Of a stretch of 64,000 nucleotides of DNA, positions 1-64,000 are shown one piece after another. The notes under the pieces are model-generated. The model searched no databases. It worked only from the letters and a program-made list of their open reading frames with translations, and was not told the DNA's origin. The DNA comes from Sipunculus nudus (lineage: Eukaryota; Annelida; Sipuncula; Golfingiida; Sipunculidae): the NCBI GenBank assembly GCA_026874595.1, contig CM049321.1, positions 19,996,979 through 20,060,978 on the forward strand, given 5' to 3'. Each line of letters starts with the position of its first letter. Within the stretch, counting starts at the first letter, position 1. A program made the position numbers and the translations under genes.

Positions 1-60
1 TCAGCTACATAAAGATCTATCTAGTTAAAATTGAAACAAATATAATTACCATTTAGGAGT

Positions 61-62
<2 letters not shown>

Positions 63-108
<46 letters not shown>
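63..108. repeat. (TA)n microsatellite
   Basis: About 23 TA dinucleotides without interruption. Confidence 0.95.
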
Positions 109-111
<3 letters not shown>

Positions 112-217
112 GCTTTTATTTAAATCAGAAATATCAGTTGAACAAGATGAATAAATAAAAAAGATCATATTTGCAGGATCAAACGTATAGAAATGTAGAA
201 TTATAAATAAACAATAC

Positions 218-416
218 CAGGGCAAATCTAAGATTTAGAGAAGTGAGGGGTTTATGGTAACACCGAGAGACTAATACCCGTAAAGAGGTGCACAAATCTA
301 TAGGAAGGGGGAGCCTTAAAAAATGGGAAAACACTGCAAAAAAAGGTAATTTCTCGCAGAAAGGGGGGGGGGGGGTGGTTAAATCCCCTAAACCCGCTCT
401 CCGGATCCGCCCCTGT
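218..416. mobile_element. Small MITE with CAGGG...CCCTGT ends
   Basis: Starts CAGGGCAAATC and ends GGATCCGCCCCTGT; both sides carry the 6-bp duplication CAATAC (212-217 and 417-422). It contains a poly-G run near its right end. The ends resemble those of the element at 10.49 kb, and CAGGG/CCCTG termini suggest a hAT-related family. No coding capacity. Confidence 0.6.
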
Positions 417-1043
417 CAATACTGCATGATCAATACTTTATATCAAAGTAAGTCCCAAACTGCGAAATCATAATTGTGTTTTAGAAAATTTAAGCATTAT
501 TAGACTGAGATTCCAGGAGGACGGTGAGTATGGGATCCGATTGCAAGCTGGGGGCCTCACCCCCACCCCTAGCTCCCCCACCCTTTGGCTTCGCCCCTGA
601 GATGGGTTAGTACAAAATGTGACACCTATGCACGAAATGTAATGTATGATGAAAAAGTATGATTAAGTATTCACTAAATAGCTTTAATTTAATATATAAT
701 TTATAATAATGTTTGAATTCAGATACACCAAAGTATTCAATGTCAGACAGGATTTTTTTTTTATCTCAGATGAAGATAAAGACATAAAAAGTCCAACAAT
801 TGAGCTTTTGTACACCCACTGAGATTATTGGCTCTCAGTCATGCAACCAGAGCAAGCCAAACCACGGACTGCTTGGTGTCCCTAGTCGCTTACATAGGTG
901 GCGCTGTTTTTACCGTGTAACCGCCTCTGACATGACACACATCCGGTGAACGCTTAAATCATCTCACTTGTTATTGCTGTCATCTGAGGTGAAATTTCAC
1001 GACTTGCATTTACGCAAATAAGTGACAGGACCAGGGTTTTTAA

Positions 1044-1135
1044 TTAGTAGACTTCTGACAGTGACTGAGACCTCGGTCGCTGCAACGTTTGTCTCTTGTC
1101 TTTAGAGCTTACCTTTACACTACTTATTGAAGTAG
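1044..1135 (-). CDS. STX17: STX17 putative last exon: basic cytosolic tail (residues 570-599)
   Basis: Acceptor GTGATTTCAG follows a pyrimidine-rich run. It is in phase with the preceding exon and encodes ATSISSVK, then SSKDKRQTLQRPR, and stops TAA after SEVY. A short basic tail of similar length follows the hairpin in human STX17, but residue identity is low. Confidence 0.45.
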
Positions 1136-4100
1136 CTGAAATCACAGAAAGGTACATGACATTTTATGTTGACAAAAAGTAAAAGTAATGAATATGACAG
1201 TTTTACAAACTAAAGGTTTGTTTACGTGCTAATCTTATTGAATAAAGCATATTACAAGATTACTAAGAATTAACTTAAAAACAGAACAAAAATGTAACAC
1301 ATCTCTCGTTTACTTACAATGTATAATAGAAGACTGTTTAGTTAGATGCAGATGCATCAGTTTAAATCTATAGATATGAAGTGTCTAATGAAGCATTTAC
1401 AACACTGCGTACCAGTGATGGCTCCGCCCACTCCAGCTGCGGTTGCTGCTGCACCAAATTTGAAACCTGTCAATAAGCCGAGAGGACCACCAACCGCAAC
1501 TCCTACCAACGCTCCGGCTACCGGAAAAAAGATGGCTTTGGCATTCTAGGATAGAGATATGTAATACGCATGTAACACAAGTAGAAACAAAAGTTTTTGA
1601 ATATTTCAAATGCGAACATACGTCGTTTGTAAGGAAACTCGGTAAAAAATAACCCATATGATCATTATTTATAAAAGAGTAGACTTATGCGATGTCATAA
1701 ACGCATACTATCTCTTATGAAGAATCAACTTATTACAAGTTCTATACAAATACAAAAGCAAAAATCAAATTTTACTGCAAATTTGTGAAGATTGTATAAA
1801 ACAATACTAATCAGTAATACAGATGATAAATTAGAATCAGATTATGTTATCAATCCTATTGATATGTTGAATGTTAATAGAGAGTTCCAACAAATATTTG
1901 GAATTATATTTCAATGTCTTTTCTAGTGTTTGAAGGAAGTTTATTTAATTTTTAAAGTTTATTTTACACATATATACCTCCCATACGCTGTCCAGTCAGT
2001 CAACATCTTCATTATCTGCTCTTTATTTCTTATTATGTCAAGTGATATTAAATATTCGGCGAGATTCGGTGCCGACAAAAGTCCCCATGTCAATTCGAGT
2101 TTACGTATAAAGCACCATTTACTGGCTTATCCATATCAAATCCGTGCCTGTACTTTTATAAAGAATATTTTGCTTCTCTTTGGAAGCCAAAGCCGACCAC
2201 TACAGCAAGGTCCCAGCATTTCATACAAACAAAATATGTACCTTTTCCATGAGCATGCGCGCTTCGGTCGTCTGCTGTGTTTAGCATTGAACATGCACGC
2301 ATCAAGTGAATGTTATTAAACGAATCCAGATATAAGCAAAAGATTTAGACATGCGTCTCACCTTTAAGTTTTTTTTTATACGATATAAATACGATATAAA
2401 TTCCTTTTCAACTGATAAGAAAATTTAGTGTTATCCATCCCCAATATATGTCGATTGTGAAATGGAATAAGTCATTTCCCTGATTGATTAATTTTGATAA
2501 TTACATTATTAATTCTTTGAGCTCTTTTATGTTGACGGATAAACTAAAAAGCCACCAATGTCTATTATCCACGAGACATAAGACAAAATACATCGAATCG
2601 GCCATTTCCTCTTACTGTAATATCCACGAGTTAAATGTAGGGTAACCGTAAATTCCATTACAGTATTGCGACAACCGGAAACAGATACGACCAGTTATTG
2701 TTAGCTTGAGACCCTACTGGTCCCATGTTGCATGCACTGATGTACGTTGTAATAAACAGATATTTCCCAAGCATAGACTGTTGTTACAGATATATCACTT
2801 ACGACCAAACAATTTTCTGATTTTTATTCCCTGACCTGGGACATTTTCATCTTACATTCCCTGATTTGCAGGAACCAAGTAAACTTATGTTGCAGGTTTT
2901 CTCTTATTATCAGAATGACTCGGAACCCTATATAGAGTGTGATATATAAGGTCCTTCAAAAAATGTTCTCTATATCCAAGTATTTCCAGTGTCTCAACAA
3001 TACATAAATAAATCAAGGATTATGAATGGTTGAAGCATGAGGAAACACTGTATAAATATAATGGACACCCAAACCTTTCTTAAATGTTGAATACCCTTCT
3101 TCAAATTAATCCCCTCTTCTTTTTCTTCTATAAACTATATAATATAAAAGAAATTAAACCATTTAATCCGTCTTAAACAGTAAAGAGTGGGATATGTGTT
3201 TGTACATGCGTTCAGTTATTATAAATCGTGCAGGGTGATAAATCTATATCTGAAATTATAACGAGGTCTTTTTCGCACAAGGTAGGCGTGCTTAGGGAAT
3301 ACACAAACGTATAAATTTAACGATTCGTCTGCATGGTACATCTAAAGTGACAACTTTCTTGTAAGCCTTAAGGCATTGTTAAGAATGACGAAAATATTTG
3401 CACTTTCATGAAGGTTTAAAATACATTTCTCGATACAAAAATTAGCCACTCTGACTCTCTAACCGTATCCGCACTATAGAAAATAATCGGGATCGTGAAT
3501 CGGTTTTCTCTGTCCACACTAGGCGACTAATCAGCATCAGTTCGGTTTAATGTAGTCCACTGTGGTCCACTTGAAAGACGGTCCACAGTAGACTTTTTTT
3601 TAAGTGGAGGTAGCCGCCTCTATTTATTTTAATGCCGAGTATCTAATTCCTAACCTAAAAATTTACATCTGCACAATTTCCATTTCGGTTTGGGACTACT
3701 TGACAGGGCGGTAGCACTCGCTTCCTCTAACTTTTTTTAATGTGTATCCTGGTGTCACCAAGGCCCGGTGTCTACCGCATCTGCGGGCCTGTAATCAACC
3801 CCAATGCTGGGTCATAACACCGAAGAACCCCCCAAAGACGCACTTGTATGTGTATGATACACAGCCTTGGGGCACAGCCTTCCCATCAAGCCTGCAGATC
3901 GGTCACCCTGGGTGGGGGGGGGGGGGGCAACCCGGAAAAATCTCACCGCCTCGGCTGAGATTCGACCCCACGATCTCCCGGCTTTGACTCCTGCGCTCTA
4001 CCCCTGAGCCACAAAAGCTGGTTATACAGTAGACCGGTTTATTGTAGTCCGGTCTCTAGGGCGTAGAGGTAAACCCGTTAACCTTGCTGCTGCCACTACA

Positions 4101-7100
4101 CGCGCTGCGCGAGTGAGTGTTTTATTTCAGGCATGAATCGGATTACTAACCAAGTGCGGACAGCAAACTAATGCTGTGTTGAATAAACAGATTAAGACTT
4201 TTGTAAAGCGAACTACAGTGCGGACGCAAAGCGGACTACTTTACGACTAAGGTAAACCGGTTTAGTATAATCAGGTTAAGATGCGAACCAAATACGGATA
4301 GGGCCTCTAATGTCAGAGTGAAAATGCTGCTCTTCTGATTTCCACAACGAAATTTGACCGTAACTATATTTTCACTCTGATTAACCTTTTGGATTATAAA
4401 TCATAAATCAACACCTTACTTACGGATGTATCAAACTGTGAAAGTAAATTCTTTAATTCCTTTATATTCTGAAAAATAAAAAAAACTATTTTAAGCTGTC
4501 ATTAAAATATTTATCATTAAAATGGTAGAGATATATCATGATCATTTCATACGTTTGATGTATTTCACTTGGAAATTCGAAATAATTTGGTGAAACGGGT
4601 GAGTGTTTACATATTTTTTTTAACTTTCCTGACTATTTTAGTAGTGTACTTACAGAGTAAAGTTCCTTAAATGATGATGCAGTAAGACTTTGTTCCCATC
4701 TTTGTACACTAAGAGCAAATGATGGAACTACCATCTGTGATGTGACGTCAGTATCTCCAGGGGTCAAAAACGAGGTTACTGTAGGAGGCGTCGTCATGGT
4801 AACATTTTTCCTTGGATGGCCACGTGGTATTCCAATAGCTGATTGAGTCATAATGTCATCTTTCACTGATGGAACTGCTGGTGTAATTAATGACTGCGTC
4901 ATAACGTCATCCGAACTTGGCATAGCTGGTGCCAAAAGTGATTCTGTCATGTTGCCATCATTCGATGAGGCAGCAGTTGGTGTCATGAGTGACTGTGTCA
5001 TAACGTCATTTGTCCTCGAATTAGCAGGCGGTGTCATGAGTGACTGCTTCATAACGTCATCTGTCCTCGAGTTAGCAGGCGGTGTTATGAGTGACGGCGT
5101 CATTACGTCATCTGTCCTCGAAGTGACAGTAGGTGTCATGAGTGATTGTGTCATATCGTCATCCCTCCCCGAGTCAGCAGTTGATGTCGTGAGTGACGGC
5201 GTCATAACGTCATCCGGTATCGATGAAGATGCAGTTGTCATGGGAGTCTGCACTCTAACCTCATCTGTCTTTGCGGTAGCGGATGATGACTCCGTTAAAA
5301 TGTCTTCATCTCCCGAGGCCGCGGATGGCGTCTTTTGCGACTGCAACATTGTCTCTGTACCTTTTGAGATCTCACTCTCCAGATCTGTGCTATGGTCAGC
5401 CTCTGTTTGAAGTGGTATTTCGGTGTTGTTATTCCCTTCATTTTCTTTAGGTCTCCCCACTGAGAGAGGCGTATAATCAGAATCGCCAGCTTTCTCTCCT
5501 TTCTCTACGGACGTTTTGTCTGCCTGAATTTCTCCGCAAGGATTGTGAGTTTCTCGTTTGTCCTCCTGAGAGATGGCGTGACCACTTGCGGTCACATGAC
5601 CACTTGGGATCACATGACCTTTTTGGCATGAAATTGACCCGTTCATAGGAGAATCTAAAAATGCAAATAAAGCAACAGGTTGAGAATCTTAAAGAAAATA
5701 CATGTATATGACTTCATTTTTTTAATTTTAAACACGTACACGTCTACCAGTGTCCGAAGGTTTTCGGGTTTTAATCTCAATCATCTCCAAAGCTGTACAA
5801 ATAATGTATAAACTTCATATTTCTCAATTCTTGCAATACTTCTTTTCCACCGCATTGGGAACACTCCCGGACCACTGACCAAAGAAAGATTATATTACAT
5901 TTCACATAATAAAAGTAAAGATCAATCTAGTTCACTGAAGCGAATAAGTTGTACTAAATTTGGCCTCACCTTATATTTCTACCGCAGCGGTTTTAAAAAC
6001 CCTGCATTCGTTCCATAACTCATTCTACATAACCACTGCCTGCTTTTCCTGGTTATGTGGGGTTTTGCCGCCGGAAAGTTGGCAGAGAGCCAAGAATGAT
6101 AAAGCCAGTGGGAGCGGGGTTCTGCATGTACATCTAATTTTTATATCCCGCGATACCCCCGTGTCATTTATCTTTATTTTTAGCCATTGGGCAGCCGCCT
6201 TAAATTTCAGCAAACATGCAGTGGTTCCGTATTATGACTAACAGAACAACTGCGCGTTATAGGCCTAACCACTGCGTAAGCCTCACCTTGGAATGTGTGT
6301 GCTTGTGCCTGTATATTTGTCTCTGTCTGGCCGTTTTTGTAGGAGGTAAGGTCAGATGTACTTGTACCCGTCAGGTCAACGACCGTGTCTACGACACCTA
6401 GATATAGGTCAGTGAACTTGGCATCAAAGAGGTCAAGGTCATCCTCGTGTATCGATGACCTTATGCTGTAAAGGTCACGCAACGTATTCATTACTTCCTT
6501 GATGGTCCACGTGGTACGGGTTTGTTCTGTGATAAGTAACCTCCAGTCCAGGTTCTGTCTGTGCTGTAGAAACATCAATATAAACTAATTTTAACAATTC
6601 ATCCATGCTCTTAAAGCAACTTGAACAATGCGTTAAAAAGGCGTATGAAATGTTTCATGTACTGTAGGAAATTTTATGTGAAACAAAGTATCTGATTCAT
6701 TTTCTTTTAATGGTTCATTTTCAACAATTCTTGGATTCATTGTCCTCCCCCCCCCCACCCCACCCCCCTTGATTACACAGGGACACAAGCTGTCATTTGT
6801 CATCCTTGGCCCTGTGCAAGATCGGGTGTTACCAGACCAACGAGAGCCGGGTTCCGCATGTTTAAAATCTGAGCTGAGTGCACAAGGCAATACCAGTCAG
6901 TGCTCTGATAGCAATTCTGTGCTCTGTGCGTACCCTGGTGTGCCTGCCGAGAGAACCTAGGTATATACCAAGCGGCGGTTACACCAAAGGATGTCTGGGA
7001 CGACTGCATTGTATAACCCCTGCGCAAGAAGCGTTCCCACACACCTACTTAATTATATGTACATGTACTACGTACATACATGTACTGCCCGTTTAATGTA

Positions 7101-7556
7101 CACTGCATGTGGAAATTTGAGCACCAAATCTCGCATACAAACACGTATTTCTCTCAAGAAGAATAACATAATGGAACAAAATACAGCCGATATAATAAAA
7201 TCTCTTCTCTGAGTCAACTTTAAGTTAATCCAAAGATAGCTCTAAGTTTGGCTGGTACCAATGTTAAATGATTTTACCTTGTAATGAATTATGATGGATG
7301 AACAATTTCTAACACATGTGGATTAATATATTTGATTTTTGAAATTCTGACCTTTTGCATATTATTCTTATGTCTCTTGATGCGCAACGTGTCCACTTTC
7401 CCGACACTAATTGTCCTCCTGACCTCACGTTCCACATCTTTGAACCGCAACTGCTCCGGACCTGCATCCTCAGGCTGCAGGTTCTCCAGCACTTTATTGA
7501 ACTGCTTAGTCCACCAACCCCTGACAGAAGATTCATCCGCCATCTGATTGTTAAAT
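1044..7556 (-). CDS. STX17: Syntaxin-17 (autophagosomal SNARE), repeat-expanded linker; 7 coding exons
   Basis: Join on the minus strand: 7543-7352, 6563-6287, 5654-4654, 4468-4424, 3134-3075, 1545-1413, 1135-1044, about 599 aa; phases agree at every junction. The first two exons align without gaps to the syntaxin-17 N-terminal helical domain (LRxH..N..K, then W.L..E, RT, and DDL). The sixth encodes the family's Gly-rich membrane hairpin (PVAGAL, then GGPLGLLTGFK). In the family STX17 sits on completed autophagosomes through this hairpin and pairs with SNAP29 and VAMP8 for lysosome fusion. Odd points: the linker exon adds about 270 residues, including eight 17-residue repeats (residues 304-429), making the protein twice the usual 302 aa. 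The SNARE motif as spliced is short, so a microexon may be missing. The last exon is the least certain; reading on past 1413 would stop at 1357. The 5' end at 7556 is an acceptor, so an upstream leader exon is expected. Confidence 0.85.
1413..1545 (-). CDS. STX17: STX17 coding exon 6: glycine-rich membrane hairpin (residues 526-569)
   Basis: Acceptor TATCCTAG. It encodes NAKAIFFPVAGAL, then GGPLGLLTGFK and an Ala/Gly-rich second helix. This is the diagnostic double-pass hairpin of STX17; PVAGAL and GLL.GFK are identical or nearly so to human. The proposed end is a non-consensus donor G|GTACGC, placed where the family sequence leaves the membrane. Without splicing the frame stops at 1357 after a Cys-containing tail. 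Confidence 0.8.
3075..3134 (-). CDS. STX17: STX17 coding exon 5: end of SNARE motif (residues 506-525)
   Basis: A 60-nt exon, acceptor ATATTATATAG, weak donor AAG|GTTTGG, phase 0. It encodes FIEEKEEG then INLKKGIQHLRK, matching the membrane-proximal VNVEEGTKNLGKA of human STX17. Against human, 4 to about 14 residues around the SNARE central layer are not found. Confidence 0.65.
3447..4320. mobile_element. MITE-like element carrying a nested SINE, in a STX17 intron
   Basis: Imperfect inverted ends: CCACTCTGACTCTCTAACC on the left, and CACTCTGACATTAGAGGCCC read from the right end on the other strand. Subterminal AGTCCACT/AGTCCGCT motifs recur inside. It sits in the intron between STX17 exons 4 and 5. 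The target duplication is not clear. Confidence 0.4.
3704..4018 (-). mobile_element. tRNA-derived SINE
   Basis: On the minus strand a tRNA-like head (about 4015 to 3945) has A-box TGGCTCAGGGGTAGAGC and B-box GGGTCGAATCTC at tRNA-like spacing, then a body with a poly-C/G tract. The head lacks the paired acceptor arms of a functional tRNA. Confidence 0.6.
4424..4468 (-). CDS. STX17: STX17 coding exon 4: SNARE helix microexon (residues 491-505)
   Basis: A 45-nt exon with acceptor TTTTTCAG and donor ATCC|GTAAGTAAG, phase 0 on both sides. It encodes NIKELKNLLSQFDTS, which continues the SNARE heptads (hydrophobics at I, L, L, F) from exon 3. It is too short to be seen by ORF length alone. Confidence 0.75.
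4654..5654 (-). CDS. STX17: STX17 coding exon 3: giant Ser/Thr-rich linker (residues 157-490)
   Basis: 1001 nt, acceptor TTTTTAG, donor TCT|GTAAGT. It is in frame with exons 2 and 4. It encodes a low-complexity linker of about 330 residues: a short SGHV-type repeat, an acidic/polar stretch, eight repeats of the form DDVMTQSLMTPxxxSRT, then a Thr-rich part and the start of the SNARE helix (RWEQS to FKELYS). The corresponding linker in vertebrate STX17 is only about 60 residues. Reading frames on the opposite strand here are shadows of the 51-bp periodicity. Confidence 0.8.
4837..5214 (-). repeat. 51-bp coding tandem repeat, 8 units
   Basis: Eight consecutive units of 51 bp (one of 48) inside STX17 exon 3, each translating to a 17-residue DDVMTxSLxTPxxxSRx module. 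On the plus strand each unit carries a TCATAACGTCAT-like core. Amino-acid differences are mostly at the P-x-x-x-S positions, so the DDxMTxSL core looks constrained or recently amplified. Confidence 0.9.
6287..6563 (-). CDS. STX17: STX17 coding exon 2 (residues 65-156)
   Basis: Acceptor TCTACAG, donor CAAG|GTGAGG, ends phase 1. It encodes the second half of the N-terminal helical bundle: W.L, TRTTW, LRDLY, then an acidic EDDLDL motif that lines up with KDDLVLL in human STX17. The last part is polar linker. Confidence 0.85.
7352..7543 (-). CDS. STX17: STX17 coding exon 1 (residues 1-64)
   Basis: The ATG at 7543 opens MADESS, like the acidic start of STX17. The stretch from VEREV to RIKRHKNN matches the first helix of the family's N-terminal domain. 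It ends at an AAG|GTCAGA donor in phase 0. A polypyrimidine acceptor lies 13 nt upstream (exon edge 7556), so the 5' UTR continues in another exon. Confidence 0.85.
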
Positions 7557-10500
7557 CTGTTAAAAAAAGAACAACTCAATACTTCTGAAAACTGTCATGT
7601 CATGTTTAAAGGGACATCATCTGGTCTTAGTACCTCCCTTTCATCTGCCTTACGTCTTGTTATGATTCTGCATGTGAGCAAACACGATCCACGTGTGTCT
7701 GTTTACTATAAAAAGATCCAAAACAAGGAGAAGTCCAAACTTGTCCATACATTGACTTTCATGTCCTCTGATATATCTCTGCTAGATGGACATGTAAATT
7801 AATTGAAAAACTTATCGCAACATATTTGTACGATAGGTCCAGGGGCCTCAACTGAAAGGACACGCACAGTGTAACCTCGTGTATCGGGTCCCTTATAGCC
7901 ACCGAAACACGCGATGTTTCACCGGCAAGACCATGTATTACATTTTTGGCAAAATAAGTGAGGGCATCACCTGACTGACAGGTCAGAGTTCAACGCGCTA
8001 AGTTTAGGCTGGCGCCAGTGATGGCGCCCGGTTCACTTTTTTAACACTCGTATACAGGAGTAAACCAACTGTTTCAGGGCAATATTTCGACAGGAATCAA
8101 ATTATTTCAAAGAGAAGACGCTATTTCCGTGTAAATTCAACATGCTTTATATCTGATTATGTCTCTTTAAATGTCCTTTAACATACGAGGGCAGAAACGT
8201 GTATCGAAATTGCAGATTACTTGTTATTTAAATTATATTTTCTTATAGAAATGTATAAATCTAAAACAAATTCTGATATAAACTGTACGTTTAAAAAAAC
8301 TTCTTAAGAATTGCGTATTAGTTTACAAATTTAGTTAGGCTTGTTATTTTTATGGCTAATATACACCTGCTAGGGATGTAGGGATACGTTAACTATTAAT
8401 ATTTAAATAGTTTAGCCACTCTAAAGTGCCATCTGTTGTGTTTGGGATGACATTAAACACTTCTTCAAGTGAAAAATACTGAAAGCTCAAGATAAGCTTG
8501 TCTTCTTAATGAAATTAGAAACTTGAATAAATTTTAGCATTGATAAGAGCTAGCTAGGGTTATGGCCGACGGTCCTGTGTTCAGTTCGCACTGTTTATGG
8601 ATTTAATATCTACTAACAAGCTGGAACTCTTGAAAATTAAAATCAAGCACAAGTGCTTACAGCAGTCCTTTCAAACATGAATGTTATCTTGAATTTTGAA
8701 CGTGTGCTTACATACTATTTTGACAAGGTACGGCATTGATATTGATGGTTACAAGTGAAAGGAAAGGAGTGGTTATTATTTTTATTTAGCTAAGGCCCCC
8801 AAAATTAGTTTGTCCTGGGTTGTTAAGCCTGTTCAGTCCACATATGAATTCATCACTAGTTTTGAATGTCCTGATTTCGAAGTGATACAAATGTATCAGG
8901 CTCGTTTACCCTTAGACCCATTTGTTGATCTGTTGTAAATATCAAGAGCTACAACTGGGTCTAGTTTACCCTCTGCCCTATTCACGAAATGGATATAGAG
9001 AATATTAGTTTTGATGGGCCCTATAATGACTATATTGAACAAGTAATTAGAGTAATTAGAGCTGTAGTCAGAGGCTCTATGGATATACCTCCACCAAGAT
9101 CCTAACCCAATATGTACTTTTCTGTGTATTGCTCAGAACAAAGGCAGTCCCTAATACCAGTGAATAACCCAGGCCATCGGCCGAGAAAAAGAAATGTCTA
9201 ATTCTCACAATACTAAAAAAACACTTATAAATAATAAAAAAAAACAATATAGGCACAGTATTCCAGATAACCTCCTTACCGTTTTTGGATTAAGTTGCTA
9301 ACAGAGAATCCAACCAACCAAAGTAAAAACATACAACCTCTTGCCACCGAGCCATGCAGTTACAGTTAGCCAACGTTTGACCAAGTCAGATTTCAGTTGT
9401 GTGGCTGACACGTACGGTTCCTTCCGGGTTCTATAAAACGATGATCACGATTGGAAAACAAATTTCTGATTAGTACACTGAAACTCCGATAGGTGACGCC
9501 TGTTTTCGTGATGTTGGAATTCCCCGATCCATGGTGCCAAATCGGAAACATTCAATTTTTACTTGTTAAGATACTAATGATACACACTTTCTGTATTCCG
9601 GGGATGTTTGTTACTCATGAATTGTTATTTATGTGGTGGTTCCCAACATGGTTTGATTTCCGATTTCTGACAGGCTTCCTTTGAAACGGTGACACTTGTC
9701 CCTATTGATTATGCACCATGGCAGTTGCCTGGCTTTTAGCCGCAGCCAACCGTTCACGATCACGTGTGTCACTCATGTTTTATATTTACTTCACCTGGAA
9801 CACTCGTGTACATATCTTTACAGCTGGCCCGATGTTATCTCCTTATGTTCATGTTTCACTCATCTTATTACATCAAGCTTTCTGGTAATAGGGGTGGATT
9901 AGATAACCAGTGCCCATGGTCAAGCTATATGATAATTGGTTTTTATTTTGACAGATAAGGTTAGAAACACATAAATAGAGTTTTGTTATTGGCGGACGTT
10001 GAATTACATTATAAATTCCCGAAATAATTTAATGAGGCTCTAACATATTAAACAAAGGAAACCCACAGGATTTCGAATTCCGAGAAATTCATATACTGCT
10101 CTTACCCTCCCCTTTAATCCCGACTATAGCCTAGATTGCGTCACCATTGATTTTAATGTCTTAACCACTAATCTAGTCCTTAAGGATGGACTACTCAGTG
10201 GCTTTAATTAGTGACTTTCCTAAAGAAGTCTAATAATTAATGTCAAATAAAAAAATATAAAAAGAAACTTTGCGTCGTCAGCGACCGTGTGTCGGAACGT
10301 GTGTGCTCATGTTTACAAGATATTACTGTATACATATGCTCCATCATACCTCAAACGTAATCACAAAAACATGAATTAGTTAATTGAGTAAGTAATCTTA
10401 CCTAGAAGACTTTCCTACTTTCCTCAGGTGTGGAATTATTTTAGCGACCACGCACGCGGTGTCTGTGTTTAGGACAATGAATCCATGTCGGTGCAGGGAC

Positions 10501-11030
10501 GGATCCAGGATTTTGAAAAAAAGGGGGGGGGGTCCAATCCGGACGACTAATTAGATAACAATAAAAAAGGCCCGGAAAAGGGGTTCCTGGGCCGCAAAAT
10601 TGGTTTGAAACCCTTAAAAAATAGGGTGGACCCCCTAAACCCCCCCCCCCCCTTGATCCGCCTCTGTAGTGTTTTTAACTCTGATGCGTTTCACTATATA
10701 TATGCCGTAAACCGGCTTTATTACTAGTACATAGGCGTAATTAGGGCACCATGCAGTATACATACCTTGTCATCAAGGAATGGCTCGGCTGCAAGCAAGG
10801 CATGTCACCGCACACCGAGGCGGTTTGTATATATTGAATTTTATGCATGAGTAACTTTCATATGATCGCACGTGAATAAAATATAAGTAGCAGCTATATT
10901 TAGAAAAAAACTGTGTATATCTCACAAGACCGGTGCCCATCATACAATTTCACCACTGTATATGGTTTTCGAGAATTCTACCTAATGCTCAATATAATTA
11001 TTCTTTATAAACAGGCTAAAACAAATGCCT
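7557..11030. other. Intergenic region upstream of STX17
   Basis: No supported coding exon. Holds diffuse repeat fragments; 7815-8030 shares phrases with 27,560-27,800. A GC-richer stretch at 10,430-10,460 precedes (minus sense) a strong TCTTCTAG|GTAAGATT donor at 10,402, a possible non-coding first exon of STX17. Confidence 0.35.
10494..10666. mobile_element. MITE with CAGGGACGGATCC...GGATCCG(C)CTCTG ends
   Basis: Inverted ends CAGGGACGGATCCAGG and TTGATCCGCCTCTG, with internal poly-G and poly-C tracts that also pair. Same general family as the element at 218-416. Non-coding. Confidence 0.6.
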
Positions 11031-11033
11031 TAA

Positions 11034-11495
11034 AGGGGCCCAATCACCTATCTGTCTTTTATTAACTAAAGGTAATCCCTTGGAGCTTTCATTAAATTAA
11101 GCCAGAAAACATTGATATCACTGCATACAGGCTGCTTTTTTTGTTTATATCAACGTGTTTATAATATGTGGGGCCCGCCAAATTAATCAAAACCAATTTA
11201 AAACAGCATCTGGCAGCAAATCAGATAGGCAAAGCTTTGCAAATGGCGTTTTGCAACAAGTGACCTTTTCTACCTCCGCATATATCCAACCTACCACTTT
11301 AGATTGCATGTTTTTCCCTCTTGTCAACATTGCTGTGTTTACAAACATGATATAAATAAACGAGTTCACACATCCTTTCCGAAAGCCTTATCAGAACTCT
11401 TCACAACCAATACTGCCCTTTAATCATTATATATATACACAGCTGAAGTCAGATATCACATAAATTCTCTTCAAAAGGTAGGTGATAGGGCCCCT
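11034..11495. mobile_element. piggyBac-like MITE with TTAA target duplication
   Basis: Ends AGGGGCCCAATCACCTA and TAGGTGATAGGGCCCCT are inverted repeats, flanked by TTAA on both sides (11,030-11,033 and 11,496-11,499). Relatives are at 44,453-44,605 (truncated) and 48,935-51,350 (interrupted). The TTAA target and end structure suggest piggyBac mobilisation. No transposase. Confidence 0.75.
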
Positions 11496-11950
11496 TTAAT
11501 TGAAATTCTCAATGCTTATTCAACACAGAGAGCTTAATCTTTCGTGTGAGACTGGTATTGCCACCTATTAAGAGTTTACGCTATAGTTCAGGTGGGATTT
11601 GACACAGACAACTTTAGTCATGTGGTAGTTTTACCTGTGCACACTTTGGATCATTGCATTGAAAATTTGTATATCTGTAAGACCATGATTTATGGTCATC
11701 ATTAAAAATTTGAGCAACATCAAGCATAAGAGTTCATGAAAGACTTACGAAATATCAAATTTGTAAATGACATTTGTAATGAGCAGTTCAAATTAAGTTT
11801 GACCAGAGTTTAAATGCCGACAGGTATATCTAAATAACGAATATTGCTTTATTTTTTACGTCCAAGTGCAAGTTTTGTGCAGCAGTCTTGATCCCTGAAA
11901 AGTACACTTAAAGAACATTTGGTATGCTCAAAATCATGTTTTCGCTGCAG

Positions 11951-12080
11951 GCCGCGCGGGACATTCTTCATGTAAAGGTCTCAAAAAGAAAAAAAAATTA
12001 TAATAATAAAGGTGGCGCCACCAGCCTTCAGGACCTGATGAAACACTCCATGATCAGAAGAGAAGCATTGGAATCAATGC
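11951..12080 (+). CDS. Orphan internal exon candidate, unknown gene
   Basis: An open 130-nt segment between a good acceptor (TTTTCGCTGCAG) and a consensus donor (ATGC|GTAAGTCA). It reads AARDILHVKVSKRKK, then GGATSLQDLMKHSM and IRREALESM, a charged helical-looking peptide that I do not recognise. It contains the 12-bp palindrome GGTGGCGCCACC. No partner exon was found within several kb. It could be an exon of a gene with very long introns, a relic, or chance. Confidence 0.3.
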
Positions 12081-12179
12081 GTAAGTCAATCAAATACTGG
12101 GGCGTTTGTATCAAATATTTAACAAGCAAATTCGTGGAATTAATTTCCTCCCTTTTGGGCTCTTGATGTCTTTCATGCT

Positions 12180-12557
12180 TGATACGCAACCAAAATTATG
12201 ACATATGGAGAAAATCTTGAGAGCACAACTTAAACTAAAAACTTAAAACAGATAAACTATATGCATGTGTAGACATCTGCAGGGGAACATAAAAACTAAA
12301 ACACATTGAGAAAAATAGGACCCAAAATCCACGACACATGTTTAGACATATGCAGGCTAACATGAAAACTAAAACACACTGAGAAATTTGACCAAAATTT
12401 TAGATTTTTTTTTTTGCTGGAGAGAAATATTTTTCAGATAGAAACTCCAAAACCAATCACAACCGAGCTATGCATGAGAGCAATCACTGATCCAAATTTA
12501 AATGAAATCGGATAAAATTTAGGAAAGTACGTTGTCGCACGGAAACGAAAAAAAAAT

Positions 12558-12592
<35 letters not shown>

Positions 12593-12610
12593 CTAAATCA
12601 GTTATTCTGG
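12180..12610 (+). repeat. Interspersed repeat family E, copy 1, with (ACAG)n
   Basis: Shares GACACTCCAAAACCAATC-like, GCATGAGAGCAATCACTGA and GGACAGACAGACAG segments with copies at 20,430-20,790 and (inverted) 39,765-40,095. Holds duplicated ACATYTGCAGG...AAAACTAAAACACA blocks. The (ACAG)n run is at 12,558-12,590. Confidence 0.65.
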
Positions 12611-12888
12611 GGTGCATTAGCAAACCCCATAACTCAGATAATATAGGCAAAAGGTCTAATTTCAGGTGTCCAGGGAAATATTTCATGGATGTTAATTTAG
12701 AAGGATCCAGATCCATCGGTTACCATTTGTGTAATGATAACGAACAGACGGACGGACAGAGAGAAAAAGACGATAAAGCTCAGCAGGTCTCAAAGTCGGA
12801 TTCGCGCGCGTGCAAGAGAACCACTAAATTAAATGTCATTCATAAGTCACTTAAAAAATCTTTAAGTAAACAATTGCCCACCCTCCAA

Positions 12889-12909
12889 CACACACACACA
12901 CACACACAT
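12889..12909. repeat. (CA)n microsatellite
   Basis: About ten CA dinucleotides. Confidence 0.9.
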
Positions 12910-15900
12910 AGGCCTATATACGAACACAGCCGCATACACTACTTTAAACGCCTTTCATATATGCTAAAAATGGGTATTAAAATATCTTTCATATGTCGCC
13001 ATTATCATGAGTTTTGAATCAGGCTTTAATTCAACTTATAAAAATGGCGTCTCACCTCAGTGTGTTAGTTTCGATGCCTTCCTGATCGCTTTTTAATATA
13101 CCGTACACAGGCTCATACAACGAAACAGGAAGTCTCCAGCTCTCAAGTTAAAGCAGTCATCGACACACTCAGATACGAGTAGTGTTGTTTGCGTTCATTG
13201 AAAATAATAGGACATATGTGCGACCCCGCGAGGCCAGGCTGAGAGTGAGGCACAACAATATAAACAGAACCAGGTCCTCTGCATGGTAGGCATGAATGAG
13301 AGCACATTTATAAAAAAATCTGTCCTGTTTACCTGTAAGGTAATAGCGTTTCTAATATAATTAAGTTCAACGTATGATTAAATGAATAATGCCTTTCTTC
13401 ACAGTGGTGGGCGTTGGACTCGTGACCTCTAGGTTGTGGATTTGTGTCCCGGTGTGGGGTATTCCATATACCCTAAACAGATACACCCCGCACACACTAT
13501 ATGTGGACTTACCCTTTAATGCCCGTATGATAGAGTAGATGCCCAATGGGTCAGGCTGTGGGCATAGAAGAACTTGTCCAGTAGCAGGCTTTGGGTGTAG
13601 GCCCGGCCCTATGGAATCACTTAGGCCTAATTAGTAGCCAGGGTCCCCGCGTATAAGAAAATGGATGAAGTTAAGCATGGGTGAGGTTGAGTAGCTCTTA
13701 ACTCTCGATATCTTTAGTAGAACGCATAACCCCATTAATTGTTTATTTCAACATGGCGCAATCTGTTTAATAAGCTAGCTCGAACTATCAGCCACAACAT
13801 TTCATAAGTTTTACTGAGGAAGAATTAATATCAGACACAACTATTTACTGAGAGCAATATTTATGATCTTGTTTAACATTCACATTGTACATTTTATAAA
13901 TTATCTGTTAGATGCACTTGTAGAAACGCTAGCAATTCACACGAGTCTGGACATTCGCAGCCCTGGACGCATGTCTAAGAACGCATTATGGAATTCGTCC
14001 ACTAAATCATAAATAGGAAGTTAAAATGGATAAATTCTTGTTCTTTTATCATAAAATAATGATAACGAGGCGGGGGGGGGGGGGGGGGGGGATTCGTTTA
14101 GGTGGGGAACTCTCCTGTGGCGGAGAATTACTTCGTTACGGTGCAGGACGGACAATTAATACCCATCTGTCGAATGCCTGCGCGAGGAACATAACATAAA
14201 AATTGTAGACTGTTCCCAAGCAACGGAATGCATGGCGACAAACGGCCAATGTTAAACAACATTGCAAGATATTTAAAGACTTTCACGAGTCTTTTGTAAT
14301 AGCGTTCTGATATTATTCCACCATGAGATTGTCAGAAATTTTATTTGCTATTGTATTTGATTTAAAAACTCTGTTTATTTTTGTACTGGTTTAATATGAT
14401 AACTGCACGATCTTTTTTGCGCTGCAGAGCTTTTTTCCTTCAAAGCACATCTTTTGAATTTCTCGAAAGGCTCCCCTGGGAGGAAACCCTGGGATTAACC
14501 TTGAATAAATGTTGTATAAATTTCTCGAAAGGCAAAAAAACGAAAGTTGGATGGTACAAGATAGTACAGGATATTTATTATAAAATTGTAAATGCTTATT
14601 ACAATTAGATGGGTTTAATCACGTTCAAATGAGAAATTCCTCTGTCGGCGACATGATATTGCCATGTCGAACACAACTTGTAACGCAGGGTCTTTTGCAA
14701 TTTTTTCTCAGCGAGGTATGGGCATTGGAGAAACTGCTTATTGCAATCTGATGCGTGTTAAACGTTTTTATCCCTACCGGATAAAGCTCATTCTTCTTAA
14801 TAAGACGAAAACAATGTTTAAACGCCTGATCCTTTACACGTCTTGTCATTCAGGTTTTGCAACCAAATATAAAACTTTAAAAAAAAAGAAAAAAAAAAAT
14901 ATATCCAAATTATTCACGTGCTTATTATGTGAATGGCGGGTGCACATGGGCCCTATAGGTCTGATGACGTTCAGTTCAATAAGACGACCACATGGAGTAT
15001 ATGTGACGTTGATCACAAAGGCTAACGACACAGACAAGTTTATGTTCGTTTAATCAACCAATATGATAAACCATTAATATTCATGTATGTACATATATAG
15101 TATCTATATACCAAAACACATGCATGGCACAGCAGTACAAACAAGCGGTATTGCCATATCCTAAATGTGAATAGCACTTGCATTCACAACCATGAGCTCT
15201 GCATAATACCGTATTCAAGATATGTAAACATGCAAATACCAAAGGTATCTGTTATAAACTAAAAAGGTAAAACCCCAGTTAATGAACTGGGTCAATTTGG
15301 CACTGATAAATATACGAGATTGTAAAAATACTTGACTACTATACACATGTAATTTTGCACAGGCATAATTGTGTTCACTGTATGTCCCCTGCAGCCTAGC
15401 CCCACTGGCTCTTTTCCTTAACTAGATAAGGTTCAAAGTCCATAGTGTTCCGTCAACACTAAAACCAACAGGGCTGCAGCTGATTTGAGAATACCTTACA
15501 TAACAACACAAGGTACAAATATAATACTTTTTAATAATGCTTTTTTATAATGTTATTTGTAATACTTTGATTTTGCAATTTCTTAATAAAATAGATCTGC
15601 AAATTAATACTTTCATTGTGACAGAACCACAAAATCATGTTGTAAATAGGCCATCTGCACAAAGAGCATGTTCTTTATACAACAGGATGATATACTTGGA
15701 CCCCATTGTACTATTATGATTCTATCTCTTAGGAATATGGTTGGGCTTTAATCAGAAAACAAAACTGACATGGAAAGGAGGCAGACAGACATCCTGACTG
15801 ATGAGGATGCAGTTTCCAAAGACGAGACTATCTTGGCGGCTGAAGAGCCCCAATGCTAAACTAATGGCAAAACTACAATAAAATATAAAACGGGTCCATT

Positions 15901-17460
15901 GCTATCGCACTTTGACATAACCAGGAAAGGTTATGATCTAACTGGACATATTCCGGACTAAGCATGAGCATAAGACGCAATATCAAGTACAGTACTAACT
16001 GTTCAGCTTTTACCTTAAGGAATGTTTACAGGGGATCATTTGCTACAACACGCCCTCTCGTAAGAACACTGGTTAAAGTCGAAAAGTAACAAGAAACTGG
16101 AGAATCCTTTATGATCCTTTATATTTATGAAATGTCCAATGGTACTACTTAAAATATTCCAGGAAAGATAAGAAATCTCCTCACATTTATGTTGTAAAAA
16201 ACATGATCTATTGTTCACACCCAAAAATGCAACACCAAAAAAAATATCATGATCAGTAATTTACGTAAGCCCGCTTTCATAAACCTGCAAAGCATTATTT
16301 TCTGCTATAAAACACGTGACAGAACCTAGAAATTCTTATTTTTCTCCCGTTTGATCAAATTACCATGGTATATATGAAAATTTCATAATATGTCTGTCTG
16401 ACTGTGCCGACTCTATATATCATCTGGATCAGAACGATTAAGTGCCTCCTGGCCGTTTCTATAACTGTTAAACAAAAACAATCTTAGTTTCTTCAGGCAA
16501 GTCGTGTGTAGAATGCTTTACTGAACAACGGCCAAAGACTCGTTAAAATAAAGTCTTTCTTTATGTTCTTTAACCAAACCAAATGACACTAATTAAGTTT
16601 AGAAGATTAAATATAGCCTCTTGGCTGAAACTTTCTAAATACTTACGACCGGCATCGATTTGTCATAAAAACAATAGTGGCCTGACCGTAAAAAATCATC
16701 TGTAACTAACTGACCAAACAAAGGATATGATACTAAAATGATTCAGGAAAGGTCTTATTTACAGAAAAAAAGAGAATCATTCTGCACAAAAAACTCCCCA
16801 GGGGTGGAAAGTGCTGTTGAATAAACCAAAACGATTTACAAGATACAACATATTATATTTGTTGTTAATACTGATGAAGGCCAATGCTGATTGCTGATAA
16901 AGAAATGTATTTTGAACAGATAATGATATCAGGCAAAGATGATAGAAAAAGGGTGTTTTGATGTGTATGCTCAAGATTGTCACAATGTCACCAGTATTCA
17001 AGTGAACGAAATTGTCTACAATACACAGGAAAGAGACATTGCAGACAGAGAAACTGGAAAAAAAGAATATTAATTAAATACAGTTCTCCATCAAGACGGT
17101 CCCAGTCTGATATTTTGGACAATTATCCATTAAGAATACTGATAAAATATGCGCAGTGTAGCATCAATGCCCAGACTAACCTCTAAAACCGGGACAGTAA
17201 ATCTTAAATATATATAATAAATAAAAATAACTATTCCGTGAAAGTCACATAAGTTTAAGTTACCTTCTTATCAAAAGTAATAACTGACATAGGAGTTCTA
17301 GCTTATCCTGAAGTATACATGAACTTGAATGATTTTGTGAAAAGTACAACTGATATGCTTCAAGACTTGGCTGTTATGTATTATAAACATTTCCCTTGAA
17401 ACAAATATGGAATGATATCAATAAAATACAACTTAATTATCTTCAGTTATTTTTATATAA

Positions 17461-17466
17461 TTTATT
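17461..17466 (-). terminator. EFHB polyadenylation signal candidate
   Basis: AATAAA on the minus strand starts 5 nt after the EFHB stop codon. If used, the 3' UTR would be only about 20-40 nt. Confidence 0.45.
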
Positions 17467-17470
17467 ATGT

Positions 17471-17653
17471 TCAACTGGCAACCAGACTTTCTTTTTCTTG
17501 TTTTATTCCATCTGCCTGGACTTCATCCAAGATATTGCGGAACGATTCAACACTGACGACTCCTTTCGGATGACGCTCTGCAGCCATATTGTAAATTTTA
17601 TCAAATGTGTTCAGATCCATCTGCACACCAATGTTGAAGAAAACTTCCCTTAT
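17471..17653 (-). CDS. EFHB: EFHB coding exon 9: degenerate EF-hand, C-terminus (residues 527-586)
   Basis: Acceptor TTTTTTTCAG. Reads IREVFFNIGV then FDKIYNMAAERHPKG and VSVESFRNILDEV, with EF-hand spacing but without the acidic calcium ligands. Stops after ESLVAS. Confidence 0.92.
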   Translation of the reverse strand: MREVFFNIGVQMDLNTFDKIYNMAAERHPKGVVSVESFRNILDEVQADGIKQEKESLVAS

Positions 17654-20600
17654 CTGAAAAAAATATGACACAAGTAGGAATACACTATCATGATGTACTG
17701 GTATGAAAGAAAGTGGCTGTATTGGCAGCATGAGTGAGTTGGCCATTTATGTCAGCAGTCAGTCAAGACCAAACAAAGTGGTCTTTACTGTAGGGTGGAA
17801 ATATTACTTGGGTGGCCATCAGTTGGCGGTCTTCCATATGTAGAAAATCTCATAAGAAACAAATAACATGAATTAAATGACCATTATACATGACACCTCA
17901 ACAAACCATTCTTTCTGTAAAAAGAGGTACTGAAAATAGTATGACAAAGATTGAAAATTAAATAAAATTATTAATATATCTGCAACTGCTTGGTAGATTT
18001 TTTTTTTCTGATAAAAAATTGCAATGGAATACTGACAGTAACTGACAGACCTGATTTTATACAAATAAACAATGATCACACCATAATATATATGTAGGCT
18101 GTGGAACTGGGCAATTTTGGACCAAGTGGTGGAACAGGGGAGGCGCGAAAAATTTGGTGCTGACATGGAGACTGATATCAGAAGAAGGTACATTTATTAA
18201 CTTCTTTATGCTATGGAAATATTTTCTAATATTATATGGACTGCAAATTTCATTTTCGTTACACGCACCAAATTAAATTTTGATTGAGAAAGCTGCCAAA
18301 AGTTAATGTGCTGCCTCACAATGGCCAAGTCTGTCCCTGATCAGTCAGGAACCCAAATTCACTTAAATACAATAACATATATGTATATTGGGTATGCATA
18401 ATGTAAAGAAATAGTCTCATTCAGTCTTATTTTCTTACCTCATCACGAGTCCTTGGGATGAGGAAATCCTTCTCGTATACTCCAAGTGTACTGTAGATGG
18501 AGGGATTCACCAAACCGTAGGCATCAGACTCATCACCGTAGTTTGTGCGGTCATCGATGCGGCGGATGCGGGGGGCAGGAAGGTCAGTTCGGATGGTTGG
18601 TACACCATATTTCCTGTAGCCTTGAACAAAGTTAGCAAGAAAATTAACCAAAATTAAATAAAGACTGGAAGAGAAATTATTAAAATGATGCAAACTCATA
18701 AGGACTACAGCTGTATAATATTTATAATAACTGACAAACAATTTCCGAATATAATGATTTACAAATTTACATTCTGAGAAATGTCTCCCGTTTCATACTT
18801 CTTTCTTATATTTAGGCAATTATTATAATAATGTAATTATCAAAACAAATTTAACTCTAAGAAAGTAGAGGGAACTGTTTTACTTGGCTTTATTATATTG
18901 AATTCTAAATATGGGATATTTAGTGTTGATCTGGCAAACAATGATATTTAAACCTTGTCCCATATCCAACTCCTGGGGCTAAATTTCCACCCAAATTTCA
19001 GGTTAAATTGAGAGACTAGTAAGTTTGAAACATGCAATATGGACATGGTAATAGGTAATTTCAGCACAGCATATTATATCATCAATGATGTAACAACAGC
19101 TAACTAAGCCATGTTAAAAAATGATGAGATCAATCCTACTTAATCTCTTCTTACATTTCCAAATATAACTTGTAAACATAAAATATACCAATCTAGCATA
19201 ACTAATTTAATGCATATCTATGCATATGTATGATACACACCAAATGGCACATGGGCTAGGCAAATCTATTATGCCACATCCATTAATGCCATGTCATATA
19301 TTCTAAATCCTAGGGGCTCATGTCTATAAACGAGTGACCAAAGCTTTCAAGAATTGCCCCATTCTGTTATAACTGTTTTATTGGTCAAGTGGTTTAGCAG
19401 TCTTACCTTTGGTGGAGATGCCACCAACCACAGCATTGATCATGCCAGCACTGGTACGATGTTCACCAATAGCTCTGTCAATCTGCTTCTGTAGTCGGGG
19501 CATGTCATCTTGTTTTGGTGATTGGCTGTCACCAAGATTCTCTGTGGGCGTCTTTGCTCTTTCACCTGTAACAAAACAGGTATATATTAAAAGTAAATCT
19601 TGTCCACAAAATTTGTTCAGCTGTAAAAATTTAGAAGAAATTTAAAAATAATTGGCCATATATATATTTTGCATTTGCATTATTATTAATAAATAGAATA
19701 GATATGGTATACAATTTTGTGATATATGTCAATAAAAGCACTGATTTATTAGTTTTATAATTTAATTATAATTATAATGGTTAGGAAGGATTGTGATTGT
19801 GCAGGATAACTGTAGGGAATATTATATCAATAAAATCAAATCTAGAATTTGTTTAGATTCTGAAAATCTTACTGAGAATCTGACTAACATTGTCTGATTA
19901 TGATTTTGAACATAAAATATAATATGTAAAAAATATCACCAAAACACTTAACATGCATGCAGCATGTTTTCCATACTAACAATTCAGTTTCAATTCTCTA
20001 TAGATTCACTTGCTTGCTCAATAAGGAATGTGTCTTCAGTCCCAACAAACACTAAGAACTGACCATGACACAAGTCAATTCTTTAAAACATGATACTCAT
20101 TCAGAGATGAAGCAAACATGATACAAGCATGATGACTCCAATTATCTTGTCAAAGATACATCTGATTGCAAAGATGGAATATGTACGTCATACATCAAAA
20201 CCAAGGAAGTGTACGTGCTGATCAATGCATTGTCTATTAATGATGTGATATCTTTGGACTGAATGGTCCTATAATTGTATTTCGTTTTTCAAACTTCATT
20301 GTTTGTTTTCTTGTTGTATACAATCAACGCACTCTGTAGAACAAATAAATGAAAAAAAAAAGAAAATTTGTGGAATTTAAGTTCCCCGCTTCTGCCTCTT
20401 GTTGTCTTTCATGCTTACCTGATCAATATGTTTCAGTTTTTATGTTTGCCTGAAGATGTCTCAACATGTCATAGTGGCTGTGTTTAGTTATCATCAGTGG
20501 TGCCCTGAAGATGTCTCCACATGTCATAATTTTGGTTGTGAAATAGAAACAAAATTATGACATGTTTTTGTTTTGGAGCTGGAGAGAATAAATTTTCAGA

Positions 20601-23600
20601 CAGACACTCCAAAACCAATCCCAATCAAGGTATGCATAAGAGCAATCACTGACCCAAATTTGAATGAAACAGAATAATATTCAGGAAAGTTATCACCCAG
20701 AAACGAAAACCTGATGGACAGACAGGGGGACGACAGACAGACAGACAGACAAACCCAAATCAATGTCCCCTGTTCCGGGAAGCTGAGAAGATATATAAAT
20801 ATATATCTATATATACTCACCATTTTCCTGTAAACCAGATGGCATTTTGTCTTTCCAGTTGAGGAAGTTTGCGAACTCGATGTAGCTGATCAAGCCATCT
20901 TTATCAGCGTCACAGTATGACATCAGCTGTCCAAGTAGCTCGGGTTCAATGGGAAGGTTAAACTGGATGCAAGCTTCTCGTAAATCAGCCATATCAATAC
21001 GACCTGGATACAAAAGCAAAATGATGTAGTCATTATGGGATGAATGGTCAGGAATGCCAACAACTCAGCCAGAATCGTGAATGCAAAAGTGTGGTTTTAT
21101 ATTAAATGATATCACAGACAATGTCAGTCTAAGCCTACTTTGCAATTTGTCTTCCTGGTCTTTTGAGGATGTTTTTTCTTCTCGGCTCCTTGGGGACTAT
21201 ACAACAACATCATAATAGAAGCCAGAAGGTTATTTGTTGTACATATGCCTGTACCCATAATACCCATAAACTGGGTGAAGAGAATGCACCATTGTGGTTA
21301 AGGCTTTGGCTAGGAGTCTTAGTGCAGATAATATATTAATCAAGTCAAAAGAAGTTATACCAGCAACTGTTTATATCTATGATAATCGTTTAAGATTTTG
21401 TGTAGATTTATCAATAATAATATAATATTAATTAAATTAGCTTATAATTTATAAAATGCTTGCTGTTAACAAGACTTGATCATGGTCTTAGGACAAGAAA
21501 AATTTTTGAGTAAAGACTATTTCAAACCTCATCAATTTTATGTATGTAATACCCACAAAATAGAAATTAATGTAGCTTTGTGTTATCAATTATGCTGTAT
21601 ACTTACCTGACCCATTACGGTCATAGAATCTGAAGGCTGCCAGGAGATCCTCGAAATTGTGATAGTTGGCCTTCTTCAGGTGCTGTCTGATGGCTGCGAG
21701 GACCCCACGCTGACGGTCCTTCCCCCGTAGGTAACTGTCAGGGTTACGTGTGTGGATCAAGTCACCTGCTCCGTACTCGTCAGGTTTTACGAGGATTCCA
21801 AATGTGTGGTCTGGTGGAACATTGAGTGTATCTTTGATCCTGAAACAAAATGAAAATAGTTGTTACATTTAATAATCACAGGGTGTCTTTCTGTGTTTGT
21901 TTCTACAAACTACCGTAAGTGCAGAGCAGAAGTCGCATCCCTATGACAAGACTTTTGGTTAATGCTAGTGTAGTCTTTTCCCTTGCACTGGTGTCACTTA
22001 TGTCTTGCAATCACAAATAGTTATTAATAGAGCTGTTTCAAAGTGATTAATGTCTGTAAACAGTAGTTCATATTTAAGTCTTTTCATTTAATTTAATATA
22101 TAAAGACAAACATATTAATTATATCGGAAAAATCAAGGCTTGTGTATAAAATGCTGATCTTAACCTAATAAACACAACTGTGAAGATCCAAAATACAGAA
22201 TCAATGGTCCTAAAACACCATGCAGTGTTGTATCAACTTTGCTCTATTAGGTTTAAGGTTTCCTACATGAAAATTAGTGGTGATATTGACAGATGATCAT
22301 TCAATGTAGACTTCCTAAATTGCCATAAATATATAATATATAATACTGGTGTTTCCCTGCACACTTCAAAATAAGCAAATTTACAAAAAAATATACTTTT
22401 TATATTACTGAGCTAACAATACAAAATTACTGTCAGCAACTTCTATATGCAAACCATATACTTATGCCTTGTGCACTATGGGATGCACATAAAAGATATA
22501 AATAAAAAAAAAACTTCCTACATGTAAGCAATGAACCAGACGTGCAGAGCTGTTTGACAGAATTTAAAGGAATTAGAAATGATCTTTCAATTTTCAGGTC
22601 GCTCATCTGAATGGAAACAAGAAAATGATTCATGCATCTATCAAATACCATATCCAGATGACAAATTGGGGTTATTATGTCCTTATACAATATATATATA
22701 TATCTAAGAAGTATCATAGAAAAAATGTTGTGGCATGCAGAAATGGATCAGGATGCACAAGCAATAATTTTGTGAGCTGTGGGATATTTTTATAAATCAA
22801 ATGATGCAAAGGTGTAAGGGGATTAACACTGTGTACACACTGAACATAATAACTCACGGGTCATGAACTTTTCCTAGCTGTGGTTGTGTCCTTTCTCGGA
22901 AGTCGTCAACTCTTTTTGATACAATCTGTGCTGCTTTTTCCTGCTGCGTATCATTCAGCCATTTTAGTGTTTTCCGTACGTGGCGTCCGTCGTTCTCGTG
23001 GGGAGTTGGAATACCAAATTTCCCATCTTTGGCATAGCTGGCTGATTTGTAGCTCCTGCAACACTGCTCACCGGGACGATAGCTGCGGTGTGACCTCAGG
23101 TAAAGGTCATGTCCTACTTCATATTCATTGTTGACTTCTCCGAAAGATTTGTCTGGATTAACCAGCTCTCCAGCTGTACCCACTGAAAAATTACAAAAAA
23201 TTGTGTTATGGTAAATGAACTAAAATTGAACTACTGGGTATACAAATTTGGATAAATGTATGGACAATTACCTGAAAACAGATGTATACAACCTTCTGCT
23301 GTTCAGAGGGCCAATAAGGCTTCCTCCAGATGCACCTGTAACTCCCTTATTTGGCCAGATTCCATGAGATCAAACATACAGCATCTTTATTATATTGTCA
23401 GTTCTATAGTTTGGCTTTTTTTCAACTTATCTAAAGCAAACCTTGTCTGAACCAGATCTATAAATTTGTAGAGATACAACAACAGATTTGCAATATATTT
23501 ACCTGCAATATAAGTGCAAAAAGTGTTAGAATTCACATGAATTGTTATGGTGAAGGGATTATACTGTGGACAAAACTGCACATATGTGCAATAGCAATGT

Positions 23601-26600
23601 CTAATAAACACTGCTAAATAATGCAATTCCCAGTGAAATAGAAATGACCACAGTGCAATTACATATTTTTCTTTATTTATGGAATTAATTCTGATGCTCA
23701 TATAAATGTGCACTAAAGGAGATAAAACCTATTTATTTAATTGTAAGATGTTGCAACATATTCAAGCTTGCTAAAAGTAGACAGTCAAAACTGCATCATT
23801 TAATGTACCAGGGGAGTTGTATACAATAACGCCTTTCCGCCTGTCTCAGAAAGGCAAACATATACACAGAAAAGCAGTTTTCATTCTGTGATTTCTGTTA
23901 GAAAGAAAAATACTTAGTTATTTTCCACATTAATAGCTGATAAGTAGTAACACACATGATACAAAACGAAATATTTACAGGTGGTATTCCAATGACTCCC
24001 TATATTTCCTATATTTATTTATGAAAAATGGTCTATAATTTCTTATATTTTCTGACATTTAGACCCTCATCTCTTATATTTTCCTGTTTTTTTTTCACTG
24101 CACAATCATGTTTCTGATATAAGTTTTTTTTTGCATGCAAATGTACATGTAGGATGGCATATAAGATGGCAGTATCAGGTTTACACTGAGCTAAGTGTGA
24201 CTGAACCTTTGAAAGGATGCATCTTTACGGGGAAAGTCAAATTTATCTGCAGAAAGACAAATCCTGTATTAATGCCTATCTCTTGAAAAGGTGAAAATGT
24301 CTAAGTATTACGATCCCTGGGTACAGTTGGCAACATATTGCTATGACTTTCAATAGATTCAGGCCTGAATTCAGAACTGCAGCTTAAAAAGTGTTCCTCA
24401 CCAAAACTCATATCATAATGTACAATCTGGCAAATGGCACCAACAAACAAGCACAGGTAATAAACAATGTCAGCCTTAAAAAATAATCTAATACCTTTTT
24501 CAGTCCTGATTCCAAATCGTGTGTTGATTGGGTCTAAACCTTGTGGGAATCCTACGCTCTGGTCATGTGACCTTCCAAGTGGCGCTCTCTGGTGGGAAGC
24601 ATAAAGAGATTCCTTCTTGTTTATCAGTGACTGCTGGTAGCGGGTTTTAGGGTCCGGGTTGACCAGCTCTCCTGATTTTAAGGAAGGATTTATACAAACG
24701 CCATGAGTCATCTGTGCAGCTAACTTCAGATGTGGGTCGTTTGCTCGTCCATAAAATACTCGTGATTTGCCCGCATCTGGTCTGAAGGTGGCTCTGAATT
24801 TCCTAACGACCCCAGGGGAATCAGGCTGAAAATGTGCAGAAATGTTATACATGATCATCCTTGAACTTTTTATTTTGAATCTGAGATAAGATGTATTTAG
24901 TTACAACAGCTATAAATTAATGGTATTTTCATTACATTCATCTATATTTAATTTTCAGGATAAATTATCCAAAATCTATATTTTTGCATAAAACTATAGA
25001 ATCAGTTATCTGAGACATCTGACCAAAATTTATTTTCCAACTGACAAACATCTTATTTGTAATCTGAATTACCATTTTGCATTTTACTGGAACCATTTTT
25101 GTACAAGGTAAAATAAATGAACATGTATACTGAATCAGAATAAAAAGCAGCCTCCCAGTGAGGCCACACATTTTCAAATGAGAACCAGTTCCTTGGTGAT
25201 GTTGCTAATTTGTGTTGTTGCCTTGATTCTTTAAAATTCTTAAAGATATGAAAAATGAACTCAAATCTGTATTGATTACATTCGCCATAACAAGATTTGA
25301 ATGATTTTTTATTACTTGCACACCTGCAAAAATTCTAAATATTGTGTTTTGACCAGTAGATTAAAAAAAAAAAAATTACCTGATGGCATAATATTTTTGC
25401 AAACAGGGTCTCTTACACAATTAATTATTTGTTGTGTGGTCTTACTTACCCTTTCTACTGGTTGCATGCACAGCTGAGCTGAGTCAGATGTGGCAGTAAG
25501 CTTACCAGCCTGAGAAAAAAAGTAATCATAAAAACTTATTCCTATAATTTGCATGTATCCTGAATTTTAATAATCTGCTCAAAGCACCTGACAAAAATGA
25601 AAACATGAATAAAAATACATCATATATGAAATTATTAAATATATGCTTAGACATAAAATCACCACATAAATTAATATCTACAAATAATTTCTTCCTGGAT
25701 AATAATACAATTAAGCAATTTTGTGAGCCAAGTAATATTCAAATCTAATCAATCACTGCGTAATATCCAAGGAAGGATTTATATACAGTGATTTTATTTG
25801 CTGTATAACAAAGCTAACTACAAAATGTGTATTGTTTATCTGTACCTAGGTATGAGCTAGAAATATATCTGAAAATGATATAAAAATTACTGTTAATGCA
25901 ATAATTAAAATTAATTGATCATTGCATGCTTAATTTGACGCATTGATCATTTGATGCATTGTTAAAGCCCTAATAATTTAAGCTAAAGCGAAAAATGTTA
26001 TCCTAGTAGGATATGAAAATTGGGACATTTTTTCTCCTCAGATGATTCTTTAGGGATACTGTTTTCTAAACTGTCAATTAAGACACTTGATAAAATTCAT
26101 CTGCCTAATGTGTGGGTCACCTGCTCGAATGAAATTTGTTTACTGACTATGAATTATTATTAATATGCTGAAAATGATCATACTGCTAGTCCTTGAGTAA
26201 GTACCTGTTTAAGGATACAGGGAGTTGCAGGCTACTAAGCTTCACCGATGCTTAACTGCACATGTCTCCTTATTACCCTAGGACTAACTATTAACTAAGC
26301 GATTTTTTTTTAAATAAGCGACTTGCCCAATACCACAGACTGGAGGCTGATCATTGCTGGACCAAAGCCCAGCAATACCCTACCCAGCTGGTGACCAATT
26401 CACTGCCATGACCCTCCTGATCATTAGAGCAGCCTATCTTGTTATGGGGGGAAGAGTGGGTTAGTCTGTTTTAATGAAAGCGGGGTGGTAGATAGCTGTG
26501 CTGTTTTACAATAGAACAGATCATACTAAATGTCAAACTCAGCTATTATACTCACGGCTCTTGTTTCTGGGTTTCTGTCTTTGAAGCGACCTTCATAAAT

Positions 26601-26669
26601 ACTTCTTGTTTGAATGTCAGGGAGTTTAACTGGAGGTCTTTCAGTTTCCATAGCTGCCATGATGTGTTA
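17471..26669 (-). CDS. EFHB: EFHB/CFAP21, EF-hand ciliary microtubule inner protein; 9 coding exons
   Basis: Join on the minus strand: 26660-26556, 25509-25450, 24825-24495, 23182-22858, 21839-21607, 21003-20821, 19565-19407, 18620-18439, 17653-17471, 586 aa, all junctions in phase with GT-AG sites. A strong Kozak ATG has an in-frame TAA 9 nt upstream, so this is the true start; human EFHB (about 833 aa) has a longer N-terminus. EF-hand loops: residues 347-358 (D.N.SG..D..D, Asp at position 12), 383-394 (canonical D.D.DG.I..E), and a degenerate third hand near 551-562. Modules with G-E-L-V-N-P and F-G-I-x-T recur four times. In the family EFHB lies inside the ciliary doublet microtubule and is also reported to modulate store-operated calcium entry. 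The gene is head to head with RAB5, as in human. Confidence 0.93.
18439..18620 (-). CDS. EFHB: EFHB coding exon 8 (residues 466-526)
   Basis: Acceptor TTTGTTCAAG, donor GAG|GTAAGA. KYGVPT (469-474) and YGLVNPS (500-506) repeat the modules of exons 3-4. Ends RDE in phase 0. Confidence 0.9.
19407..19565 (-). CDS. EFHB: EFHB coding exon 7 (residues 413-465)
   Basis: Acceptor TTTGTTACAG, donor AAAG|GTAAGA. Reads ERAKTPTENLG to LQKQIDRAIGEHRTS and GMINAVVGG. The coding strand is minus; the plus-strand frame here is a shadow. Confidence 0.88.
20430..20790 (+). repeat. Interspersed repeat family E, copy 2, in an EFHB intron
   Basis: Same order of blocks as 12,180-12,610: CTGAAGATGTCTCCACATGTC, CACTCCAAAACCAATC, GCATAAGAGCAATCACTGA, GAAACGAAAAC and (ACAG)n. 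It ends 30 nt from the exon 6 donor. Confidence 0.65.
20821..21003 (-). CDS. EFHB: EFHB coding exon 6: EF-hands 1-2 (residues 352-412)
   Basis: Completes EF-hand 1 (GRIDMADLREA) and holds the canonical EF-hand 2 loop DADKDGLISYIE, followed by FANFLNWKDKMP. Donor AATG|GTGAGT. Confidence 0.93.
21607..21839 (-). CDS. EFHB: EFHB coding exon 5: start of EF-hand 1 (residues 274-351)
   Basis: Acceptor TTTGTTTCAG, donor G|GTAAGT. Reads IKDTLNVPPD to HTFGILVKPDE, a GAGDLI..RNPD module, then FEDLLAAFRFYDRNGS, the entering helix and first half of EF-hand 1. It has no internal Met-initiated frame, so a Met-based ORF scan misses it. Confidence 0.92.
22858..23182 (-). CDS. EFHB: EFHB coding exon 4 (residues 166-273)
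   Basis: Acceptor AATTTTTCAG. Holds the second GELVNP (170-175) and KFGIPTP (220-226) modules. Donor CC|GTGAGT, ends phase 2. Confidence 0.92.
24495..24825 (-). CDS. EFHB: EFHB coding exon 3 (residues 56-165)
   Basis: Starts PDSPGVVRKF. Contains the first GELVNP (107-112) and NTRFGIRT (156-163) modules. Donor AAAG|GTATTA is less typical. Ends phase 1. Confidence 0.9.
25450..25509 (-). CDS. EFHB: EFHB coding exon 2 (residues 36-55)
   Basis: A 60-nt exon, acceptor TTTTTTTCTCAG, donor AGG|GTAAGT, phase 0 both sides. AGKLTATSD to QPVER. Confidence 0.88.
26556..26660 (-). CDS. EFHB: EFHB coding exon 1 (residues 1-35)
   Basis: MAAMETERPPVKLPD onwards, donor GCC|GTGAGT, phase 0. Acceptor TTCTTGCAG at 26,670, 9 nt before the ATG, shows that an upstream non-coding exon exists. 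Confidence 0.9.
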
Positions 26670-28046
26670 CTGCAAGAATAAAACATTTGAAAATAACTGC
26701 ATACAAAGATTTTATAGTTGATTAAAAGATAATGGGGGTCACCTGAAATGCTCCACTTAAAACACTGGTGCTTTGCAGACTTGTGAAGGAGATAAACTCA
26801 CTTTATGTCAAATTTGTAGTCAAACCATAGATTAATAAATCATCATTGAATATATTGACGCTAGACTGTGTCATAATTTATTTTACAAAATTATGTCATG
26901 TTTTGTACAACTAAACAATATATAATTGAAGTCCAAGGCATGATGTTGACTGGCGACCATGTTTGTTGGTGAACCAACTACAACAGGAAACACACTTGTT
27001 TGACTATTTCATATGATTACTATACAGTATTACACAGATTTAACAGATATTCAACAAATTATGCAAGTTTGTTTTACTTCAGATTTGAAGTTTGGTATAT
27101 GTCTCACAGATTTTCATCACAGGTATCCAAAACATCCTAGTTTTGGGTTTTTGGAGGACAGTAAAATTGTGAAGTGCCCCCTGTGGCTAAAATGCAGAAC
27201 TATTTATTCATTTGGAAAAGTTGTAATTCTTCATGTTGACCAAATTTGTGCTCCAACAGAACTTTTGCAGAGAATCCCTGACCCATTCCCTTTTATAATA
27301 ATAAAAAATTTTCCAGTAATGAGCACATTCCAACTGGATAATTTCTCAGGACATAAAAATAAGCAGTACTTGTAGAAAAGCAGTAATTTATGTGACACAT
27401 AAATATATTCCATTTCAGATGTGTTACTGTGAGGCAGTATATTCTCTAATTTTTACATTAATACCTAGCTCAAACATAGACCTTCATGTCCTACAAATCT
27501 GTTGGACAGATATTTAGATCCATGAGCGTAACATAAATTCATTGTAGAACTATCGCAATCAATTGGTGATGATAGTTTCAGAGACCTCAACTGACATGAC
27601 AAACACAGCATTTATGTGACCTGGTGTATTGGGCCACAATTCCTGTCAATTAGGAGATGCCTAGCCTGATTTGCCAAATAAATGTGATAGATGTAGCTGC
27701 TGGCTGTAACATTGCATGTTGTGCACAGGGGTTACTCAAGTGCTGTACCTGCCATTTCAGTCTTGGGCCTTTCATAACAAATTTCTTGCAATAGGAGGAA
27801 CATGTTTCAGAATATGGTCTACATACGAAATATGGCAAAGGGGTGTTGAATAAATTGTGTGCTTACAGTTACTGAACTATTATTAAATTATCCATGGATA
27901 TAGATGGGGTCCAGGGAACCTGTTAGGGTTGGGGTGGCATACCCCATCTGACATTTTATATTAATGTAAAAATAATTGAAATAGTTTTCGTTTTACTCAG
28001 TAGATGGCGCTTGGCAACAAAACAAAACATCTAAATCACCCTGTTC

Positions 28047-28145
28047 TATATATAGGTCTTCCAAGGCACAGTTAATAGGGTGTGGGACTCCTCATAAAAC
28101 TGTGGGTTTGATTCCAGACAGAGACAACTTCTGAAATTCACTGAC
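28047..28145 (+). mobile_element. tRNA-derived SINE head, family 1
   Basis: A-box-like GCACAGTTAATAGGGTG and B-box GGTTTGATTCC, followed by AGACAACTTCTGAAATTC. Same tail as the copy at 29,711. Confidence 0.5.
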
Positions 28146-29710
28146 AATTCATGTTTGGAAAACAGTTATACATAGTCTGTCCCAATACCTGTGTCCGCAT
28201 GTTTTTTTTGCAATAACTGTTGTAAGAGTAATCATTTTACCTAAAATGTTTGCAGCTGTTCAGCCAATTTTATGCAAAGTAATAATATATCAAGTAAAAA
28301 TTATTCAGTCTGAGATGCTTTACATTGTTTATACTGATGACCCTTGGATGGTGTCTTTCAGGTACAGCTGGATGATAAGTTTACGCATAGAAGACTTACT
28401 ACTAGTACACCTAGTCAATAATGATGTCACAAAGGCGTCGCAAAGGTCAGCCATGTGTGACTTTGCATGACTGACATCATCAGCTGGAATGACTTAAATA
28501 TATGTCTGTTCTTCTGTGATTCAGATATCTCGATCATCACAAACTGTTTTCTCATATTTTTGGAATGTCTCGTACATATTTAATGCAGGGTAAAAACATT
28601 TTTCACTGTGTTAGGTCGCAAGTTTAATACTGTCTCTGTTAATATAAAATCTCTAAAAAATTATCACAGATAAACATGATGAAAAGTGCTTGGACGGGGA
28701 CGGACTGTACACTATAGTCCGCCCCATCCCACCCTTATAGTATAGTGCAGTATAGCCCATAGCTTTCGTGCTCTCTCCTTACGCTTCGGTTCCCTCCGCT
28801 GAGAGAGCCCTAGTACGAGGTGTTTGAAAATTGGAGACATGTCACTGGACAATAAAACAATAATCTCCCAGCTAAAAATGTGTCATATATAAGGATACAA
28901 ACATATTTGTGTCATATGGCAACATAACATACCACTTTAAAATTGTCATGTCCATTAACAGTTGCATAAGGTAGGTCTTGATCTCAAGCGGTAAAAACAA
29001 GCATGTCTGGAGGGGATTTCCTTGGGGTTCCCAACATAAAACGTCATACCCGTTGTCAACCTCCAGCGCAGAGTCAAGATATCTTGTGTTTATCCTAAAC
29101 ATTCATGAAAAATTTCTGTACGGAGAATCATGCATCACACGTACCACACGGTGACTGTCCCAACTTTAGGAACAACTGTCAGGTCCAGGGAAGGTAAACT
29201 TTTAAAATGAGTACGGTTTAGGCACCCTAGCAGGGGTTACAACAAAATTTCTTGTTCAGGCGAATACATTGACAATTTTTGCCCCAGAATGCGAAAGTTT
29301 CCCTGTAACAAACACAATATTTAATTTTATAGGAATTTTTGCCCAGTACAGGATTTAAGTTCTCCAGTTTACTTGAAGCTTCGGCAGAACTATAGAAACC
29401 GGGCTTCAGCCTACGGCCTGTACAACGAGTGTCACATAATAAATTGTTTCCTGGAAAAAGCCGATACATATCATTTTCCTCAGAATTCCCGTATTTAATT
29501 TTGCTCATAGGTGGAGTTTATTATATTAGAGGAGGAGGGGTCCAGGGAACCTGGGTACCCGGTCTGAACGGGGGTGTGGGGGCGGAGCCCCCACCTAAAG
29601 CTTAATTTTCCTGTTAAAATAGTAAATGGTTTCCCATTTTCGTGATAGATGCCTCTTCAATCGCAGATATAAATGAACAAAACTTGCTCCTTCTGGTATC
29701 TCGTCTTCAC

Positions 29711-29800
29711 GGCTCATTTAGTAGCGTGTAGGGCTCCTAGTCTAGAGATCGTAGGTTCGATTCCCGATTCAGGCGACTTCTGATGCTTAGTACTTGTTTA
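29711..29800 (+). mobile_element. tRNA-derived SINE head, family 1
   Basis: GGCTCATTTAGTAGCGTGTAG followed by a perfect B-box GGTTCGATTCC at 29,754-29,764, then GGCGACTTCTGATGCTTA. The arms do not pair as in a real tRNA. Confidence 0.55.
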
Positions 29801-30599
29801 TGTTAGAAGAGGTGAATGTAGGGACATCTACAGGGAAAAGAAGGAGTTAAAATAGGGAATGAGAGGAGACAATTTTATTTATATGTTCCTCAATAGAAGC
29901 GAAGCCCGCGTTCTATAGTGGCTCCGAAGCTTCATATGCGACGGGTATCTATGGAATTGATACATACGCCACATTATAACATGCACTTAAGTGTAGTATA
30001 CAGGTAATAAATGAGGAAATAAGCAGAGAAAATGAGCATTTTTTACCCCTTATAATATGGACCAGATTCCTGGAAAGATGTACAAAAAACATTTGGTCAA
30101 TCGTCGATAAATCATAATGTCCGTCCAGCAGAAAGATATCACACTTACTGAACATGAACTTGATGAAGGTCCATGTGTATGGAGTGTCACACTCACAGTG
30201 TGGGTTAAACAACCTGTTGCTTTAAAGTATATTAATAATTGTTACATTTTGCGGTTTACATTTGGGTATTACTTACCTTTGTTTTCAAAATATCAAACTT
30301 ATTGTAGATCCTGTTATCTTCTTAGTTTCTGCACTGAAAGGCTATATAATACTGATGGAACAAACAAATCCCCCACTTAAAAACTGCCCTCCCAAGATTT
30401 ACCACAACCTGTCTGTTGTGTTTTACGTAGCAACCAGGTCAAAGGTCATAATCTCAAAACCAGGTTTCCCCTTAACAAGACGTTCTATACGTTTAACATA
30501 ATAAATGAGATATCAAAACCTGTTTTGATTGCGTAAAATTAATCCATCATGAAATTTAAAAATTATTAAGATATTATTACAGTGGTTCACAGAAATTTT

Positions 30600-31260
30600 G
30601 AGATATCATATAGCACTATTTCCGGTTCCTGTATGACGTACAAGTGGGGATGATCTTTGTAATCTAAGGTGCCCAGAGGAAAGAGAAGTGCTTCCGCTTC
30701 AATGTCAACATAAGACGGAAATTTACATTTGAAAGGTTCTCAGGTAACAATATTGACACTATGATCATAATTACTTATAGACATAACATATGGCGCAGTA
30801 GTTTTCACGGTAAAATGGCGTATGTATGTATTTTAGTGCGTTTTATCATGGACTTGAAATATATTCATACACCGGAAGTAGTCCCGAATCTGCATAGAGG
30901 GTGGTTCGATGAATTGGATTGTATTTTGACAACTGTTTACATGCCAATTTCCCTCTAATAATTACTTACAGAAGCCAACGTACTCTAAGGAATAATAGGG
31001 TAGGTAATAACACCATTATGTGGCCGTATTGACGCCATTTTCATTGCCAAACGGGGCTGTTTAGTCCCCCATTTCTCTCTCCCCTCCCCCTTGCGACTTT
31101 GACAGCCATGAAAGAGAGTTCTTGATTGGACGTTTACTCTCACGTTGGGATGAGATCACTTCTCAAAGACTTTGTTTAGGACCTGAACTTAGACCAGACA
31201 GCCATATGCGCAGTAAAAATTGTCCAGCCACGATATTAGAGGTTGCCTTTGTATGCAAGG
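30600..31260. promoter_or_regulatory. Candidate bidirectional EFHB/RAB5 promoter
   Basis: This stretch has more CpG than its surroundings. It holds ETS-type sites (TTTCCGGTTCC near 30,615 and CACCGGAAGTAG near 30,871), YY1-like AAAATGGCG near 30,812 and its inverse GCCATTTTC near 31,035, and good donors pointing both ways (minus at 30,968, plus at 31,260). Transcription start sites cannot be read from sequence alone. Confidence 0.35.
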
Positions 31261-34096
31261 TAGGTACAGAACCATCACCAAAGCGCATATACTGTCATCC
31301 GCTACTGCAAACACTCCCACCGAATCTGATGTTGGTTTGTTATGGGTAGCTGCGCAGGAATTCCTTCAATCCTTGCTCATGTTTATCTCCTGTCAGATTT
31401 TACTATGGTCGGGCTAGGGTAGGTGTACTTTGTCATTGTTACATAAATGAACATTTTGACAGGGTTCCCAATTTCTCTAGGCTGTGTTTTCTCCCATGTG
31501 TGTAATACATTTCCTGGTGGAGGTGTTCACGTTTGTTTTTCAGAGGATGTGTTGATTTTCTTTGGTTATTAAATTTGCTTGGTTTTGAAATGTTGTCCTC
31601 CTCATTCAAGTTATTGACTGTTAAGTAATGGTAAAACAAGAGAAACCAAGGTCCATATTGTGTGTATAAAGAATTTGTTGATAATTAAAACTTTTTTAGC
31701 CTGCTGCTGTTTGTTTAGTGTAAAAGTGATTTGCTATTCTCCATTCCAACACCCTAGTCCACCTGATTTTAATACAGTGCACAGTGTGTACTGATGCTTA
31801 CCTTTATTAATCTAAGAAGTAAGTCTGGCAGTTATCTTATAGCAAAATAATGCTCTCTCCCATTTATGGCTGCAATTCGCCCGACACGGGCTCCATCCAT
31901 CATCTGTGATGGAGTCTGACCGTCCGCCAGGGAGAGTCCACCCTGCGGTATTTGGAGGGACCTGTAAAATGAAACTACAGTGCTTGTTATGCGATAGAGA
32001 AGCAGTCTTGTATTCATATATAGAAATGAACTTAATGTGTATCAAATTATATCAATATATCACCTTTATGTGAGCCTGTAGATGTTTTTTTATCCCTGAA
32101 CTCCTTGAATTCAGTTGTTGCCATCCTTCCATGCAGAAGTTGTATATATACCGGATTGAGCCGAAGCAATATCTGATTTCATTTTGAGTAAGTGCCCATA
32201 CTTTCTTGTATATTAGTTATTCTGCAGAAGATTTAGTCCCAACAGCCTTAGCATCGGTATCAGTGATAATATGTGAAGGTTGTTGGGTGTCCTCACGCTA
32301 CACAAGGCACATACATTTCTGAGGGTTTGCATGTATTTGTGCAAACTTTCATGACAATTAACTTTTTGGAGGCTGTAGCACTTGACACTTGTTCACTATA
32401 TGTGAGCACTGCAGACTGTAGCAAGGCTTCCATTAGCCCTAGCTCTCGTGCTCACATATTACGGTACACTGTGCAAGAGCCCTAGAAGTTGATTTAATAA
32501 AACTGGACACATTCCACATGAAATTAAATTCTTATATTTCCCCTGAAAATGTTGTATTAGTTATGAAATAAAGATATTCTTATCAAATGCCCAAATAACA
32601 TACCACTTAGTGTTTGTCCACTTTAAAAGTTGATTAGAATAATACATTGTCCTTATAAAAGGTGATACACAGGGAACAATGTCTGCTCTGGGTTTTCCCA
32701 CAACCACAGCTGGCCAGCAGCCGCATGTGTAACCAATTGAAACAGGCCATTTTGGCTCAGCAAGCAAAGTTCACACAGTTCATTGTGTCCGATTCTGAGA
32801 CAGTTTCAAGCACCAGGGTTGCAAAGTTTTATAAGCGAGTCTTGTATAGATACAAAAACATAATATTTAGCTGAATTTCTTGCTCATTCAAAGCACTATA
32901 TCTTTCAAAGAATACTTAAGTTTTCTTGTCATAAATACTATATTTGATTTTTACACTTTTTTTCCTGACAAGTTATCCAGTTTACTCTGAAGCTTTTAAT
33001 GCAGCAAGATCCTGGATATTGTTGTATATAATGCATATAGGCTTCCATATGATTAATTCAGAAAGGAATATGACCAAACAGATGCACATTCTTATGAGTT
33101 GCAACATATCAGTTACAACCTAAGCTGATGGTCTCAAATTACTTACATTAGACAGTTTGTAGTGGTATTTGTGTTTCATATGTTTGTAACATCTGTATGC
33201 ATCCCTCTTGCATTGCTTGGTGAAACGGGTATGGCCACATTCTGACGCCATTATTTTTGCACCTCTTTCTAGGCAGGTCAATAATGCCATGGCATCACGA
33301 AGTAAATATGTTTATTTCATGCTTGTTTAAATCATCATAAAGCACCACTACATTACCTTTGTAGTGACAAACAAATATATTTGAAAGAAATATTGCCAAA
33401 AAATAATTTGACATTTGTGTTAGATGGTGACGATTAAAGCTAGGAGTGACTCATTTTCATTAAAAATAAAAGGTTTTAGACTATAAATACATATTGTGGA
33501 AGTGGTTAATTTTGCGTGTCTGAATTTTCGTCCCCTTTTTTTTTTAGTCCAGCCAGATTGCGATCCTGTCTTTCTTGCTTCAGGATCTTTATCTGGGCTG
33601 GACATATCTGTCCAGCCTAGATTACAATCCTAAACTTGACCAGCCCATATTGCGATCCATGCTTTTACTATCACAGGAGTGAAACATTGGATGTTTTACC
33701 AACTTGTTTGGTATTGCATGGTACCATTTCCCCATAATAAATACATTTATAATACAAAAAGGCACTTCACTCCTTCCTATCACAGGAGTGAAACATGGAA
33801 TGTTTCACCAACTTATTTAGTTTTGCATGGTACCATTTCTCCATATTAAATACAATATAGGCCTAATATATATAGGTTCATTAAAAAAAATGTTGCTTGT
33901 TGAAAAAAGGTAAAAAAAAAGAAACAATTTTAGGCAGTTGCTAAAAAGCAAAGCCAATGTAAGTCATCATGCAATCCCAAGTAATTATTTTGAAATTAAC
34001 CTTGAAGTGTTCATCTAAATATTATACTTTTATCCGTCATGGATCTTTTAAAAATTCAATATTTTTTTAAAACTTTAATAGTATGTATTATATATA

Positions 34097-34222
34097 CAGT
34101 GGAACCCCACAATTACAACCACCTTGGGGACTGACCTGGATCGTATATTTGGGACCAAGAAAAGTGGTGTAATTATGGCGTTGGTCGTAATTGCGGGGTG
34201 GTCGCAAGGCGGGGTTCCACTG
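34097..34222. mobile_element. 126-bp MITE with TA target duplication
   Basis: Ends CAGTGGAACCCC and GGGGTTCCACTG are perfect inverted repeats flanked by TA. The inside is also self-complementary (AATTACAACCACC against GGTCGTAATTG). Mariner/Tc-type target preference. Confidence 0.85.
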
Positions 34223-34880
34223 TATTTGTTTCCAGTAGTTGTTCTGCTTGACTCATTGGATTTGGTCTGATTAATTAGTTACCTATTCATGGTGCCTGGA
34301 ATCCTGTGATCTTTCCATGTGCTTAAATAAACTGACTGATATGATTCATAACTATAGCAAGCTATATTAAAATAAAAATTGTTGTGATCTTTGTTTCATG
34401 TTTTTATAATACCTTTCACAAAATTTGTCTACTATAAACATGAAAAACATAAGTGCATAACCATGTAATTTTATGAGTACATTGGATAATATACAATCAC
34501 TGGGTTACATGCAACAAAGTGGCCCAATTTTGTAATGTACCCTTGAAGGGTTATAGACCATTTCATGATCTTAAATGACAGAAGTCATATTTCAAACTCA
34601 AATCATTGAGATACTGTTTGATACCTTGTATATCACTTTGTTTAGTGCAACCCCTTGTAACATGAATAAACAGTATTTCAGATCCACTCTTATTTCTATA
34701 GGTCTGGCAATTGCACAGCATTTTTATGCTACTTTTATTATGTCCTTAGTGAAAAAGCTTTAAAATTAAGTTCTTTTTCTTGAGATGTTTGTTATAATCC
34801 ACCTTGTAAGAAGTAGGCTCAAAGTGTTAATTTTTAAAACATAAAATTTTAGCAGAGAAACATGTACAAAGATCCATATT

Positions 34881-36982
34881 CAGTGTTGCTCCTAGAGTGC
34901 GGCATTGCGGCAATGCAGCAATATTTTTGGCCATGTCCCTTTGTTTCTAGGCAAGCGCGCCCATGTGGACGCAATATTTTCACATGCGTCCCCTTAAAGT
35001 TTAAATAATGCGACCCTTAAACGAACGTAGTTATATGAAAGATTTGCGGGAATCCTCCGGTAGGAATCTCTGAGAAAACCATATATGCGGGATTACATGA
35101 TACACATGCTGTGACACTGATTGAATGGTAACACCATCGATGTCAAGAATGCATCGCCTCTGGGTTGGTCCACACATAAGAAGGGGTTGCACATACACTA
35201 AGAGATTGATGTTCTTGTGGTCGGGATAAAGTGGCAAGCGAGTGTCCAGAGCTCGACAGGATGTTGTTTAGCCTACATAATCTCACATTAAGATGCATTT
35301 TAATCATTTAAAAATTAATATGAAAAAAATATATATTTATTTATTAAAAGAAGTTTAGAAAGTGCACCCACGGTCTACATGATCAATCTTTACGACATTT
35401 TCCCTATAAGATAATCCGCGATGTAAGGTTGGAAACGTGCTCCCCGGCATTTCGAAATGTTCTTATTTCATGATGCCAGGCAGTTCTCAACAGCGTATAC
35501 AGTTAAGAAATACACCAGGTTGATCATATAAATTACATTATAATGCCTCAGATGATTACGATTGCTCAGACGATTATTTAGCTCAAGGCAACTCAGTTCA
35601 GGTCTCCCACATTCGCAAACTACCGGTCTATGCCTGTCGTGACATCATTTCTTGGAAGACAAGCCAATCGATAGCCGCTCTTTTTTCTATATTTGCATAT
35701 TTCTATCCTGGACTGAACGTTTAATTTGAATCATAGGCATATGACTATGATTTGAATGGGAACTTCCTCGTAATTTTCAAGCCTCATGGACACATGATCT
35801 CTTAGCCCTAGTACCTGTCCTCTCTTACTACGCTATATATACGCTGTGCGAGATACCGCCGCATTTAATGCAGCTAGTGATCTCTCTGTTCCCTGGTATG
35901 TATAAAGAAGCCTGAGCCCGGGAATATACTTCGACGAAAGTGCTGACTGAATTACTTCACTATCGCGGTTTAATTGATATGAAAATGTCGTAACTAAGAA
36001 GAACCCAACTATTTCATTGTTACTTGTTTTTCATTTTCTCTGACCAATAATATGGACATTTAATCGTTTGTTACTGGTTGAACTAGTAGTTAAAGCTGCT
36101 GCCGCGCCGGCAGCATATTTTCCCGGTTAAGCTAACATCGTTTCCACGGCGACGTACATCTAGGCTAACACGGGTATATACCGACAGAAAGATTCAGTTA
36201 CTGATCTAAATAGTTCGAATGTTTTATTTTTTAAAAGAAATTGTGGTGTCTGGTCTTTTGATACTTGCATTAGAATTATAGGCCTAATAATGTAGCACCG
36301 GCCGCAAACTTTCCCGGCTAAACATGTAGGCCAAACATCGTTGCACGGCACCGCCAACGCATAAATGACACGTCGTGGGAACCAAAATTTCGACGATTAT
36401 TCCTTTCATACTTTCATACAAACAATTATGTAATATGCAGTGGTGACGCTGGCAGCAAAATTCTCATTGTACCACGACAGCTTACGCTAGCACGGCCGAC
36501 TTTCTGAATAACCTATTCTTATCAAATTTATCGACAGTGAATAAACCCCTGCCTAAATGTGTATATCCTTTGTCCATATTGAGTTGTTCACAACATTAAG
36601 TTTCGATATTGATTTGCCACTTTGAATGGCACCAGTTGTTGCGCGATCCGTCAATTAGCAATGAACATGATTGTATGTCACCACTTTGCAATCTGTACAT
36701 CAATGTACCGTTATTATTGATCTTGAGACATGAATTGTATTGCCTTCAGTTTTAATGCGACTTATAAGTGATTACATGTAAAACATGTAACAATTCCAAC
36801 CTTTACAAATATTAATAATTCATTCCAAATGCCCAAAACATACTACATTCATATTACATAGATTATTTTAAGATAATATTTTGCTTCGAAGACATTGTCC
36901 CCACCTAATTTTGGTGTGTCCCCCAGAAATTACATAAAGGGGCCCGGTGTCCCTTTGCTTTTCATGCCTAGGAGCAACACTG
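34881..36982. mobile_element. 2.1-kb element with CAGTGTTGCTCCTAG ends, nested
   Basis: Inverted ends CAGTGTTGCTCCTAG and CTAGGAGCAACACTG, flanked by the 5-bp duplication ATATT (34,876-34,880 and 36,983-36,987). The tail region has GTCCC-rich inverted segments. No transposase reading frame was recognised. The ends are hAT-like, but a 5-bp duplication is shorter than the usual 8. Confidence 0.65.
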
Positions 36983-37400
36983 ATATTGTTAATTGCTGCC
37001 ATTGTAGATTTCCAGAGGGGAAAAGTGTGTTGAAAGAGCACACTTCAAGCACTGGTGCAACCGCCATTTTCAAGGCTGAACAGATTGGTGCCAACAAACT
37101 ACTATTAACTGCCTATGTGTAGTATAATTGTATTTATTATGGATAAATGGAACCCATGCAATACTAAATAAGTTGGTAAAACATCCAATGTTTCACTCCT
37201 GTGATAGTAAAAGCATGGATCGCAATATGGGCTGGTCAAGTTAAGGATTGTAATCTAGGCTGGACAGATCTTAGATCCGTCCAGCTCATATTGCGATCCT
37301 GAAGCAAGAAAGACAGGATTGTAGTCTGGCAGGACTAAACTGGGATCGCAATTTGGGCTGGACAGATCTAAGATCCGTCCAGATCGCAATTTGGGCCTTG

Positions 37401-37435
<35 letters not shown>

Positions 37436-37436
37436 A

Positions 37437-37496
<60 letters not shown>
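37401..37496. repeat. (CA)n(TA)n compound microsatellite
   Basis: (CA)10 followed by interrupted then perfect (TA)n, directly abutting the end of the foldback element. Confidence 0.95.
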
Positions 37497-37498
<2 letters not shown>

Positions 37499-39764
37499 GT
37501 CCACATATCACTGATGTCACCTGTACATAAGGAAACCCAGTACAGAGGACACAGAGATTTCAGATCTGGCGGGTACTCCTGATGCCTTCAGTGATCCATG
37601 CGTAGCACAACATAAGGAAGCAGAGATCATTTTACATGAGTCCTGATAAGGTCGATGTTTGGTTAACTACAAGTGTGTCCATATCATAAAATGTGGGGGC
37701 ACATCTATAGCTTCCTGATTGTAGCATTTGTTTCATAGCTCATTGCATGCCATACATTTATTTCTGATGTTTCTTTCAAATCCTGGTTTGCAGGGAAGTC
37801 CTGTGCAAAACTATAACCTTTGGTGGCTGTTGCCTAATGATAAGAGCTGGTCAAACAGTGCCGTTGATCTTAGATCCTCTTTGCAGGATGAATGAACTGA
37901 TGAAACATTCTAAGCTGCATGATATTTAACAAGAGCAGAGATTACAAATTGCATGATTTCATGACAAGTTGACAGCTGTTGTGTTATTTTGTATGACTAA
38001 CAGTTCTTCATGACTGTATGTTTTATAGCAATGGTGGTTCATTCATCAAATAAAAATGAAAAACTGTATATTAAGTTTTTGCACTGTTTGTAATGCCAAG
38101 CTCCCTATTCATAATAATGACAATATTGTTTTGAGTTGACTTACAGTAAAGATTCCACACAAGCAAGGTTCGCATTTGACCCTGATAAAAACCTATTATC
38201 CAACCCAATTGGTAACACCTGGGTATTTTGCCCAGTTCATTACAAAGGCATTTTTTGTGCTTTTATCAAGTTGGACCCAAGTCTAGTCACTTTCTGATTG
38301 ATCAGGAGAAGTTGTACATACATTTTGTGAATGCTGGTAATGGTAGCACGCCACTCTGACCATGTCACCCCCACCTAAAAGTTGCTTTTTACCACAGGCA
38401 CTTTGAATTCATGTATGGCTGCACAGATCACATCACTCACATCAGTAGGCATTAGGGGCAAACCCCAGGAATCCTTGGTTATATCGGGTAAAGACTATTT
38501 TTTACCCAGCCTCGATTTCACTGTTGAATGAAAGACCTAATTTTACCTTGGTGGAAGACCATGTTTTAACCGGATGTTGGGTAAAACCTGTGTACCCTGC
38601 ACACAGGCTAGACACAGAACACAGGTTATCTGGCAGGATTGTGGACAAGGAAAGGAGGGGGGATGCAGCCCAAAACACTTTTGCTAAGAGGCTGGAACAC
38701 CTATTAAAGTGACAAAGACTGTGACATGCAGACTGACTGCCATACAAAGAACCCTTGAAATGGCATATATAATTGGCATTTACATTTAGTTTTCATCTAT
38801 TACCAGTATTACTAGTTATTGACAAGATGCAGTTCTGTGCTTCCGTTAGCCGCTCGCCACGTTGCCAAATGTGCGTAATTTGTCGAAAATGCGAGGAAAT
38901 TTTTTGTAGAAATCACCTCGGTTGTGATTAAAAATAATACACAAATCCCCTTGAAAATATGGTTGAAATACAGTTAATATACAGCAATATGGTCTTGTAA
39001 CACCCGCCGCTATAGTCAGCAAAATATATGCTTTCCTTGAAAGGAGAAGTTCTTCAGTCAAGCTATAACTGCTAAAGGTCGTTTCATGTGTTCTGGTGCG
39101 CGCTTCATGTCAGAGACAGCATCAAGTGTGGACATATAATCTGACTTGTGAGGGGTAAGTAATGTCAGTAAAGATAACAGAATTCTTCACTCGTTCTGAC
39201 ACAGGACGGCCGTCGTCTGAGCATGTTGTGAATTATGCAACCAATCAGACCGATCACACAGGCCTCATCAGTATTGCTACTAGTTTTCACACCATAGTAA
39301 ACCTATAGTCCAGTAATAGCAATTAAAAGTAATAGCAATTAATTTATTATCCTCTTACTTTTACTATTATTCATAATTTTTTTATCACTTTTTTCTATTA
39401 GTGTCTATTACTGATTAAAAGTTTTGGAATTACAGCCTATTGCTATGATCTATAATATGTAATGTATTAATCAGCTGAAAAGATTAAATTCATTAAACAT
39501 TTCCTGTGGCCAACCAAAGTGAGCTGTGGCTAATGATTTTCCCACCTAATTAGCCACAGATGCTAACCAGTTTCTATGGCCAACGCTAGCCCAGCAATTG
39601 CTATGAGAGTTGAACATAATGAGTGACATAAACATGGAGGACTGTTTGTACCCAGGTTGCATGCAGGTTAATAAATCATCAGGCTGCATATTGATCAACA
39701 TGTATATATTATGGCCAGTGAATGGTTTAAGTGTTTTGCTCATCTGTATCTTGTGTTCATTTAG

Positions 39765-40095
39765 TTATCCCCCACTTCTGCAGAAGGGGGATCATTGATT
39801 TTGGTCTGTCTGTCCATGAGGTTTCCTTTTCCGTGCAATAACTTTCCTAAATATCCAGTTTCATTCAAATTTGGGTCAGTGATTGCTCCCATGCATACCT
39901 TGGTTGCGATTGATTTCGGAGGGTCTGTCTGAAAATATATTATCACCAGCTCAAAAGCAAAAAAAATCCCTTTTGTTCCCAATTCACAAAAAAATTATGA
40001 CACGTGGAGACATCTTCAGGGGACAGTAAAAACTAAAACACTGCCACTGACATGTTGAGACATCTTCAGGGGGAAGTAAAAACTAAAAAATTTTG
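39765..40095 (-). repeat. Interspersed repeat family E, copy 3
   Basis: Reverse orientation of the 12.2 and 20.4 kb copies: GTCAGTGATTGCTCCCATGC, GGTTGCGATTGATTT, then two GAGACATCTTCAGGGG...AAAAACTAAAA blocks. Confidence 0.65.
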
Positions 40096-40558
40096 GTTAA
40101 TGAACTGTTTGGTTAATGAAAACAATTTATATCAGATTTCATGTAAACAAAACTGAACTGGGGAAGGCTTGGTAATTACATGTTAATTGACATTCTTGTC
40201 ATTTGTTTCTGGTCATCCTGCTTTGACAGACCATGCCACCTACACAGCTTCACAGAAATAACCACAAATACAGTATATAAAGTAAATAAACAGACAACCT
40301 AGTTGTCAGTTAACTGTTGAAACAAAATGATCAATTTTCGGGTTAATGTCAGACCTTATTTACTTGTTTTCCATGACAGCTTAATTTTTTAATTGTATGT
40401 GAAGGTAACATAAATTTTGTTTTAAAATCTCTCAACTTGGTCTTGTTCATGGGACAGAGAAGATTGAGCTCAGAAGCATGATTGAATTTGCAATATCTGC
40501 ATAATGTTAGTGTTTTTGCCCATTTATAATTGTTAATTGAGACTGTTGTTTATTTCAG

Positions 40559-40668
40559 GTCCAGTAACATCTTGATCGGAGGTTGAACTCGGGAGGGAAT
40601 CTCTACAGGCTGCCTCAAACATAGCAGGCTGAACTGCTGCTAAAAAATATACTGTTCCTCCAACCACA
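40559..40668 (+). other. RAB5: RAB5 5' UTR part of first coding exon
   Basis: Acceptor TTGTTTATTTCAG ends at 40,558. The UTR holds an in-frame TGA at 40,630 and no upstream ATG before the start, and the ATG has A at -3. The rest of the leader lies further upstream. Confidence 0.75.
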
Positions 40669-40831
40669 ATGACAAGTAGAGGGGGAGCCCAGCGGCCCAA
40701 CGGAGCGGCTCAGGGCAAGATCTGTCAGTTCAAGTTGGTGTTACTCGGCGAGTCTGCTGTAGGGAAGTCTAGCCTCGTGTTAAGATTTGTCAAAGGACAG
40801 TTCCACGAATACCAGGAAAGCACAATAGGAG
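40669..40831 (+). CDS. RAB5: RAB5 coding exon 1 (residues 1-54)
   Basis: [12 protein letters not shown] to P-loop GESAVGKS and HEYQESTIG, donor GGAG|GTAAGG, phase 1. Confidence 0.98.
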
Positions 40832-43800
40832 GTAAGGACTTTAGAAATGCACGTCATCATACCGGGTTTCTGTCAAATAGCCTGTAGGAAACTTCTCTTT
40901 ATGGACACCAGTCTATTACAATGCCTCTTTATCACTGATGATTAAAAGGGTCCCATGAGAAGTAGATTACACACAACCTCTCTAAGAGGGATAAAGCATC
41001 AAGTTGATGTCAGGATGTCCAATCATGCATCCGCGCTTCCACGGTCTAATACCAATAAATGTATTTGGCCCAGAGTTTTCGGTAGGATAAAATCTCTGAG
41101 AGCCTTAGACCTGTTGGCATAACTTATCAAAGAGCCGCATTAAAATATTGGAAAAAAATACAGGATCACTTTATAGTAGAGGAAGGCATGGAATCCCAGT
41201 TTTCTGTTTTGATACTTGAAGTTCTTTCCAATGATAGTATCTCGGGGCAAGAAAACTTCATGGTGAACTTTGTTGGTCCTTCAAATATATTCATTTTATG
41301 ACGGTAGTTATTTGCATCTGGCACTGCATATCACCTCTGCAGTAAACTTGGTATCTGCATTTAATGTATTGGTTGACATTCTTAGTCTGTAAATATATTG
41401 CCCATCAATCTTATTTTAATATTCATTAAAATGTGCTATCAGTTGACATCTAGCATGTTCCCCAGCCAGCCTTGCGCGACTTCTGTTCAGGGCCAGTGGA
41501 TTGTGTTCGCATTCACTACAACTATGTACAGTTGCATGGGGGTAAATGCTGCACAGTGTGAAAAGATTGCTCTGATTTTATTATTCGTGTTCCATCACAA
41601 GTTCTCTGCTGGCGCCGTTCCCAACCTGCGTTGCACTAGGATCAGCAAGACAGTCAGTGGTCAGCAGCGTCCCTTGATATACCTGGCCTGGCAAAAAATC
41701 TTACTGCAGTCATTACAGCTAAAGTCAGGACACCATGGCCAAGAAAAAAATCATGCTTCATTGACTGATGCCTACGGGTTACAGAAATCCCTGTGACCAG
41801 GTACTAAATTGAACTCAAATGCAGGGAATAAAAAAACTAAAGTGAAAGAGGCCCAGTAAGTAGAATTTCTGATCTGTTGAAGCTTACAGTCTCAGTATAA
41901 ATTGATTGAACTAAATGGGTTTGTTGTTGATCTGTCTTCTGAATAAATGTTTTACACTTTAGTTGGAATGGTGGAAATACCAGAAAACTATCAGCAGAAA
42001 AATTAACTAAATTTCCTTTTAAACATTAGTGGACATATTTGTTATTTGGACTATAGGAAATGCTTTTTACTGAAGTACAGAATATGCATATTAAATCATA
42101 AGATTTAAATGCAAAATGCCATTTTCATGTTTGATTTTAAATACAAATGTGTATTTGACCTCAACTTTTATAAACCATAGTTAGTTTTGATAACATAGTT
42201 GTGTCAGCATGGGTAATACTTCTTCATTGTTTCATTGTTCTGGAACACATTCTGAAAGTGGGCTATTTCTGTTCACCACTCAGTGTCAACTATGATAAAC
42301 AGTCCAGAGTAGGATGTCTTCTGATGGCTCATGTATTGAATGTTAGGGTCGATGGTTCCCAATCCATCCACACCTTTGTCCAGGAGGCAAAAACCAAACA
42401 TTTTGTGGTATACCCACAATCCATTCCTCTGTTCCTTAACTTTTAGTGTCGTTGCGATTTCTTACCCAGGTTTTGATGGATTTTCATGAAACTGGCCGTA
42501 ACTATTGACCAATAGGTTATCTGGCCCAAGTTTGATTATAGGCAGAATTCATGCATATTTAATAGGTCAGAGTTCACGAGGATACTTTGTGACACATGTC
42601 CCCGCGATAACTTATCAGGGATAAGATGGATTTTGACAAACTCAGCAGCATTTTTAATGAGGTCTGAGGTCACAAGATATGCGATGGATGTATTTTGATT
42701 ATTCCTTGCCCAGTGCATGTAAATCTGTAATCCAGGAAGCTTAAAAAAAGCTTTATTATTTTTTTTATACATGTAGAACTTCACCTTTAGTTCCTGTCAG
42801 TAGACCGTGCTACAAGCAGGCTGTGGACCTGCCCTTCAGTAAAAGAGATATCTTCCTTACCATATGGCCCAACTGCGAACAAACATGAAGGGAACCAATT
42901 AAAGTTTTTGAAAAGTACAGAAATAGTGGTCTAATTTCCTCTTAACTTCCCTAGCAGAGGCAGTAGTCTTTTAATTTGCCTGTCAGTGCAGTATCTCTTT
43001 TTTACTTAGTTTTGTTGTCACATGAACTCCTGAGGTATATTTGTTTATATATCTCCATGACAATTACTGTTATCACTAATAATAATTTGACCAAATAGAA
43101 CTAAGGTTTGTGTTAGTACACCAACTGTTGAACATGAAATTACTATGTTTTACTTTTACAAGTCACATTTTACTGGAGTATGAACACATTCCATCAAGTC
43201 TAAAGTTAAGTATTTAACAACAAAGAAATCTTCATTTATCAGTATTGTCCAGATTTCTCACTTGTAGTATTTTGCTCCGTGACTATTTCTTATTATTATA
43301 TCTCATAATTATCGTAACATTAAAATACAATGATGTAACCACAATAATGAGTAATCACCCATCTCTAAAACATCGGAATTTTTTTATACTTTTCCAAGTC
43401 TTCCTCTGTTTAAAAGTTTGCTGGATCTTCCTGTTATTAAATATTTGTGGTTAGGTATGAAATGCTAATGGTTATTACTGTAATATTAGGTTGATTTTTA
43501 CATTATACTGTATATAAACATCAATATGCAGGTCATAGAAATCAGATTCTTGCCGCAAATTAAGCGTACCATCATGCACTTTTGCATGTAGATAACAAGG
43601 TTTGCATGAGAACCTAATGACCCTGTCTTTGAGCTAATCAGGTCCTGGCTTTATTTGTAAGAAATCATTGGCAGTTCAGTTGCCACTGCCATACGGGTAC
43701 CTTCATAAATAAGGATTGATTGATGGATGGAGTGAGTGAGATTCACTCGTGGAGCCCTTAAAACCACTACCATCTTCCTGTAAAGAAATGAAACTTTGTT

Positions 43801-46800
43801 GTTATAAATTGTTTTATAATAATTTAAAAATTGCTTATATCATGGCTCATAATATTTTGGTATATGTAGAAAAATACATCCAAGTATCCGATGATGGCTG
43901 ATTATTATTATGATCAAATGCATTGTATGATTGTATACATGGTGTTACTTTTGAATGGATGTTCACAGTAAATTGTCATTCTGTCCAACAGAAATTATAA
44001 ATCTAAACAGTGGCACCGCAAACAATCATATGGTTTTTGTTTTGATTTTCTTGGAACATACAAGAATTGATAAATTTACTTGAACATACATACATTGATA
44101 AAATCAGTTGGTTATATAATGCCATGCCTAATGAGCACTCACTGCTGAATTTTGTTCTCACCATGCAAGTTTTGATTCTTATCAATTTACAAGTGTTTCC
44201 AAATTTAAAAAAAAGGGCAGCATGGTCATTACAGAACTTGGTTTCTACAGTTTTAAGAAAAAGACCTGAATTGAGTCAGTCTTGAACTCACATACCCAGT
44301 GCAGCTGGCCATTTATCACTGACGGCTTGACCACTAGGTGACAATAAATGTTGTAACTGCTGGCTTATTGCCATCAATGGTACAATTTTCACTCTGATTT
44401 GAATGTAACAGTGAATCATATAATGCATGTCAGTTATGTTCTGTTATGTCATTAAAGGGGCCTATTCCAATATCTGAAGTCAATTGTTTAAAAATAATCC
44501 ATTGAACCTTTAATAAAATAGGCCAGAAACGCCAACCTATTGGCACACAAGCTGTTTTGTTTATATCTGCATGTTTATAACATGGGGGGGGTTTCAAAGT
44601 AATCTAAACTGTTCAGATTCCGCATAGATACAACCAAGTACATGAATTTCATATGCCTGTGATATGATGGGAGTATTATGGTATACCAACTGTCCGTCCT
44701 TTAACTTTTAGTGTCGCTGGGATAACTTAAGGGGCTTAGATGGATTTTCAAGAAATTCACTATAACTACTAACCAACAGATTATCTCGCCCGAGTGTGAT
44801 TATGGGCAACATCCACACATATTTAATAAGGTCACAGGTCACTGGGCTGCTTTGTGGTGTTGTTGTGATAACTTTCGATTGAAATCATGAATACCTTTTT
44901 GAAGTAATCGTAATTGATTACATTAATTTTTTCAGCAATGTAATTGTAATTGTAATCATTTACTTTGCCCATGTAATCATAATCAAAATTGATTACATTT
45001 ATATAGTAATCAGCCCATGTCTTTTCATAAACAAGAGTGCAAGTAAGCCAAAATTCACAAACATTAAAAGGTAGGTGACTCAGACTAGCTGGTTTTAACA
45101 ATGGAAATTAAATGTGAGACTTTAGTAGCCTTTTTTAACAAAAAAAAAATACCGGTGCTTTTGATACTTGGAAACAATATCTTCTTGTCTCTTTAGTTTT
45201 ATCTCTTCATTTGATCACTGTGATAAAGTTAATTGTAGGTATATATACATAAATAAGCTTACAAAAACATAATCACTTGACTGATTTAAGATGACAGAGA
45301 TCACTCTTCAGGATGTATATTTATAAACAATGATGACATGACTGTATTAATTACACTTGGTGATGTGTTATCAGGTTATCAGATATAAAGTGCTCAAAGG
45401 AGGGACTGTTATCAATGGAAACAGCGTCATCAGGACTGGTCACGTGGACATAGTCATGTAGTATATATAATATGTATGTTTTGGTTTCCCTTTGGTGTCA
45501 TGCCAGTATGAGTCATGGTTAGGAATAATCATGTCATGCCTGATTAAGTATTATGTACACAGGGGCTGGAATTACCAAGCATTCACAGGCCAAGTGTGTG
45601 TATGTTCATTAATGGGCCGGTTATTTATAAATGATGCTTACAGACCATTAGACATGAAGAAATTTTATTCTGTTCAAATGATGTGTTAAGATGCAGTAAA
45701 ATTAAGCAGTTCTTTTATGAAGAAAAACCTTCAATATTTTGGATAATTTGGTAATTATAAAATTTATGCTTGAAAGTCAATAGTACAAATAATGGAACAA
45801 ATGTAAATTAAAAAAGCATCCAGTATAGGGACACTAACCCTGCAAGGAATATATTGATTTATATTCCTGGAAACCTTTTTTCATGGAAAATATTTGGTGA
45901 TATTGCTGCCATTGACTATAAAATTAATGACCTTGAGGGTCCCTATGCATTACGTTAAAAGATTGATTTACTGATACAGGTCTTTCAGAGAAATGGTACA
46001 TAGAGTAAGTTATTGTCCTCTGTGAAATCAAGACTCGCACTCCATATATGGCTATATATGGTAACATGTTATAGGTCACAATATTAATAAATGAGCAGTG
46101 AAACTCAATAAAACGGTTATTCTAGGGTTATTTACAATGGGAATACACTAAAATTTAAATCACTTGGAGAATTTCACTATACTGACCTACATCTCAAATT
46201 TCAATAACATCTATTGTACCATTCTTAAGATATCTTGCGGACATCCAGACACAGAATTAAGTGTAGAATTTCACTATACTGACCTACATCTCAAATTTCA
46301 ATAACATCTATTGTACCATTCTTAAGATATCTTGCGGACATCCAGACACAGAATTAAGTGAAAAAAATAACCTCCACATCACGCAGGGCTAACAAAATGC
46401 TTGGGAGGTTTAGCCTATGGCATGTTTAATACACAAGTTAACCAAAGCCCTTGTGGCTTGTGTTGCTGATCATTTAATTTCAACCCCTATTATTTACCAT
46501 TATACATAGGGTTTCATGTTAACATGTATATGCAGCTGTGACTTTTATTACTGGCAGAATTGCAACTGTGCAGGCCCTAACCATAGTGAATGCATCTTTT
46601 GTGGATTTACTGCAATGGGCTCTTGGTCAGGATCCTGTTCATTGACGCACATTGAACTGAGCTATTGTGAATAGTACTAGTTTCAATTTAATTTATCTGT
46701 AAACAAGTGAAATCAAACATGTTTCCTGAACATTCAGGTTACTAACTGGTATGTATTTTGAGACAAGGAAATGTTTCTGACATTAATCTGTTATATATCC

Positions 46801-49800
46801 ACACAGTTAATCCCCATGAATTTATGCATGCCTGTAATTGTGACATGGCTCATAGGCCTCTCCCATGCTTAAACTTAAAAGCCTTTTCAAAACCTCCTAG
46901 TCCAAAATGTCATAGTCTCAAAGCGCCCTAGCCCAGAATGTAATAGACTAAAATCTCATAATCGAAAAATTCTGTATCTGAAATGTCCCTAAATTTGTTA
47001 CTCTAACCCTCAACAAATTTCCATTTCACTCTGTCCTGAACCTTGTTGTGTAAGGTTGCTAACAGGAAAAAAATCAACCAAGATATAAAAACATAACCCT
47101 TTGTTCTGAAATTGTCACACATCACTATTGGAGAACCTTTTGAAAAGTGTTCAATATTGTTGTGGTCCATTTGAGCTGAAGGATTATTTTATTAATAAGC
47201 CAGTCGTTGTAAAATGCATTATAGCTAGCTTGTTGCTAGAAACAGTGCCAGTGATATGTATTAAACAATAAAAGGCAGAGGACCAGTCCATTTTACACAT
47301 ACAGTCTCAGAGCCCACAAGAAAACACGAAACCAGTTTCGGATCCAGGACACTGCTCACTTCATAATAGTGAAACCAAAGCTGATTCAGCGAAGTCATCT
47401 CTGGAGCAGGTTTTGGTTTTGGTTTTGCAAAAATCTTCACTGGATAATGATACTGGCATGATGGTGACATTAGGCCAAAGTATTGCAGTTCTGTTAATTA
47501 TTTTATCAATTAATACAGTTGATGCCTGTTCCAGTCAAATTGAGCTACAGGATTATTTCTCTTATTAGCTAGTTGTTGTTAAAGGCAGTATATCTCCCTT
47601 TTTTGCTAGAAACAGTGCCAGTCATATATATTTTCAAAAATAAGTCGCAAAACAAGTTTAAATAGTTATTGTGTAGTGTTTTGAATTCAATATTCCCTAC
47701 TTTAGCCCTATATAGCTAGAGATGAGACCCATACATCCTTTATGCCCATGTTATTTGATATGTTACGGGACACAGAGGTACATTTTATTTTCATCATAAT
47801 TACAATATTAATTAGCCATTAACAAATAATAATGCTCTCACTAGGTCTCAAAATGTCCAGAGGCCCCACTCATGGGTCTCAAAATTTAGATAACATTTTC
47901 ATCATCATTTCATTTTATATCATTATTGGATTTATGATACTGATATAATTGTAATTTGTCTATTAAAAGCAAAACTGTCTTATAATTATTAAAAGGAGAA
48001 ACCCTACAGAGCCAGTTCTCCTTTAACTGAAACTGGTTTTGTTCCAGTATTTTCGAGTGGGGCCTTGGTCTATAAATTGTATAAAAGAACAAACGAGCAG
48101 CCTAGTTCAGGTTAGTTGTTGAACTGATGTGCACTGCCAAGCCACCAATAGTAAAGGCCAGTGTTATATATCACTTCATGCTTAATTTAAATGAACTGTG
48201 GAGCAGTAAAAGAAGGACAAAGCTAATTAACTGAATATAATAGAGCAAGGTACCAGTCAGATTTATATCACTGTTAACAAAGGCACAACCAGGCTGCAAG
48301 TATAGTAGAACAGTCAGTAGTTCATAGTCAGTAGTCCGGACATTGAGTCTGACAGTTATCACAAAGTAACATATTCTCAGAGTCCAAGGATCTCTAGTCT
48401 TAAGTAACACCTCTCAGACAGAATACTTAACCTATATTTTTACTTAGGTAAATATCCTAAATAAAAAGTTTGCGTTTTCTAGCTTTTGCTTCCGGTGAAC
48501 GTAAAACCATCCTACCACTGACCTTAGCCACTGATAAGCCAGTGTACTTTACTAAGATGTCTGGTCTTCCTGACTCTTTATTTGTTCAGTTGATTTGTTT
48601 ACTTCCTGGATATTGGTCGGGAAGGATAGGAAGGGGCTTTCACTCTTGTGCCTGGCAGAGATGTCTGTTTGTGTGAACAGGGTAGTTAACAAAAGTCATG
48701 CTGGTCTGCTCGGTAAATTGTGTTAACAGTGGGTCAAGGCAAGTTGTAGCTTTACTGCCAGCATTTTATGCACGTAAACCGTCTGACAAATTAACAGACT
48801 CTACACACAAATAATGGAGTGATATCATAGGAATGCAGCCTGTTGGTAAGGCACTACTCAATGGAGGTACCGGTACCTGGTTAGAACCTTGCTAATATAA
48901 CAGTATTTGGGACAAATTCAGAGGGGCCCAATGACCTATCTGACCTTTATTAACTAAAGGTTATCCCTTGGAGCTTTTATAAAAAAAGGCCAGAAAACGA
49001 GGATATCACTGCACACAGGCTGCTTATTTTGTTTAAATCAATGTGTTTATAATATGTGGTGGTCTGCCAAAATTAAACATATTCAACAAGGGCATCTGGC
49101 AGCAAGTCAGATAAGCCAGAGCTCTGCAAATGGCGCTTTGCAACAAGTGACCATTCTACCTCTGCATAAATGCAACCTACCACCATTGGTTACATGTTTT
49201 TCTCTTTTGTCAACATTGCAGTGTTTACAAACATTCTGTTGATAAACAAGTTCATACATCCCTCATTAAGGCGTTATAAGAACTTTTCACTACCAAAATT
49301 ACCCTTAGATCATCAATATATATGTCAAGGCCCAGATCGCGATCTGGACGGATCTTAGATCTGTCCAGCCCAAATTGCGATCGCAGTTCAGGCCGGCCCA
49401 AACTGCGATCACAATCCAGGCTGGCCAGATCTTAGATCCGTCCAGCCTAGATTGCGAACACAGTTTAGTCCGGCCCAGACTGCGATCCTGTCTTTCTTGC
49501 TTCAGGATTGCAATTTGGTCTGGACAGATCTAAGATCAGTCCAGCCGAGATTGCGATCCTAAACTTGACCAGCCCATATTGCGATCCATGCTTTTGCGAT
49601 CTCATGAGTGAAACATTGGTTGTTTTACCAACTCATTTGGCATTGCATTGTACCATTTTCCCATAATAAATACAATTATAATACAGAAAGACAATTTCAA
49701 TATTGGATGTTTCACTAACTCATTTAGTATTGCATGGTTGTTGAAAAAAGGTAACAAGGAACCCATGGGTTTTATATGCTCACAAAATATGATTTGGAAG

Positions 49801-52800
49801 AGGAGGTAGGCAAGTGCAGGTTTTGTGTGGTAATATAAGCTGTATTATGAGCTGATGGTGTTTAACTCAAGTTATGTAAGATTATGATAATATCCTTGGA
49901 GACAGGATATGTCATTTATATTATATACAGTTGGAAATGGTGTGCTGTTTTCACATAGGTTTTGACTTGGCCATATAACTTTATCTACATTGCAGTAGAA
50001 TTATTTGAAAAAAAACCTGTCAATAATCAGTCATGGTAATTCTGATTTTAAAAATGAGAACTTTTATTTAATAATTACTGGTTATTCCTACCCATGAATA
50101 AAACCTAAATAATATATCTATTTATTATAAATTAAAAACAAATATTGTGTCAAATTTAATTTAAATTAAAAATAATAACAGCATCATATGATAGATCTTT
50201 TAATAATATAATCGAAATAAATGATTATTAAAATAATATTATAGAATATATTCATGAATACATTCATGATTACATTTTGAAAGTATTTGCATTTGTATTC
50301 AAATACTTACATTTATACCTTTATTCCTATTTTTATGCATGAAATTATGGAGTACATATATTCATATTCGCATTCAAATATATTTCCAAAGTATTCTTAT
50401 CATGTCTGGTATTTATTCAGTTTCAGCAAAACAAAGTTCTTGAGAATCCAGAATTTACTAATTTCACAAATTGATCATAAGTATGATCATAATGATCATA
50501 AGTACCTGCTTTTATGGCTTTAATTCATATTTAAACATAAAACTATTAAATTCACTTTGGACTACTTTCACATCAATATAAGCACATAGCAAAAGTCTTA
50601 TGACAATTATCAACATTACAGAAATAAAAAAGAAATGGTCTAGGATCTGATTTTTTATCATATTTAAATATTTTTATTTTAAAAAATGTAAAAAAAATTA
50701 AAAGCAATCTCAGCTATGAAACTATTATAAGAATAAAAAATAATTCAAGCATAAGAAAACTCATAAAATTGTACAAGGAGAAAACTAGAGATGGGCAAGT
50801 TTAATTTTATTAACATAAATTGAGGAAACAGCAGTACAGATTTTGATTATTTACATAGTCTTGTGATAGCTGATACAGCCATGAGTCTTAATATTATTAG
50901 TGAAACATATTGACATATTTAATCAGTACTTGTCTGAGTAAAATTTTATAATTTGGACATATATTATTTTTTTTTTTAATTTTAAAATAACTATAAATTA
51001 ACAAGCAGAAACACTTGGATTGCATGGATTGCAATATGGGCTGGTCAATATTAGGATCGCAATCTTGACTGGACAGATCTTAGATCTGTCCAGTCCAGAT
51101 TGCGATCCTGAAGCAAGAAAGACAGGATCGCAGTCTGGGCCGGACTAAACTGTGATCGCAATCTAGGCTGGACGGATCTAAGATCTGGCCAGCCTGGATT
51201 GCGATCACGGTTTGGGCCGGCCTGAACTGCGATCGCAATTTGGGCTGGACAGATCTAAGATCCGTCCAGATCGCAATCTGGGCCTTGACATATACACAGA
51301 AGAAGCCAGAAATCACATAAATTCTCTGTTAAAAAGTAGGTGAATGGGCATCTTTAATGTTACAAGTTCAGGAGAGCCTTCAGGATATTTGCTACTTGAG
51401 TAAGTGTGACCCACAGGACCTTGTATTCTAGGATGCCTAAGTTAAAACATTTTGTTTCTGCACATACAGTCATACACATTGCTGGTCTTCTGTCTGGAGG
51501 TATGTTTGAGACAAACAAACAAATTACTGAACATGATAATGTTAATATATTTGCATTAATGAGGGAACCATATACACCAAGTCAACAATTTGTGCCCGTT
51601 AACAAGTTCAAACTGAAACAAAGGAAGGGATATTATCTTTGTTTTATTTACATCTATTACCTGTATTTACCTTGCATATAAATATAGAAAACTTTCTATT
51701 CACATATTGTTCAGCATTCTAGACTTCAAAGATTGAAATCAGTTGAGAATATTACACTATTTACAGACCTGAAGTTCCAGCATAGACAATTCTGCCAGCC
51801 TATTTTTGGAGCACAGGTCATGTCTGTGAAACTATGATCTTAATACTTTATAATTGTAAAAAGAAAAAAAATAATGATGATGTCAGGATATATCCTACCA
51901 TGATTTGGTTTTTGGGTGTTGTCCATAAAAAAGTTATTACACTTTAAACTTTGCTGAGACACTTCATCTTGCTCTTCTCATTGACAAATTTCAAGCTGGA
52001 CGCTGATCTCTTAGCAATTTTGTGTTGCTTTCCTGTGCTTTTATATCCATGATATTTTTATTCCACCCAGTTTCATGAAACCACTCATGGGGGCCGCAAA
52101 TTTACATACACAATACAACCTCGATGTCACAGGTCCCATACCCTATTAAAATTACCGGTTTACCACTTGTAAAATTATATTATTAGGTTGATGCATGAAT
52201 TTATAAAGACATTCAGCACAGGTATAATATGAGGCACTACACCAATTTTTACAAACATTCATTTTTTCAACAAGGGCAATGACACACACACAAGAAACAA
52301 GACAAAGATACCCTTGTTACATATATAAACCAGACAACTGTCTGAGAAACATTACACCAAAAGTCAAAAACGAAACTTCAAACTGACCAAATCATTATTG
52401 ACGAAATCTTCACTAATAGTCTTCAAGGATTGATTTGTTACACCAAATTACATTTGTGAATACATACATTTTAAGACAAATTCCTTCAGATAAACTGTCT
52501 GAGAAACCTAACACCAAAAGTCAAAAACGAAACTAACCAAATCATTATTGACAAAATCTTCACTAATAGACTTCAAGGATTAATTTGCTAGTTTGCTACA
52601 TCAAACAACATTTTGTAAATAAATAAATTTAAAGACAAATGCCTGTAGATAAACAGTAACATCTGTAATAAAAATAATTCTAAGCCAAACAAAAAAGAAG
52701 AAAAAAAAACATTAAATAGATAAGAAACTGTTATTTCGGTAACTCAGTAATCAGTTAGTTGATAATCATCCCAGTTTCTCACTAATTTCCTCATTAAATT

Positions 52801-55800
52801 ATAAATTCTCAAATTTTATGAAATTTATAAAAATTAACCTTCATATATAATGTACATTTCTCCATGTGTAACCAGAGGCTATTGTGTCAGCGAATTAAAA
52901 TCCTTATCAACAGTCTGGAGACATAATAAAAACAAAAAATGACATATTGAATATATTTTTATGTATACTCTACTTTTGTCATATAAAATATTTCTTTCTC
53001 TCTCTCACTGTCTCTCTCTCTCTTTTTCTCTCTCAAAAATATAAGTTTTAATACTTTTATTCAATATTCAATGACACAGTACCTCTAATATATATGACTT
53101 CTTGCTGTGGTTGGATATTTATAAGTGCATAGATGAGGGCTGTTAAAAAAAGTAATCTTCTGCATTCTTAGATTTTTATAATAACCAAACTCACAAGCCA
53201 ATGGATTTTGTTGGCCATAGCTGTAATAGTGAAGTAGCTGATCTATCCATTCAACTGCTAAAGATCCATCCCTTTTGCTGAAAGGATCCGTCTCTGTTCT
53301 TGAGGTCCAGATCTTTCTCTATTACCAGCTGGTTTGGTGATTAATCAGACAAGGTTGGTTGTATTCATCACAGAGCCCTAGGTAGTGCACATCTTAGTAC
53401 AAACCTGTTATTAATGGGTGATACAGACTCGCTCAGAACACTGTAGCATCCATGCAAAGTTGATGACTTGGGTATAGATGTAACCTCATGGTTAAGGCAT
53501 TTAACTACGGAGCAGACAGTATCTGGTTCAATCCACTGGTGCCTCGGAGAATTATGAAATCTTGATAGAACCTCTAAGACTCTTAATGTCTAGATGACAG
53601 TTTTGGATTGTTATAAATCCTAGTCCTATGTATATAATAACCTGAAATGCAGAAAGCTTGATAATTACATATTGTTAATTAATATGATACGAGTTACATC
53701 TATTCTTATTTAATAAGATAGTGCGCCAAAGTGACTAAACAGACCATGGACTTATCCTTAAAAAATAGTGCGGATGACGAAAAAACATGTAAACTTGCAC
53801 AACTGGGAAACTGGTTAAAGGGTCCAAATGACCGAAATCGCAAGTGAAAGGGCTTTGGGTCTCGAAGTAAGGTGGTTCACAAGGATCGAGTTCGGCTCTC
53901 GAATGGCATGGCTGGGTCTCCGCTGCTGGGATCGGTAGAGGGAATGTGGGTTACTTCTGGCTTTGTGGCTGTGGATGCTGTAGCTTTCTAACAAGGACAA
54001 CAACCCAGGAGAGAAGATGGCGCCGTCTACGGCTCCCTGCTTGGCTTGGCGTGGCACTGCGACTGTTGGCTCAGAGAACATGCTTAAGGAGCGCACAGGG
54101 CTGAGGTCTTGACCGCAGCAACCTGTAGCTGCTCGATGAGCGTATACTTCTTTTGGCTTGGCCTTAAAAAATAGTTGATAACTTTGCTATTCACTGTTTG
54201 GCCATACCAGTTCAGAGTTGGTTGTGTTATATGGGTAATTTTATACTGTCCACAGCTCTTGAGCTAATTATTTGATTGTTATTTGTTTCAGCTGCTTTTC
54301 TAACACAGACAGTATGTTTGGATGATACGACAGTCAAGTTTGAAATCTGGGACACAGCAGGCCAGGAACGGTATCACAGTCTGGCTCCCATGTACTACAG
54401 AGGTGCCCAGGCGGCAATCGTAGTCTACGATATCACAAATCAAGTGAGTATTGTACCTCTTTAATATAACCATGGAACCCTCACAGTGACCATAATTCAA
54501 TGCCATGGTATAAATGAGTAGTATTAGGCCAGGAAAAAAAGTATGGTTCTCAGACACCAGCCGCGTCATTTTAACCCCAGCATCAAAAATTTTTATTTTG
54601 ATTTTAATCTTTAAAGAAGATAAAAATTATAATAAAATACAATTTTGATAAGCTTTCCTTTGTTATGTAGTACACTGTTTAGCAAAAAAATTATTTTATG
54701 CTTTTCCCTTATCATGTGACATTTTTATCGAAACATACAAAAACTTGAAGGTAAAAAAAATTGCCCTTCGGCACTGAATTTAAAAAAAAAAGTGCCCTTA
54801 ACCATACCTGTTTTTTGGCCTTTTTAGAAATCAAATATTGTAGATTACAGTATTTCATTAGCAGGTTCTGTGGTTGACTGTGGGGTATCACATAAATGAA
54901 GAAGGATACCACAGTAAAATTAATATTATAATGTACCAGGTGTCCTAGAGTCATTAGTACAAATCAAATATCATAGTGGTGCAGTCCAGCTGTTACTTGC
55001 AGTAACTGTTACAGTCTTACAGACATGCTTACACACATGACTTCCCACATAATACACTTTCTAATGAAAAATATAAGTTTGAAGTCCGGAAAAAATAAAA
55101 GCTTTAATAGAACCACTCAGAGAATCCCAGCCTTATTATAGACATGGCCATTGGACTCAGTGGCATATGACTATAATGCTATTTTGCCAAACAGGTAGTG
55201 GTACAGTTTCTGTAATATCTTGTTATTTCTTCCAGTGCATGATGGTTACACTGTAAATCTAGTAATATTTGGGGTGACTTGGATATTTTCAAGGATTGAG
55301 AATTTGAAGAATTTGACAGCTAGTGTTATGGATCAGAGTTCTTGATTTTTGGTGTATTCGGCAAGTCATTGAAAGGGCTTGTTGATTATGTTCCTAGGGC
55401 TGAAAGTTTGGGATGTTGTGGTATCAAAACAATCCCTCCGCTGATTTTAATTGTATTCGCCAAAACAGAGTTGTGTTGATACTATGTTTTCACGCCACCA
55501 CCGCCGCCGCCGCTGCCGCGTAGGTGTCCGGAAAACTCCTCCATAACTGCTGGGCGGAATTTTACGAAACCCGGGATTACGTTCGGGTCACATGTGAACT
55601 GCTGCGCCCCAATTTTGTTTTGACCTCTGACCTTTCCTCTGCGCTCTGCGTCCGTTTGTGCATCTGTTTCCAGACATAAACCCACTTATCTCGGGAACCG
55701 TTTGACCTATCAGGAAAATTTTTTTCACAAATGTAGCCCTTGGAGAGCTTTATAACATACACAAAAAATGGTGGCGCCACCTGCAACCATCTGTTCGTCT

Positions 55801-58800
55801 GCCTTGGGTTAAAATCACTCCTATCTCTGCAGTGGTTTGACTAATTCACCTGAAATTGGGCATGCTTGTACATCCTGGATAGCTTTTCTGATTTTATGAC
55901 AGGTGGCACCACCTACACTCACGTTTACGCTGCAGACATCCAAGCTCATATCTCGGGAACCGTTTGACCGATTGGGCCAAAATTTTGCATGTGTATAGAT
56001 CTCACATAGCTCTTTATCATACACAAAACTGGTGGCGCCACCTGCACCCATTTTTGCACAGCTCCCGTCTATCTGTCTGCCATGGGATAAAATCACTCAT
56101 ATCTCAGCAGTGGTTTGACATATCTGCCTAAAATTTTGCAGGTTTATACATCCCCAACAGCTCTCTTGATTTTATGACAGGTGGCACCACCTACATTCTA
56201 GTTTATGCAGCAGATATCCAAGCTCATATCTTGGGAACCGTTTGACAGATTGGGCCAAAGTTTTGCATGTGTATAGTTCTCACATAGCTCTTTATCATAC
56301 GCAAAACTGGTGGCGCCACCTGCAACCATTTTTGCACAGCGTCCATCTGTTTGTCTGCCAAGGGCAGAAATCACCCATATACATGTAGTGGTTTGACTTA
56401 TCTGCCTTAAATTTGTATACAACTTGGACAGCTTTCTGGATTTTGTGGTAGGTGGCGCAACCTACATACACAATTTGGCTGCAGACACTTCACTCTATTT
56501 CCCCTTGCCACTCAATCCATGCCTCACTTCACCCGTTCCACTCTGATTTAGGCGGATACACGTAGAGCTTGTCGACTACCCGTATTCTAGTTATAACTAT
56601 GAGCAAGGTAGCTCAAAAGTGTATCATAAATCTTTATCAAACTTGACACATGCATAGATAGGGGTGAGAACAAAATTAATAACTGCATATGCTGTTTTAA
56701 TAAAAACAAGATATCAAGCATTCATATTCCCAGTTCAGCAATGTATTATTTGATAACGCTTGGCTGGTTTGTGATCTTTTAGTTTACTTCCAATTAGATC
56801 CCATGACAGTGGTTTATATATTCATAATGAGCTTGATAAGATCAGTGATAAGAGACTTGAGTTCATTATATATGGTTTTATGGCCGGTGTGCCCCTTAAC
56901 CGCAGTGAGATAAGTCCGACTGCTCCTGTAATCTGACAGAGTATCTCTTCAGTGGACAGAAGGTTTCCAGTGTATTCTCCAAGTTGGACATATTACTGTG
57001 TCTACCCCACACTAGAGGTTGCCTGCCAAGCTATCAGCTGTCAAAAATCAATTGAATGTTTCCTGGGGTTTTTGCTGAGCTGGAAATGCAGATGGAAACA
57101 ACTCAGCTATTTAGTTTCTGTAGCTGTTTGATCCCACTCACAGTGTAAATCTGGTATCAGGTTCTTATATTTGCTAAGTGAAACTCTCAACTCTCTTTTA
57201 AAGTTACTAATTTTACAAGTGGAGTTGTGATTGAATTTTGAAAACCTGATCCTGTTCAAGAAAAACTACCTGCTGAAACCATTTTCTGTGCAATTTTATA
57301 AGCAAAGCTGACATGTTTGAAAGGTTCCATAAGAAAGATATCATAAGATTTCAAGCTGTTAACATTATAATTCTATCATTACTTGCAATTGCAGGACTCA
57401 TTTAGTCGAGCAAAGACATGGGTGAAAGAACTACAGCGACAAGCCAGCCCCAACATTGTGATAGCCCTAGCCGGTAACAAGGCCGATCTAGCCAACAAGA
57501 GGATGGTGGAATATGAAGTAAGTGTCATTTACCCCTCTCACACAGCAAATCTGCTGAAACCATTTTGGCCAAGGCGGATTGTGCTGAAACCATTTTGGCC
57601 AAGGCAGATTGTGCCCAAACCATTTTGGCCAAGGTAGATCGTGCCCAAACTGTTTTGGCCAAGGCTGGCTGTGCCCAAACTAATTTTGCCAAGGCAGATT
57701 GTGCCCAAACTGTTTTGGTCAATGCAGATTGTGCCCAAACCATTTTGGCCGAGGTAGATTGTGCCCAAACTGTTTTGGCCAAGGCTGGCTGTGCCCAAAA
57801 TAATTTTGCCAAGGCAGATTGTGCCCAAACTGTTTTGGTCAATGCAGCTTGTGCCCAAATTATTTTGGCCAAGGCAGATTGTGCTCAAACCATATTGGCC
57901 AATTCAGATTGTGGCAAAACCATTTTTGCCCAGGCAGATGGTACCCAAAACATATTAGCCAAGGCAGTTTGCAGAAACTTGTGCTTTCATATGTCAGATA
58001 AAACAAAAACAGTTTGGGGCCAAGGCCCCAAGTGTCAAGTACATGTGGTGTGAAGCCTCACCAACAAAGACATCATATGAAGCAAAATATTTGTACTAAA
58101 TGGCCACACATGTTATCAACACAAACATCTGTGTACTGTCACTCTATTTTCACAACAAAAGAAAACACTTAAAAAACGCCCACGTGCCAGCTCCTTTATT
58201 TATATAGGGTCCTCCTTTGTTGTCAGTTTCATTCCAGGGCCATGCATCAGAGCACAGTGATGTCACATGTTTGGTGATGCTTGTTGATTTCATTTGGGGA
58301 GGTTGCGTCACTTGAGTGCCAGGCTGATATGAACCCACTGTTTTAAATGAGTGCAAGCTGGATCAATCACAGACATTGATATGATTCTTTAAGGATGTGT
58401 TGTATCACGTGTGGTGGGGCTTTTTTATCTGGGTGATAAAATGCATGGCCATTTTATTATTTCAGGCCTGCCAACTTGTCTGATTTAATCAGATTTCAAA
58501 GTCAGATTTTTAAGATTTTTGGCAGCAGGAAATTGTATAAGTAGGATTTATGAATATACTGGGAAAAGAAATTCATTCTGCTAATCAATAGATTTCTTGC
58601 CAGTAAACTCTGATTGAACTTTGTGTATTCATTTGTCATTCATTCATTCTGATACTCCATTAATCCCGAGCAGTTAAAACTCGATTTGTGGTAGTTTTTA
58701 CTCACTGAGTTGCATACTGTAAACTTTGTGTGTGCATATGCTAATAAAATGTAACCTTTCAACTGTGGCATGAGCATAAATGTATTGACCTTTAAGAACA

Positions 58801-61800
58801 ATATTGTAATGTTTTACTGAAATATAATGCAAGGCTCTTAATAAGTAGTATCGCTTCACAATTTGCGATGCAAAATGGACCTGTTGCAAACCAATTTCTG
58901 TTCACTATTGCTGTGTCTGCGAATAAATTGAAATGCATGTCTCATCTTTTGAGGAGAACGATTTCTTGGATGCCCTGCCTGGTGTAATGCAGCCATTACA
59001 ATGTGCACATATTATAAATGCAGGTGCATGACAAAAGACTGTGGCATTTAGTTAATTCTCCTGTGAGCGAGCCTCATTGAACAACGTATAAACTGTTCAG
59101 CTGATATGTGCTTGCTGCATAAGTATCCCCAGAAAACCAATCCTGTTGACCCCCGTGACACCTGACCCACACAAATGACATTTGATCAATGTCATTTGAC
59201 CCATGAGTCCATAGGTTGACTTAATTTGCATAGCCCCCCTGGTGTAACTGTCTGACAATTGTATTTTGCATGGAAGAAAGATCTTACTTGGGTGGGCTGG
59301 AAGTGAAAGCTTTCACCAAAGTGAACCAAAGAAAAAAATATTTGTAATTATTTTAGCAAAGCAAATTATCTACATTCATTAAATGGGCAGTATGCACTTT
59401 AAATGTGCCAGTTTTTACTGTAATCATAAGAGAAAACCAGGTTTAATAAAGTGTCAATATATTTTACATCGTCAGTTATTAGACAACTTTTATAAGTCTG
59501 TCAAAATGCCAATTATTGCTTTCATCTGAAAATGGGGTGAAAAATAAAAATATGTTCTTATGCTCTCAATCCTATAATTTGGTCCGTTTTTCCAGGCATT
59601 TTGTGGTTGTGAAACGCTTACATAGGCCTACTTGCTCGGATACTGATATACGTACTTGACTTTGAAATCCTGCCTTTGCAGCAAATAAAAAGATGTTTAT
59701 GTTTTGAATTATATTTGGAAGGTTTTCTGTTATATTATAAAAATATAAACAACATAGCCCATATGGAAAGGCCTGTCAGATGAACAAAGCAGTGACGCAG
59801 TGTTGTAGGGTGTGGCATCGATGTCAACCGCACAGTGTTGTAAAGTGATCTTCATAAGTGTCATTGACTGCACATTCCTTTTAATTTCCAGAGGAAAATG
59901 CAAACATTTTTAAAGAAATATGATAATAACATGATATTTAGTGAATTTCATGCAAAGTAAACACGTGTGTCTTAAGGTATCAAAGGTAACCCATCTGTTA
60001 GTTACTGCAGCTGCATACTGTGGTTGGCTTCATATTCGCGAGGCTGAAATTTCGCGATTTTTCCATTTTTAATGTTTTGCGAGGGTTTCATTTTCGCGAT
60101 CTCACAAGAACCTATATCAAATCTTTGGCAAAGCCATATACCTGTGTGTATTATAAAATGAGAATAAGTCATGAGTTTGTGACATTTCCTTATATAATGA
60201 TAGGCCCGCACACACAGCATAGGTGGCTTAGTTCAAATTTAAGGCTTACATTTCCCTATACCTGCAAGGATGTAATTTATTAAAAAAATTCTCTCTGTTT
60301 TAACCTATTACCATACAAGTATTGATTACACTGAATAAGAAGGACATTCTCAATTTGCCGATTATTCCCGAGGGTTTCATTTTCGCGATTATTTCCCATT
60401 CGCGAATATCGCGAAATTAAAACCCTCGCGAACAAAAAGGCAACCACAGTATTTATAATAATATTTGTAATAATTGTACTGAAGATGCATGGTATTATAA
60501 ATTGAGGTCCATGACAAGGTCGAAGGAATAGACTTGCAATTTTATTGCCTTTATTTCATTACATCTTGGTGTTCATGGTGGTTTTCTAAGCTTCTCCTGG
60601 ACCTTATATTCAATTTATCTGTCAAGCTTTTACTTCTTCTCTCATGAGGAAAAAATAATTTTTTAACACTAACATGAAACATTAAAAAGAAAAAGTATAT
60701 ATTGAGGCCCTGCACTTTGAAACCCACTCCCCCATTTTGGTGACCAGGTGGGGGATCTGCCATCAAATGTCCCAGAAGCTCGATCAGACACTCCTTTAAC
60801 ATTTTAGAACTTACATGTAAGCAAATTTAACTCTGTTTTATACACATTTTAGGGCATGTCCATCCTCCCTCTTACAATGTAACATTTGTGGTCACCTTGT
60901 TCTCTGTTCAACCAACCTGTGTCCAGCTTTTTTTTTTATTTTTAACAAATTTTCTTTAAAGTTTATATTTTTCAGTAATTTCATAGAAAACTGCCTATGA
61001 AAATGAGGTTATGAAAACCTTTAAATGCAGCAGCCTTTGGGGGGGGGGGGGGGGAGGGCAGGGTTGGCGCTTGACTCTAGCAGGGCCATAAGGCAGGTCC
61101 CAGGACCCCATCCATCAAGGGCAAGTGCCTTTGGCACTCACACTGAAGATATTTAGCTTTCAAATGTTTCCAGGTCTGTAAATCCCATTTCTTGCCCTAA
61201 ATTCTGAACAAACTGGAATGTTCAGGCATAATACCTAGAACCCTAGTATTGTTATGATTTTAATGCGTTGTATCTTCCTCAGGAGGCACAAGCATATGCA
61301 GAAGAAAACAGCTTACTCTTTATGGAGACATCTGCCAAGACAGCAATGAATGTGAACGACATATTTCTGGCAATAGGTAAGACCACTGTATCTGTTAGTG
61401 AGACAGTGAAACAAGTCTATTCCAACTATAATTTTGAGGAAATGGGTGTGGTGAAAATTACCCATTACTCCACCCTAAACTTTGCCAATGCAAGTCCCTA
61501 CCAAACTCTACGTAGATAGATTCTCATCTGGATACTGTCCTCTGAATACTTAATGTCACATCCCTAAGCCATTAATGAACCCTGACAGGTTTATTTCTCC
61601 CAGTTTTGTTGAAATTGCTCAAGTGGGGCTGCCATTTTACGTGCACACTGAAATCTGGATATCTCAGGATGAATGTTGAAATTATGGGTATACCACCACT
61701 CTGACTAAACTAATAAAAAAATATGCCACATGAAAATTGACCTATTGACAACAATTTCTGTCAGTTCTAAATATAAGCCAGGACTTCATAACCATAAAAC

Positions 61801-63645
61801 CCACACTATTCCATGTTGCGATTAAAAGGATCAGTTTCCAGACCATGTATTGTCATCATATAGGGTACACACATTGTGGACACTTGGAAAAATATTTTCC
61901 AGTAAATTTTGCCCTAATTAATAGGCCTACTCAAGCACAGTTCATGACATTTATTTTTAGTCTAGATATATAGAAGGAGGGGGGGGGGGGGGGTGTTGTA
62001 GATGTATATATAGTAGTTTCTGAAATTTGCAACAGATGGCATCACCTACCAAAGATTTTTCCCTGCACCTTTTAGTTTTCAAGTCCTATGACCTGACAAT
62101 ACAGGGCTTTTGAACATATTGTGACAGTCCTAAAAATAAACTTAGTTTATGCTTTAATCTAAAAGTGTTTGGAGTCCGTTGTTTAATCCTCTTTGTTGAC
62201 TGTAAGATTAAAGCCATGGATGATTGAATATTAATTGATTATTTTATTTACTGGTTCCGGTTCTTACATTTTCAACATTTGAAGAACCCTTTGTCATTCT
62301 GACTGTTCGGGCATTTTTTTTCATTTCACAGTGCCAGATGTTCTTGCCACAAACATAGCAGTATTTGTCACAGTTGATGATGCTTAACAAATCATGCTTT
62401 TGTGAATTTATATGCCTCTCTGTGACGGGAAATTATGGTATACCCACCATATGTCTACCCATCTGTCTGTCTGTCCGTTAACTTTTCGTGTTACAGGGAT
62501 AACTTGCTGGGGCTTTGAAGGATTTCACAAAACTTACCATAACTTCTAACCAATAGATTATCTTTCCAGAGTTTGATAATGGGCAAAATCTGTGCATATT
62601 TAATAAGGTCAAAGGTCACTAGCCTACTTTGTGGTGTCGCCCAGATAACTTGCAAGGAATATGATGGATTTTGATAAAACTCAACAGAAATGTTAATTAA
62701 TAAAATATCTCAAATAAGTTGGATTTCCAGCAAAATCCACACATATTTAATGAGGTCAGAGGTCACCACACCTTGGAGGCACTGTGATCACTTAACAAAA
62801 ATCTGATGGATTTTCATATAACTTGTGATGAGTATTAACCAATACAGTTTCTCATCTGAATTACATTCTCAACTAATTCATGCATATTTAATGAAGTCAG
62901 AGGTAAAAAAAAAAATTAAATGAGCATGTTATGCACCAATTGCAGTGCTCTTGTTCAGAATTCTCAACCTCACAATCTCATTGTATATGTGTATATCAGA
63001 ATTGTTTCTGAATGATAACCTGAAATTGCAACCAACTTAAAAGACCATATAGAAAAATTACCAGTCTTTAGAATAATCATTCAATTGACATGATTCTAAA
63101 ATCTGATCACTAATGTTAGTCCCATTTGTGAAAATAGGGGTACATTGCTATAATGGGAATCAGTGTCCCATTTTAGAGACATTTTAATCCTCTGAATTAA
63201 TAATTTGAGGACCAAAGCCAATAAAAAACTGTTGTAATACTCATCAATTACTGGTTATTCTAGGATTTAGCCTAGTGGTTTAGGTGCTGTACTTTGGAGC
63301 TTACATACCCAGTTTGAACCATATAGCATAATAATGAAATCTTACTGGAACCTCATCGATTTGCTCCAACATCTTAAACCGTTGCATTTTAAAAACCTGA
63401 ATCCGGGAAGGCTTATTAACAACATTTGCTTCTTATCATATAGATACCTTCATCCATGTTCAAAAGACATGCAGCGCCACCTACAAAAAATATTTTCTGG
63501 TCCACAGAGATGTGTTGATGTTTCTCTTATATTTTCAGCCAAGAAGCTCCCGAAGAATGAGCAAGGGGGTCAAGGACCAAGTCCACGAGGGGGTATAGAA
63601 CTAAGTAATGGCAACCAGCCCAGTGGCAGCTCGTGCTGCAAGTGA
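40669..63645 (+). CDS. RAB5: Rab5 small GTPase, early endosome; 5 coding exons
   Basis: Join 40669-40831, 54292-54443, 57395-57517, 61283-61376, 63539-63645; 212 aa, all in phase with GT-AG sites. All G motifs are intact: P-loop GESAVGKS (27-34), switch I Thr52, WDTAGQE with Gln79, NKAD (133-136), ETSAK (161-165). The C-terminus SSCCK gives the two cysteines for geranylgeranylation. In the family Rab5 drives early endosome fusion and endocytic traffic. It is closest to vertebrate RAB5A/B/C as a single pre-duplication orthologue (inference). Length is normal (about 215). The first coding intron is 13.5 kb; intron positions after STIG, before AKKLP and elsewhere appear to match vertebrate genes. 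The neighbour EFHB is divergent. Confidence 0.98.
42395..42780 (+). repeat. Interspersed repeat family D, copy 1
   Basis: TGTGGTATACCCACAATCC, CTTTTAGTGTCGTTGCGAT, GATGGATTTTCATGAAAC, TGCATATTTAATAGGTCAGAG and a second GATAAGATGGATTTTGA block. Same order at 44,670 and 62,430. Confidence 0.7.
44240..44345 (-). mobile_element. tRNA-derived SINE head, minus orientation
   Basis: On the minus strand CCTAGTGGTCAAGCCGTC resembles an A-box and GTGAGTTCAAGACTG a B-box, about 35 nt apart. Confidence 0.4.
44453..44605. mobile_element. Truncated copy of the TTAA MITE
   Basis: TTAAAGGGGCC start, then AGGCCAGAAAC, TTTGTTTATATC.GCATGTTTATAA and GGGGG, parallel to 11,034-11,180. The right half is missing. 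Confidence 0.55.
44670..44880 (+). repeat. Interspersed repeat family D, copy 2
   Basis: TATTATGGTATACCAACTG, CTTTTAGTGTCGCTGGGAT, GATGGATTTTCAAGAAATTC and CACATATTTAATAAGGTCA; shorter than the other copies. Followed by an AT-rich stretch of repeated TAATC/GATTA motifs (44,880-45,010). Confidence 0.7.
46168..46360. repeat. 97-bp tandem duplication, apparently identical copies
   Basis: The unit starting AGAATTTCACTATACTGACC and ending CAGAATTAAGTG occurs at 46,168 and again at 46,265, with no difference seen by eye. Confidence 0.95.
47150..47650. repeat. Diverged direct repeat, about 365 bp apart
   Basis: GAGCTGAAGGATTATTT...GCTAGAAACAGTGCCAGTGATAT at 47,170-47,260 recurs as GAGCTACAGGATTATTT...GCTAGAAACAGTGCCAGTCATAT at 47,540-47,630. 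Confidence 0.7.
48935..51354. mobile_element. TTAA-family MITE interrupted by the 49.3-kb foldback element
   Basis: The left part 48,935-49,322 follows the 11.03 kb copy block by block. The right part 51,291-51,354 (ACACAGAAGAAGCCAGAAATC to GTAGGTGAATGGGC) continues exactly where the left part stopped. The outer ends are decayed. Confidence 0.8.
49323..51290. mobile_element. Long-inverted-repeat (foldback-like) DNA transposon, intact ends
   Basis: Ends TGTCAAGGCCCAGATCGC and GCAATCTGGGCCTTGACA. Inverted arms are about 270 bp (49,323-49,592 and 51,020-51,290), each built from several GGACGGATCTTAGATC-type palindromic blocks alternating with GCGATC boxes. TATA on both sides fits a TA or TATA target duplication. 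The AT-rich interior (49.6-51.0 kb) codes for nothing recognisable, so it is presumably non-autonomous. Confidence 0.85.
52336..52650. repeat. 157-bp tandem duplication, diverged
   Basis: AACTGTCTGAGAAAC, CACCAAAAGTCAAAAACGAA, CCAAATCATTATTGAC and ATCTTCACTAATAG blocks occur twice with a period of about 157 bp. Confidence 0.85.
53477..53590 (+). mobile_element. tRNA-derived SINE, family 2
   Basis: CCTCATGGTTAAGGCATT (A-box) and TCTGGTTCAATCC (B-box), then ATTATGAAATCTTGATAGAACCTC, shared with the copy at 63,265. Confidence 0.55.
53815..54140. other. GC-richer, weakly open segment upstream of RAB5 exon 2
   Basis: About 330 bp with higher GC and CpG than the surrounding intron and a 93-codon minus-strand frame. 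The translation is Ser/Arg/His-rich with no family I recognise, and no splice sites frame it convincingly. It could be a relic of a coding or repeat insertion. Confidence 0.3.
54292..54443 (+). CDS. RAB5: RAB5 coding exon 2 (residues 55-105)
   Basis: Acceptor TTATTTGTTTCAG. Reads [12 protein letters not shown], then [11 protein letters not shown], to VVYDITNQ; donor CAA|GTGAGT. Confidence 0.98.
55485..56560. repeat. Tandem array of about 265-bp units with GGTGGCGCCACC palindromes
   Basis: CTCGGGAACCGTTTGACC recurs near 55,690, 55,960 and 56,235. The perfect 12-bp palindrome GGTGGCGCCACC lies at 55,770, 56,031 and 56,309, with the variant GGTGGCACCACC between. A (CGC)n-like run opens the array at 55,497. 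Minus-strand open frames here follow the periodicity. Confidence 0.85.
57395..57517 (+). CDS. RAB5: RAB5 coding exon 3 (residues 106-146)
   Basis: [16 protein letters not shown] to [15 protein letters not shown]; acceptor CAATTGCAG, donor GAA|GTAAGT. A 30-bp minisatellite begins within 30 nt of this donor. Confidence 0.98.
57546..57965. repeat. 30-bp minisatellite, about 14 units
   Basis: Units of TTTTGGCCAAGGCAGATTGT followed by GCCCAAACCA. The length divides by 3, so frames stay open on both strands (a 162-codon plus frame reads [10 protein letters not shown] repeats). Neither frame is linked to splice sites as a gene. Confidence 0.95.
60015..60452. mobile_element. CG-motif MITE in RAB5 intron
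   Basis: Imperfect inverted ends ATACTGTGGTTGGC and GCAACCACAGTAT. Subterminal TTCGCGA/TCGCGAA motifs recur at least eight times. Non-coding. Confidence 0.75.
61283..61376 (+). CDS. RAB5: RAB5 coding exon 4 (residues 147-177)
   Basis: Acceptor [38 protein letters not shown]; donor ATAG|GTAAGA, phase 1. Confidence 0.98.
62430..62930 (+). repeat. Interspersed repeat family D, copy 3 (longest)
   Basis: ATTATGGTATACCCACC, CCGTTAACTTTTCGTG, then three successive GATGGATTTT...TGCATATTTAATGAGGTC sub-blocks, suggesting an internal period of about 150 bp. Confidence 0.7.
63265..63360 (+). mobile_element. tRNA-derived SINE, family 2
   Basis: GCCTAGTGGTTTAGGTGC (A-box) and CAGTTTGAACC (B-box), then ATAATGAAATCTTACTGGAACCTC as in the 53.5 kb copy. 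Confidence 0.5.
63539..63645 (+). CDS. RAB5: RAB5 coding exon 5: hypervariable tail and prenylation site (residues 178-212)
   Basis: Acceptor [23 protein letters not shown], a Gly/Ser/Asn-rich hypervariable region, and terminal CCK. Stop TGA. Confidence 0.97.
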
Positions 63646-64000
63646 TCCAAGCACTGGACTATACATGGACAAAATTACATACGTGTACATACCAGAATAA
63701 CAGCAGACCACTTCACACAATGACAGCTTAAGTAAACCCGCACTCTTTCGTGGAAGAACTAGCCAGTGTTCAGATCATATCTATGTTGCGCTGTATGAGT
63801 TTATGTACATTCTGGGCATTGCATCCAAGACCCTGGGAAACATCGGAACTCATTCTCTCAGAAATTTTGTCAGCCTTTTCGTCTATAATATCTGATGTCG
63901 TTGGCACTGCAGCAGAAATTAAGATAGGCTGTTTACATTGAAGCTCATTGTTGTTGGAATTCCTCAAGCATGCAACTTCTGATAAAAGAACTTGGAATAC
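63646..64000 (+). other. RAB5: RAB5 3' UTR (continues beyond window)
   Basis: No AATAAA is seen before the window end, so the 3' UTR is probably longer. Confidence 0.6.

Follow-up and report, generated by a model that had tools for sequence, protein, structure and literature searches.

The window analysed here, a stretch of 64,000 nucleotides of Sipunculus nudus contig CM049321.1, holds on its minus strand a gene (hereafter L) that is very probably a diverged, protein-coding duplicate of syntaxin-17 (STX17), lying tail-to-tail with a conventional STX17 gene (hereafter A). STX17 is, to our knowledge, treated as one protein per animal. We put the probability of our overall explanation, in which L is a diverged STX17 duplicate that acts as a non-fusogenic partner, at about 0.55. 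The first-pass annotation had read the window gene as syntaxin-17 with a giant tandem-repeat linker; the kinship, the coding exon and the repeat were all recovered, but the reading of L as the syntaxin-17 of this species does not hold, the conventional A lying close by.

Gene L and its neighbour A

The model of L consists of seven exons on the minus strand (Table 1), with AG/GT at every modelled intron, and encodes a protein of 599 residues without a stop. With STX17 as the guide, the exon borders of both genes were set manually, and splicing is predicted. The genome coordinate equals the window position plus 19996978, which places L at 20004521-19998022, in the opposite direction to A. Residues 30-129 of L, which provide part of the evidence for exon 1, align with paralog A, and exon 2 shows 43% identity to the A exon across 61 of 92 residues. 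The C-terminal tail of L, as read from the translation, is positively charged and ends in ...KVSSKDKRQTLQRPRSQSLSEVY. The tail ends of A (KRSRSKSLPDIK) and L (QRPRSQSLSEVY) have an R-S-x-S-L motif in common. In an intron of L (minus strand, approximately 4040-3700), a tRNA-like stretch with a Pol III-box-like sequence, perhaps a SINE, was seen by eye; ARAGORN found no tRNA in the window.

Table 1. Positions of the exons of L, of repeats in exon 3 and of two rejected microexon candidates (window coordinates; gene structure predicted)
Feature	Position	Strand	Description
Exon 1 of L	7352..7556	-	Acceptor 7556, ATG 7543; N-peptide and start of the Habc region; open frame, splice sites
Exon 2 of L	6287..6563	-	277 nt; Habc helices; phase 1 at end; splice sites
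Exon 3 of L	4654..5654	-	1001 nt, 334 residues; Ser/Thr/Asp/Pro-rich linker, repeat and FKELYS (4671-4654)
Exon 4 of L	4424..4468	-	SNARE N-terminal half (NIKELKNLLSQFDTS); 2 codons shorter than in A
Exon 5 of L	3075..3134	-	SNARE C-terminal half (FIEEKEEGINLKKGIQHLRK); 9 codons shorter than in A; glutamine absent at the zero-layer place of A
Exon 6 of L	1413..1545	-	Glycine-rich transmembrane hairpin, typical of STX17; aligned to human STX17
Exon 7 of L	1044..1135	-	Basic C-terminal tail and stop
Repeat tract	4750..5310	-	Eight units, DDVMTQSLMTPxxxSRT-like; decayed units: two upstream, one downstream
Repeat unit 9 of eleven (seventh of the eight recognisable)	4861..4911	-	Has ATGACGCAGTCA (4902-4891), common to the A linker exon
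Second small tandem repeat	5579..5619	-	18 nt, 2.3 copies, GHVIPS/GHVTAS; exon 3
Rejected microexon candidate	3309..3341	-	33 nt, MYHADESLNLY
Rejected microexon candidate	4359..4385	-	27 nt, VNQSENIVT; contains glutamine

A search of the genome with the hairpin exon found at least two places, the second being C16:19985305-19985418 on the plus strand, and the Habc exon was likewise found in at least two places. Gene A was assembled by hand as seven exons on the plus strand (C16:19973974-19987868, L018-L020) encoding 343 amino acid residues. It lies tail-to-tail with L, ends approximately 9 kb outside the window and has its stop codon approximately 10 kb from that of L. Across 290 aligned columns, A was 34% identical to human STX17 (E 1.3e-44); it has a 248-nt linker exon and a 16-layer SNARE including the zero-layer glutamine, and matched syntaxins in the PDB at approximately 1e-5 through its SNARE, STX17 (7bv6) among them. 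Its score against Pfam PF05739 was 24.4 bits, below the cut-off of 26.8, and human STX17 is likewise below. Because of the match to human STX17 over 290 columns and the SNARE match to solved syntaxins, A is, judged by its sequence, the conventional STX17 of this genome. The human query was a sequence entered by hand, whose residues 142-228 agree with PDB 7bv6. Near-tandem copies of a AAAGGTCAAGGTCAC-like element were seen by eye in an intron of A (L019, approximately 5220-6450).

The exon plans of the two genes correspond. Counted with exon 1 from the ATG and exon 7 to the stop, the L/A exon lengths are 192/144, 277/253, 1001/248, 45/51, 60/87, 133/130 and 92/119 nt; the differences are multiples of three in all seven exons, or, equivalently, all six intron phases agree. 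This agreement is supportive but not fully independent, because the borders were picked with STX17 as a guide. L and A are 41% identical over 100 residues in the Habc region (E 3.6e-20) and 59 to 66% identical in the hairpin exon. Against human STX17, two models of L were compared, one of 610 residues that includes a 33-nt candidate microexon and the 599-residue model without it. The SNARE region and hairpin matched at 7.6e-13 (599-residue model) and 2e-13 (610-residue model), whereas the direct match of the Habc region to human STX17 was weak in the 610-residue model (6e-5, with the alignment entering the linker), and no match at E up to 0.01 was found with the 599-residue model.

Nucleotide identity between L and A at the first, second and third codon positions was 0.61, 0.62 and 0.34 in the Habc region and 0.54, 0.67 and 0.35 in the SNARE and transmembrane regions. 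Third positions are thus near saturation while first and second positions are kept, which indicates that the L/A pair has been under protein-level selection. Among 190 three-way columns, 46 were equal in all three proteins, 37 in A and human only, 8 in L and human only and 35 in A and L only, and 64 differed in all. The imbalance of 37 against 8 (p=1.5e-5) shows L as the faster-evolving copy. Together, L looks like an old, coding and fast-evolving gene from these sequence comparisons.

The linker exon and its tandem repeat

Exon 3 was found exactly where the first-pass annotation had placed it, bounded by an AG acceptor and a GT donor. It had been described as in phase, and its frame is indeed in phase with both neighbours, but the exon is not symmetric (phase 1 to 0). 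Since 1001 is not a multiple of three, skipping it would shift the frame; with these asymmetric phases and the start of the SNARE helix inside it, the exon is not simply skippable. The estimate of about 270 added residues needs correction, because the exon encodes 334 residues and exceeds the corresponding exon of A by 251 codons, much of this excess being the tandem repeat. Similarly, it does form the linker between the N-terminal domain and the SNARE helix, as proposed, but it also holds the first SNARE layers (FKELYS).

Exon 3 lies within a stop-to-stop frame of 351 codons, the longest in the two ORF lists, which cover frames closed at both ends. The next longest frames were 187 codons in 1-10000 (on the opposite strand of exon 3, among 42 frames of at least 60 codons) and 199 codons in 10000-64000 (among 5 frames of at least 130 codons). 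Even with the repeat counted as one unit, a stop-free run of 163 codons is rare by chance, with 10 occurrences in 20000 exon-like simulations and 2 in 20000 intron-like ones. Elsewhere in the window, a 199-codon open frame on the minus strand (24301-24900) resembles part of the coding sequence of a conserved ciliary protein, perhaps an EFHB exon, and a perfect 97-nt tandem duplication at 46168-46360 is either very recent or an assembly effect.

In a DNA search of the 1.43-Gb genome, by a method that skips very common words, exon 3 gave one match. A protein search at E up to 1 gave 22 rows, comprising the exon itself, one row on the opposite strand and 20 rows elsewhere; the latter had E values of 3e-4 and above and 21 to 38% identity, 15 of the 20 contained stops, and we took them as low-complexity noise. 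The reading of exon 3 as a mobile or dispersed repeat was rejected, given the one match by DNA and the weak protein matches elsewhere.

Measured on the alignment, between the Habc match and the start of the helix, the linker of L is 355 residues long, whereas those of A and human STX17 have 96 and 65 residues; a textbook scaling law gives root mean square spans of approximately 15 to 18, 7 to 8 and 6 to 7 nm, respectively. The part of the L linker encoded by exon 3 (319 residues) contains 28% Ser and Thr, 8.5% Pro and 3 aromatic residues and has a negative net charge. Its charge-hydropathy value falls barely on the disordered side (0.432 against 0.438, a thin margin), and AlphaFold2 run on the single sequence gave pLDDT below 50 in 311 of 333 residues, with no helix and no secondary structure elements; the linker is likely disordered, though weakly supported as such by these predictions. 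TP dipeptides numbered 12 per 319 residues against a shuffle mean of 3.9, an excess due largely to the repetition of the unit. Patterns for CK2, 14-3-3, LIR and N-glycosylation were no more frequent in the linker than in shuffles.

The linkers of L and A could otherwise hardly be aligned, but the stretch preceding the SNARE helix is similar in the two genes (SQIVVPSIA in A and SQMVVPSFA in L; L019:357-383 and window 4740-4714), and the linker ends of L and A matched with P 0.007. This stretch is possibly a conserved linear motif. A linker motif common to human STX17 was considered and rejected; comparison with human STX17 gave P 0.09 for A, 0.08 for repeat unit 9 and 0.04 for the end of the L linker.

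The first-pass annotation had counted eight 17-residue units, and eight units (16-18 residues) were indeed recognisable by eye, together with three decayed ones. At 4967-5214, Tandem Repeats Finder detected 4.9 copies of a 51-nt period. Over nine units, the best-kept columns were D1, D2, M4, T5, S7, L8, T10 and S15, each kept in 7 or 8 of the nine. Unit 9 has a 12-nt word in common with the A linker exon (P 0.005), and 13 residues can be aligned (P 0.02), both post hoc; neither the whole repeat tract (P 0.09) nor the consensus unit (P 0.40) stood out against the A linker. Conceivably, a motif that occurs once in A was the seed of the repeat, which we offer as a lead only.

It is a real possibility, though short of an even chance, that the 51-nt repeat is an ordinary open minisatellite that is tolerated without function, a reading compatible with our interpretation of the gene as a whole. 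The window contains another open minisatellite without evidence of coding, with a 30-nt unit in 13.8 copies within a 178-codon open frame (57557-57971, plus strand). Purifying selection inside the repeat was not significant: pN/pS of six units was 0.57 in the coding frame (column-shuffle P 0.11) and 0.59 in one antisense frame. By contrast, the units are well diverged (pS 0.36-0.45 across three unit choices), unlike the product of recent slippage, yet the frame is kept throughout, and the resemblance of unit 9 to the A linker motif also speaks against an ordinary minisatellite.

The SNARE helix and the coding status of L

When the core was read in 3-4 spacing from the residue aligned to human W172, it was WLLLVFVQIIVAVGLA in human STX17, LLILMFVQVIIAIGLA in A and FLILLFFEGLILA in L. 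This gives 16 SNARE layers in both human STX17 and A, and 13 in L in the best gene model with its predicted splicing. The zero-layer glutamine was absent from L both in this model and with the 33-nt candidate, again on predicted splicing. Compared with A, exon 4 of L ends 2 codons earlier and exon 5 lacks 9 internal codons, a total of 11 residues or approximately three turns. With exons 4 and 5 joined, 6 of 7 core positions of the C-terminal half were hydrophobic or small (shuffle P=0.005), and narrower residue sets gave P 0.01 and 0.05; owing to the periodicity, the register is matched equally well whether 0, 7 or 14 residues separate exons 4 and 5. L matched neither the Pfam SNARE model in any of nine splice variants nor PDB syntaxins at E up to 10. 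Where human STX17 has WETL, a LIR motif, L has FKEL (window 4671-4660) and A has LSNL.

These sequence features suggest that L has probably lost fusogenic ability. In mammalian cells, according to PMC6422071, the zero-layer substitution Q196G of STX17 lowered FRET with SNAP29, whereas for VAMP7 no significant decrease was seen. It is therefore conceivable that pairing is partly preserved when the glutamine is missing.

The trimmed helix might instead reflect an incomplete gene model. In that case L would be a working autophagosomal STX17 with a long linker, its SNARE completed by a small exon, whether the 33-nt candidate, another one or one that was missed; we consider this quite unlikely. The intron between exons 4 and 5 contained 66 small-exon candidates, 8 of which had a glutamine followed by a hydrophobic residue (21-60 nt), and scores against human STX17 were computed for nine splice variants, one without an insertion and eight with a candidate or a shifted donor. 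The 33-nt candidate is exactly as long as the missing part, has AG/GT borders and puts hydrophobic residues at positions 1, 8 and 11 of the core; the chance of such a candidate was 0.017, by criteria picked after seeing it, and its inclusion raised the BLAST score of L against human STX17 from 56.2 to 60.5 bits. VNQSENIVT, which scored highest among the glutamine-bearing candidates tried, raised the score to 62.8 bits. However, KTDSRSRLFSI, evidently unrelated and with poorer splice sites, likewise gave 62.8 bits, so that the BLAST score does not discriminate among the candidates. The 33-nt candidate would also leave 13 of 16 core positions fitting, with alanine as the zero-layer residue, and VNQSENIVT has a weak acceptor and would reduce the intron behind exon 4 to just 38 nt. 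Among intron stretches of 33 nt, the length searched, none that was free of stops matched [VILMF]..Q...[ILVMF]..[ILVMFY]. The model of A joins exon 4 directly to exon 5, with no counterpart of the 33-nt candidate, and a complete STX17, A itself, adjoins L. The 33-nt microexon was rejected for its worse register and for the direct joining of the two exons in A.

A decaying pseudogene, that is, a freed duplicate with deletions in its SNARE and a drifting repeat, would account for the faster evolution of L (37 against 8), the SNARE deletions and the weak selection signal within the repeat. Nevertheless, L has 599 codons without a stop, AG/GT at all modelled introns and all six phases kept; first and second codon positions are conserved with third positions near saturation, and the hairpin exon has stayed 59 to 66% identical to that of A. 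Moreover, the two SNARE deletions, 11 residues in total, preserve the heptad register. We therefore regard decay as improbable. Another improbable reading treats the repeat tract as an in-frame internal intron (an exitron, 5638-4709, 930 nt) and thus as an optional part of a compact STX17-like protein: a donor and an acceptor are present, the frame would be kept and a linker of ordinary length would result, but when the tract is retained, the whole frame stays open and its phase fits the exons on either side, and the pair score of 21 was reached by the best in-frame pair in 88% of simulated exons of like composition for lengths from 60 and 77% for lengths from 300 (300 trials per length class), so that this candidate was rejected as no better than simulated exons, save weakly at lengths of at least 800, where 17% reached the score.

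Proposed role and comparison with known systems

If L is a diverged duplicate of STX17, its hairpin and basic tail would take it to the membranes of STX17. A positively charged cytosolic C-terminal tail of STX17 is needed for autophagosome recruitment, according to PMC11152571. There, L would present its Habc region and start pairing through its intact N-terminal SNARE layers; in PMC6422071, the Habc region of STX17 is said to associate with HOPS components. L could not, however, complete a 16-layer fusion bundle and would thus be a non-fusogenic partner. As a brake, it would compete with A as an inhibitory SNARE; as a tether, its linker of approximately 355 residues would let Habc and bound factors reach about twice as far as in A, with a linker of approximately 96 residues. 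The repeated TP sites could be phospho-switches. We advance the role of L as a brake or tether tentatively, rating it somewhat below even odds. It is rather doubtful that selection made a dedicated non-fusogenic STX17, in which the ionic layer and three turns were lost with the register kept and a linker motif was multiplied into a phospho-tunable multivalent tether.

STX17 acts in autophagosome–lysosome fusion, and a duplicate with its targeting kept and its fusion helix altered would be a natural split of recruitment from fusion, for which the ordinary twin A provides a ready internal control in one genome. L also shows where a syntaxin tolerates a repeat-expanded linker. If L is a dedicated non-fusogenic STX17, then an autophagosome fusion driver and its brake or tether would be paired and encoded tail-to-tail; if L is merely drifting, the case reduces to a modest instance of a linker growing in a relaxed paralog.

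Among the papers listed in the literature searches, no title or opening part of an abstract announced a repeat-expanded or duplicated STX17 protein. The listed abstracts on 'STX17 duplication' concern an intronic copy-number variant in horses, the consulted passages of PMC9143426 contain nothing on an STX17 linker, and PMC2639358 names syntaxin 17 among animal endosomal syntaxins.

L resembles STX17 in its Habc region, SNARE-like helix, glycine-rich hairpin and basic tail, and in the seven-exon plan found in A. It differs from STX17 in its much longer linker (355 residues, as opposed to 96 for A and 65 for the human protein), in the 13 layers without a zero-layer glutamine of the best gene model and in its fast evolution. 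In the i-SNARE concept (Varlamov et al. 2004), as summarised in PMC3627133, a SNARE enters a fusogenic complex and renders it non-fusogenic. This is the working mode that we propose for L as a putative inhibitor. The named i-SNAREs (syntaxin 6/Tlg1, GS15/Sft1 and rBet1/Bet1) have complete SNARE motifs and fuse elsewhere, whereas the motif of L is trimmed. Tomosyn and amisyn have R-SNARE-like motifs without a transmembrane anchor, and their SNARE-like coiled coil enters the complex without driving fusion. The likeness to L lies in a SNARE-like coiled coil that may enter the complex without driving fusion, whereas L is Qa-derived and carries a hairpin anchor.
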